From Branchiostoma lanceolatum (Eukaryota > Chordata > Leptocardii > Amphioxiformes > Branchiostomatidae), in contig NC_089730.1 in the NCBI RefSeq assembly GCF_035083965.1, positions 21,034,027-21,098,026 of the forward strand: a stretch of DNA of 64,000 nt, written 5' to 3'. The notes below the pieces were generated by a model, which did not search any database, was not told where the DNA came from, and worked only from the letters and a program-made list of their open reading frames with translations. Positions within the stretch are counted from its first letter, which is position 1, and each line of letters starts with the position of its first letter. The position numbers and the translations under genes were made by a program. This document shows, piece after piece, positions 1-64,000 of this stretch.

Positions 1-75
1 AGTTACTTCCTCCTCTTCATCAACTTCTTCTTCAAGGCTTACGTCACCACGTCTCCAAGAAGCAAGAAGGAATAA
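1..75 (+). CDS. ELOVL6-like elongase, last-exon fragment (copy A, partial)
   Basis: The first 24 codons of the window read SYFLLFINFFFKAYV... and end ...SPRSKKE then TAA at 73-75. This matches the C-terminal end of the last exon of the two complete elongase genes downstream (YFVLFLNFF...RIKKE and YLLLFLHFF...RPKKE). Only the 3' end of the gene lies in the window; the other exons must be to the left. The terminal lysine-rich KKE is a dilysine-like ER-retention signal, as is usual in this family. Downstream the same coding end is repeated in decaying form. Confidence is high for the family and low for whether the gene is functional. Confidence 0.75.
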   Translation, partial: SYFLLFINFFFKAYVTTSPRSKKE

Positions 76-300
76 GGACATGCAAATTGTCTTTATTCAA
101 TTTCTTCTTTTTGTCAACTTCTTCTACAAGTCTTATGTCACCGAATCTCCAAGAAGCAAGAAGGAATTAGGACATACCGGTTGTCTTTAGTTATAATTAC
201 TTCTTCGTCAACTTCTTCTACAAGTGTCCAAGAGGCAAGAGAAGGAATACGGACATGCCGTCTGTCTTAGATAATAATTACTTCTCAACGGTAACTTGTT
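21..300 (+). repeat. Tandem decaying copies of the elongase A coding end plus 3' flank
   Basis: About four units of roughly 85-95 bp, beginning near 21, 116, 210 and 292. Each repeats AACTTCTTCTACAAG, the (CT)CCAAGAAGCAAGAAGGAAT block that encodes the last residues, and a short 3' flank with GGACAT. The first unit is the real end of the gene; later ones carry substitutions in the stop codon and frame. Confidence 0.75.
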
Positions 301-440
301 CTGCAAGTCTTACGCATTAAAGTCTCCAAGAAGCGGATCTAGGAAGAAGGACATGTCTAATATATCAAATACAACTAGATATGCCCTTCTTCCTAGATCC
401 TTATTGCTTCTTGGAGACTTAAAGACGCAAGACTTACAGA
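300..440. repeat. Inverted repeat (foldback) of elongase-A 3' repeat unit
   Basis: The arm 300-354 is matched in reverse complement by 382-440 with few mismatches and small gaps. Both arms contain the CTCCAAGAAGC...GGATCTAGGAAGAAGG block. The spacer is about 27 bp, so the region could form a long hairpin. It is built from the same unit as the tandem array to its left. A 17-bp direct duplication (TTTCTAGGGAGTTTCTTG) follows at about 481-516. Confidence 0.7.
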
Positions 441-539
441 AGAAGTTAATATGTATATTTTCTAAAATTTCATGTCTTCTGTTTCTAGGGAGTTTCTTGT
501 TGTTTCTAGGGAGTTTCTTGTTGTAAAAGATGCTCCTTT

Positions 540-2560
540 TTTACGAGTATTCACTTTTTTTTGTATGAATGATGTGGTGAAAAATAAAAGAATAAAAGAC
601 GACGCGTTCAGTGGTCTTCTGCTGCATGTGACTGACTCGGAAACTGATGACACACAGCCTAGGGGAAAACAATCTTATATTTTTCCGGTTACCCAGCCGA
701 CCCTAGCAAAGGCCTGCCCAGCCTAGCTTTTAGTTGTTCTTCTTTGTTCAGTTTATTAATATACTTGTGCTTGTACAATGTATATGTCACAGTAGAGATT
801 GGAATTTAGGCGACTCTGGAGTTCTATTAGTAGCGTTAGAGGGTGGAATTCCTAGGACTAGGACTATTCCAGATTCTCCTACATGTATTTGCGGGGCTCA
901 TAGACGAATTCTATGTCAATTGGGGGGGGGGGGGCGTCTATTTGTTACCGGGAACCGCGTTGATTTTACGTCCACGTTAAATTAAATCGGGGTCCCGGCC
1001 GGGCCCCAAAACAGCCCATAGCCGCATGGCCACGGGGCCACGTAGGGGTCACGTCCGAAAGTGCCAAAACAGACTAGTCCGTGAACTACCCGGTAGGGGC
1101 CCTTTTTCCAACTGGGACCTAAGCATTACAATTGCGTGCAGTAAACGTTGTGTCGCAAGTATTTCGAACCCTGAGAATATCATGATTGTAATTTTCATCA
1201 TGGTCATGAATATGAAAATTATTCAAATAGCCAGCCTCAGACAATCAACACCCCCGTGTACGTACATGTAAGACTGATCTTGGGTTGTTTGTCACACGGC
1301 ATTACGGATAAGCTACCAACGGACGCACCCTACAAGACTGATAACCTCAACCGGCGCCAGAGGCATTCTACACGTTTGAGTTCCTGCCCAAATAGGTATG
1401 TTTTTGCCAGTGGATACTTATTAAAACCCTAGACCTACTGAGCCCGAAATTGTCGGTTTGCAATGCTCGTTTTGTTTGCTGTAGCTAGCCCTGACAATTG
1501 TCGGGTTGAGGGTATTTCGAGAATTCTTACGTTGCATAATGTTGTAAAGCAAAGTAATTAAAAATGAGCAATATCAAACTGGTACCCTTTGTTTCAAAGA
1601 TGCCTGGGCACTTCAGCAGTGGTGGTATATTTTTGCACTGGATATCCAGCAGGGCAAGGGCTAAAGATAAATGTGTTTTGTAGACCGTTTTTTTAATTCA
1701 ATAATCACGCTTCAATTCTCCAAGCAGAAAAGGTTTTGACGTTCTCTAACTGCTATCAAATGCTTTGGTCCCATTTCCAATCCGGGTCCCGGCAAGGCAG
1801 CTTGTGGGAACGAAAAATAAAAGACAACGAAATGCACAGAACGTAAATGATTACTACTAACCATACATTGAGTACTTTCTTGACATGTATTTTTTATTTT
1901 AATTTCTACTTTTCGCAATGGGACCAATATTTTTTATTTTAATTTCTACTTGTCGCAATGGGACCAAAGCATTAGAGTAGATAGCTTCTAGAGAAGACAG
2001 GCCGTCAGAAAACATCACCATCAACTGTCATAACATTGTAACAGTGGATGTCTTAAGTGTGTGGGAGGACAACTTGTAAAGGTGCCTAAGCACCTGAGCA
2101 AAAAGAGTAAACAAAATTCAAACAGCCAGCTTCAGACAATCAACACAACCACGTCACTCTTACCACAGCAATCAAAACTGTTTGTTACGCCCTGTAAAGT
2201 AACAATTACCGGAGCACGTATTCTAGCATGGGCATAGGCCACTGAATTTTTGTTGAAATCGTGGTTGCTTTGTTCACACACTTCACAAACATTATATTCT
2301 GTCCGCTGACAGGGCCCGGGGTTCCCGACAATCATACACTAAGCAAACTGTCCTGTTATTTTTGTTGTTGATGAGAAGGCACGTAGTCCGGCATCAGAAT
2401 TAGTCACCTCACTGAAAATGGAGGTATAGTCTTGGGTGCGCTTGTAGTTCGGCGCGTGTATGTGGTTCCGGCGCAATATGATGAATATCTCAATAACGGT
2501 CTGAGCGGTTGCAATGTTTTTTTGTTTGTGGGTAGTTGTTGTGACCCTAAAGATGCAGGT
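540..2560. other. Intergenic, no supported gene; one MITE-like element
   Basis: Short open frames here lack codon bias, domains or splice context. The stretch contains a poly-G run near 921-932 and a GC-rich patch around 985-1100. I see no RNA gene. Confidence 0.5.
1743..2000. mobile_element. MITE-like element with terminal inverted repeats
   Basis: The left end CTCTAACTGCTATCAAATGC followed by TTTGGTCCCATT is mirrored at 1956-1999 (AATGGGACCAAAGCATTAGAG...). No coding capacity is present. Inside it, a 42-bp segment around ATTTTTTATTTTAATTTCTACT is directly duplicated (about 1889-1966). Confidence 0.6.
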
Positions 2561-2584
2561 AGCTTTTGAGATTCCTTGTGGCTG

Positions 2585-3535
2585 ATCTTGGTACAGCAGT
2601 ACTATTTTCGATTTTCGTATCTCTAGTTATGGACATGCTGTGGCTTCAAATTTGTGTGTGGCAGATAGCTTTTGATGTAAGTAAGAAGTGGTGTAGGTTT
2701 GGGTGCCCTAACTGGAACCGTAGTGGAATTTTGTTTAAAAACATTTCCAAGTGCATAACAAAGTATAGACGTATGTCAATGTCATTAGGTATGCAGGTAT
2801 CTTATACAGAGACTTGCACAACAAAATGCAAATATAAACCTAATTTGCAAAATCAATTATGAAAATCTAGTTTTTATTTTTTTCGGTTCCGATTTGTTTG
2901 GTTTGTTATCTTAAGATAGGTAAAACCGAATGCTAATATACGTTGAGGGTAGATGTTAAAGGTGCACGTCGATATTGGGCTTCCTGGTGGACAACCTTGG
3001 TACGGCAGCGGCATTGACGGTTTCGTATCTCAGATCATGGACATGCTGTGGTCGTTGGTAGTAGTTCTTGATGTGTTAGAAAGGTGGTGTAGGCTTGGGC
3101 CCCCTAGCAGGTTTCTCTGAAACTGCAGGGATATTATCGTTAAATCATCAAAGGAGGATATCATAACAAAGGATTTTAATGATTTTTGGTGTGCAGATAT
3201 CTTACACAGAGTTGTAGCATTATGAACTCTCGAAATTCAAGTCACAGAGTCGGTGTGTCTCCTGGTGGCCGACGGCACTGACGGTTTCGTATCTTTGATC
3301 ATGGACATGATGTGGTCCTGATGGTGGGAGATATAGTTCTTGATGTGTGGGAAAGGTGGTGTAGGTTTGGGCCCCCTACCAGATTTCTCTAAAACTGCAG
3401 GGGCGTTATAGTTAAATCATCTAAGGAGGGTATCATAACAAAGGTAAGAAGGATTTCAATGATATTTGGTATGCAGATGTCTTACACAGAGACGTAGCAT
3501 TATGTACTCGAGAGATCCAAGACACAGAGTCAGTG
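2585..3535 (+). repeat. Three diverged tandem copies of the LRR gene 5' flank
   Basis: Blocks at about 2590-2850, 3000-3240 and 3275-3530 share the same order of motifs: CGTATCTC...ATGGACATG, TTCTTGATGTGT...AGGTGGTGTAGG, GGGCCCCCTA, CATAACAAAGG, and TGCAGAT(G/A)TCTTACACAGAG. The third copy abuts the probable acceptor of the LRR gene. These are duplicated 5' non-coding or promoter-proximal sequences; no ORF is conserved through them. Confidence 0.65.
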
Positions 3536-3581
3536 TGGTTTTACAGAGAAGCTTCTTGTTCTCTTCAGGTGGCAGGACACC

Positions 3582-6218
3582 ATGGGAAGAAAGCTGCGAC
3601 ACCTGCTGATTTTCCTTCTCATCATCCTGAAGGAGCCCAACATACCAGAAGCTGGCTGCAGCTGTGCAACATCATCACGCTGCGCATGCGCCAACCAGGG
3701 CCTCACCAGCATCCCTCAGAACCTCCCAACATCCGCCCGTCAGTTAGATCTGAGGTTTAACCAGATAATCAGTATTCAGCCTGGTGCATTTGTAAATCTA
3801 CTGCGGCTGCAATCGTTGTACCTGGGCTCCAACAAAATAACAATGATTCAGGCAGATGCATTCCAAAATCTATGCCAACTACAGCGGTTATACCTGCCCC
3901 GAAACCAAATTGCAGTGATTCAGCCTGGTTCACTTGCAAATTTACCTGGACTCAAAGAGTTGAACCTGTCTTTCAACCAGATTACAGGCATCCAGCCAGA
4001 AATATTCGCAAATCTACCCAACCTCCAAGCGTTGTGGCTGTCAAACAACCAGATAGCAAATATTCCGGCGAGTACATTTGCAACTCTAAGCCGGCTTGAC
4101 CAGTTGGAACTGTCCAACAACAAGATAATAATGATTCAGCCAAAAACGTTTGAAAATCTACCCCGACTTAAAAAGTTGTGGCTGGAAAAAATCCATTTAA
4201 CAATGATCCAGCCTGGTTTGTTCAAAAATCTAATCCTCCTTGAAATGCTAACGCTGAATGAGAACAACATAAAAAAGATTCAGGCTGGTATCTTTGCAAA
4301 TCTACTCCAGCTACAACATTTGTACCTGTCTAACAACCAAATAACAACGATTCAATCAGGTCTATTTGAAAATCTACCCCAGTTACAAGAGTTGCACCTG
4401 TCCTTCAACCAGATAAGAGTAATTCAGCCGGGTGCATTTTTAAATCTGCCAAAGCTAAAATTTGTGAATCTTCGGTCAAACAAGATGTCTGCCATTCCCC
4501 CTTCAGTTTATGGCTTGTTGGCATCTATTCGTGCCGTAAATTTTGGCAAGAACCCCTGGCAATGTGACTGTAGGATGGCTCCCCTCAGGCTAGACATTGC
4601 TAGGTTCTCCTTCTTTAAACACGATATGATCTGTGCCAAGCCCCCACAATTGAAGGGGCAGAAGCTTGCAGACGTTAATCCTGAAGAAATGATATGTAAA
4701 GAGCAAACCATATCAACACTGCCTGTTGATAATCAAACCCCATTCCCTTCATCTGCAGTGTCAACATCTTCTTTTGACCACACAGAAAGCACAGCTGGCC
4801 CAACCGTACAACCTGCAGTGCCAACATCTTCTTTTGGCCACACAGAAAGCACTGCTGCCCCAACAGAACAACCTGCGGTGCCAACATCTTCTTTTGGCCA
4901 CACAGAAAGCAATACTGGCCCAACAGCACGTTCTGTACGCTTCACAAAGCCCCGTCATGGCCCGTTAGAAAGTGCTAACAATTGCTACAATGGCGTCGTC
5001 TCCTCTCTCTATCCCTGGTACTTTAGACGCAATACTGGCCTAACGGCAGATTATGCAGGCAAAACAAGCCAGACAAAAGCAACACCAATTAATCACATTG
5101 AAATCAGCAGTTCCCCCTTACCTGTTGTCATTGCCTCTGTCTGTGCATCGGTAGCTGGCATTGTCCTGATTGGCAGCATCATTCTCACAATCTGGTACAA
5201 AAGGAGGACCAGGCATTCGCCTTTGGCAGTAAATCCCAATGTTGTTGGTAGCAAGACAAACACAGCAGTTTCTGCAATGACCAGTGGTCATGATCCCCAG
5301 TATGAAGATATTGACAATCTTCATAATCAGGCAGGGCAGAGTCAGTCTCAGGCCAATATTCAATCTCTGACAATTGGAAATCTATCACATAAAGAAGTGC
5401 TAGCTGCCTTAAAGCCAAATCCTATGTATGCAGGTGTAGGAACACCACCAAAAGACCCAACTTCTACAAGTGTTCATGATCAGACAGGGCATGGCCAGTC
5501 TCAGGCCATCACTGAATCAAACAAACACACACCCGCTGTAGCGGCCAGTGGTCACAATTACTGGTATAAAGATGCGAACCAACATAATCATACAGGAATG
5601 GGTCAGTCTCAGGCCGTTACTGCATGCATGGATGCTAGAAATCTATCTTATGGCGCAGGGCTTACAACCTCAAAACAGAATTCTCTGTACAAAGTTGTGG
5701 GTCAGTATCAGGCCATCATCAAACCCAACACAAACGCCACAGCTGCTGTAGTGACCAGTGGTCATGATCAGACAGGACAGGGCCAGTCTCAAACCGTCAC
5801 TAAACCCAACACAAACACCACAGCTACTGTAGTGACCAGTGGTCATGATCAGACAGGGCAGGGTCAGTCTCAAACCGTCACTGAACCCAACACAAACACC
5901 ACAGCTGCTGTAGTGACCAGTGGCCATGATCAGACAGGGCAGGGCCAGTCTCAGGCCATGACTGAATCAAACAAACACACCACAGCTGCTGTAGTGACCA
6001 GTAGTCATGATGGGACGGGCAAGGACCAATCTCAGACCATCACTGAACCCAACACAAACACCACAGCTACTGTAGTGACCAGTGGTCATGATCACCAGTA
6101 TGAAGATATGGACCAACATAATCAAACAAAGCAGGGTCAGTCTCAGGTGACTGTCCCTGGAACCGAAACAAACATCACCGCTGATGTAGTGACCAGTGGT
6201 CGTGATCAGACAGGGTAG
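3582..6218 (+). CDS. LRR single-pass transmembrane receptor with repeat-rich cytoplasmic tail
   Basis: This 878-aa protein lies in one coding exon. An acceptor-like CTTGTTCTCTTCAG at 3557-3570 suggests a 5' UTR intron just before the ATG (ACACCATGGG context). The order is: signal peptide (about 1-25), Cys-rich LRRNT (CSCATSS..CAC), eleven 24-residue LRRs (consensus LxxLxLSxNQIxxIQPGxFxNLPxL, about 50-315), LRRCT beginning NPWQCDC and ending about residue 373, a Thr/Ser mucin-like stalk with three 20-residue repeats (TSSFGHTES), one membrane helix (about 514-537, LPVVIASVCASVAGIVLIG) followed by KRR, and a 340-residue tail. The tail has four to five exact 27-residue units with VVTSGHDQTGQGQSQ plus YEDID and YEDM motifs that could be phosphotyrosine sites. 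Large lancelet families of LRR receptors are known and are often linked to immunity or adhesion. Ligand and function here are unknown. Confidence 0.85.
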   Translation: MGRKLRHLLIFLLIILKEPNIPEAGCSCATSSRCACANQGLTSIPQNLPTSARQLDLRFNQIISIQPGAFVNLLRLQSLYLGSNKITMIQADAFQNLCQLQRLYLPRNQIAVIQPGSLANLPGLKELNLSFNQITGIQPEIFANLPNLQALWLSNNQIANIPASTFATLSRLDQLELSNNKIIMIQPKTFENLPRLKKLWLEKIHLTMIQPGLFKNLILLEMLTLNENNIKKIQAGIFANLLQLQHLYLSNNQITTIQSGLFENLPQLQELHLSFNQIRVIQPGAFLNLPKLKFVNLRSNKMSAIPPSVYGLLASIRAVNFGKNPWQCDCRMAPLRLDIARFSFFKHDMICAKPPQLKGQKLADVNPEEMICKEQTISTLPVDNQTPFPSSAVSTSSFDHTESTAGPTVQPAVPTSSFGHTESTAAPTEQPAVPTSSFGHTESNTGPTARSVRFTKPRHGPLESANNCYNGVVSSLYPWYFRRNTGLTADYAGKTSQTKATPINHIEISSSPLPVVIASVCASVAGIVLIGSIILTIWYKRRTRHSPLAVNPNVVGSKTNTAVSAMTSGHDPQYEDIDNLHNQAGQSQSQANIQSLTIGNLSHKEVLAALKPNPMYAGVGTPPKDPTSTSVHDQTGHGQSQAITESNKHTPAVAASGHNYWYKDANQHNHTGMGQSQAVTACMDARNLSYGAGLTTSKQNSLYKVVGQYQAIIKPNTNATAAVVTSGHDQTGQGQSQTVTKPNTNTTATVVTSGHDQTGQGQSQTVTEPNTNTTAAVVTSGHDQTGQGQSQAMTESNKHTTAAVVTSSHDGTGKDQSQTITEPNTNTTATVVTSGHDHQYEDMDQHNQTKQGQSQVTVPGTETNITADVVTSGRDQTG
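5716..6215 (+). repeat. 81-bp coding minisatellite in the LRR receptor tail
   Basis: The block GTAGTGACCAGTGGTCATGA recurs with GTGACC starting at 5751, 5832, 5913, 5994 and 6075, an exact 81-bp (27-codon) period, and again near 6188. The reading frame stays open throughout, so copy-number changes would lengthen or shorten the cytoplasmic tail without frameshift. Confidence 0.85.
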
Positions 6219-6475
6219 GGTCAGTCTAAGCTTAAGGGTAACACGCAGTACCTTAAAGATGACCATGAAAGCTATCAGTTAACGAGCATACTGCATTCGA
6301 GCCATATTCTCATGACCCAAAATATACAGCAATGGCCAATGGTCATGATCAGACAGAGCAGGGTTAATATCAGGCTATTATAAACGTTCAATCTCTGAGA
6401 ATTGAAAAACAAAATCAATCACATAACGTGCTGGCAGCCTTACAGCCAAATAGGCGGTGTACGTAAGTATTTGAT
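6219..6475 (+). pseudogene. Relic of further LRR-receptor tail sequence beyond the stop
   Basis: The stop TAG at 6216-6218 sits where sister repeat units have CAG (GACAGGGCAGGGTCAGTCT), so a single C-to-T change explains it. Read-through continues about 50 codons (GQSKLKGNTQYLKDDHESYQ...). After a frame change, 6382-6465 reads QSLRIEKQNQSHNVLAALQPN, a decayed match of tail residues QSLTIGNLSHKEVLAALKPN encoded at about 5361-5421. The ancestral tail was therefore longer, or a tail module was duplicated here. Confidence 0.6.
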
Positions 6476-6479
6476 AAAA

Positions 6480-9180
6480 CTGAAATATAATTGAGGGATC
6501 CTTGGGGACAACAGAGAGTATGCAAAGATGATTGAGAGATCTTTAAAAGATCTTGGAGATCAATGGTCACTCGCGGAGTTGAATGTTGGACACTAAAAGT
6601 TGTCATACTTATGTGGAACCACCCCTAACGTCTAAAGGTACAGGCAACCCTAAATTTAATCAAAGGCCCATTTTTTTATGATGACATACGCTGCTAGTAT
6701 CTAATACTAACGTTACCTGTAGTTTGTAAATGCATTCGAGTACTAGGTGACTTATTTTCGTGGTAGGGAGAAAATGAAGTGTTCGTGAGGGTGTTCAGTT
6801 CGTGGTTGAAACAAGGTCAAGATAGGCAGAAGACAGAACGTGTTGGTTTAAAGTTGGCGGTGAAAGGTTTACCGCGTATACATTGAACATCAAACCACAG
6901 GAACTCTTACACCTCTGAAAGTTATACCCACCGGTACCATGAAATTATCTTTGAAATATGATGTCCATTGAAAGGTAAAAACAAGTCCTGTAATTTTGTA
7001 GGCCCCAAAATTAAGGGTTGGGTAAAATTAATCACAATGTATATATTAGTAAGAAGTTTGTGGAGACTGCAGTTCAAAGCTGTTGTTGTAATGGACCTAG
7101 ATGATACTTTAAATCTATGTAAAGAATCAAAAGCTATAAAGACACATGGCTAAGATATTAACTCCAAGCTACATAAAACTGTAACACCGGAATATTTGCT
7201 GAAATTGTTGTTTTGGGAATTACAATTACAATTTTGGAAAAGATAGCTGAAACTAAAGGTTTAGTGTATGATCCTACAGTGGCTTTTTCCCCGTAATAAT
7301 CGAAACGTTGTATAAGATCAGATGACAATCTACCATGTGCATTCATTGTCCTTACTGATCATTGCTCATCCAAGAACAAGGAGTGTTTTTTTTTTCATTC
7401 TGAGTAAAGTGCGAACAAGTTTGAAAATCTAGTACAAGTAGCAAAGCAAAGTACCAAAGTATTAAATATACAGATTACCAGGCTGTTACATTTCGACATT
7501 GTGACCATCATGTATCTAGTGCTGATTTTTTTTCAAAATGAATGCGATCTTTACACCAGTAGTACCGGAAGTAGCTTTTTTTCCCTTTTTTGGTATTGTC
7601 AACTTCAAGATTCTGGTTATATCGTTAACGATTTCTGTGATAGGAATCAGACACAGAGAGAAACAAGAAGTAGTTTGTTGTACTGGTCGTGTTAACACCT
7701 ACGACATGCCATAGAATGAAATAAAATACTTACAAAGTTATCATAAATGTTTTAGTTTTACTAGGCAACATTTTGTTCAGGACAATGTGACCAGTTTTGA
7801 CGCAGAGATCCCACTATGGGGGTCTTTTAAGGAAACAAAGAAAAAACTACATGACGTAGATTGTTGTGTTCAGTACATATTTATTGCACCGATTCATGTT
7901 AGCAACATATTGACATTGTTAAAATGTCAATCTTTATCAATTACTTTTATTCATTTATTTGCTTCTCTCGTTAGAGAAACACCAGCGTGAATTGAGCAGA
8001 AAAAATACGAAGATGGTTATTTATTTTTTTAATCATTTATTTCAGTCATGAACTGTTCCATAGTAAAATATCAATACTGATATGTAGAAACAACATTTAT
8101 GAATACTAACAAACATAGCAATATACGTACACAGGTACCTTTAGAGGTTATCATGGCCATTACGGCAGAATGAATCTGACTGAAGCACAGACTGTATAAT
8201 GATTTTAGAATGAGTGGAAAATCCGATGAAGAAAATGATAATAGTAAAGTTGCATAATTGAAAGATGAATCTTGTTTCCAGGGAAGACTTGCTCAAATCT
8301 TAGGAGAAACAGTAAAAGGAAATATTTATTTTAATAACATAGACATTGCATGCATCTGTGTGACTACTGCGAGATGAGCTTAAAAAATAAACTACACGAA
8401 AAATGCACAGAAGCTAGTAAGAGTGTGCCTTCAAATCATTTTAAGTAGCTCCTTGTGGGAAAATTTCGAAAGTCCTGATTTTTATAAGAGCTTCCCTGTC
8501 CACATTGAACAGAGTCGACGGGGGGCGACATAGGTTATCCTGCAGGCTCACGACCCGATGCTGCAGTCACGTGTCTCTGACGTCACGCCCAGGAAGTAGC
8601 AGTAGACGGATCCATTCCGTGAAGAATAGGGGTGTCTATATGATATATATGTCAGTAATACATATAATCCTATTGGAAATGGGAGGAACGAATCATAGTT
8701 CCACAAATATCCGGGAACACAAACAAACAGACGCACACACACCAAAGACACACCAAAATGTATACCTCCATTTTTCATTGAGGTAATAAGCTTTTTGCTC
8801 TGTAAATTTGAAACACTTGAGAAGAGAAGAATAGACTCTGCACTAACCACTAGGTTTGCACATAACAATATGTCTCGACTACATCAGAACGCACTGCGAC
8901 TCTGGACAATCTGCAGAAACAACAAGGACACAACACTGTAGGTCACTTGGCTACGATCAACTGCTTCCAAACACTCACTACTGTACTGTATTTGCTGTCA
9001 AATTCTGGATGTATTGTCGAAAGCCTAAGAAAAATAGGTCAAAGCATGCTAGGTGTATTTTTAGAAAGTCTTCATTGTTCTGGCTAGACGATATGACCTT
9101 TGTGTGACATTTGTGTTCGAATGTGTCAAACCTGATATCGTCTGACCTCTCTATGACCTCAGGTTTCTCTAGTCTTAACA
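6480..9180. other. Intergenic, AT-rich, no supported gene
   Basis: No ORF with domain or codon evidence. About 6755-6875 contains words (GCGGTGAAAGGTTTACCGCG, TTCGTGGT) resembling the 'GCGGTGGTTTTA' MITE family seen intact at 11347. The remainder shows no structure I can name. Confidence 0.5.
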
Positions 9181-9189
9181 TTCCCCAAA

Positions 9190-9335
9190 TATCCAAGCAG
9201 ATGTGGGGGAAAGATAGTAACCTTTTTTGTTCGTCGGGCTGCTCTAATAGTCCCTCCCCATAGAGACTGTCAGAGAAGCCCAGCCGCCGGAAAAAAGGTA
9301 CGATTCTTTCCTCCCAACATCTGCTTGGAGAGTAA
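9190..9335. mobile_element. Possible short TIR element
   Basis: CCAAGCAGATGTGGGGGAAAGA near 9192 is mirrored by TCTTTCCTCCCAACATCTGC(TTGG) at 9307-9330. The inner sequence has no coding content. It overlaps a 131-codon open frame on the minus strand that I regard as spurious. Confidence 0.45.
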
Positions 9336-9562
9336 ACGTGCCCCACATTCTTGAACCGAGCCAGTGAGGCCACTCCCCTGTTTGCACTACTGGCCTACTC
9401 ACCGCATGTTAAGGAGTTCAGCAAACGTTCGGGGTCAACAACAAGCGCCTCAAGCTGACTGCACGATAAGGGTTACGCTGAAGCCGGTCTGTGATCAGTT
9501 CGGCCTTGTTACCGTATCAGATCTAAAGCGGACCAACTTCTCCGAGTATTGAAGGTAAGCAT

Positions 9563-9720
9563 GGGTTTACATTCACGTTTCCGAAGTCGACTCGGGACTG
9601 TGTGTGAGGAGCTTAAGGCTGCTCAAGTGCAGTTTTCTTACTAGAGAATTTTACTTGAGGGGCCAGGGTTCTCCTAATGCACAGTCTTGGGCCGACTCCC
9701 GTCCAAGTGAACTAAAAGAC
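9563..9720. mobile_element. MITE-like element, family shared with 24352-24511
   Basis: Starts GGGTTTACATTCACGTTTCC(GAAGTCGACTCG) and continues GTGTGAGGAGCTTAAGGCTG(CTCAAGTG). The copy at 24352-24511 has GTGCGAGGAGCTTCAGGCTG(CTCAAGTG) and clear terminal inverted repeats. The right end is only approximate in this copy. Confidence 0.55.
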
Positions 9721-9859
9721 GTCACATTGTGTAAATCGGGCCTAAGTGGCAGAGATACGGGTACCCCCGGTGTGTGTGCCGCACGTGCGAGGCACAGTGT
9801 ATGTGACGTGGGGTTTAAGGTTTATCTTGGTAAGGGGGTGGGGTGGGGGGCGTTGGGCG

Positions 9860-10390
9860 GCGGTTATCAAGGTCAAGATCTGACACAAAGGCAAACCTAA
9901 CACGTGGGCTTTTCAAGATAGTATCATCGTCTGGGTTTAACACGAGTGCATTCAAGTATTGTTTTTGATTATGTTATTGAATGGGAGACTATAAGTGAGA
10001 CTGTATTTGATCATCTATATAGGTTAGAGGTCAGGATCTGTAACGGGGGGGTGAGGTCATGGTCACACAAAGGCGAACCACACACGTAGAGGAGTAGTCA
10101 AGCTTGTATCGTTCTGTCAGCGTTAAAGAGAATACATTCACGTAAATTGTTTCCAGTTCTTTTATACAATGGTAGACTGTACTTGATAAATAGGTCAGAA
10201 TATATAAATGGGGAGGGGTAGTGGTGATGTCACGGTCGCACAAAGGCCAACCCCACAGGTGGACTTGTCAAACTTGTATCGTTTTGTCAGTGTTACTTGA
10301 CAGAGTAGCTTCAAGTTGACAGAGTGTTATTCACGCACGTAATGCTTTCAATCTCTTTGTAGCATTATGAATGGGGCAGGCTGTGTGTAC
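9860..10390 (+). repeat. Diverged tandem repeat, about 180-bp unit, three copies
   Basis: Units near 9870, 10045 and 10215 share GGTCA(C/A)...CACAAAGGC(A/G)AACC, CACGT...GGACTTGTCAAACTTGTATCG(TT) and TGTCAG(T/C)GTTA. The unit does not encode protein. Confidence 0.6.
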
Positions 10391-10429
10391 TCTGCACTCG
10401 GTGCATTGGAGAATGTATGACCTCATCCT

Positions 10430-11650
10430 ATACTGTGTATGCACGGTTTACCGTGGCACACGGTGTTGTGCATACGTGACAGTGTGTACTTGTAGCTATA
10501 TGTAGTGGGCGTAGACGGTGTATTAATGTTCTTAGTATCGCACGGCCTATAGGACACTGCACTCTCACTATTAGTATTGCTCCACAGGCTCGTCTGATCT
10601 CGCGCTATACTCATGGTGTATTCGCAGTCGGTGTACTTGGGCGTCGGCTCCGCTCGCGTGTTCTGTGTTATTATGTAGGGGTTAGCTTTAATACCACACA
10701 TGTATTGTATTGCATGCTCGTACGTATGTGACGTTATCTGTCATGCACACAGAGCTTCGATGTTAAGACTAGGAGACCACACTCTCACTACTCAGTATTG
10801 CGTATGAGCATATATACGGTGTATTCACAGTAGTGTACTGTGTGTATTTAGGTGCCTAGGCGTTAGCTTCTCTTTATATCGTATGCTCGTGTGTGCCATT
10901 ATTGAAGTCTCTGCTGTGTGCCCATGGAGTCTCGATAATAGATTTAGGGAACCGCACTCTCACTAATATCCATTACGTCACAGACTCGTATGATCTGTCC
11001 CCTGGCTGATACCCCGTGTATACATACCCCCGGGTTATGTTAGCATACACGCGTACCTAAGGTCCTTTTTATCGCATATATGCTCGTGCGTGGTATTGCT
11101 GAGTTCCCTGCCAGTGTGCCCATGCAGTTTTGATAATATATTCAGGGGACCGCAGTCTCGATAAGTATGACGTCACGGACTCGTACGATCTCACTGTGTA
11201 TGCACAGTATTGTGTACATAGGACGCATGCTTCAGTTGGCATGCACTTCTATTAACTTCTTGTTGCCGTATGGTCGTATACATTTGGCATCATTGACGTC
11301 TCTGCTATCGATACAATAAAAGAAACAAGCAGACTGCCTTCCCAAGTACTGTAAATGCAGAAATGTTCGCGGTGGTTTTATGTTCGCGGTTTTCACGGCG
11401 ACCGTTTCACCGCGAACTTAAAACCACCGCGAACATTTCTGTCCAATACTGTAGCAGTATGTGACTATAGCGCTGCCGCAAACTTAAAACCACCGCGAAC
11501 ACCCCATTTTCGCCTTAGCGCGAAATAAAAACCACGCGAGCCTGAATGCATTTACAGTATTAGGTCAGAGGCCTGTACGATCTGACTGTGTATGCGCAGT
11601 GTGTGTGTATATAGGCGAAGGCTTGGCGCGCGTTTTAAGGGTCTTTGTTT
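10430..11650 (+). repeat. Diverged tandem repeat, about 200-280-bp unit, five copies, interrupted by a MITE
   Basis: Repeated elements are ACC(G)CACTCTCACTA...GTATTGC, GACTCGTA(C/T)GATCT and GTGTATGCACAGT(A)TTGTGTA, followed by TAGGCG or similar. Copies begin near 10555, 10770, 10950, 11150 and 11565. The last is separated from the fourth by the TIR element at 11347-11559. No coding frame is conserved. Confidence 0.6.
11347..11559. mobile_element. MITE with TIR TACTGTAAATGCA
   Basis: Perfect outer inverted ends TACTGTAAATGCA / TGCATTTACAGTA, then subterminal ATGTTCGCGGTGGTTTTA blocks repeated and inverted inside (TAAAACCACCGCGAACAT type). Length about 213 bp, non-coding. A related copy is at 50991-51208. 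Several MITE families (LanceleTn) have been described in amphioxus; I cannot assign this one without a library search. Confidence 0.75.
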
Positions 11651-11679
11651 CCTGTGTTGTATAGCGACATAAAGGCCGG

Positions 11680-11950
11680 GTCACACTCGTTGTATGATTG
11701 AAGGCATTCTTTGGGCAGTCTTTTATGTGTCGGACAAAATTCAGCTGTTCTGTAACAAAAAGGCTGTCTCTACCAGACTATAACCGCGCCGGCTATAGGG
11801 AGAACATTTGCCGAGGGACTTTGGCCATGGAGGGTTTCATTCGCAGGCGCAGTTAGTTGCATATTTGACCCTATCTCCGTAGCCGACTCCCTTCATACAA
11901 TTGACCAATGTTTGGCCAATTTCTACTATTTTCCCATCGACCAGCGGAGG
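11680..11950 (+). mobile_element. Dispersed non-autonomous element, inverted relative to a copy at 27275-27460
   Basis: Shared words with the reverse complement of 27275-27460 include GTCTCTACCAGACTA, GGCTATAG(GG)AGAA, CTCCGTAGCCGACTCCCTT and TTGGCCAATTTCTACTATTT. No ORF is present. Confidence 0.55.
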
Positions 11951-12107
11951 CTGGTAGAGCCTAGGTGGGTTCTGTCAGAGCCAGTGGTTTAAAAACCTCA
12001 CGACGGCTAAAATCATACCGGACGGCCTGCAACCGTACTGTGGCCACACCGTTACTTACATCTCTGTGTCTTTTTCCTAGTCAACAGAGCTTTGATATTC
12101 TGACGAG

Positions 12108-15100
12108 ATGGCGGTCCTAGAAGGCATCAGGCTACCAGAGGACGATGTCGTGCCGAGTGTCGTCCCGCCGTTCGAGTTCGAGGAGCGGTTCGACGCGGCG
12201 GGGTTCCACCGGTGGTTTCGGGCGCGCTGGTGGTGGAGCGCCGTGTTCTCCGCAGCGTACGTGCTGCTGGTGTTCGGCGGGCGGAGGCTCATGCGGCACC
12301 GAGAACCCTTCCGGTTACGCCTCCCGCTGGTGCTGTGGAACTCTGGGCTGGCTCTGTTCAGGTAAGGGCCCGGTCGCAGTCGCCTTTTGGGGAGGGGGGT
12401 TGTCTTGTGTTCTTGTGATACCGTGTATGTGTTAGCCTCCGTTGCAGACTCCTTCCGGCTATTTTCTTTTTCAAGTTACAGTTTTATTATTAAATTTTTA
12501 TTCGTAATTCTTCCCGGCCAGCAATACGAAAAAATGTAATAATAAAACTGTAACTTGAAAAAGAAAACAGCCCGAAGTAGTCTAGTATGTGGAGGAGGCT
12601 AGTATGTGTAAGGATATCACCCGATGTTTATGTAACGTTAACGGTACTTATCATGACTTTCAATCATGTACTCTGTATGCAGTGCTACATTTTGTCTGAC
12701 CTTTACCTCTTCCCTCCTGACCTCGGTAGCAGATGACCTGCAGGCCGTTATGAGCTTTGTCATGAATAAACAAAGGTTCAAACAAATGGATTGACAGTTA
12801 GGTCGTATTTTATCATTTTTTTAAGACCGTATTTATTGCTTCCTTTGTGACTTTTAGGGCCTTTAGGCAAAACATGCTATTCTACGTGTTCTGTAAAGTT
12901 TTATGTGTAGGTCACGACACCAGCAATAGCTCCACGTGTATTGTATCGTCGCAATCCCAATAAATTCAAAGTCAAATCGAACAAACGAAACAGACGAATT
13001 CACTTATTAAGGACCTTGTGTTAATGGTTTTATCAGGACTTTAAACGTACATGTAATCTAAATCGTTGTTTTATACAATGAAAGTCCTCATTCTGAATGG
13101 CATTTCATTTATAAGATATTGTTCTACTCTCCCAGTCTCCTCGGCACTTTGCGGATGTTAAAAAGTTAAAGTGTCCCAAACATCTTGATATGATGCATAG
13201 GGGTGGCGCCCATTTCCATTCTTATCCCTTGGGCCACACTTTGTGCAGTCACTACAGCAGGGGGCTAGTCCACTGGTAGTGGTGTGTGTTTAACTTCCAT
13301 ACTCTTTCCCAAATGCTGAGTGCTAAGCAGAGAAAGCAGTATGTACCATTTTTAAAGTCTTTGGTATGACTCGGCCGGGGATCGAACTCACGACCTACCG
13401 CGTGCAAGGCGAACACTCTACCCACTAGGCCATTGCACCGGACATCTGAATGACATTTCCTTAAATATAAAAAAAAAATATTGTTCTACTCTCCCAGCCA
13501 CCTCGGCACCCTGCGGATGTACCGTGCCCTACTTCATATCTCACTGTCAGTTGGAAATAGCCGTAGCCTTTTAGGGCACCTCGTAGCTTTTCAGGGGAAA
13601 ATACTACAATGAAAGTCCTTAAATATCAATAAGATATAATTGTTCTACTTTTTTAGCCTCCTTGGCACCCTGCGGATGTCCCGATCGCTGCTGCAGACCG
13701 CCCGGCACGAAGGGTTTGTCCGGTCCGTGTGCGACGAGCAGGGAACCCACCCCGTCGCAGGGCTGTGGATAGCACTGTTTGCCCTCAGCAAGGTAAAACT
13801 CACTAGCTTGTGTGCCAGCCTTAGGTCACGTTGACTTCATTGTATGGATGGCATCCGCAAGCGCATCTATTATCGCCCGTACTTGCTACTACAGTGTAAA
13901 TTGTACCCCCCCCCCCCCGAAATAAGAAAATATGCAAAATGAGCAAAAACATATAAATTGCGCCCAAAATTCTGGAAAATGGATCCTATAGTCGTACAGC
14001 GTTTTTTTTCAAAGTCTTTCAAGAAGATGTGAAAGAACGAATAGGAATAGATAATTTACTAATAATTGTTTGGTATACCATGTTCTGTGTGTTCGGTCAT
14101 TGTAAAACCTTTCTGGCCACTTAGATTTCATGATGATGGCACTTTTTTCTACTATGGTATTGTTACTAAAACAGGCGAGTGTTTATTCTTAAGGATATGT
14201 TTCTTATCAAACGAAATTTTCTCCCCAGATTGTAGAGTTTGGCGACACGGCGTTCCTCGTCCTGAGAAAACGGCCGCTGATCTTCCTCCACTGGTACCAC
14301 CATGTGCTCACCTGTATATACACCTGGTACGGATACGCACACCTGGTCGCACCTTGCAGGTAAGCCGTGCTGCGGAGGTTGAACAATTTCGTGTGTTGAT
14401 TTTGATGTTCCAGATCCTCCAATCGGGGATCAATACGTCCTTAATAATACCTTCACAGCCCGTTCATGCCCGAAGATTTTAAGACTAACTTTATGTTAAG
14501 AAATGCAAGGTACATGTAACGTTATCATCATCATCATCATCATAATTTTTCATCCGGATTTACTCCGGTGAGGTACACTCAATAACGTTATACAATGGAT
14601 AAAGAGGTACTAACTAACAGACGTATTACTGTATTGATACTTTTGATTGATCTACAGTTTGACTTCAGCTTTTAATGGAGAGGAGAATACGGCTGTCCAC
14701 GTTTCAGAGAAGTGGCATTAGACAGCTTTTCTTTTGGTTTATTATCAAAATCTAAAAACTAAGAGAAATTACAGCAGCTGATTTGAAATAATTTTTCCTT
14801 TCTGTATGAAATAGTCAACAACCTACCACTCAGAAATAATGACCATAGCATGTTCAGAAAATGAGATATAAAAACTGGAAGTTCCACTGCAGTATCATGG
14901 AAAATAGCTAGGGGCCAAACATCCAGCAATGTTGAGGTCATAACAAGACCTACTCACATACCAAATATAAAGACAATCCATTCGTATCAGGCATTCTTGA
15001 GTTATTGCGGAGACAGACAGACAGACAGACAGACACACACACACACACACAAACACACAAAAACACACACAAACACACACACACAGACACATACACACAA

Positions 15101-15418
15101 ACGCTGTGCAAAACATAACCTTCTTCGCGAAGGTAATAACGTACCCCACCTCTGCCTATAGCTACTTCACAGGGATGAACCTGGCCGTCCACTCTGTGAT
15201 GTACTCGTACTACGCCGTGCGCGCCGCCGGGTTCCGCCTGCCCAAAGGCCTGTCTATGGTCATCACCGCGCTGCAGATAGCACAGATGGCCGCAGGTACG
15301 CACACACAGACACTGCACTCGTGCGAGGACACTCTTATTTCGTGTCCTCGCATGGCCTTTTTGCATTGATTAAGGGCCTTTTCTATCTGTCTTTATGTCT
15401 CTCTCTCTCTTCTCTCTT

Positions 15419-15453
<35 letters not shown>

Positions 15454-15964
15454 CTCTCCTCTCTCTCTTCTTTCTCTCTCCCTTTCTCTCTTTCTCTCCC
15501 ACTCTCTCTCTTCTCTCTCTCTTCTTTCTCTCTCTGTCTCTCTCTCTCTTTTCTCTCTTCTTTCTCTATTTTTTCTCTTTTCTCTCTATTTCTCTCTCAT
15601 TCTCTCTCTCTTTCTCACTCTCTCTCGCTTCTTTCGCCCCTCCCCCCTCTCTCTCTCTTATTCAACTGAAGACGTTGCGGAAAGGGCTCCCTTGAAAATC
15701 AGTCACATTGTTACCTGAAGTGGCCACCCTAAAGATTAATAAATAAATAAATAAATAGAGAGCTTTGTTCACCATCATGTCTCTCCCACAGGGCTGTTTC
15801 TCATCGTGATCGCCCAGATGACGCTAGGGGCAGGGGAGCCCTGTGATTGGTCGAACTTTGACTCCATCCTTGCGGCCAGCATGTACGCCAGCTACTTTGT
15901 CCTCTTCCTCAACTTCTTCCGGATGTCTTACTTCTCCAAGTCTTTAAGAATCAAGAAGGAATAA
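12108..15964 (+). CDS. ELOVL6-like very-long-chain fatty-acid elongase (copy B), 5 exons
   Basis: Exons 12108-12361, 13657-13792, 14229-14359, 15162-15295 and 15792-15964 all have GT-AG borders and join to 828 nt in frame, giving 275 aa (human ELOVL6 is 265). The family catalyses the condensation step (3-ketoacyl-CoA synthase) of fatty-acid elongation in the ER membrane, and the ELOVL6 branch prefers C12-C16 saturated and monounsaturated acyl-CoA. The histidine box HWYHH is at residues 151-155, preceded by [17 protein letters not shown] as in the ELOVL3/6 group. Several hydrophobic spans follow, for example [18 protein letters not shown] near the N terminus. The C terminus is RIKKE, a dilysine-like ER signal. 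Exon 1 is almost identical to that of copy C, while the other exons are diverged. Substrate is inferred from family only. Confidence 0.9.
12433..12603. mobile_element. Palindromic MITE-like element in elongase B intron 1
   Basis: Inner arms CTTTTTCAAGTTACAGTTTT (about 12466-12492) and AAAACTGTAACTTGAAAAAG (about 12543-12563) are perfect inverted copies. Looser outer ends are TAGCCTCC...AGACT / AGTCTAGTA...GGAGGCTA. No coding content. Confidence 0.65.
12895..12975 (+). mobile_element. SINE 3' tail fragment
   Basis: GTCACGACACCAGCAATAGC...ACGTGTATTG...CAATCCCAATAAATTCAAA matches the 3' tail of the tRNA-derived SINE on the minus strand at 49365-49585 (GTCACGACATCAGCAATAGC...). Confidence 0.55.
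13124..13680 (+). repeat. Three copies of elongase B exon-2 acceptor boundary
   Basis: A block of acceptor plus exon start occurs at 13124-13160 (TTCTACTCTCCCAG then TCTCCTCGGCACTTTGCGGA), at 13484-13525 (TTCTACTCTCCCAG then CCACCTCGGCACCCTGCGGA), and as the real boundary at 13642-13680 (TTCTACTTTTTTAG then CCTCCTTGGCACCCTGCGGA). Only the last continues as exon 2. A tRNA-derived SINE separates copies one and two. The upstream copies keep a good AG with a polypyrimidine tract. Confidence 0.8.
13150..13441 (-). mobile_element. tRNA-derived SINE
   Basis: Read on the minus strand from 13441, there is an A-box-like TGGCCTAGTGG and, about 35 nt on, a B-box GAGTTCGATCC, within a tRNA-like segment (GTGGGTAGAGTGTTCGCCTT). 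A roughly 200-bp unrelated body follows. This is not a functional tRNA gene, since the acceptor arm is not paired. It sits in intron 1 of elongase B. Confidence 0.65.
15000..15095 (+). repeat. (CAGA)n/(CA)n microsatellite
   Basis: Intron 3 of elongase B ends with GACAGACAGACAGACAGACA and ACACACAC tracts just upstream of the exon 4 acceptor at 15160-15161. Confidence 0.85.
15390..15660 (+). repeat. Long (TC)n polypyrimidine tract in elongase B intron 4
   Basis: Over 250 bp of almost pure pyrimidine, mainly TCTCTC with TTTC and CCC variants. It lies 130 bp upstream of exon 5. Open frames of Ser/Leu/Phe in this tract are artefacts. Confidence 0.9.
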
Positions 15965-16330
15965 GAAATCACAAACTTTTTCCGGATGTCTTACTTCTCA
16001 ACGTCTTTAAAAGTCAAGACGGAATAAGAAATCGCCAGGTCTTACTTCTCAGCGAGTCAAGACGGAATAAGAAATCACCAGCCTTTTCCTGCGTTCTTAC
16101 TTCTCAACGTTTTTAAGAAACAAGAAGGAATAAGAAATCACGTACTTTTTCCGGTGGTCTTACTTCTCCAAGATTTTAAGAATCAAGAAGGAATAAGAAA
16201 TCGCAAACTTCTTCCGGATGTCTTACTTCTCCAAGTCTTTAAGAGTCAAGAAGGAATAAGAAGTCACCAACTTCTTCCGGATGTCTTACTTCTCCAAGTC
16301 TCTAAGAGTCAGGAAGGAATAAGAAATAGT
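15900..16330 (+). repeat. Tandem copies (about 63 bp) of elongase B coding end and 3' flank
   Basis: Seven units: the real last codons plus six copies. Each carries CTTCTTCCGGATGTCTTACT, then TCTCCAAGTCTTTAAGA, TCAAGAAGGAATAAGAAATC. The usual unit is 63 bp (21 codons), and most retain an in-frame equivalent of [11 protein letters not shown](I/V)KKE plus stop. One unit is deleted to about 43 bp. Weaker echoes persist near 16440 and 17400. Confidence 0.85.
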
Positions 16331-16560
16331 CCCTCTCTTTAATATACGTCTCCAAGGAATTTCAAGTGTCTTGTTTTTTTGTGGATTCAGCAATAACTTA
16401 TTTCGCCTTAAAGATGACAACTCGAATTCTTCTAAAGACCGTACTACTTCAATTCTACGAGTCACGAAAGAATAAGATACACCCTAGCGAAATTGACATT
16501 TTGACTTTTCATTGTTTTCTCATTGAATTAAGAATGAACTGAATATTGATAGTCATAAAA

Positions 16561-16999
16561 GAATTCTAAATCTGATGTTTTGACCATATCGATGACATCA
16601 TCATATTTTATTGCTCTTGATATGATTTTTTTCTAAGAGAAAATGCAGCACTTTGGTACTTAACACTGCAATGAAACATGTGCATAGTGATCAAAGCTAC
16701 AAACGTACTTTGGCACAAATCGATATCTATGAAGTGTCCATAGTTATTAGAAAATGATTTTCAATTAGGTAAAAACAATTATGTTCAATAACTATAGATG
16801 ATAAATATAGATGATAAATAAATATCAGTTTGTGCAATCGTTTATTTTAGCTTTGATCATAAGGCACATTGAAAACATAGTTTCATTGCAGTGTTATGTA
16901 CCAAAGTGCTATATTTTCTCTTAGAAAACAAATATATTAAGGGCAATAAAATTTGATGACGTCATCCATATCGTCCAAAACATCAGATTTCGAATGCTT
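16561..16999. mobile_element. Foldback element with arms of about 150 bp
   Basis: CTAAATCTGATGTTTTGACC...ATGACATCATC...TTCTAAGAGAAAATGCAGCA(CTTTGGTAC) at the left is mirrored by GTACCAAAGTGCTATATTTT(CTCTTAGAA)...GATGACGTCATC...CCAAAACATCAGATTTCG at the right. No coding capacity. Intergenic between elongases B and C. Confidence 0.75.
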
Positions 17000-19075
17000 T
17001 CAGGACCAGCTATCAATATTCATTACTACAACAGTTGATATTCTGTTAGTCACAGTTTCCGTGAAGAATTTGTTGCACGAGTTTTATGGGAATACCCCAT
17101 TTATACGGTTCCAGCCAATAAAGTCACATAAATGACGACATAATTACGTCATATTAAGTCACCATGACACCAAAGTTGTCATATGACATATATTTTACTA
17201 GTACACCGTCCTCTGAAAATGTGGTGGTCATATAATAGGAGTTACAGGGGTCCGAAGAGGAGGGCGTCAAAACTACCCCCGGTCCGGATCCCAGGATGAC
17301 CCAAAAATCCCGGTCTGAATAGGGTTCAGAGGTCGTCTATTATTTCCGGGGGTGCTGTCTTTAAAGATGCCACATTTAACTCTACGTATTGTTCTGGAGT
17401 GTGTGCTTCTTTAAATCTGTAAGAGTCAAGAAAAGAAAAAAAAAAATAGAAAAATCGTCCACCATTTTCACCGTTTAAGATGTCATCAACTTGAAGGAAT
17501 TTCACTTCAGTCTATCATTTCCCAGGATTAACAGATTTCTCTCTAGAATTCTTCTTGAGGTCTTCAGAAACACAGACAGACACGCCAAAAGGGGGGGGGG
17601 CACTTTGGTATCAATACAAAGGCGAATGGGCTGTCTCACAATGTAAATAACTTTACAGGCAGCTGTTTACACCAATGTTACTGGGCCAAACGGGGACATG
17701 GCGACGGCCATATCTTATACCCCCTGCCACCAGGACGGCGCTCTGGTCGCGCGCTCTCTGCGACCTAAAATTCAACAGAGCACTGCTCGAATTTCATACT
17801 AGATTTAAAAAAAAACAATCTTTTTACGCTTTGTTTGTTTTCTTGTCATTTCAGTCATACTTGAACATTTTGCATGATATTCCAATTATGAAATCAAGGA
17901 TTAGACAAATCCGATTTAGGTCGCAGCGAGAGCGCAGCGCGATCGCCGTCTAGTGGAATGGGGGCCTAAGGGCCCTGTCACACCTGTGCGTATATTCAAG
18001 AGCGCGTAAGTTGCGTATTAACATTTTTTTGGTTTAAGTAAAGTTTGCGGGGACAAAGTTGTTTTCTACTTTGACCCACCGTTGTGCAGCCTAGTTATCG
18101 AACCTAAGAAATCACTTATTCGGCTGCAAACTTAACCTAAACGAGAAACGGACTTGTATATACGCACAAGTGTGACAGGGCCCTTACAGAATGACACGTT
18201 CTATTGTGACCTGTAGACCGACTGCTCCGATCAGACTGCTATAGCACGTTAGCCCTTGTTCGACTGTTCTGTTGTGTCGTGTACAACTAGTCAAACCGGT
18301 CCAGACCGACCTGCGCTGCCATGCCAAACTTTCGCCCCTGTCAAATATTTGCCCCGACACAATAAGGGGTTTATAGGGACATTTAATCGATACTTTATAG
18401 GGCTTATAGACCTCCTGAACAAGTGACTTTAGACCCCAGTGACCCTCGAGCTCTGACTAACCTAACTTGCACCTAACCCTGTGGAGCAAAAAAATTGCCG
18501 GTGCAAAAATTTGGCGCGACACCGCCGTTAAGTATTCTCACCGTTCCTCACAAATTCTTAAGGCGAACCAGTCGAGCCGGTTCTACTCCGTCCCACTTTT
18601 AGTGTAAGTAGATTTATCGTATTAATTGTCAAGAACACGTGTTTGTCTTAGCTTTGTTAAGCTGGAGGTAAGCTGTGAAGCTTGAATTGAAGATTTTGTG
18701 ATCACTCCAAACTCCCTGTAGTAGGCTTCCGACGTCCTGCAAACATCGTAAGTCTGGGTCAAACGCCAGGTAAGGGATTTTAGGGGAGGGCGGGCGCACG
18801 TGGTCATGCACATACGCAAGGTTACCGTAACTCATTACCATCTGGATAAGGATGCTATGTGAAACGTCTGGACGTTTCCAAATTTATCCAGTTGCTTGAG
18901 TTACTGTTACCGTGTGTAGCTTATTGATCTGGATGTCTAACTTTCATCGAGGTAACGCAAATATTCGATTTGTCATGCCTGCATGCTTGAGTAAACAGAA
19001 TCCTCAATGTGTGAATTCTCTTCAGCTGAACAGAACAAACTTAATGTCTGCACGCTCTCTCGTGTCTCTGTAGTC
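17000..19075. other. Intergenic between elongases B and C
   Basis: Holds one clear MITE (17967-18187) and a poly-G run near 17590. A piece near 18840-18960 (GAAACGTCTGGACGTTTC, CTGGATGTCTAAC) belongs to an interspersed family also seen at 28140-28260, 36945-37065 and 56100-56185. No gene supported. Confidence 0.5.
17967..18187. mobile_element. MITE with TIR TAAGGGCCCTGTCACAC
   Basis: Ends TAAGGGCCCTGTCACACCTG(TG) and CACAAGTGTGACAGGGCCCT(TA) are near-perfect inverted repeats. Length 221 bp, non-coding. A second copy, in opposite orientation, is at 20126-20372. Confidence 0.8.
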
Positions 19076-19078
19076 TAG

Positions 19079-22000
19079 ATGACTTCACCCATCGTGATTG
19101 AAAAGATGGCGCTACCCGAGGACGAGGTCGTGCCGAGTGTGGTCCCGCCGTTCGAGTTCGAGGAGCGGTTCGACGCGGCGGGGTTCCACAGGTGGTTTCG
19201 GGCGCGCTGGTGGTGGAGCGCCGTGTTCTCCGCAGCGTACGTGCTGCTGGTGTTCGGCGGGCGGAGGCTCATGCGGCACCGAGAACCCTTCCGGTTACGC
19301 CTCCCGCTGGTGCTGTGGAACTCCGGGCTGGCTCTGTTTAGGTAAGCAGGTGGGAATACAATGTGTTGCCCACCTGGCACGCACACAGATGTCGATATAA
19401 CTTTTCTCCCGTACTGGCGATATGATTGGAACCTGGCACGGAAAGACAACGATAAAGTTGTCGATGATTTGATTTAACGATGACAAAATTTTAGCGGCAA
19501 CTGCAGCATTCAAAATTTCATGTTAGAGAATTGAATAGCTTTGAGCAAGGCTTTGAGTGACATTTTTCTGATTGACCTGCATGCATGACATGATGACGCG
19601 ATCGCTATGTGTGTACTTAATGACGACGAAGCGCTATGTGTGTAGTCTACACGATGAGGAGGGTGCTACGTGTACTAAACGATGACGAAGCGCTATGTGT
19701 GTAGTCTACACGATGAAGAGGGTGCTATGTGTGCAGTCTACGATGACGAGGCGCTTTATATTTATTCATGGGTGTAATCTCTGCTAAGCTAACCATAAAG
19801 GTCTATATATGATTGCTCTCGACAAACATAAAAGCCCGCGGTACGGTTTGGTTCTGGTTAATCGCACCGCATCTTTAAACGTGTAGAAGAAAAACCGAGA
19901 TGGAGTGACGTCTTAGATTTTAAAGTCGTACAGATCTTTAAATATCTAAGAAAGGCCTGTCTTAATACCCCCGGAAATCAGTATGCAGCAGCTTGTATGT
20001 GATCGTGTTGTCACGTGTGGGGTCAGCGCAGTGAACCGCGGCAAATACCTGCCTGTGGGATCGCAGGGCACGCCGGCTGATGAAAGTAAACACGTGCGAG
20101 TTGTGCAAACGAGAGCAGCCGTACCTTAGGGCCCTGTCACACTTGTGTGTATATAGAAGCCAGCATGAGTTGCGTACTAACAATGTCATGTTTTTGGCTA
20201 AGGTTACGTTTGAAGCCGAAGAAGCAATTTCTTTGGTTTGATAACTAGACTGCTCAACGGTGGGTCAAAGTAGAAAACAACTTCCTCCCCGCATAATTTA
20301 CTTAAACCCAAAAGATGTTACTGCGGAACTCATTCGCACTTGAATATACGCACAAGTGTGACAGGGCCCTTACAGGGTGTTTCTTTGACTGCATGACAAG
20401 CCATGAGAAGATGAAAATTCACCAGAAATCTTAGTAACTGTAATGAAAGAACTAAAACACGTCTTAGACCCCGTTCAAGCTAAGATACCTTACAAAGCAG
20501 TTCAGGGCCAAATCGCATGAGTCGCGTACCTACAAACCAAAGCCACATTGAAACTAAGCATTTATCCATTGAAAATGAACTAGATGAATTGATTTATTGA
20601 TTTATTGATTGATATATAGATAGATAGATACATATAGATAGATTGATTGTTTGCTTGTTTGATATGTCGATAGATTTATTTATTCATCTATCGATAAACG
20701 GACATAAAAAAATTGACTGGTTGATTGATTGATCTATATATAGCTAGATTGATCGATTGATTAGTTGGTTGGTTGATTGATGGGTGGATGGATTGACTGA
20801 CTGACTAACTAACTGACTGATTAATTAATGAGTTGATTGATATATTGATTGATTTATATATTGATTGATATATTGATTTATATATTGCTTGATTGATTTT
20901 TTTTTTATAGATTTATTAATTTGATTTGGTTGATTGATTGATTGGTTGATTCCTCCACCCGCCCACAGTACCCTTGGAGCGCTGCGCACGAACGCCACCC
21001 TATTCCACATCATCCTGCAGAAGGGCTTCCTGTTCTCCGTCTGCGAGCCGCTTCTCCTGACCGGGCCGGTCTCCGGCTTCTGGGCGGCCGCCTACTCCAT
21101 CAGTAAGGTAAGTTAGCATGGAAGTGTTCTCCGTCTGCGAGATGCTTCTCCTGACCGGGCCGGTCACCGGCTTCTGGGCCGCCGCCTACTCCGTCAGCAA
21201 GGTACGTTAGCATGGAAGTGTTCTCCGTCTGCGAGCCGCTTCTCCTGACCGGGCCGGTCACAGGCTTCTGGGCGGCCGCCTACTCCGTCAGCAAGGTACG
21301 TTATTCAAGGACAAATCAACCTCTACAACTGAATGAGATTCAGAGATTACTGCTGGACGTTTCGAGTGACATCGATCACTCTTGAATTCCCCGAGGACCC
21401 TTCCATAAATGGGAGAGTTCAATGTTTATTACAAAGTACCAAAATCCCGAAACGCGATAATCTTCAAACTTTCTGTGAACATTCCTATATATGTGTGATA
21501 TGTCACTCGACTGCTTTCGTATAGTTATCGCGTTTACCGTTGGCGTGGAGTTGGGCTCGAAGTTGGCCGTGCAAGTATATTTAAAGCGGGTCCGTATGGG
21601 GGTACATGGATTTAGAAAATAATTAATGTCGAAAAGACAGCTGAGATAATAGTCAAAAGTCGGCTACATTTGTATCCCGAAAAATATCATCTATCAGAAA
21701 ATAATGACTACTTCTGGAGTGAAATGCTCAGCTGTTGGTCAATGACTGAATCTTCCCGTCCCTGCAGGTAGTGGAGTTCGGAGACACGTTCTTTATCGTG
21801 TTGCGGAAGCAGCCGCTGATCCTGCTGCACTGGTATCACCACGTGTCCGTCTGCATGTTCAACTGGTACGCGTACGCAGACCTGGCCGGGCCCGTGGGGT
21901 AAGTAAGGCCAAGGAAAAACAAATGTTACCCGAACGATCATAGCAAAAACATCAAACTCTGGCAAGGGACATAAGATTTTCGACCTGACATCTCATGCAT

Positions 22001-23403
22001 CTGAGTGATGGAATTCAAAACAGACTTCCTGTATTTACTGACGAAGGCCTTGAACAATTGATATTCTGTTTATAGATATTGTGCTTGTACAATGTAACGT
22101 CATACCTGCATGAGCATAATATGATATCAAAATACAGATCGCAATTTGCGAGAGAGAGAAAGACAGTGTCAGACATAATCAGTCATTGGAAAGCCAAGCA
22201 TATTAACTTGGATGTATATACAGTAATAACCCCGTACCTGTGGTCACATAGATAATTCAAATCCATCTGGCAGCTTCCATGTTTAACCATCTAAGATGGC
22301 GGACGATACGTGCGCAATAGTCACGTGAGCTGTAGGCCTTGATTGAAGTTAGGGCAAAGAATAAGTAGTGTTTCTGACTTTCTTATTTCCGTGCCTTGCC
22401 AAGCGTCACAGACTTCATTAGCTACAGTGTTTATAATGCCATGTTTCCCCTTAGGTATGGTTTATGAATGAATGGATGAATGTTTAACTGTACGTTTATT
22501 CTCAAGATTAGAACGGGTAATGGTGATAAAGCAGATGTGCAATTCCAGTAATATAAGAATGTGGTATCTTATCATATCTAGTACACTGACTAATTTATCC
22601 TTGTAGATATATATTGGTTAAACTAAATGATAGTGTGCAAAATAATAATTCTCTAACGCAGTATTAAACAATTTCGACTGTGTCTGCAGGTATTTCGTAG
22701 CGATGAACTACACCGTCCATGCCGTGATGTACACATACTTCGCCATCAGAGCGGCCGGCTACCGACTGCCGAAGAAGCTATCCATGGCCATCACGGTGCT
22801 GCAGAGCTCGCAGATGGTTGGAGGTAAGTCCTCAAAATGATAAAATCATTTACGCAAGGTAGCAGTTAGTTAAGCAGCTTTTGGAAACTGTCAGAGGTTT
22901 TAAGTTGATAAGTAGCATCCACAACCTATCGTCGGTGCCTGAACAATATGTGTTGTTCACTGGACTTTTTACCAAACTATGCATTTTCTTAAATGTCGAA
23001 TCCACGGATATCCTAGACCGCGAACCCCGCTGGTTCGAACGGGAAGTTGGAGAGCCAAATTTATGAGTGAATGTAAAATCCCATACTCAACAGGAAATGG
23101 GGCCTACTTGTCGAACTTTCCGGCACTTGTGAATTATAAATTTATGCAACAACGGCTTAGTTTAAGCAGCCAATATGGCGGACAACAATTACGTCACAGT
23201 CACGTGTGTGCAATTTCCATTCCCCTGCAGGACTGCTGATTGGTGCTTACGCCCACGTGACGTACCGATCGGGACAGGCCTGTCATTGGTCAGAATTTGC
23301 GTCCCTTCTCTGCGTCATGATGTACGGCAGCTACCTGCTGCTTTTCTTACACTTCTTCGCCAAGTCTTACGTCTTCAAGACTCCGAGACCCAAGAAGGAG
23401 TGA
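19079..23403 (+). CDS. ELOVL6-like very-long-chain fatty-acid elongase (copy C), 5 exons
   Basis: Exons 19079-19341, 20969-21107, 21768-21898, 22690-22823 and 23231-23403 join to 840 nt in frame, giving 279 aa. A second in-frame ATG at 19106 would give 270 aa. Intron positions and phases equal those of copy B. The histidine box HWYHH is at residues 155-159, within VLRKQPLILLHWYHH. The C terminus RPKKE is dilysine-like. Biochemically this should be an ER 3-ketoacyl-CoA synthase of the ELOVL3/6 group. Compared with copy B, exon 1 from 19125 on differs at only a handful of bases, but exon 2 (TLGALRTNATLFHIILQKGF versus [20 protein letters not shown]) is strongly diverged. Exon 2's 3' end is followed by two extra copies of itself with donor sites. 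Confidence 0.9.
19590..19760 (+). repeat. Minisatellite of CGATGACGAAGCGCTATGTG type
   Basis: Units of about 30-60 bp alternate (C)GATGACGA(A/G)GCGCTATGTGTG, TAGTCTACACGATGA and GGAGGGTGCTA(T/C)GTGT. Five to six units, non-coding, in intron 1 of elongase C. Confidence 0.7.
20126..20372. mobile_element. MITE with TIR TTAGGGCCCTGTCACAC, second copy
   Basis: Same family as 17967-18187 but inverted: this copy has ACGGTGGGTCAAAGTAGAAA where the first has TTTCTACTTTGACCCACCGT. Located in intron 1 of elongase C. Confidence 0.8.
20590..20950 (+). repeat. (GATT)n/(GATA)n tetranucleotide tract
   Basis: About 360 bp of GATTGATT, GATAGATA, GACTGACT and TATATTGATT motifs. It runs up to the exon 2 acceptor of elongase C (20961-20968). 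Confidence 0.85.
21014..21301 (+). repeat. Exon-2 end plus donor of elongase C, three copies at exactly 94 bp
   Basis: The segment from TGTTCTCCGTCTGCGAG to the donor is repeated. Exon ends fall at 21107 (AAG|GTAAGT), 21201 (AAG|GTACGT) and 21295 (AAG|GTACGT), exactly 94 bp apart. Only the first keeps the reading frame from the single acceptor at 20969; read-through into copy two meets TAG at once (AAG GTA AGT TAG). The two extra copies are highly similar to the exon. Confidence 0.9.
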
Positions 23404-24020
23404 TTTTTCGAGACGTACATATTCGAGACTTCAAGAAGGAGTGACCTTTTCTTTTGATCTTACGTCTTCAAGACTCGGAGACACAAGAAGGAGTGATGTC
23501 TTATGCATTCAAGCCTCCAAGGCTCAAGGAGGAGTGACTTCTTCTTTTAATCTAACGTCTTCAAGATTTCAAGACCAAACAAGGACTTACATCTTCGTCA
23601 AGTCTTACGTGTTCAAGTCTCCGAGACCCAAGAAGTAGTGATGCCTTTTTTGTCATATGTATTCAAGACTCCGAGACCCAAGAAGGAGTGATTTTTCAAG
23701 CCTTACATATTTTGATACTTCGCGAAGGATGACCTTTTCTTTTAATCTTATGTCTTCAAGATTCTAGGACCCAACAAGGACTGACATCTTCGACTCAAGA
23801 CGAAGTGACCTTTTCTTCAAGTCCTACCTCCTGGGGACTACAAGACTCAATAAGAAGTGATCTCTTATTCCGTCTTGAAGTCTTTAAAACTGGGAGATCC
23901 AAGAAAGTCTACGATTTTTGTCAAGTCTTATTAATGTCTTTCATGCTTCAAGGAGGACCGATCACTTCCTTAGGTCCTACGTCCTCAAGACGCTCATCAA
24001 GTAGTAGCGATTTAGATTTA
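23345..24020 (+). repeat. Tandem copies of elongase C coding end and 3' flank
   Basis: About ten or more irregular units, mostly 45-65 bp, contain TCTTACGTCTTCAAGACTCC, GAGACCCAAGAAGGAGTGA and a T-rich flank. The first unit is the authentic end (KTPRPKKE, stop 23401-23403). Many copies keep GAGTGA or AGTGA at the stop position. Confidence 0.8.
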
Positions 24021-25540
24021 AAAAAGGAGCCGTTTAGATTAGAAGAGCGATTTGTTCATGAATATCAGTGATCAGGAAAAGTCTTTAGTTTTACGATACG
24101 CAACTGTGTCAATGTTAAGCTATCTTATTGTATCGTATACTTTAGTTATACATCGTGTAAAGACTAACATTGACTATCACACTGCACTAAAGTGTGGTAA
24201 AATGCAAAATCAGACTTAAAATGCAGAATATGTATGTGGCCAAGAGATAATTAATGATCCTATCCGGGAATAAACGAAATTTTTATGAAAGTTGATCTGA
24301 GCTGGTGACTTTAATACCTTATGGAAAGTGTTCAACTACTCTCTACGGTCCGATTCACACACAAGTTTTCGGAGTCAACTCGAGCCTGTGTGCGAGGAGC
24401 TTCAGGCTGCTCAAGTGGAGTTTTCCTACCAAGAAAACGCTACTTGAGTGGTCTAGGGTTGTCCTGGAACAGACACACTCCAAGTCAACTCGAAAACGTG
24501 TGTGTAAACCCAGCGACACAGTTCTTGAGTTGGAGAAGAGTTGAACCTCTCCCATTATAAATGTAGTTGATAACAGAGTTAGGGAAGTCTTAAAGTGTGG
24601 ATGATGATTAATCATTACGATACATATATAACATGAATGAGCGTACTCAATTAAAGGTTTATTTTAGTATGAAGCAATAAAACAATGTTGTACAAGTTGA
24701 TAGATCGATATTTTGCATACAGGGTATGGATTGATGTTAACGAAAAGGTATAATATAACCTAGATTTCGAAGATTCGTTAACTACATTTGCTTTTGTTGA
24801 ACGAATGTATCAAAATTCATCATTTATCATATATAAGTTATCATATATATGTTATATATATATTTATCAAACACCTTCGCAGGCTCAGATAGCCTGAATT
24901 GTGTGGAATTTATATAATGTACAGCTATTTATAATATCTATATATCATTTCAACATTAACACGGTTACTCAGACTATCTTTTCAGATCCTATAATGATAT
25001 GATAAAATCATCGTGTATGCATCAAAATAATGAGCAAGACACATCAAAAATACAAATACTCTGGAGAAGTGAGAATCTTGAAAGCCTATAGCGTCCGTTA
25101 AATTTTACAACTATCACTGCGTCATGATTGTAAGACCTCTTTGGATAAAGGAGTGTCTGTGTCTCTCGCTTCTGCTGAGCGGCATCTTTTGGCTGCAGCT
25201 GGATCCGGCGGCGTAGTCGGTAGGGAGCGATGTTAACGAAAAGTACAATATAATCAAGTTTTTCTTCGATGGTCTCACAGACAACACAACAGCACTGAAA
25301 ATGGAGTCTCTTCTGTGATTGTCATGTTTGTCCTTTGCTGAGTCACAACAGGAGTGAACATCAGGTCTCATATTTCAAACACATCGAAAAAGTGGTGAAG
25401 TTAAAGAAATGTACGGATTAATACAGCATAAGCAATCCACGGAATTATGCACACATCAGATACCCAGGTGTTCAAGACATTTTTTGGACCTCGGTAATAT
25501 TGTTTTAAGAGGCTTTTTCTAAGAGTTATCATTGAAATTA
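24020..25540. other. Intergenic between convergent elongase C and the lectin-channel gene
   Basis: AT-rich, with a possible polyadenylation AATAAA at 24270 for elongase C and one MITE (24352-24511). No gene supported; a minus-strand open frame at 25114-25371 shows no recognisable domain. Confidence 0.5.
24352..24511. mobile_element. MITE-like element with TIRs
   Basis: GATTCACACACAAGTTTTCG(GAGTCAACTCG) at the left is the inverted partner of CAAGTCAACTCGAAAACGTG(TGTGTAAACCC) at the right. Same family as 9563-9720. Confidence 0.65.
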
Positions 25541-25544
25541 TGAC

Positions 25545-28500
25545 TTATGAGAGTTGAAGATTCAGAAAATAGTGCAACCAGAAGACGACGCAAAACACCA
25601 GGAACAGGCCCGGGATCAGCACCCTTGCCGCGCGGTCAAGCTTCCTGGACAGTCGCGGTGGGCGTGGGGAGGGGTTCTGGGCGGGAGGCGGCGCGCCTGT
25701 CCCCGAGGAAGGCAGGTGGAACCGCACGGTCCGGGGCCGTGACTGAGGCAGGTAGTCCAGCAGGTAGGCGGGGCGGCAGAAGCGGGCCCGCGGGATGAGG
25801 ACTTTGGGCTGGAGAAGTTCCTTCTTCCACGATTCCTGGAGAAACAGGAAAGACTTATTCAGGCCCACAAAACACTGCTTCATCAGGCGTCATTTCCGTC
25901 AAATCCTGATAAACCTTTATAACGTGTGTAATTTGTTTGCATGTGACTTAATTTCAAAATTTTAACTGGCAACTTTTATGTTTAACCAACCACTATGGCG
26001 GTCAGTACTGACGTCACGGTCACGTGGTTGCAAAACACCCTATTGATAGAAATGCTGTATTCTCAAGTGACATAGATCACGTAAAGAAATCCGCGAAATC
26101 CTGACAAACTTTTTTAATGGGTATTACGTGTTTGCACGTAAATTCAAATATTCAAATTAGCTGGCGACTTTCGGGTTTATCCATCAACTATGGAACACAG
26201 TAGGTAGTGACGTCATAGGGAACATCACTGACGTCATGATCACGTGAGTGCAAACCAACCTTTGCCAGTGCCCGGTAGTGGATATAGGAGGCCACAGCTG
26301 TCTCCAGTAGCCCGAGGAACACCGCCGCCAGGCAGCCGGCCATCCACACGTCAATGGCGCGGGCGTACGAGATCTGACACAATGTGCAAATGAACGATAA
26401 GAAAAGAAATAAACTTATGGAATAGATGATATATTGCAATATTTAACTCGCGTATATTGTGCAATGTGCAGTATGTCTAATGCCAGGGTCACATTTCTAA
26501 ACCGGGGCCCGGCCGGGCTGTTTGCGGGAACCAAAAATAAAAATGTGAATCAAGTAATAATCATGTTCATGACAACTCATTTTTTACGTTTTGTGTGTTT
26601 TGTTATCTTTATATCCTACTTTTCGTTCCGGCAAACTGCCCGGCTGATCCCCGGTTTGGAAATGTGACCCACGTATACATAACACACGTCCACTTGGAAA
26701 CGAATACTAAGTAGTTATCATAATCCTCATTTTTAGTAAGTCCAATTTTGTGTTATCGTTGAAGGGATTCATCAGTCACGGGTGATTACCAGTTACTAGA
26801 ATATTCTTCAATCAGTGACTTGAAAAGGTAACAAAACACGTATACCTCCTTGATCACGGAATGACCTAGTCTTATTTTGTGTTAGAAATTAAAGTTCAAC
26901 CTATTTCACATGAAATTCAATGCTTAGAAATAGAAGACAAATCTTACAAACTCCATGGGCTGCTTCAGGTCCGCTCCCATCACTAAGGTGAGCAGGGCGG
27001 ACACGCCTAGCGACACGCGACCAATCAGAGCCGGCGTCTGGAACCCCATCCAGGGCGCCATCCAGGACAGCACAACCACCATGAGCGTCGGAACGAACGT
27101 CCGGAACGCGTAGAACCAGATTCGTCTGGATAGGCTCAGTCTGATCGTTAGGGTTGTGAACGTGTTGATCGCTGGAGAAACAAAAAAATTGTTTACTTTT
27201 TTTGTTTTTTTGTTTGTTTATTAAGTATGACAGACACCACCATGAGCGTAGGGACGAACGTCCTGAATAGCCTGTACCAGGCCCCGTGGATGGCTGTGAA
27301 AATAGTAGAAATTGGCCAAATAGAGTGAATAGTGTGCTAAGGGAGTCGGCTACGGAGAGAGGGTCCATTCATCCATCACGGAGCCTGCAAGTGAAACCCT
27401 GGCAAATATTTTCTCTATAGCCGACGTAGTTAGTCTGGTAGAGACTACGTCCTGAACGCGTAGAAACAGATTCTTCGAACAGACTCAGTTTGATCGTTAG
27501 GGTTGTGTACGTGTTGATCGCTAAAACAACAAAAGCAATTGTTATTTTGTTTGTTTGTTTTCCTTTGTTTATTCAGTGTAACAGACCTGATGAAGGTCCC
27601 GAACACGTGGAACCAGATCCGTCTGGAAACACATTTATCGAGAAGAGTAGGGGTGACCCGGTATTCTGGCTAAACACACGAGCCGTAGCGAAGCCGCATT
27701 GCACTACAACAGCTAACGAAAAAGCGTCATGTAGATTATTTTATTGTTAGTCATGGATTAGATTAGTTCTTTATATTCGTCAATTAATTAGCAATAGTTC
27801 AAGTCTCATGTGCGTAAGTTGCCATACACTGTACCAGTTACAATTGTCGCGCAATAAAGTCCTTCTAGTAATTGTATGTGTTTAGTTCTCAGCTCAGTCT
27901 GAGGTTCAACCGCTATACCTTTACTTTTGGTACTAAAATGTAAACTTTAAACCGCACGTACTTGGGCCTGGGTCCCCGCAGATGTCTACGTCATACGCGC
28001 AGCTGCCCACGTGTTCTGCGCAGTCTCCGCACGCGGAGCAGTTCAGCAGGCGGGACAGCATGCAGTGCTCCACGTCATAGGTGCATGTCTCGCGGAAATA
28101 AGGGCACACCACATCTGGGAACAACAAGAAACATGTACTTCGTTGATGAAGGTTAGACATCCTGGTAATAAGATATGCCAAAAATAGATACTCAAGCAGT
28201 TGGATTAAAGTTTGAAACAGTCAGATGTTTCAGACAGCATCCGCTATCTTTCGTCGGAAAGTCACCACGCTTTTCTGTCTCACTAGCCTGGGAACCATAC
28301 CATCGGGGGCTCCCCGGTTTTCTACGGCACTGGGAGTGATGCCCGCCCGCCCAGACAGCTTAGCCCGCACGGGGGTGGGTTTACTGCCTTTGATTAAATT
28401 AGCTCGCCCCCGGAACTCTCTATGGCAGCTAAAGTAGACAAGCTGCGGAATTCCATATGGCAGCTAAGTACTACTACTAGACAGACTGGGCCCGGAAAAA

Positions 28501-30161
28501 CACTCCTAAGCCGACCCCTACAGACCGGGACCAGGCTACCGTCTCACCGGAATCGTTTGTGAAGAAGCTGCTGTAGGTGGACTCCAGCGCGGCGCCGACC
28601 AGCTGGAACTGCGACACGACGTTCCCGGCGTCGGACCGGATCGGGGGTCGTCTGCTCTGCGCGGAGGGGAGCAGGGTGAACCGGACGCCGTTGTCTGGGG
28701 TGGGAGGTACAAAAAAAAAAATGAAAAATTACGAGTTTGTAGAGGACATGCTTTCTTAGCGCACGTGCTCGGTGCAAGACCAAGAGAACACTTATGGGAG
28801 ATGTCGGACGACTCGGACCTCGGGTCATGGTCAACTCGGACCATCGCCCAAGCCCAATACCGGACACAGCAATCTAGGCACAAAGACACACACACGATAA
28901 TAATTTCCAAACGAACATAATTGAACTTTAAACGCCGGCGGTACGGGGATCCATAAACCTCAAGTTTGTAATGGTCCGAGTCGTCCTGATCCCCTTCTGG
29001 GCACTGAACTTAGTTTGGGTTACTGGATAGCATCTCTACTCAAGTCAGAAACAAAGTCAATCATGATTGAGACAAGCTTGACTCAGTAAGAGTGAGTGCT
29101 TACTGGGGCCCACTAGCAGAAACAAAATTGATGCGCGCGCGGATGTCATCCATATAATCAAATCAACATGGCATAATAAGTATAAAACTGAATAAAGAAA
29201 GATTACAACAAAAATACAAACAGACAACAATAACTTACATGCGTGCAGTTTTACTGGGCACTCCTGGTCGTCGAACGGATACGCGTGGAGGTCTACGTTA
29301 CATTTCACCTTCAGAACCTTTCTGGAATGGTGAACATGAAACAAGCTGTGAACATTCGCAAACCTTACAACTACTCCTGGGTCGAGTTGTGGATCCTAAT
29401 AAATGTTAAACTTTCTTCCAACACTAAGGTATTCACGGAATCAAATTTTCGACGGCCACTGTCGCCTTCTTCAGGATCAATAATGACCAATCACTTCCGA
29501 ACGTAAACTCGCGACAGGCGAAAATTTGCTCCGTGAATACCTTAGTGTTGGAAGAACGTTTAGCATAGCGTTATGTTTCTACCAACACAGATGAGCTTCC
29601 ATGATAAGATGATCCTAATTATGAACAAAAAATGGCTGGTATGACGTCACATGTTTTGATGTGACGTCACGTGTTGTAGTATGACGTCACGTGTTGTAGC
29701 GTGACGTCACGTGTTGTACAGCAAACATTAAAGAATCGCGTGAAGACAATTATGCCAGTTGAAGACGTTTGCACAAATCAATTTATCTCGATTGAACCTG
29801 TCCACAAGATCTGCTTGACGTCATATACCTAAACGTCTGCACAATGAGGATCCTTAAGGATCCTTAAGCTGTGACGTCACCTATTACGTCACCTGACACA
29901 CAAAGCCGTGACGACAAATACTACGCCAACTGATACACTAAGACTCTTGAGCTATGACGTCACCTATGACGTCACCTATGACGTCACCTATGACGTCACC
30001 TATGACGTCACCTGACGCACTGACGTCCTGTACTCACGTCATCTGATAGACGATGAAGCCCGAGTTGTGGAGCCACATCTTCAGGGACAGGTTGACCTCT
30101 TCCACGACTCCGGAGCTTCCCACCCTGGGCTTGGTGATACTCCCCACTCCCCGGACCTGGG

Positions 30162-30193
<32 letters not shown>

Positions 30194-32809
30194 TTGCAGG
30201 TTAGGAGCGATTGGGATCTAGACTACAATATGACGGGTGCATGTGCTTACACAGACAGACGCGCACACACACATTTCATGTGCTTACACCGTATTAACAC
30301 TCTACGGAAGCTAAGGGTAGTCAAGTCCATTAGTCCAGAAGGAGAAACCCGAAAAAACCGTCTCGTAGCTCACCCTGTACACACTTAGTCCAGTATCACA
30401 GCCTGATGTCTCTCGATCATTTTAGGTATCATGTTCTTTGGTTCCGTTGGCTCTGGGCTCTGTAAGAAAATTCATGCAAATTATGCAAATATAGTACTGG
30501 ACTAATTGTGTGCAGGGTGGGATAAGTTTCTCATTTTCTTGGCCTCTTGCGGGAATCTCCTCCTAGACTATAAGTGTAGAGAAACAGAACTATAAGCCCG
30601 ACCTTATTTCCGAACATGAGGGCGGGGGACCAGAGAAGGGAGGGCGGCAGCGGCATCCAGCCTTTCGACACGACCCCAGCCAGACGTTCGTCTATCCACG
30701 CGATGTTGTACTCAACAGTCATGGACAGGTTCTGGAAACACAGGTATCCGCATGTTTGGTTCTCCTTTACGATTATTTTTTCTCGAAGCAGATGTTAGGA
30801 TGTAATTTATTTTCGGTGAGGTACGGCTGTATTTTGCAGCGTTGAGTACTTTTTTCTATAAGATAATCAGGAGTCCTAAAAAGTGAATTACCAGATAAGA
30901 AGATGCTGCTCAATTTGCTGGAGTTAAATGTTCCCCGAACAGACGTGAAACACCAAGAATGAGCCGGATCCTTAGATCTGCTTTGAGATAAACTATTCGC
31001 TAGGAAGTTCAATATATATGTTTTTAGAAGTTTAAACTTGTTTGAAATGTGTGTTGGTGGGTGTGACTATTAGCTGAGAAATTTAGTATGCAAAAATTAA
31101 CCATTTCTGTTAGAAGTCGAATATTCCGTACCGCGTTCTTCTCCGAAAGCCAATCAACGCGCTTGACGTAAACAGTCGACTGGACGTCTATCCATTTACC
31201 TTGGATGGAAGAATGGAGGAAGAAAGCATGAATGCATGAATATCAATTGATGCATGCATAGAAAAATGGGAATGCAAATTTACTGGTATGATTCGCTCAG
31301 GTTTAACCAGCCAGTATGGCGACTGTGGCGTCACGTGTTGTGGTGTGACGTCACTTGTTGTGGTGTGTGGTCACTTGTGGTGTGACGTCACGTGTTGTAG
31401 CGTCACGTGTTGCAGTGTGACGTCACGTGTTGTAGCGTCACGTGTGACGTCACGTGTTGTAGTGCGACGTCACGCGTGGTAGTGTGACGGCACGCGTTAT
31501 GTCGTGACGTCATGTGTAGATATTTACCGTCAGTCCTGGGGCTCTCGTTCTTGTCGTACCCAGGGGGCAGCGCGTCTCCGCTTTTCAGCGCCGCGAACTC
31601 CGCCCAGCCCACCACTCTGTTGGTCATGCGCACAAGTCAACGTGTGAATAGCAAGGATACTATAAACAGTATCTGTGGCTATCTGTTACATAATGAAAGC
31701 AGTGACGATGATGATGATGTTACATAATTCAACTGCATTGAATAATCAAAATCAATATTTTGGTACACTGAAATTAGGAGGTGTCTTAGTGTGCGCCTGC
31801 AGTTTTATCAAAATTACTAGGTGTCACTGTTGTGTTTGATACAAGTAAAAGTAAATGAAAGTCGCCTAGCTGAATGCATACAAAACCCATAGATGATCGT
31901 CCAAAGATAAAACAAGCGTTCGGAGTACTCAAACGTAACCATCCGCGGAACTGCGGACACACACCACTGTCAAACAAAAATGAACCAACAAAAAAACTGA
32001 CTACAAAACCTCCTTTTACACTTTTAAGTATGAAGGTTCACAAAATTGATTAAAGTTAATGTAATGTGATACAACATACGGCTCCATGACTTCGATCAGG
32101 CCCAGTGCGTAGGGCCGAGCCACCGTCTCCGGGGGGGTCGGGGTTGTGGTGGTGGGAGGGGGTGTTGTCGTCGGCGGGGGGGTCGTTGTCGGAGGGGTGT
32201 AGCAGAACGACGATTCTTGTATCATCCCTTGAATAAATGTAGATAAAAGTTACAGGGTTGATTCTTCCAGACAACTGATTTTTTTGTTATCCATAGCAAC
32301 ATATCTTATTACAAGCATTCATTAGAAGAGAACGTTTTCGCATGTGGCTACCAGTTGTATGGATTAAAAACGTATGATTAAGCTCTACGTGAAAGGACCC
32401 CCCCCCCCCCCCCCCCCTTAAGAAGCCGCCAGAGGCAAGAGAACATCTTTCTATCAGGCAACGTCACTCTGGAACACCCTCTCCACTGACACTCGCGCCG
32501 CCACCACGACTGCCTCCTTCAAAATGAAACTGTGGGACTGTTTAGGCGACCCATAAATGAAAAATAATAGATAGATACAAGAAGTTCAGTTTTAAATGTC
32601 TTACATGTGCATTCGCAGATGAAGGGGTACTCGGAGGGACAGCTGATGTCGGCGTGTCCATCGCCCTTCTTAATCCGAACGCACGGCCCGGAGTCGTTCG
32701 GCTCGCCGCAGCACCAGGCTTCGTACGGGTCCGAGCCGTTGTTGCAGTGTCTGTAGAAGCCTGCATCCTGGAACACAAACGTTGGGCATTGTTACCCGTG
32801 CATGTGCGC

Positions 32810-32852
<43 letters not shown>

Positions 32853-33697
32853 GTGGTGGGTTCTTTAACGCAGCACCAGGATTCGTACGGTTCCGTACCG
32901 TTGTTACAGTGTCGGTAAAACCCTGCATCCTGGAACACAAACAGTGGGCATTGGCACATGTCAGTGTGTGTGTCGTGGTGGGTTCTTTAACGCAGCACCA
33001 GGCTTTGTACGGTTCCGTACCGTTGTTGCAGTGTCTGTAAAAGCCTGCATCCTGGAACACAAACAGCGGGCATTGTTTCCCGTGCATGTGTGTGTGTCGT
33101 GGTGGGTTCTTTAACGCAGTACCAGGCTTCGTACGGTTCCGTACCGTTGTTACAGTGTCGGTACACGCCTGCATCCTGGAACACAAACGTTGGGAATGCA
33201 TTGGTACATGTCAGTGTGTGTGTCGTGGTGGGTTCTTTAACGCAGCACCAGGCTTTGTACGGTTCCGTACCGTTGTTACAGTGTCTGTAAAAGCCTGCAT
33301 CCTGGAACACAAACGTCGGGCATTGGTACATGTCAGTGTGTGTGTCGTGGTGGGTTCTTTAACGCAACACCAGGATCTGTACGGGTCCGAGACGTTGTTA
33401 CAGTGTCGGTACATGCCTGCATCCTGGAACACAAACAGCGGGCATTGGTACATGTCAGTGTGTGTGTCGTGGTGGGTTCTTTAACGCAGTACCACGATCT
33501 GTACGGTTCCGTACCGTTGTTACAGTGTCTGTAAAAGCCTGCATCCTGGAACACAAACAGCGGGCATTGTTTACCGTGCATGTGTGTGTGTGTGTGTGTG
33601 CGTGCGTCTGTGTGTGTGTGACTGTGTTTGTGTGTGGGTGCGTGGGTGACTGTTTGTGTGCGTGCGTGTGTGCGTGCGTGCGTGCGTGTGTGCGTGC

Positions 33698-33730
<33 letters not shown>

Positions 33731-36658
33731 AGTGTGTGTGTGTATATATGTGTGAATGAGTGTGCATGCGCGTTTCTGAGCGTGACTGTACGTGGGCGTG
33801 ACTGTATATGTGTGTGTGTGTGTGTATGTTAGCCGAGAATGCCTAGACCAAAACCTCTGCTTGGAGAATTAGGTTTTACTTACTTCGTCCTTTTTGATGC
33901 CAATCCAAGTGTCCGAATCGAAATCGAACCGTGCAAAATCCATGAGCAGATCGTGCTCGGCTTGGTCGTCCGGCATGGCGAGATGCCCGCCCTTGGTCAG
34001 ACAATGCAGCTCCGCCTGCTCGTGAGACTTCGGGTCGTGTACAAGCAGATACAGGGATGATCCGTGTGGTTCCCAGCCGTCACTCAGTAGACACGGTTGG
34101 TCCACTGTGTGGAAATGAGAATTGGACATGCGGTCAGTAACGGTCAGTAACGGCCAGTTACGGTCAGTAACGGTCAGTAACGGCCAGTAACGGTCAGTAA
34201 CGGTCAGTAACGGCCAGTAACGGTCAGCACAGCAAATAAACATGTTACAGACACGTCCGCTCCGCTTGTTCGTGAGACTTCAGTTCATCTACAAGCAGAT
34301 ACAGGGAGGATGAGCCGTACGGGGGGGATTGAGTATTCGGTCAGTAAAGGTCAGTAACGGTCAGTAACGGTCAGCGTCGACCGGTATCGACCAGTAACGG
34401 TCAGTAACGGTAAGTAACGGTTAGTAACGGTCAATTCCAGCCGTCACTTGGCATACACGGCTGGTCCACTGGAGGAGGGGGGGTGAACATTCGGTCAGTA
34501 AAGGTCAGTAACGGTCAGTAACGGTCAGTGTCGACCAGTAACGGTCAGTAACGGTAAGTAAAGGTCAGTAACGGTCAGTAACGGTCAGTATCGACCAGTA
34601 ACGGTCAGTAACGGTCAGTAACGGTCAGTATCGACCAGTAACGGTCAGTAATGGTCAGTAACGGTCAGTTACAGCCGTCACTTGGCACACACGGCTAGTC
34701 CTCTGTGGAGAAAGGGGCGATTGTACATGCAGTCAGTAATTGTCAGTAACGGTCATCACAGTCAATAAACATGGTACAGGCACGTCAGCTCCGCCTGTTC
34801 GTGAGACTTCGGTTCATCTACAAGCAGATACAGGGAGGATGAGCCGTACGAGTCCCAGCCGTCACTCAGTACACACGGCTGGTCCACTGGAGGCGGGGGG
34901 GGGGGGGGAACATTCGGTCAGGAACGGCCAGTAACGGTCAATAAAGGTTAGTAACGGTCAGCACAGCAAAAACACACTGATGCAGTTCCGCTTGTTCGTG
35001 AGACTTCGGGTCGGGTACAAGCAGATACAGGGAAGCCGTACGAGTCACAGCCGTCACTTAGTACACACGGCCTGTCCACTGTGGAGGAAGGGGGGTTGGA
35101 CATGCGGTCAGTAACGGTCAGTAACGGCCAGTAACGGTCAGTACCGGTCAGCTCTAGCACAGCAAAAACACACTGATACAGTTCCGCTTGTTCGTGGGAC
35201 TTCGGTTCTCTTACAAGCAGATACAGGGAAGCCGTACGAGTCACAGCCGTCACTCAGTACACACGGCCTGTCCACTGTGGAGGAAGAGGGGTTGGACATG
35301 CGGTCAGTAACGGTCAGTAACGGTCAGTTACGGTCAGTAACGGTCAGTACCGGTCAGCTCTAGCACAGCAAAAACACACTGATACAGTTCCGCTTCTTCG
35401 TGAGACTTCGGTTCTTCTACAAGCAGATACAGGGAGGATGTGCCGTGTGGTTCCCAGCCGTCACTCTGTACACACGGCCTGTCCACTGTGTGGAAATGAG
35501 AATTGGACATGCGGTCAGTAACGGTGAGTAACGGTGAGTAACGGTCAGCACAGCAAATAAACACGTTACAGACACGTCCGCTCCGCCTGTTTGTGAGACT
35601 TCAGTTCATCTACAAGCAGATACAGGGAGGACGAGCCGTACGGGGGGATTGAACATTCGGTCAGTAAAGGTCAGTAACGGTCAGTAACGGCCAGTAAAGG
35701 TCAGTAACGGTCAGTAACGATCAGTGACGGTCAGTAACGGTCAGTAACGGCCAGTAACGGTCAGTGACGGACAGTAACGGTCAGTGACGGTCAGTAACGG
35801 CCAGTAACGGTCAGTAACGGTCAGTAACCGTCAGTAACGATCAGTAACGGCCAGCACAGCAAATATACGCGTAACAGGCAGGTCATGGCTATTCTAGTAA
35901 TAAAGATAATTCATATTAGTAAAACCGTAAGTTCTGCTGCAGTACCATAGAAAGCTGATAGGTTATTGCAGTCGACCTTTTTTTTAAATTGTCTGTCTGA
36001 TGATGTGTAACAGAGAATAATGGAGGGTAAACGAGTATGAAATAGGAACTTGTCGTTGTCGTCGTCGACACCTGCCCACATACCAAATATCTTAAAGGAA
36101 ACCCAAGCAATATTAGGGCCCGAAAATCGGATTTTGAAAGTCAATTTATTCAGTCATTTCTATACATGATTAGTTCAAACAACATTATCAGTTATATAGC
36201 AACGTCCATTATGCAAAAATATGACGTAGTTGTGATGTGAGAACTCACTGAAAATCGTGGCCGGAGTTTTTGTAGGCTCGTGAAACTAAGGGGATCATCG
36301 TACAGCACGATTTTGCGCGGTTTTAAAATGCTCAGTATAAAGTTATTACGCAAATGTGCTAAACAATGTTAGTAGATGTCACTACCATAAAGATTTTAGC
36401 ATTTTTTTATTTCAATTTTTTTTTTGCCCTGATATTGCTTTGGTTTCCTTTAAGGATGCATTCGCAACTTTTCGAGTTATGCTCACACAAACACACAGAC
36501 GACGCAAACACAACCCTTTTTGGTGACGGTAATGAATCTGAGATATGTTAGCAACACTTACTGCCCATAGTCTCGGTCACGGTCTCAGTCACGTTTTGAC
36601 CAGCTGTCCCGCACAGAAGGAAGCAAAGCAGCGCGTGTAGAGCCAACACAGGCAGCAT
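25545..36658 (-). CDS. C-type lectin domain fused to Cys-loop ligand-gated ion channel, 14 exons
   Basis: Exons, high to low: 36658-36562, 34104-33884, 32767-32605, 32227-32080, 31616-31528, 31187-31132, 30731-30603, 30156-30038, 29321-29239, 28694-28548, 28114-27962, 27171-26948, 26373-26260, 25835-25545. All have GT-AG borders and all phases agree; the joined frame is 2,034 nt (677 aa). Order: signal peptide (MLPVLALHALLCFLLCGTAG), C-type lectin domain about 35-160 with EPN at 128-130 and closing FICEC, Thr/Pro linker about 163-200, Cys-loop receptor ligand domain (W.E..L, YDK.., VEYNIAWIDERL, SLLWSP), the signature Cys-loop C348-x13-C362 with YPFDDQEC, an 8-Cys exon (about 418-469), M1 (about 486-508), M2 (RVSLGVSALLTL), M3 (exon 13), a short loop and M4 (LDRAARVLIPG...). 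M2 lacks the -1' Glu of cation channels and M1 reads VVVLSWM, so it is nearer the anion (Gly/GABA) branch. Ligand unknown. Confidence 0.85.
26486..26670. mobile_element. MITE with TIR GGGTCACATTTC(T)AAACCGGGG
   Basis: GGGTCACATTTCTAAACCGG(GG) and (CC)CCGGTTTGGAAATGTGACCC are near-perfect inverted ends 185 bp apart. In intron 12 of the lectin-channel gene; non-coding. Confidence 0.75.
27275..27460 (-). mobile_element. Dispersed non-autonomous element (partner of 11680-11950)
   Basis: Reverse-complement similarity to 11680-11950 over AAATAGTAGAAATTGGCCAA, AAGGGAGTCGGCTACGGAGA, CTATAGCCGA and TAGTCTGGTAGAGAC. In the intron between the Cys-rich exon and the M1-M2 exon. Flanking bits (27085-27170 and 27236-27290; 27445-27520) repeat words of exon 12 such as ACCACCATGAGCGT(A/C)GG and GAACGTCC. 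Confidence 0.55.
27765..27870 (+). mobile_element. Retroelement 3'-end-like dispersed repeat
   Basis: TAAGTTGCCATACACTGTAC...TACAATTGTCGCGCAATAAAG(T) closely resembles 39205-39297 (TGTTGCCATACTTTGTACCT...CAATAGTCGCGCAATAAAG(T)). Shared AATAAA-bearing 3' ends suggest a retroposed family. No ORF survives. Confidence 0.5.
28135..28265. repeat. Interspersed repeat 'AGACATCC..GAAACAGTCAG'
   Basis: GATGAAGGTTAGACATCC...TACTCAAGCAG(T/C)TGGAT...GAAACAGTCAG...TTTCAGACAGCATCCGC recurs at 36945-37065 and inverted at 56100-56190. Moderately conserved; the class is unknown. Confidence 0.6.
29403..29568. mobile_element. Short TIR element
   Basis: AATGTTAAACTTTCTTCCAA(CACTAAGGTATTCACGGA) at the left is the inverted partner of TCCGTGAATACCTTAGTGTT(GGAAGAACGTTTAGCAT) at the right. 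Inner sequence is non-coding. In intron 8 of the lectin-channel gene. Confidence 0.75.
29640..30012. repeat. TGACGTCA-bearing minisatellites (two arrays) in lectin-channel intron 8
   Basis: At 29640-29718 four units of about 20 bp (TGACGTCACGTGTTGTAG); at 29933-30012 five exact 13-bp units (TATGACGTCACC), with related TGACGTCACC and TTACGTCACC at 29873-29897. Each unit contains a full palindromic CRE-like site TGACGTCA. Confidence 0.85.
30165..30195 (+). repeat. (GGAT)n microsatellite
   Basis: GATGGATGGACGGATGGATGGATGGATGG adjoining the exon 8 acceptor of the lectin-channel gene. Confidence 0.85.
31310..31520. repeat. TGACGTCACGTGTTGTAG minisatellite in lectin-channel intron 5
   Basis: About ten irregular 15-22-bp units of GTGACGTCACGTGTTGTAG or degenerate forms immediately downstream (minus strand) of exon 5. 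Most contain TGACGTCA and several ACGTGT E-box-like steps. Same unit as in intron 8. Confidence 0.85.
32398..32418. repeat. Poly-C run
   Basis: Nineteen or so consecutive C residues directly before a LINE 3' end; the length may be unreliable in assembly. Confidence 0.7.
32419..32570 (+). mobile_element. LINE reverse-transcriptase 3' end fragment
   Basis: Plus-strand translation gives FYQATSLWNTLSTDTRA...ASFKMKLWDCLGDP then stop. This is the characteristic C-terminal 'WN.LP...SFK..L' end of non-LTR retrotransposon ORF2. It is 5'-truncated and inserted antisense in intron 3 of the lectin-channel gene. Confidence 0.65.
32818..33560 (-). repeat. Six extra copies of lectin exon-3 acceptor boundary
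   Basis: Upstream (minus strand) of real exon 3, the block of acceptor TTTGTGTTCCAG plus the first 60 or so coding bases (GATGCAGGCTTTTACAGACA... encoding DAGFYRHCNNG(T)EPY(K)AWCCV) recurs six times. Acceptors lie near 32930, 33050, 33175, 33300, 33425 and 33545, about 122-127 bp apart. Each copy then diverges from the true exon into KEPTTTHTLT and CA-rich sequence, so it lacks the EPN and closing cysteines. The copies are flanked by (TG)n at 32815-32851. Confidence 0.9.
33570..33830 (+). repeat. (TG)n/(CGTG)n microsatellite
   Basis: Long TGTGTG, GCGTGCGTG and CGCGCG alternating purine-pyrimidine tract, Z-DNA-prone, between lectin exon 2 and the exon-3 copies. Open frames within it are artefacts. 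Confidence 0.9.
34105..35860 (-). repeat. Intron-1 array: GGTCAGTAAC decamers interleaved with copies of lectin exon-2 acceptor
   Basis: About a hundred 10-bp units (plus strand GGTCAGTAAC, minus strand GTTACTGACC), with variants GGCCAGTAAC and GGTCAGTAAA, alternate with about eight partial copies of the exon-2 start (minus strand TGGACCAGCCGTGT...GAGTGACGGCTG...CTGTATCTGCTTGTA). Copies lie near 34255-34320, 34435-34472, 34668-34705, 34765-34890, 34975-35090, 35165-35285, 35385-35490 and 35570-35650. Most keep the CCACAG or CTCCAG acceptor. The genuine exon begins at 34104. Confidence 0.9.
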
Positions 36659-36905
36659 GTTGTTCCCCGATCCTGTTGTACGACAATTTTGAAATCATGA
36701 CTTGCTGCAACGCTATTTTCTGCGTAACGAGGAATTACTCAATAACGCTTAACGCTGCATTCAGGATGACAAATAAGGCGCTACGTAGAATTGAAACGTC
36801 CAGTAACGCTTCACGATTAATATATCGACAATGCTTAACGTTGAATTAGAGCGGGTCGGGTACGATTAACGGTGACTTAAATAGCGCATAACGCTTAACG
36901 GAAAA
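36659..36905 (-). promoter_or_regulatory. Putative 5' region of the lectin-channel gene with TAACGCTTA repeats
   Basis: Immediately upstream of the signal-peptide ATG are irregular repeats of (A)TAACGCTTAACG and ACGATTAA between about 36715 and 36900. No TATA box is convincing. An additional 5' UTR exon cannot be excluded. Assignment as promoter is by position only. Confidence 0.3.
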
Positions 36906-36944
36906 GGGCATGCAGGCCCTCTGGTACCTACGATTGTCACGATC

Positions 36945-39900
36945 GTCGATGGAGGTTAGACATCCAGGTATATGATACGCCACACGACAGGTACTCAAGC
37001 AGCTGGATAAAATTTCAAACAGTCAGGCGTTTCAGACAGCATCCGCCGTCTGTCGTCAGTGACTGAAGGGACGAACTGGAGAACCAGGTTTTATACCCCT
37101 GATTGTCACGATCATACAGCGTTATGAGGCGGGCATCTGGGAAAGGTGGTATTCAAGATGGCGTCACTGTTACAGGCGACGTCTTTCCGTCGAATTTGTT
37201 GATAGCCAGAGAGTCGCCGAATTTCAAAAATCGTCAGAGTCTCGAACACAATTTTCTCATGAAAATCTACCCTGTCACATTGGACGGGACTCGATGACCT
37301 GCGAACACCGTCTGATCTCTAAAAAATCGCACGATGATCGAGGGAACATTAGCAGTATTCCTGTCGGGCGAAAAGAGTAGGGGTCCTTCCCGGTGTGAGC
37401 GGTTGAAAACCCGCAGTCCTATGGCCGCACATGGGGCAATCGTCGTATTGAGGTCACCTGAGTTAGCGCCTCTCGGACTGCGAAGTGAGAGTAGTGGGCC
37501 TCCTAATAACAAAATGTTTTTTAGAGACTCACAGACTCGTCGAGCTATAGACCGATCCTGTCGAACACCAGATCGAACGTATAGAACCCCCTAAGAATCC
37601 CGAGTTCGAAATAGAAGAGGGGGCGTGGCTTTGGGATTGAGCTATTGTCCTTTTTCTGTGACGCAGGCTTAAATAATTGATAAGTTTCTGCATGGGAGGG
37701 GCACTAAGTACGCTTTACGCTAAATCAAGCCGAAGGCCGGCTTTCTTTTAAGCTTTACGATAATGGAGAATCCTCTTAACGCCACCTCACCCCGACTGAT
37801 GTGACGGCTAACAATTTTCCCTACAGGTGGCGGGAAAACCAAAATGGCACAAGAGTGCCTACGCAAAAAAAAGAAAATAGTTTTGACCCTGCAGCTGACA
37901 GATAAAAGTGTATCTTTTTTGTCGTGGTGTTTCCAAACGATTTACTCCAAACAAACAATGTTTGCGGTATATTACATAAGACGCAATCGCATGCATCGTA
38001 CTATAAAACGTATCTGTTTTTCACATTCACGAAGTGAGTAGATTATAGGTTTTGTTTGATATTGTATACAAAATATGTATTTGTAAACTACTAATCTAGT
38101 TGTCACCTGTACTTTAGAGTATATACGTACAATAAAAGTCTTCATTCATGCATTCGGTATATCTCTGTTGTCGGATTTTTACTAAGGCTATGACAGAATC
38201 GACCATATTAAAGCAAGAATGTAAAATCTTTTCCGTCACAGAACAGCTGGATTTTGCACCACACATCCACCATACCCAAAATGCTCCTAATTTGTCCTAC
38301 GATATGTGACCGGGCAAGCCAGGGGAATCTTCCCCGGTACAATGAACCTGTGAATACTGTACAGTGCGCCTGCCTTCTCTGTCGCGACCAGTGGACGAAT
38401 CACCTCCACTTTCACAGGGCTATAACCAGCTGCCTGTATGATCGCTGGTGTGCTGTGATGTAACTTCCAGTTGAACAGACCAGTAGACAATCAGAACTCA
38501 ACAGAAACAATGTTTTTCTGCTGCCCAGGCTTACAGGGTTCGTCATAAAAGAAGAAGAAGCGAGAAGAGGCCAAATTAACGTAATCATTAGACTAGTGCT
38601 AACTTATCATTGTATATTATATGTATGTACAGTGTATCTGCAAACTGTGATGTTTTCTGTTGTGACCTGTACTGAACCCAGGGGCATGTGTGTGCAATAG
38701 AGGTCTTTATTCAATAAACGCATCTAAGAGGGGCGTGGCCAACTTTTCCAGGCCGATTGAGCATTTGAAGGCTTCAATGTGATTCGCATACTCAAAATTA
38801 TTCATACCTATTCTAAGTCATTGTGACGCTATAAACGGCACTTAGAGACCTGATGACAACAGTACGTGAATGGATAGGAAACAAAGACTGTTGTAACAAG
38901 AAATGCTTTTAAAAAAAGCTGGCCACGCAACCATTAGATAATGGTGAGGATGAAATGGTGGCTGTTCGTGTAATGACTTGTATAGGCTTCGTTACGCCCT
39001 GCCCTCGATACCCCCATCGATCGTCACATATCAATGCCACAGATAGATTTGACTATATATTTAAATGCAACAGCTCATACAGTGTTAAAATAGGCAAATA
39101 TATAAAAGATTGCTTTGTTATTAGAAAAAAGAATAATGATACTCAAAATTAGCCCAACTTGTATAATGTAAAACCTAAGATAGTCATTTTGTTGTAGTGA
39201 ATAGTTTTATTCCATACTTATGTCTTGTTCTATGTTTACTGTTGTTGCCATACTTTGTACCTGCTACAATAGTCGCGCAATAAAGTTCTTCTTAAGTTCT
39301 TCTATGAATATCTTACATGAAAACCGTCACAATTTTTGCCGCCCTATCCTTTTCTGCATAAAAGCTAATGGCCACACTATTGTCTTATGTATTTCATCAG
39401 TCGAAGTAAAAATCAAACCTTCTCGGATGTCGTTTAGATTGCCAATAGGAATCGGTTTATCAGTAGTCTGTGCATACACATTTACCAACTATAGTCAGCC
39501 ATTCAATAGCAATATGGCGAAATGCGATCGTCTGGCCTTGCAACGCCCTCTGGCGAGGCTCAGCCTGTCTGCAGCTCGGACGAAAAGGAAGGGTGGACAG
39601 AAGGAAGGACATCTGAGACCCGGCAAAAAGTGAACCATACTTAGATGAAAATAGAATTACTTTTGAAGCAAAGCAAGATGTTGCGTGGCCAACTTGTCCA
39701 GGCCTATAGAGCCTTTGGTATGATTTGCACACTCAAAATTCATTGTGACGCTACAAACTGGCAGTTAGAAACCGGACGACACGTGAATGGATTAAGGGAT
39801 AGGGAACGAAGAGTGAAGCAGTGAAGCATATTCAGGTGAAATATATAACTATTTTTGTTGCAGAGCAAGATGCTTTATTAGACAAAAAAATGGATTATTC

Positions 39901-40440
39901 TGCTAAGTTTCAAACAATATGCATGCGTATTTTGGTTGGCTTGTATCACATGTTTAACTAAAACAGGTTAAGACACAAAGAATACAATAAACGGAGCTCA
40001 AACAGACAACGTTAACACACTGAACTCAAAGCAACAACCATCATCGAGTTGTACACCTCTAATGACTGGCAGGAGGTACAGGATTTTCATGATCATGATT
40101 TTCATTATTCAATAAAACTGAATTGAATATAATTATATAACAGTAGAATCGGATTGCACATTATGAAATTCTGGCACCACAAATTTCAGCGCAATCTTGT
40201 GTACTACTGAACAAATCTATAACATTCTTGATATTTAAAAAAAAAAAGGCATTCTATACTTCACTTCTTTGCTGCTGAGGTTATCTAAGGTACTAATATG
40301 TGCCCCGTTTAATAGAACGGGCTGTCCAAAAATACTCTTTATTGTAAATTTACGTTCAGATTATCTCTTCTTCTATCACAATATCACAAGTAGCTGCATT
40401 ACAATGTTATTTGACTTTTGAGTAAAACGATGTTATAGAT
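36945..40440. other. Intergenic between lectin-channel and NTMT1; dispersed repeats only
   Basis: Contains the interspersed repeat at 36945-37065, a segment repeated 945 bp apart (38735-38900 and 39680-39850, GTGGCCAACTT(T/G)TCCAGGCC...CATTGTGACGCTA(T/C)AAAC), retroelement-like 3' ends with AATAAA near 38130, 38700 and 39280, and no ORF I can connect to a family. A 137-codon frame at 39220-39633 has no visible domain. Confidence 0.5.
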
Positions 40441-40509
40441 CACTGTCATGTGATTAAAAGTAGAAAGTCCTTCTGTCTAAAGGTAGAAAGTCCCCTCCTT
40501 GAACCTAGC

Positions 40510-40870
40510 AAGATGCTGTAAAAGTGAAAGTAATATCACTGCAAGACAATCTTCTGCACTTTAAATAATTATATAGGAAAGTCTGTTTTGTCTTAAAGAT
40601 GTCTTGATGATTCTTGAAAAATCTCACTGCAGGACCATCACTCACTTTTTCTTGAAGATCTTCTGATAATTCTTATGAAAATATGTGGAGCAATGCAAGA
40701 TCATCATCTTAAGAATAAATACGTCTTTAGGAAAGTTCCTTAAGCTTCAGTTTGTGTCCTCCTAGTAAGATGCTGTACATGTAAAAGTGAAAGTAAAATC
40801 ACTGTAGGACCATCATCTGCACTTTGAACAGTTCCCTGGGAAAGTCTTTCTTCTCAAAGATGTCTTGATG
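40510..40870 (-). repeat. Copies of NTMT1 coding end and 3' UTR
   Basis: On the minus strand, the true end (CTTGCAGTGATC..., stop at 41126-41124) and its 3' flank CTCACTTTTA recur at about 40765-40870, where the copy still reads KDFPRELFKVQMMVLQ and stop, at about 40510-40600 (FKVQKIVLQ and stop), and more decayed at about 40620-40740. The order on the minus strand is gene end then copies. Confidence 0.75.
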
Positions 40871-41123
40871 ATTCTTGAAAAAAAAATTGAAAAAAAATTG
40901 AGTACACTATTGTAAGTTCCCAAAGAGTTGAAAAAAACTACATACTGTACAATTCACTGCAACTTAAAATGGCTGCGTTTTTGATCAAATATGCTTTCAC
41001 TCTCTCTTGTACCTTTTGGTGGTCATTAAGTGCCACCATTTTACACTGGACTATCATTTAAACTTTTAGAGTCCATCTGAGATTCCTCCTTGTATATAAG
41101 ATTCTATAAAAGTGAGAGTAAGA

Positions 41124-45557
<4,434 letters not shown>

Positions 45558-45599
45558 CTAAAGTCCACAGGGGGGTTAGAGTTGGGGGGGTCTAGATCT

Positions 45600-46015
45600 G
45601 CAGATGGAATGAAGGAATGAATGAATGGATGGATGGAAGATTACTATGAGAGAAGAAATGTCAAGACTAAACATGATGGCAAAAACTGTAGAACTAGAAC
45701 TGCATGTCCGGGTGGTGATCCATGGAGGACATCTAAAGCACAGGGGAGAGTTACAGCAGGAGGGGTCTAGATCTGGAAATGTAACGAATGAAGGAATGAA
45801 TGGACAATGGATGAGCGATTGATCTCTTTTCAGTAGATCTCCGCGTCTCTGTAGAACTGAGTGTCTGGATAGTTATCCATGGAGGACATCTAAAGCCCAG
45901 GGGAGAGTTACAGCAGGAGGGGTCTAGATCTGGAGATGGAATGAATGAATGAATGAATGAAGGAAGGAATGAATGAATGAATGAATGAAGGAATGAATGA
46001 ATGGAGGCTTACAGC
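45600..46015. repeat. (GAAT)n tract with two copies of NTMT1 exon-1 start
   Basis: Plus-strand ATGAATGAATGAAGGAATGA tracts surround two copies of the exon-1 5' edge. At 45707-45740 and 45826-45895 the minus strand reads (C)TTTAG then ATGTCCTCCATGGAT, as in the real exon. The larger copy reads MSSMDNYPDTQFYRDAEIY and then hits a stop. Confidence 0.8.
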
Positions 46016-46155
46016 AAAAATCTCTCTAACTAACTAAGACGGAAGAAGAATGTCAACTATGCATATGCATGATCATGATGTACAAGACAAAAACTGTAGA
46101 AAGTCTATAATATACTAGAACACATGGACGTCCTATACTGACAGCCACCTGGCTG

Positions 46156-46343
46156 AATAAGCCCATTCCCGGATCCGATTACGCATGTGCAGTGTCAAAG
46201 GTGAAGGCCCTGGTTTGTAAACAGTGCTCGTCTCGACATTGTTTAGATTTGCATAACAACGCCCCGACGGGTTTTGTTCATGTCTCGGGGGCCTTCACCT
46301 TTGACACTGCACATGCATGGTCGCAACCGCGAATGGGCTTATA
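46156..46343. mobile_element. MITE, GCATGTGCAGTGTCAAAGG family, copy 1
   Basis: Outer AATAAGCCCATTC / GAATGGGCTTAT and inner GCATGTGCAGTGTCAAAGGT / ACCTTTGACACTGCACATGC are inverted. Non-coding. Confidence 0.8.
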
Positions 46344-46528
46344 GGCTAGTTCGGAGTTGCTACTACGCATGTGCAGTGTCAAAGGGGAAGGCCCCCGCGA
46401 CGGAAACAAGACCCGTCTGGGCGTTGTTATGCAAATTGAGATAATGTCGAGGCGGGCACTGTTTACAAGCCGGGGGCCTTCACCTTTGACACTGCACATG
46501 CGTAGTAGCAACCCCAAACTAGCTTATT
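46341..46528. mobile_element. MITE, same family, copy 2 (adjacent)
   Basis: TAGTTCGGAGTTGCTACTAC(GCATGTGCAGTG) at the left mirrors (CACTGCACATGC)GTAGTAGCAACCCCAAACTA at the right. It abuts copy 1, giving a tandem pair of palindromes. A third, diverged member lies at 48564-48778. Confidence 0.8.
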
Positions 46529-46989
46529 GTATGACATGCAACTTGTTGCCTATGAACTTACAGTTACACTTCATGTTAGCATAGACCAGCATGATTATAA
46601 ATAACATACCAGCATTACACATTAAACAACTCTAGTCCAAAACTTGCACCCCCCAGGTTTTATTAAAAAGGAGCACTAGTATAAAGTGTTCCCTTCCTGA
46701 CAATACCTGTAGTTTGGGGAGCCCCGGAGGGACTGGCCACTGAAATAGCTCCCTAAGGCTCAGGCAGCACGAGCCAAATTTGGAGAACATAGTTATTTAT
46801 AACAACATGCAGTTCAGGACTAAAAATGATTTGTAGACACAAACACAGGGTACCTTTTATGAATTTCCTGCTTAAGAAATATCTGCATAATATCTAGACC
46901 TTACGATATGGAAACTACAAAGTTCCTGAATTCCTGCAATCATGATTAGACTGGCTGTACTAGTCTAACTGCAGCAGCACGTAACGTGA

Positions 46990-47400
46990 TAGAACAGCTG
47001 TTCAGGCACATGGCACCGCCGCCCCCCTCCCCCTCCGACAATCTCCAATCTCAGCTCGAGCCAAACCTTCTTTTTCTCATCAAACGTGCGAAAACTACGA
47101 GAATGAACAAGCTGAACATATTCGTTAAGGGAAATGTTCACCAACAGAAAGCTAAAACGACATTTCTAAGCTCAAAACTCACCGTGAACGTTTGTAATCG
47201 TTCCCGACTCTCCGTACTGTCAGTAGTAGTGTCGTTCCCAGGTTGTGATTGACCAGAGTGCCCTGAGTTCGAGATGGAGGTGAAAGTTCGTTAGGTCAGA
47301 GGTCACTAAAATGGCGGGTAAACAGTGAAAGTGAAACTTCTTCTTGTTGGTTCCGTTGCGATTTCTACGTACCAAAGGCGGCTTGAAAGGTACGGATATT
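46990..47400. promoter_or_regulatory. Putative shared divergent promoter of NTMT1 and CMTR2
   Basis: The two genes are transcribed away from each other, from start codons at 45557 (minus) and 48258 (plus). A donor-like GTGAGT on the minus strand at about 47178-47183 could end an NTMT1 5' UTR exon, and a plus-strand GGTACGG near 47390 could end a CMTR2 5' UTR exon. This placement is inferred from position and donor-like words only. Confidence 0.35.
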
Positions 47401-47855
47401 ATGTTGTTATTATTACATAATAGGGAAATGTATATCTGAGACTGCGTGTTGTTTTTTGTATCCATAATCGCTGTTTTTTGTTTAGTCAGGTAACGGTAAC
47501 GTGAGTACCTTGCTATGCGTTAGAAATGTTGTTGTTTACTCCCACTATGTATAAAATTGTAACGTTATGTCCAAGGCACCACTATATGTTAATGCAGTGC
47601 AAGTTACTGAGCCTTTCTACCCTGAATAAAGGGAACAGAAATGATAAGTCATTCATATTGTACATTTTGTAAATATGTGTATTTGCCAACACAAGCAAGA
47701 AGTTGCCTTCTACACCGAGACGTCCTAAAGGTATCCTAAAGGTATTTTTGATGTCATTTGATGTCCTTCCTGACACACTCCACCAAGGATTAACCTGGTC
47801 TACCACGACCTCTGTGGCCTGTATTTAAAGTTGGTATGATGTTGATGCAACCACT

Positions 47856-48008
47856 ACCCTGGACAGCCAGAGATACCTGCAGGGCCGCCGGAAAGCGACA
47901 CCATCTGGCCGACAGTTAAATAGCCAAGGGAGTTGCATTGCCCTGCTTTGGGCTATTCAACTCCTTTTGGGGGGCAAGTCCCTGCAGGTATCTCTGGCTG
48001 TCCAGGGT
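47856..48008. mobile_element. MITE with perfect 29-bp TIRs
   Basis: ACCCTGGACAGCCAGAGATA(CCTGCAGGG) at 47856-47884 is the exact reverse complement of 47980-48008. Total 153 bp; the inner sequence includes a second imperfect palindrome (AATAGCC...GGGCTATT). Perfect ends suggest recent insertion in the CMTR2 5' region. Confidence 0.85.
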
Positions 48009-48042
48009 AATATTGCAGCCGCTGGCTCCTTCAACATATTGC

Positions 48043-48100
48043 TGATATCCCCACAGGAAACCGAGATGTCCCACAAGAGGCCACACCCATCTCATGTGGA
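48043..48100 (+). repeat. Copy of CMTR2 exon-1 acceptor and start codon region
   Basis: CCCACAGGAAACCGAGATGT(CCCACAAGAGGCCACACCC) duplicates the genuine TTCCACAGGAAACTGAGATG(TCTCACAAGAGGCCACACCC) at 48241-48279. The upstream copy keeps acceptor and ATG but then diverges. The two are 190 bp apart, separated by a (CTG)n(ATG)n tract at 48197-48230. Confidence 0.8.
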
Positions 48101-48196
48101 AGGAGAGGGTTGGGCTCTATCTTTCAATACCATGCCCTAGACACAGTAGATAACAACCCACCAACTTTCATGGCCTCGAAAAGGCTATTAAACTTT

Positions 48197-48229
<33 letters not shown>

Positions 48230-48257
48230 ATTGCCAATATTTCCACAGGAAACTGAG

Positions 48258-51200
48258 ATGTCTCACAAGAGGCCACACCCGTCTCCACGACAACCGTATC
48301 CCAAGCAACACGGTGGCCAGCCCCGCCCGCAGAGACAGCACTTCACCCAAGACGTCTGGGACGAGACAGAGAGCCTCTTCAGCAAGAAGTTCTCCTTCGT
48401 GAAGCCCGCGGACGACCCGTGGCGTCTTCCGCCTGCCGAGGTTTTCTTCACCAATCAGAATGAGCCGTTTCCCGAACTCTCGGAGATGAAAGAGGAACTC
48501 AACAGGGTCAAAGGTCAGTGTTTCCTTATCTGGTTTTGTTTTGTATGGAATAAGCTCATTCACCATGTACGCATGCACAAGGTCAAAGGTGAAGGCCCCT
48601 GGCTAACAACAGTTCTCATCTTGACCATATTGTCTTGGTTTGCATCATCTTGGGGCACATCCCCCGTGAATGAGCAACACACTGACAGTCATCTTCGTTT
48701 TGCGAAGGACTACCAAGAAGCATCACAGTGTCCAAACGTGTTTCGTTTATGTCTCAAGGGCCTTGACCTTTGACATTTTACTCTTACTTCGATATACCCT
48801 TTTGCTGTTTGTTGTTTGTTGTTAAGCGTTTATGCTAAAATTTGTTTCTTGTTCTTCAGGTCTCCTGAGTGATAAAGAAATCAGGAGCTGGCACGAACAC
48901 ACAAACCAGACAAACCGCGCCGGGAAAGTCATCTCTCATCTGAAACAGACAATCCACCCACAACTCTGCACCCAGGTTAGTTATGTGTTCATACAAACTA
49001 ATTGTTTTTTCATGTAGCGTCTTCCCAGTTGTTTTGCTTCGGGCCATACTTTGACGTGTTCCATGAATAACCTTGTCGGGTTGAATGATAAGGTTCTTAA
49101 GAATCAAAATATCAACTGTCTTGTAACAAAGTCTAATAGATCTTTACCTGCTTTATATTTATGTATTAGCCATCTGCCTTAGAGCTCAAACAATTTGACT
49201 CTTCCCAAACATTTACTGCATGCATTTCTAACCTTAAGACCAGATTGTGAAAGACACAGGACTTAACTCAAAGGTACCAGAGTCTCTACGGACCGCACAA
49301 CATGGAGGAACCTATAACAGAGGGGAGCAAGGGCTTATAGCTAGACACCTATTTGGATTTATTGGAATTGCAACAGTGCAATACACGTGGGACACAGGCA
49401 GCTATTGCTGATGTCGTGACCCACACACATAATGTACCCGATTTTTACACTAGGGCGTAGTGGGGCAAATCGTGTTAAGTACCTTTTTTCCCAAAGGCAC
49501 AAGATCGGTGGCAGCAGGGGATTTGAACCCGGAACCCCTTGGTTCTGAGTCGGAAATCCTGCCGTTACGCCACACGACCCCACTAGACACCTATATCTAG
49601 GTATGTCTGATGCTTGCAAGACAGGGACCACGTACATGTACCATAAACCAGATAGCATGTTTGAACTAGGTTATATGTTCATTCTCTGTACACAGGCCTG
49701 GTGCAAGTTCCACGAGATCGTGTCCACCTTTCCTCTGGTGTCGGAGGCGGCGGTGGAAAGCGGCATGTTCAACAGCGTGCACGTTTGCGAGGCGCCCGGA
49801 GCGTTCATCACGAGCCTGAACCACTTCCTGGCCAACTGGAGGGTCGACTGCGACTGGAACTGGGTCGGGAACTCGCTGAACCCTTACTACGAGGGCAACG
49901 ACCTGGAGCACACTATTGATGATGACAGGTCAGGGTGTGTGTGTGAGTGAGTGTGTGTGTGTGTGTGCGAGTGTATGTGTGTGTGTGTGTGTTTCTGTGT
50001 ACACAATTGTGTGTGTGTGACAGGTCAGGATGCCACAAGCTTTAATTTGCAACCTAGCTTCAGGTAAGCAGTTTGAAAGCACAGGTACATTGTAGCTCAG
50101 GAAAGAACTCAATAGGAACAGCTCAATAGTTAGAAGTGCCAAAGTTTGTGTTGTTGATATGAATTAACAAAGTCTGTAACTCGCTTTTTCTGTTTCATGT
50201 GTATCCAGAAAGCCCACTGCCAGCTAGCAGCTCAAAGATAGTTTTTAATTATCAGTATTTGCTGTCAGTATTCCTGTTGGGAAGAATAGAGATGTATTAG
50301 TTACGAACTGAAAATGTTACAAGCCAAATGACGTTTGGACTTTCATGGGTAACGTTACATTACTCGTGAAATAACTGGAGAAGTGGATTTATTTCAACTC
50401 AGGTTCATCTTCGGGACCCTGTCCAACTGGCACTTTGGAGCTGACAACACGGGGGACATCATGAGCGCAGAGAACCTGCAGCATCTCAAGACGTTTGTGG
50501 CAGACATCCAGCCTGTGCATCTGGTAAGCCTCCTTGTACTAGGCTATTAACATCTATCAAAACATAATTCCACCAGCCTTCTATCCAATTTAACGTCTTT
50601 TGTTCCCCATCATCTGGGGGTTAGACGTGCTTGCACATGGATAGAGGAGCCCCAGAACTCTTCATCAAGTGCAAGTCCTTTTTTGTAGCAAGAGTTTATA
50701 CGGCTGGATGCCCTTCCTAACGCCAACCCAAACCCTACTGCTGGGCTTAGGACATGGGAAATGTGTGTTAAGTGCCTTTCCCAAGGGCACAACGTCTGGG
50801 TGCATGTCCGGACATGTCTGGGTACTCCACTGGGTATTGAACCTGGGTCTTATTGGTTCATAGCCGGATGCTCTGCCACTGTGCTACACAGACGCCACAC
50901 TGAGGGTACATAATTCCGCCACCCTGAAAAGATACGTCCAAACAGATTCCAACCCAACGTCCCCCAGTATAATCATCATTTGTAGACTGGTACCTGCAGA
51001 AATGTTCGCGGTGGTTTTATGTTAGCGTTTTTTCATGCGGTGAACCCTTTACCGCAAATTTAAGCCACCATGAAAAGCTGTTCCATTGTGTGACTGTAGC
51101 ACTACTATTGTTTCAAACGCAAACTAAAAACCTTCACGAGAACTCCATTTTGATTTTCTACCCACCACGAAATTAAATCCCCGCGAACATTTCTGCATTT

Positions 51201-54200
51201 TTACTCTATTAGCTGTGATAGACGTCTGCAATAGGGATTTGAACTTTTTTGAAGGCTCTTGACATTGACACTGAGAAGACAAGTGACTGACCCAGCTGCA
51301 GGTTCACACAGTCCAAGCAGATTAAATCAGGAGAAGCCAGACTGATGCACAGCACAGAACTAAGAACAGAACTAAGTCAGCTTACAGATATCAAGCAGTA
51401 TTTTACCATTGTCAATGTTGACCGAAGGAGGCCATATATGCACTGTGTTTCCATTCAAAGGAAAAGATACATAACTTTTCTGTTAGAATTTATTATTTGC
51501 TCTTTATTGCCAACTTACGTTTATGTTTACTGTTGCCTAGGTTACAGCAGACGGCAGTATTGACTGCCAGAAGAACCCGGGTGAACAGGAGCGTCTAGTC
51601 TCCCAGCTGCACTACTGTGAGGTGGTCAGTGCCCTTCACCTGCTGGGGGAGGGGGGCGCCCTCGTGGTGAAGAAGTTTACCATGCTGGAGCCCTCCTCAG
51701 CCTGCCTCATGTACCTGCTCAACTGTGTGTTTGCAGAGGTAAGATTCGCTGATAAGGCCAATGTGTTCAAAAATTCATATTTTCCTAGAACGGTTGTAGA
51801 GTGGAAATCGTTGCCACCAAGTACCGTAGAAGCATCCTCATGAGACAGCTTTAAACAATGCATTATACTGCAGACAGATATGCGAAGGTTAGAAGTGACA
51901 TGTCGTTTGGTGTTATGTAACCAGCTGCTGCCGTGCCTTGTACCTGCAAAGCAGAATTGCTTTGAGGAAGGTGACAGATGTTCACAGAATAAATCACTTG
52001 GTTGTGTACAAAGATTCAGATTACAATCACTAAACAGTCTGTTCCATGTTGCTACAGGTTAATGCGTTCAAACCAGCGACCAGTAAGTCTGGGAACTCGG
52101 AGGTGTACGTTGTGTGTGTGGGGTACTCGGGACAGGAGGCACTGGCTGGGCACATGGACAAACTCATGAGCAACTTCAGTAAGTAGGAAGATTCATATGT
52201 AATCCCAGCTAGTTACATTGAAGATGGGTAAACTTGAAAATATCATGAAAAACGTTTAATTAGTTGATGGGCAGACTATCTAAAAATTAATGGAAAAACT
52301 CCAGACATTTTGTGAAAATTTCTAAAGTCAATGTACTTCCTAATAGATGATAACCAAAGATGATATTCAATAATAATACAATTGAAATACAACGTTTGTT
52401 CACATGGTGCTTTTGAAGTTTTGTACCTAACTTTGAATTCTTATTTGCCTTTGGACAGATTTAGAAACAAGGACAATGTGGCACTATACTCATGAAAGTT
52501 ATGAAATCTAAATTGAATGATGATGTGAAATACATGTCTTTAGTAATTATAAGCTTAGAGTAACTTTCTAACCCTTGACCTTCCCAGAACCAGCCAGCCA
52601 CGAGAACGACCTTTTCCCCTGCAACGCCCTCCCTGCAACCTTCACCTCCCAGCTGGTCTCCTGTTGCAGGCAGTTCACGGAACTGCAGTGTGAGACCATC
52701 CGGGAGAACCTGCGTCTGTTCGAGGCGATGAGCGAAGAAGAGGCAGAACACATCCGCCAGGCGCGGGAATGCTGCGCTCAGGAGTACGTGCACCGCTACC
52801 AGCTCCGACCAATCAGAAAGGACTACAGGATATACACTGAGGTATGGGTACATGATACAAAAATGTATCATACAAAAAACAATCTTTTGCCTTTAGTTAG
52901 TTTTTTCGTCTACAATGATCATCACGAAAGGAAGCATGACAGGATATACACTGAGATATCGTAGAATGGAGCTCGTTGTCATCAAATATTGTAGGAGCAT
53001 CCTTGCAGTAGATAGCTTTAACGAATGCCTTGCAGTCAGATTTGCAAAGACTAGGTGTGACAGGCTTTTCAGTGTAGTATAACCAGCTGCTGCCGCATGA
53101 GCACAGACATGATATATAAGCACAAAGATCATACGCCTGCGAAGGAGTCTACCAAAAAGCTATATTTAACGAGCAGGGAGAAGACCAGAGACATGATTTT
53201 CTTTTCACCTTACAGGCGTAATGTCCAGTGTAGTATAACCAGCTGCTGCCGCATGAGCACAGACATGATATGTATAAGCACAAAGATCATACGCCTGCGA
53301 AGGAGGCTACCAAAACGCAATATTTTACGAGCAAGGAGAAGACCAGAGACATTATTTTTGACCTTTCACCTTACAGGCGCCTGGGAGGTCCAACTTCACC
53401 TCTGACCTGAGGAAAAAGTTGCAGGGGAGCTTCAACGAGCGGCAACAGCAGGCACTGTTGCCATGGGCACAGAAGATTCTACAGGAGGGGGGAGGGGGGC
53501 AGGGGAGCTTGGCTCCAGAGAGAACAGCAATAGCCACAATAGAGGTAAGTTTAACTTTATAAGGAGTACTGACTGAGGTGTGGGTAGTTTTTACAAGTGA
53601 CAATACCGAGCACAGTTGCCATGGGCACAGAAGATACTACAGGAGGGGGGAGGGGGCCATGGATTATTACAGCACAGCTTCATCTTCTTCAGAGGTAGAC
53701 ATATTCCCTATCGTTGATACTGAAGATTACAATTGGTCAAGATTTAGATATTAACATTTTCTGATTGATTAATTATATATATTTATACATGGGCTCAAAT
53801 AAAGTTCTAAATGGGAACTATACGCGACTACAGCCTCTTTTCTGAAGATGTGGTGTGAGTGTGTACGGTTGGCTTGAGGTTGCCCACTACTACTGCCTAT
53901 ATTTATACATAGTTACATCTATTTTGCATATGTTTTCTTTGAAGACAAAAGACTGTCTGACTGCTTAAATATCAGAGTTGGGCCCGGATTCAGATTTTTT
54001 TAGGATACAATCAATTATTGAAAAAAGGCATAATTTATGATTTTTTGAATTACTTTCATCTCTCCCCAGGAGACAGAGCCCAGTCCAGAGGCAGTAGAAG
54101 ACGTTGTGTACCCGGTGGTGGGGAGGGCGGTGGGGAGGGTGCGGAACTCTCGTTTCTGTGATGTCCATGTTCTGGGCCAGTGGAACGAGGCTCTGGACAA

Positions 54201-57200
54201 AGCACAGGTGAGGATCACATTTTTTGTGTGAATGAATGACTCATTTTTGTATAAATACTATAATAGATAGATTCAAGATATTTCAAAACTCAAACAATTA
54301 TTCAAATACATTTTATACATTTTACAGTAATCTGAATGACCAGAATTGTGGATTTATCAGGGCTTCAATCATGAATTATACAATGCATAATCTGTGTTTT
54401 TTTAAAAAGTAGATTATTATTTAAATATATAATATTTTTTTGTGACCCTTACCTCCTCTCTCATGACCTCAATGAGCTTTTAATTGCTTCTCATGAATTA
54501 ATAAAGTTTCAAACAAACATATGTAATGACTGTGCATGTACACAAAGAATTATAGAATGCTGAATAGATGCTCTTCCAAAGATGTTGAATGGTTTTATTT
54601 CATGCTCATAGCCCAATAGATCCTGTTGGATTCTTTCTTTATCAATCTGAGAAAAGTCATCTTCACATGCCATTCTTTAATTTGTTGGTTTCAGATTCTT
54701 CTCCAAGAGAATAGAGCCTTCTTGAGAAAGTTGCAAGAAGACATGGGGTCCAGTGAAGATGAAGCATTCCTGGTCTTGAAGGGACAACAGCTGTCTCAGG
54801 TGAGTTAAGACATTTTACTTGTGCCAAGAAGTTTTTAAACTCCTTAGCAGCATTTGTTGGGTTTTAAGGTACAGTGTAGATAACTCACAAAGTTATTAAA
54901 TCAGATTGATGTATTCTTTTCTCTTGTTTTATCTCTCCTTTTTTGTCTCTCCTGTAGCTATTCAGTGACTGTTACAATCCTATTGAATTTCTTTATATAC
55001 TTGGTCTGAGACTTAATATTCTCTTTTTCAGTCCCTGCTTCCCAAAGTCCTGTGCCTTACCAACACCCGTGTCTTAAAGATGCTCAAGCCGTATCTTAGT
55101 GCAGGGCTGGAGCCAAAGGTGGGTGGGTTGTCTTAAGACCCAGATAGCTAATTATATTTTTCATAAACTAATGAAAAAACATTGCTCAAGATGAATGAAA
55201 ATTTTGTGATGGTTGTTTTGGATGTAATATTGTTATACACTATAATCCACCAATTTGAAACCAAACCAAACCTTCTCAAAGTTTCTGAAAGCAGGGATTC
55301 TTGTGTACAGAATAATATGCTCGTCGAAAGATTCAGTGAAATAAGAAAACTGTTTTTGGTAGTGTGTGTTGTCCTACCTGCTTCTTACTCTTACATTTAA
55401 GGAAGAAAGAGAGCAGAAAAAAAATTATGTAAAACAATGATGCAAAAGTCATGTATGATTGATATCGCTAATGAATTTGACTTTTTGTGCTAATCATGTT
55501 ACATAAAATTATACATCTTAACTTTCTTGCTTGTTTCCCCTGTACTGTCAGATGTTCAGTGTGGACTGTGACCCTGTGGAGACCTTCCTAGCCCTGAAGG
55601 AGGTGAACCCTGACGGAGACGTCTTACCTGCCTCACCTGGGGACAGGACAGGTGTGCTGCAGGACTCCAGGTAAGGGTCACCTGTGTGTTATGCCTTACC
55701 TGCCTTACCTGCCTCACATGAGGACAGGACAGGTGTGCTACAGGACTCCAGGTGAGAGCACAGGTGTTTGCAATGTCGTTAGGACTAGATGTGTTGCTGT
55801 GGTTCACTGTTCATTCAGTCTATAGAGAGGAATTTCCCTCGGTACTTTGCACTGTGTTATGTATATTATGCTGGTCCTTTTTCTGGACACCTGTTAGAGT
55901 TGATTTCTAAACTATTAGTTGGATGCACTCACTAGATATCTCTTTTTTTGTGTAAACTTTGAACAGATTGCCCAACTTGTTACAGATGACAGTAGGATTA
56001 TGATGTTTACAGATTGAAGAAGGTTGTTTGGAGTCAAAAGCATTTGTGTTTGTGTTTGGAAATGCTCGGAAATGTTTTTGATTTTAAGTCATCGTTGTGT
56101 GCATCAGACAGCGGATGCTGTCTGAAACGTCTGACTGTTTCAAAATTTTTGTTGTCTTACTACCTGGATGTCTAACCTTCATCAACGCATCGTTGTGTTA
56201 TCCTTGCTCAGGTTACCCAAGTTGTTGCAGATGACAGGGGTGGACATGATTGTTGCTGACCTGAGAACAGATACAGGAGAGTTCGGGCAGGAGGAGAATC
56301 ACTCCAAGGAGGAGTTCATCCTGCTCTGTCTACTCGCTCTAAAGGTAAAAATGCTGAAACCTGATACCATAGATCTGATGTAATGTGATACTGTAATGAT
56401 ATTTATTTATTCATGCCTCATGCAGACAGTGGTGCATCTAAATCAAATTTTTGACAGTCACTCTTTTCTACAAATAACCCAGATATATAATGGCAGGAAA
56501 CTACAGACAAACTTCCTAAGTTAAACATTCATGTAGATTTTTCTAAACTACCCAGTAGTAGATATATGATACAACATTTTTGTGCTAGAGGCATACTGCT
56601 GACCCCGGCAGCAGTTTAATCAAAATACTGGATACTACTACTACTACTACTGCATACACTCCTATGATATCAATGAAGTACAATGTTGTCCACAAAAACA
56701 CACTGATAATTGAGCTCTTCATAATGTTCTCAGAAGCCATCTTACCTGAAGCCTAATACATTATCTGAAAGATGTACATCTGAGAACCTGCTATATGATC
56801 ATGTGATCATGAGACAGTGTATATTAAGTAAAGAAAGCAGTACATGAAACATGCAGCATTGTTTGATTTTAATGTATAGCATATTACCATGGAATGTTGT
56901 ACACAAAAAGAATGGAAATTTCTGCTATGATTATTCCATGATTACTGCTCATATTATTGCTCATTAAGCTCTATGCCTAGTGATTTTACAATGATCATAC
57001 TTCTTACACACACGTCTTTTACAATGTACATTAATTAATAATGTCAAAAATTATTTTTACAACAGAAAACCAGCTTTTCATTACTATATGTCAACTTTAC
57101 AAATGAACAATTATATAATAACAAGACATGTCAAAACATACTTTGTTGCAGTTTTGCCAACTGCAGTGATGAAATCAAATAAGTATGAAGTTTTAAACTT

Positions 57201-57317
57201 TTTTCCATTTTTTTGTAGAGCCTGCCCCCAGGTGGAGTGCTGGTGTGCTGTATCCACACAGTCCTGACCAGGTTTACCGCAGGGCTGGTCTACATACTGC
57301 ACAGGGTCTTCAACAAG
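48258..57317 (+). CDS. CMTR2: Cap-specific mRNA 2'-O-methyltransferase 2 (14 coding exons; C-terminal exons not found)
   Basis: Exons 48258-48513, 48860-48975, 49696-49928, 50403-50523, 51541-51738, 52058-52178, 52588-52841, 53377-53544, 54070-54207, 54695-54799, 55032-55118, 55552-55670, 56212-56344 and 57219-57317 join to 716 codons without a stop. The enzyme methylates the ribose 2'-OH of the second transcribed nucleotide (cap 2) using SAM. Landmarks: AWCKFHEI with catalytic K128, SAM loop CEAPGAF (155-161), VTADGSID with D246, and [13 protein letters not shown] with K286, giving the K-D-K set with the D-to-K spacing of 40 as in human. Also [17 protein letters not shown]. Human CMTR2 is about 770 aa, so roughly 50-60 residues are missing at the C terminus. 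The last exon seen ends at a good donor (AAG|GTAGGG) and no further plus-strand exon is visible before the window ends. Several exon edges are duplicated in its introns. Confidence 0.92.
48564..48778. mobile_element. MITE, family of 46156-46528, diverged copy
   Basis: CGCATGCACAAGGTCAAAGG(TGAAGGCCCC) and (GGGCCT)TGACCTTTGACATT are the inverted ends. In CMTR2 intron 1, about 50 bp after the exon-1 donor. Confidence 0.65.
49365..49585 (-). mobile_element. tRNA-derived SINE
   Basis: Minus strand from 49585: GGGGTCGTGTGGCGTAACGG (A-box TGGCGTAACGG), then GGGTTCAAATCC (B-box), a body with GGTACTTAACACGATTTGCC, and a tail TCACGACATCAGCAATAGCT...AATAAATCCAAAT shared with 12895-12975. In CMTR2 intron 2. 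Confidence 0.7.
49930..50040 (+). repeat. (GT)n microsatellite with duplicated exon-3 end
   Basis: The CMTR2 exon-3 end GACAG|GTCAGG is echoed after the GT tract as GTGACAGGTCAGGATG at about 50015-50030. The copy is very short, so its status is uncertain. Confidence 0.55.
50620..50895 (-). mobile_element. tRNA-derived SINE
   Basis: Minus strand: GTGTAGCACAGTGGCAGAGC (A-box-like TAGCACAGTGG), then CAGGTTCAATACC (B-box-like), followed by a body with GGGAAAGGCACTTAACACAC. In CMTR2 intron 4. Not a functional tRNA. Confidence 0.65.
50991..51208. mobile_element. MITE, family of 11347-11559
   Basis: GCAGAAATGTTCGCGGTGGT(TTTATG) at the left and CGCGAACATTTCTGCATTTT at the right, with inner ACCCTTTACCGC. 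Older than the 11347 copy. In CMTR2 intron 4. Confidence 0.7.
51745..52030 (+). mobile_element. LINE reverse-transcriptase 3' end fragment
   Basis: Translation [20 protein letters not shown]...SFKQ is the typical C-terminal end of a CR1/Jockey-type ORF2 ('FPRT..WNSLP'). A single in-frame stop interrupts it. The 3' part shares AACCAGCTGCTGCCG with 53080-53100. In CMTR2 intron 5. Confidence 0.65.
52910..53376 (+). repeat. CMTR2 intron-7 repeats: exon-7 end copy, LINE 3' end and duplicated exon-8 acceptor
   Basis: At 52938-52962 CATGACAGGATATACACTGAG repeats the exon-7 end GACTACAGGATATACACTGAG. From 52965 to 53100 a LINE-like end (ATGGAGCTCGTTGTC...AACCAGCTGCTGCCGCATGA) follows. Then a block of about 155 bp from AACCAGCTGCTGCCGCATGA to CACCTTACAGGCG occurs twice (about 53083-53220 and 53237-53380). 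The second occurrence runs into real exon 8 at 53377. Confidence 0.75.
53600..53665 (+). repeat. Copy of an internal CMTR2 exon-8 segment
   Basis: GTTGCCATGGGCACAGAAGA(TACTACAGGAGGGGGGAGGGGG) in intron 8 duplicates exon-8 bases 53458-53500 with one or two substitutions, 157 bp downstream. The preceding GACTGAGGTGTGGGTA (about 53570) resembles the exon-7 donor region. Confidence 0.75.
55680..55760 (+). repeat. Copy of CMTR2 exon-12 end and donor
   Basis: CTTACCTGCCTCACATGAGG(ACAGGACAGGTGTGCTACAGGACTCCAG)GTGAG repeats the end of exon 12 (donor at 55671) about 82 bp downstream. The copy retains a strong GTGAGA donor. Confidence 0.85.
55965..56012 (+). repeat. Decayed copy of CMTR2 exon-13 start
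   Basis: AGATTGCCCAACTTGTTACAGATGACAG resembles the exon-13 start GGTTACCCAAGTTGTTGCAGATGACAG at 56211-56237. Confidence 0.55.
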
Positions 57318-57701
57318 GTAGGGTGTCTTCTTGTTTGTTTGTTTGTTTTGCATAACCGGCAAACCAGTTTTACAAACACACCAGTTTTGTATGTAGCAAG
57401 GTAAGTACAAGCTGTGTAAGACAGGACTGATAGATTTGATCCACTCACATCGGGAATTAAGGACCCCTACTGTTATCAATTAGTGTGGAGGCTTGTTTAA
57501 CATGATCGAGGTGGCCTTTTTTCCCAATGGCTAACTTTTGCCACAAGGATAAAGCTGTTTTGCTTTGCTCCTGTTAGATTGGGGTAGAGGACACAAGACC
57601 ATTCCCAGGGATGTAAGTGAGTTGGCAATGTCAGGATGTGCCACACCCTGTCCATGAATAACCTTGTACATCTACAGTGCCTGCTCATGGTGGCTGATTG
57701 T

Positions 57702-60700
57702 CTAGCTGCTGTCATGTAGAGAAGACCTGGCCATTTCTAGGTTCATCAATGATTCAGCAATGCTAGGGTGTGCTGAGTCCTCACCAAAGACACTCCTGTA
57801 CATCTGCAGTGCCTGTTCGTGGTAGCCGATTGCTTTTCTGGCGTCATCCAGCTGCCTCCAAGCCGTCCCCAGGCTGTTTAGTGACATGGCAATGTAACGA
57901 TGTGCTTTATCCTGACCGTAGATACTCCTGAACATCTGCAGAGCCTCTTCAAGATAGCCAGTTGCTTTTCTGGGATCGCCAGCAACACACCAGGTTGCTC
58001 CAATATTTCTCAGCAAGATGGCGATCCTAGGATGTTCTTTATTCTGACCACATAAGATTTTCATCATCTGTAGTGCCTCTTCGTAGAAACTGATGGCTTT
58101 CCTGTGATCCCCCAAACATTGGTAGACACGCCCCATGCTGTTAAGTGAGGGGACAAGGTCATGATGTGCCGTATCTTGACCATAGATACTCCTCCTCATC
58201 TTTAGTGCCTGCTCAGAGTAGCTTATAGCTTTGCTGTAATTTCCCTGGCTACAACAGACAGTCCCAAGGTTGTGAAGTGACCTGGCAATATGAGGAGTTT
58301 CAGCAGTCTGACCGTAGATACTTCTGCGCATTGCTAGTGACTGTTCATGGTAGCTGACAGATGTTGCATAGTTACCCAGGTTTTCATAGGCCATCCCTAG
58401 GTTGTTCAGTGAGATGGCGATGTCGGGATGTGCAGTATTGTCACCATAGATTCTCTTTCTCATCTGCAGTGCCTGCTCCAGGTATTTGGTTGCTTTCCTG
58501 TGATCACTAAGTTCCTCCCAGGTTCTCCCTAGAATGTTGAGTGCCCTGGCAGTGTCAGCATGGTCAACAGTTTGACCATGCACACTCCTGTACATCTCCA
58601 GTGCCTCTTCGTGGTATCCAATTGCTTTTCTGTGATCACCAAGGCTGGTAAAGGCCAGACCCAGGTTGTTGAGTGTTTTTGCAGTTTCCTGATGTGCAGT
58701 TCCCTCACCATGGATACTTCTGTACATCTCTAGCACCTGCTCAAGGTATGCAGTTGCTTTTCTGTAGTCAGCCAGGTCACCCCAGGCCACCCCCAAGCTG
58801 GTAAGTGAGCTTGCTATGTTAGGATGAGCTTCAGTCTGACCATAGATACTTCGTTGCATCTCCAGTGCCTGTTCATAGTAACTGATAGCTTCACTGTAAT
58901 CACCCAGATGGTGGCAAGCTAACCCGAGGTTTAAATGTAACTGAGCAATTTCCTCAGTTTCTGTACCTTCCAGTTTCTTAAGGGCCTTATCAAAGTAGCT
59001 GATAGCCAGGCTGTACTTGCACAGCTGGAAGTACATCTTTCCTTGTACATTAGGAGAACTATCATAGAAATTAGAGACTGAATGTAAAGTTAGACCCTTT
59101 CCAGACAACTTAGATAAAGAATCTTTGAGAGGAACTGACGAATAAAAGTATCTGAAAAGTTGTTTTTCATTTGGTAGATGGAAAACTGCCATCAAGGCAG
59201 TTGTTTGCTCCTCATCATTGATTTGTGAGGATGATTCCTTTCCATGCAGCACTGCTTCCATTGAGACCAAGGCTGACAAGTTTTCCTTCTGTCCACCATT
59301 TGCAATGTAGGTTCTGAGCCTGAGTTCTGCTGAGATGCTGGTAAGCACTGTCAGGTGGTGTGCATTGTTGGGACTGATCACTTGTAGGTTTTCTATTTCT
59401 TCTATTGTCTCCAAAACTGTGGTAGGTACAATGCCTGAAGACAGTGCCAAGCAGTCCACTGCTACTGCTGGGAAGCGATAGAGGTCTTTCTTCACATCAA
59501 TCAGCCTTGCTGCATGTTTTTCTTTGTACCTTTTAATGTTTTCCCCCTGTGTCTCCTGTGCCAGTTGTTGAGCCATTTTTCCTCCATCAGCTTGCAGTAT
59601 CTCTGCTGTAAAGTCCATGTATGTGTCAATCAAAGCCTGGTCCCCTGCTATCAGGCATGGGTTTCTCAAGATAGTGGCAAGGTGATATCCCTTCTTCAGG
59701 TATAATGTGGCATCATTTTGCAATATTGAAGCCATGTTGCTCGGGGTGTGGATGAGTTCACTTGGTGGTTTGTTCTCTGTTCCCTGCCTGCCCAGTGGAG
59801 TCTTGCTTGCCTTTGGCATGGATCCATCAAATGCAAACCCACGAGGTGTAACAGAGTCAAAGTACCAGCTGTCAAGTGGATTCTCAGAGTAGAAATCATT
59901 GAGAGATTTTATTCCCAGTGCTGGGAGAATGGTTTCTCCCAGGTTGACCACCTTGAGGTGTAGATAGTGGGTGAGGTTACGGAAATACTCGAGACATTCT
60001 TCACTTTCTTCTTCTACCAAGATGGCGAACTCCAGGTCTGAGTAAGGAGTTACCAGTCCTGTGGCCTGTGAGCCCAAACCTATCAGGGCATACTTACAGG
60101 GAGGGGGACCCATTAACCCAATACACTCTTCTACAAGCAGGCTGATGAACTCCTTCCTTTGTTGTGCTATGTTCTCAAACAACTGCCTGACAGCCTGAGC
60201 TCGTTTTGCCTCTATCTCTTTGACACGTGGGTCGTCCTCATCATGTACATAGGGATCCAGCTGCTGGTCAATGGTTTCCATCTCCAGCTTGATCTGGTCC
60301 CGCATCTCCTTCAGCTGTTTCTTGTGTTTTTCTGTGTTTTCAAGGCTGACATTATGACAGATATCTAGGGTACATTTCAGAAATGACTTTTCTACTTCTA
60401 TGATAGCTGTCACTATGTTACCATTAAGGACTTCATCCTTTGACCTGGCTATCGCTGCATTGTAGAGTGCTGCTGCTTTGACAAAGTCTTCCCCTTCTCC
60501 TGTCTGCTGACCTCGCTTGCTGTAGACATCCCCCAACTTGCACAGGGGCTCCACCTCTCTCTGGTACTGCTGGGCTGTGGGATCTGGGAAAGAAATAACT
60601 TGATGTTGGGCATTTCTCTTACTAGTTTGTACTTGAAAGGCAACCAAAATATTGTCAGAACCTTGTATCTCAAAGTAGATATTTTGTACAATATAATGTT

Positions 60701-63317
60701 ACAAAACTTGTAAATTTGTTTACCAGTACATGTACTTGATTTACCACTCACCTCTGACATGTACCATCTTAAGTGCGGCTGCAAAGTGCTGCTCTGCTGA
60801 CTCCAGGCCTGCCCTAGCAAGGGAGGATTCTCCTTCCTTAAGGTGGTCCTTGTACTGACTTTAAAGGAAAGAGAAAACTTCAAGTTATTGTAGCCCAGAC
60901 TTGCCAAAAATCACATGAAAGATGAGGACCTGGTCAATTTATGCAATCCAGAAGTACTGCACTGTGTTTCCCCCTAAATGTTAGCTGCTTCTCACGTGTC
61001 TGATCTTGTGTATAAACATTGAAATGTTGCAGGTACTGTAAAATAAATGCATTTAAGTTAAACTTTGTGTTGTTTATATTTGGCTCTAAGGGGAAAACGA
61101 AGTGTTTGTGCGGGCATTTCTGCAAAGACAACAATTACTTAGATATGTAGTGATCACTAAGTAGTAGATGACTGCATATCAAAACAACTTGGTAATAATA
61201 CACGTATATCAGAGATATTTAATCATACATGTATATGATTATAAGTCACCTGTCAGTGAGCCCTTCTTCCACACCTCTTCCAGCTTCAACACTCTGCATT
61301 CCTGGTTCTGTTAGTTTACTGTAGAACAACATATTGCAATTGCAAGAATTTTCATTTATATCTATAATTATCAGATTATCTAAACTCTCTCAAATATTAC
61401 AAGAGTTGACAAGAAGAGGGAGTGAGCTTGGCAAAGTGTTATGTTGTTAAGGGTAGACGTTACAGTGGACCTGCACGGCGGAGGCCAAAAATGGGAATAG
61501 CTTTGTAGTGCCAACTTAGAATCCTTGAAATCCTTTATTTTCCTTGAAAATTTTGGCCCAACCTGGAGACTTTTTTGTTTAGAAAGATCAGGTAGGGTCT
61601 AAGCTTTCCTTTTTTGGTCAGAATTTGTTGAGTTCATCAGATTAGTTGGCGTAAGAACATATGTGAGTAGTTTGGTCAGGCCTGCCCTGAGCAGATGAAT
61701 ACAGCCGAAATCTGGGTCAAATGTAAGGTTTGTTTACTTCCGGGATCTGTACTCGTTGTTCAAGCTGAATAAGAGCTTGTTTTCTTTGCATATTTATCAA
61801 GTATTATATCATTGTGGCTATGTGGTGCAGAAGAACTTCTATGGGTGAATACTTTCACAAGGTGTTATTTTTAGTGCTTGTTCGTATGCTTGTCTCCAAT
61901 GAGAAGGTTTCACTGTAACAACTGCCATGTACATGAGAATCAGTGTGGGAGCGGGTAGGTGGAAACTTTAGAATGTGCTCAAGTGAGTCATACTACAAAC
62001 AAAATGCAACCTGTCAAGTTCGATCAACAGAATGCTCGCCTCGGAATCACATGAGGCCTCGAGGTCGAAGTTTGCACATCCAATTGCATGATTTGATCTC
62101 AATCGACATGCTCAAATACTCAATAATAGCTGTCATTATTGAAGCTGTTAATCTACAGCAATGGACAAGAATTTTCATGACTTTGTGCTGTAATCATTAT
62201 GACTGTAAAGCAAAATATTTTAATGCCTCCCCACCTTGATATGTCTGGATAAGGAAGATGATCATCAAAGAAGACAGAAATCATGAGTTCCTCCATTGGG
62301 TTAAACACCTCCATGTTTGGTCTTCTTCCTCTTGGTCCAGATCCATACCTATTTGATGATGGTTTCTGCTGCAAGAAATGATCCACATTTTGGTGACATT
62401 GCTTTAAATGTCATGCTTCAGAATTTGCTTTTGCGATGGTATAATTGCCTTGGAAGTTTGCGCAACACAACTTAGAAGCCTGGGCAATATGGTAAAATGT
62501 AGCTGGTCCAGAACACCCACATCAAAAATTAACCCTGCCTAAGTATAAACAATATAAAGTTGTAATATCAATAGTATCACATAACATTTGTGAATAGTCA
62601 ATAAAGACTTACTTTTCTCCCTGCTTCCCTGATCTTCTCCATGTACTTGGTACGGTGTTCCAGTGTTAGTTTTGTTCCCTGATCCTCACATCTTGTCAGG
62701 GCCTTGTTGTACATGGCAGCTGCCTTGGAGAACTGGGACACATCAGAGGCTTTCTTGCCTTTCTCAAGGTAGAAATCTCCAAGAGATTTTAGGACTTCAA
62801 CCTCTAAGAATGCATCGCCATTTGCAATTGCTGAAACTAATTGTTTCGTGTAAGTCTCCACAACAAAGTGCCAAGATGTACCAACATTTTTTCTGTCCAA
62901 TTTGTCACAAATTTCTGCCACCCTTAAGACATTGCTGTCAGCAGCACCCCAGTAGTCCGATGACAACCACCGGAAGTGTGGAGTGTACCCCTGCAGCAGT
63001 TGTCTGGAGAGTTTCTCCATGTAGTCGATGCGATGTTCCAGTGTTTGTCCCATGTCTGGATCTGTGCAGTGCAGCAGGGCAGCAGCATACAGGGCAGCAG
63101 CCTTGTCAAACTCTGCTGAATCTTTACTGAGCTTCGCATTCTTAAGACGCAAGTCTCCAAGACTTTTCAGGACTTCTACTTCCATAAAGTTATCGCTGCA
63201 GAGAATGGCCTCTCTCAGTGCCTCTCCATAACCAGCTTGTTTGCTTTGCTGCCTTTTGAGGCCCGACTCCAAGTCCTGTAGCCTGTCTGCCAGGCTAGTC
63301 GTGTTGATGTCAGACAT
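57702..63317 (-). CDS. Nucleotidyltransferase-like/TPR multidomain protein, 5 coding exons
   Basis: Exons 63317-62613, 62368-62235, 61318-61250, 60858-60752 and 60583-57702 join with consistent phases into 3,897 nt (1,298 aa). Exons two to four are short and less certain. The N-terminal part has two copies of a helical module ([15 protein letters not shown].../[15 protein letters not shown]...[10 protein letters not shown]), and a third follows at about 350-385 ([11 protein letters not shown]...[10 protein letters not shown]). A Pol-beta-type nucleotidyltransferase signature G509-S510 then D521-L-E523 lies in [20 protein letters not shown]; the downstream helical region ([20 protein letters not shown]) resembles NTase substrate-binding domains of the DUF294 type. 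About ten 42-44-residue TPRs ([19 protein letters not shown], ..HP.IA.SLNNLG) fill the last 430 residues, as in kinesin light chain and nephrocystin-3. Substrate and role are unknown. It is transcribed opposite to CMTR2. Confidence 0.82.
61400..62230. other. Intron 2 of the NTase/TPR gene, no further feature seen
   Basis: AT-moderate sequence without supported ORF. About 60965-61130 in a neighbouring intron contains degraded words of the GCATTTA/TTTCTGC MITE family. Confidence 0.45.
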
Positions 63318-63328
63318 CTTCAGTATCT

Positions 63329-63560
63329 ATCCTGGTGATCAGTCTGAAGCAAAAACAGAAAACAAAATGTTACAGTTACGGTATTTGTATTTGTATTTGT
63401 ATTTGTATTTTGTGAAAATGTCATCATGATTGTTACTTTGGGTCAAATTATGTTTCATAGACTGCACCATTCGTATACATTTATTTTTTTTACGGTAAAT
63501 CTCACCTGGATGTCTGAAACTCCATAATTGTAAACAATCATGTCTATAGGTGCAGATTTG
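63329..63560 (-). promoter_or_regulatory. 5' UTR exon/intron and promoter-proximal region of the NTase/TPR gene
   Basis: On the minus strand the coding exon is preceded by TGTTTTTGCTTCAG (acceptor, ending about 63345). An upstream donor CATCCAG|GTGAGA at 63506/63505 would end a short non-coding exon. A (TATTTG)n run lies between at 63380-63412. The transcription start itself is not visible. Confidence 0.4.
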
Positions 63561-63569
63561 ACTCATTTT

Positions 63570-64000
63570 CCCCCTGTACAAGTGAGAGTTTCAAGGCAGG
63601 AATTTTCTGATGGAGTCTACATTGACTTAATAATATCTAGTATTAAGTCAGGAATTGGTCTAATAAGTCGGTTGTATCAGTGTGGAAAGGAGTGGAAAGC
63701 CAGCTATACCTGATCACGATACATGTATGTCTATACTAAATTTGTTTGTTTGCTTTGTTAACCCAGGAATACATATCGCCTGCAGTGGGCGTTTTTCAAA
63801 GATTCCTGGGGGGTTCAACCCCATACATAGTAATACATAGTAACAATAAAACTGTCAAATTAAACTAAAGGTTTAAACTGGGCTCATTATGATCATGCAT
63901 AGAGCATGCATGCATGCACACAGTGTTTCAAGTCACAGCAATGACCCCAGTAGTCCCTGCAACCTCCTACAGTATCTGGAATAGACTCAATCTCCCTGCC
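63570..64000. other. Right-hand end, no supported gene
   Basis: No CMTR2-like C-terminal exon is recognisable here. A (GCAT)n run occurs at about 63900-63920. I see nothing else. Confidence 0.45.

Follow-up and report, generated by a model that had tools for sequence, protein, structure and literature searches.

Does the lancelet Branchiostoma lanceolatum possess a gene that joins a C-type lectin domain (CTLD) with a pentameric ligand-gated ion channel in a single polypeptide? To our knowledge, the pentameric ligand-gated channels of animals are as a rule described as having a fixed plan of extracellular and membrane parts. The locus in question lies on the minus strand of a window of 64,000 nucleotides (the whole stretch of DNA analysed here), and all coordinates refer to this window. 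A sequence-only reading had connected 14 minus-strand exons into a signal peptide, a CTLD, a linker and a channel. This arrangement was re-derived here as one open frame with three Pfam domains. The gene model (36658-25545) comprises 14 exons, and all of its 13 introns are of the GT-AG type:

Exon 1: 36562..36658, minus strand; start codon, signal-peptide-like segment and N-x-T stub; ends in phase 1
Exon 2: 33884..34104, minus strand; first half of the CTLD, residues 33-106; phase 1 to 0
Exon 3: 32605..32767, minus strand; second half of the CTLD with EPN at 128-130; phase 0 to 1
Exon 4: 32080..32227, minus strand; linker rich in Thr and Pro; phase 1 to 2; its donor is the weakest in the model
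Exon 5: 31528..31616, minus strand; beginning of the ligand-binding domain with the GYD region; phase 2 to 1; its acceptor is the weakest in the model
Exon 6: 31132..31199, minus strand; 68 nt; ligand-binding domain
Exon 7: 30603..30731, minus strand; region of loop D and loop A (WIDERL, WSPALMFGN)
Exon 8: 30038..30156, minus strand; region of loop E
Exon 9: 29239..29321, minus strand; 83 nt; Cys-loop C352-x13-C366
Exon 10: 28548..28694, minus strand; loop B to beta-9; phase 1 to 1
Exon 11: 27962..28114, minus strand; 51-residue module with 8 Cys inside loop C; phase 1 to 1
Exon 12: 26948..27171, minus strand; beta-10, M1 and M2
Exon 13: 26260..26373, minus strand; M3
Exon 14: 25545..25835, minus strand; M3-M4 intracellular loop, M4 and stop

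The joined coding sequence has 2046 nt and encodes 681 amino acids, its sole stop codon being the terminal one. In the spliced protein the signal peptide is followed by the CTLD, a Thr/Pro linker, the Cys-loop ligand-binding domain and M1-M4, and the Pfam families Lectin_C, Neur_chan_LBD and Neur_chan_memb occur in this order, all three above their curated cut-offs. For 12 of the 14 exons the model frame exceeds both other frames in third-position GC; exon 2 deviates from this and exon 9 shows a tie with one of the other frames. The signal peptide and the four transmembrane helices were recognised by hydropathy alone, with segments at 1-23 (signal-like) and at 489-516, 518-541, 547-580 and 650-681 (M1-M4-like) besides an extra marginal one at 202-220 (1.31), and residues 475-675 were aligned to GlyR alpha-2. 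Exons of 68 and 83 nt and an intron in loop C are known from vertebrate GlyR/GABA-A genes. All splice sites were scored with a generic matrix and ranked within the respective strand of the window.

Neur_chan_LBD (PF02931) reaches 64.7 bits over residues 228-374 of the whole protein (cut-off 26) and Neur_chan_memb (PF02932) 44.4 bits over residues 497-590 (cut-off 28.1). The channel family TIGR00860 of NCBIfam matches with 129.3 bits (E 1.7e-37), below its cut-off of 280.2. The best 60 of 305 PDB matches are all GlyR, GABA-A or GluCl chains with GlyR alpha-2 at the top (6.5e-29), and the C-x13-C loop reported in the sequence-only reading was found again as C352-x13-C366, aligned with that of GlyR alpha-2. 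By its domain, its Cys-loop and its four helices the predicted product is a member of the Cys-loop pentameric ligand-gated channel family. With GlyR and GABA-A it has in common the C-x13-C ligand-binding domain, the M1-M4 layout, the Arg at 0' and the Leu at 9'; it differs from their subunits by an added N-terminal CTLD on a Thr/Pro stalk and by an added Cys-rich insert of 51 residues in loop C.

Further differences concern the agonist site and the pore. Compared with GlyR alpha-2, Arg of loop D is replaced by Asn, a Phe of loop A by Met and ESF of loop B by HAY, whereas the Phe just past loop C is kept. The M1-M2 loop is two residues longer than in GlyR alpha-2, and Pro-Ala at -2'/-1' before M2 is exchanged for Ile-Gly (PAR to IGR). 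The anion-selective branch is typically marked by Pro-Ala-Arg at -2' to 0' before M2. In the lancelet protein this motif reads Ile-Gly-Arg, with no Glu at -1'. Overall similarity would still place the putative subunit in the anion branch, but with these altered pore residues its anion selectivity is a presumption. The loop letters and the pore numbering are our own assignment save where passages of PMC4006026 give them. According to these passages the loop-D Arg is important for how sensitively GABA-A and glycine receptors respond to agonists; amine-gated anion channels (HisCl1, ACC1, MOD-1, LGC-55) have polar residues in its place, and GABA-A beta isoforms, which contribute the principal face only, are without it (PMC4006026). 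At the position aligned with the Arg of GABA, glycine and glutamate receptors the lancelet protein has Asn. Since GABA-A beta is also devoid of this Arg, its absence alone does not point to an amine. A homomeric receptor of the canonical GABA, glycine or glutamate type nevertheless appears unlikely; it is a better guess that the ligand is an amine or another compound, or that the subunit provides one face of a heteromer.

For channel function the more surprising part is the module in loop C, which the earlier reading had missed and which adjoins the agonist site more closely than the lectin does. Residues 422-472, 8 of them Cys, are encoded by exon 11 (28114-27962) and lie between 'QFQLVGAALESTYSSFFTNDS' and 'INTFTTLTIRLSLSRR'. 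In the alignments with GABA-A alpha-5 (left) and GlyR alpha-2 (right) the gap falls in loop C, between the strands that we take to be beta-9 and beta-10. Loop C is the flap over the agonist site. If exon 11 is removed, the PF02931 score of the ligand-binding region rises from 68.0 to 73.4 bits and the end of the match moves from profile position 149 to 215 of 216. Removal of exon 6, 7, 8, 9 or 10 left 44.7, 41.7, 52.9, 34.7 and 65.7 bits, respectively, so among the six single-exon removals (exons 6-11) that of exon 11 is alone in raising the score. This control is strong for exons 6-9; exon 10 is a weak control (-2.3 bits), as the presence of exon 11 already ends the match at 149, before most of exon 10. 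The splice sites of exon 11 are strong (acceptor in the top 1.0%, donor in the top 3.7%), and the exon is very probably translated in at least one isoform. No Pfam match was listed for it at a maximal E of 10, a search in which HMMER filters drop most weak matches. A known family in the PDB was rejected as well, the two matches obtained (E 0.53 and 3.7) being chance-like. Single-sequence fold prediction gave a mean pLDDT of 45.5 and a pTM of 0.26, values too low to be informative. An internal duplication is unconvincing, its 6 of 16 identical residues having been reached by 141 of 5000 shuffles.

The lectin domain is matched by Lectin_C (PF00059) with 43.7 bits in the whole protein (residues 57-158, profile positions 2-106 of 107) and with 48.1 bits in the lectin part. 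Counted on the sequence, C67, C135, C149 and C157 are presumably the core cysteines of the CTLD. The predicted domain is a complete CTLD and belongs to this fold. EPN is located at residues 128-130 of the spliced protein, where the earlier reading had placed it, and is in register with that of the best PDB match, collectin-11 (4.4e-12). The loop after EPN is three residues shorter than in collectin-11: GEPN-NAYDEEDC reads GEPN-DSGPC here (EDC to GPC), and GWNDVAC reads GHADISC (WND to HAD). Calcium-dependent sugar-binding C-type lectins typically show EPN (or QPD) together with a Glu before Cys and WND. In the lancelet domain EPN is present, ED-C is GP-C and WND is HAD. In the mannose-binding-protein numbering, as we assume it to apply, three of five calcium ligands of site 2 (the sugar-coordinating site) are kept, and N130 of EPN falls within an N-D-S sequon. 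For both reasons sugar binding of the canonical kind is open to doubt; it would be at least as likely that the domain binds a protein or uses a non-canonical site. Of the 29 residues 170-198, which lie between the CTLD and the channel, 24 are Thr or Pro. Such a stretch may well form an extended stalk, which suits tethering better than the transmission of force or shape, and its composition argues against tight mechanical coupling of the CTLD to the channel. Given the fusion, the lectin would probably act as a tether rather than as a gate.

How were the two extra modules acquired? Exons 2 and 3 together, encoding the CTLD, represent a cassette of 1-1 phase and exon 11 likewise is a 1-1 exon. 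A bias to this phase is described for shuffled exons of lancelets in one study, which gives 40% for shuffled exons, 51% for shuffled domain exons and about 28% for non-shuffled ones (PMC4284660). Two shuffled insertions fit the phase pattern. This is modest evidence, since exon 10 is also 1-1 and so are about 28% of non-shuffled lancelet exons. The outer phases of both cassettes predict in-frame isoforms that are devoid of either module, with exon 1 joined to exon 4 or exon 10 to exon 12.

The introns around the lectin exons contain repeat arrays. Upstream of exon 2, which starts at 34104, six partial copies of its acceptor and 5' part are found at 34468-35485 (minus strand; unit of about 196 nt). 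Five of them out-score the real acceptor and the sixth ties with it; none comprises the complete exon. Upstream of exon 3 there are six copies of its acceptor and 5' part at 32842-33569 (minus strand; unit of about 122 nt, 5.9 copies). They read VKEPTTTH after WCC/WYC instead of GEPNDSG and possibly stem from another version of the exon. Five of these six have a GTACGG donor (6.6), which yields a possible 31-nt mini-exon in phase with exon 4; its use could give a broken CTLD. As alternative exons the copies of both kinds were rejected because none holds the rest of its exon. We read them as minisatellite-like arrays, which point to a recent turnover of repeats in the lectin region and leave the gene model unchanged; they could lower the yield of correct lectin transcripts. 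In intron 11 (27235-27630, minus strand) degenerate fragments of exon 12 occur (INTYTTLTIKLSL, RRICFYAFRT, VSRRIWFHVFGTFIRSVTL and WYRLFRTFVPTLMVV), apparently old partial duplications. Introns 8 and 5 (29639-30013 and 31324-31517) contain short tandem repeats whose units, of 12, 15, 20 and 35 nt among others, include TGACGTCA, which we take to be CRE-like. A second copy of channel or lectin elsewhere in the window was not detected by tblastn at E <1, three matches lying at 2.9-6.5.

The remaining content of the window was sampled by 10 chosen open frames of 227 with at least 70 codons. An open frame of 906 codons on the plus strand (3498-6215) contains numerous leucine-rich repeats (PF13855, 262.6 bits) as well as an LRRCT cap that narrowly exceeds the cut-off (21.3 bits). 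Another one of 998 codons on the minus strand (57705-60698) combines tetratricopeptide repeats with a nucleotidyltransferase region of the DUF294 type (PF03445, 26.0 bits, cut-off 21). Gene fragments resemble an N-terminal methyltransferase (PF05891; 41127-41864, minus strand), a fatty-acid elongase (PF01151; 15001-15366, plus strand) and, below the cut-off, an FtsJ methyltransferase (PF01728; 49549-49947, plus strand). Neither Rfam at gathering thresholds nor a tRNA search found a match in the window.

Whether lectin and channel form one gene is a matter of junctions 3/4 and 4/5 only. The sequence-only reading had argued from the phase agreement at 13 introns against two abutting genes. This argument is weak, since junctions inside the lectin or inside the channel must agree whether fused or not, and a single phase would match by chance in about one of three cases; even so, the fusion is the model to be preferred. 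Of all splice pairs that of junction 4/5 is the weakest, its donor ranking within the best 22.2% of GT and its acceptor within the best 27.3% of AG on this strand of the window. Such weakness would suit two transcription units or mainly two isoform classes, namely a lectin that is secreted and ends in a mucin-like tail, and a separate channel that either has a missed start exon of its own or skips exons 2-3. Nevertheless, among the seven in-frame combinations that the searched range yielded, the 4/5 pair has the highest score, all six others having been rejected for lower scores. Skipping of exons 2-3 would keep the frame, their outer phases being 1 and 1, and since the end of exon 1 and the start of exon 4 share phase 1, a direct 1-4 splice could give a lectin-free channel, but this would still require the fusion gene. 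A candidate first exon at 31942 would join exon 5 in phase and is a possible alternative start; its GTAATT donor, however, is weak and its best 10-residue hydropathy is 1.67 versus 2.54 for exon 1. In line with the earlier statement that no new signal peptide precedes the channel, the eight best start candidates listed for the stretch from exon 2 to exon 5 are all less hydrophobic than exon 1, the best one reaching 1.89. The signal peptide of exon 1 is supporting, not decisive, since 5 of 418 minus-strand ATG frames (exon 1 included) and 1 of 478 plus-strand frames in the window are as hydrophobic and have a strong donor. Against two units speaks also that neither AATAAA nor ATTAAA was found in introns 2-5, which is weak evidence because the first AATAAA past the gene's own stop is 882 nt away. 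We consider two units or two main isoform classes unlikely and hold, with good confidence, a putative single fused gene to be the best model.

Other explanations have to be weighed as well. In a decaying or unexpressed gene, or in a haplotype or assembly oddity, ancestral channel exons would stand beside degraded lectin exons. The repeat-driven partial copies of the 5' ends of exons 2 and 3 (six each), the exon 12 fragments in intron 11 and the change of some conserved channel residues are in line with such decay, but 681 codons without frameshift or stop, the highest third-position GC in the model frame of 12 of 14 exons and core domains above the Pfam cut-offs make it decidedly improbable. 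Still less probable is a glycan-gated channel, in which a sugar bound by the CTLD opens or closes the pore, which the earlier reading had thought possible. The CTLD is indeed complete and has EPN, and N-terminal accessory domains can modulate pentameric channels; in the available part of the report on DeCLIC its NTD appears to speed gating (PMC12664993). However, GPC for EDC and HAD for WND in comparison with collectin-11, the incomplete set of site-2 calcium ligands, the position of the EPN Asn in a sequon and the flexible Thr/Pro linker leave glycan gating unsupported. A glycan-anchored channel is possible and so is anchoring to a protein. Finally, the crown of CTLDs might capture a surface (matrix, cell or microbe) and the Cys-rich lid replace closure of the small-transmitter pocket, so that the channel would report contact with a macromolecule. 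Such sensing would replace or accompany that of a transmitter; we regard it as rather improbable.

The explanation that we prefer, with moderate confidence, is one gene for a putative Cys-loop subunit of the anion (glycine/GABA) branch which obtained a CTLD and a loop C insert by exon shuffling. Its basis is the anatomy of the DNA, with an intact frame and two extra modules that are both of 1-1 phase. The CTLD would have been inserted directly behind the signal peptide, and the Cys-rich module, likewise by exon shuffling, into loop C. Five subunits would assemble to a channel that is crowned by CTLDs on flexible, probably O-glycosylated stalks. These CTLDs would tether or cluster the receptor via a partner (a protein, or a glycan bound by a non-canonical site) and not gate it, whereas the module in loop C may reshape or cap the agonist pocket. 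The pocket itself would have a polar loop-D residue as in amine-gated anion channels and not the Arg of GABA, glycine and glutamate receptors. Two shuffled extracellular modules, one of them in loop C, would amount to a natural experiment that tells what share of the agonist site is replaceable, and a CTLD-bearing channel would bear on the question whether a receptor can carry its own tether in place of relying on scaffold proteins that are separate from it. Should both cassettes be subject to skipping in part of the transcripts, one gene would give rise to channels with and without each module.

Among known systems a fusion of CTLD and Cys-loop channel was not found in the open-access literature searched, a search that left subscription papers and supplementary tables outside; a database entry may exist. 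Exact short peptide patterns of the 681-aa protein had no match in viral contigs, a collection without animals that is uninformative on lancelets. Equally uninformative in this respect are prokaryotic genome contigs, where nine pattern matches to the 423-aa channel part included no relative by tblastn. In the polycystin-1 family a CTLD is part of the ectodomain of a large channel-related membrane protein, but polycystins are not known as pentameric Cys-loop channels. The NCBIfam family TIGR00864 weakly matches the lancelet CTLD (17.4 bits, residues 45-159, far below the cut-off of 1861.4), and this match covers the lectin only. A survey of pro-loop receptors, as far as its accessible text goes, discarded sequence outside two signature domains and states that links to other domains had so far been demonstrated at the genome level alone (PMC4795631); because of this discarding it would not have shown the layout of a fusion.

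Of the systems considered, DeCLIC and the GABA-A epsilon subunit of rodents come closest to this layout. DeCLIC also has an extra module N-terminal to the ligand-binding domain, a flexible accessory that modulates the channel (PMC12664993). It is, however, bacterial, the two lobes of its NTD are described as homologous to prokaryotic regulatory and calcium-binding regions and not to a CTLD, and the accessible text of that report does not mention an insert in loop C as it occurs in the lancelet gene (PMC12664993). The rodent epsilon subunit, likewise a Cys-loop subunit of an animal, has a long additional stretch (483 aa) that is encoded by the second exon (PMC1975676). In the part of the report at hand this insertion is described without a domain (PMC1975676), whereas the lancelet gene combines a recognisable CTLD with a second insert in loop C.
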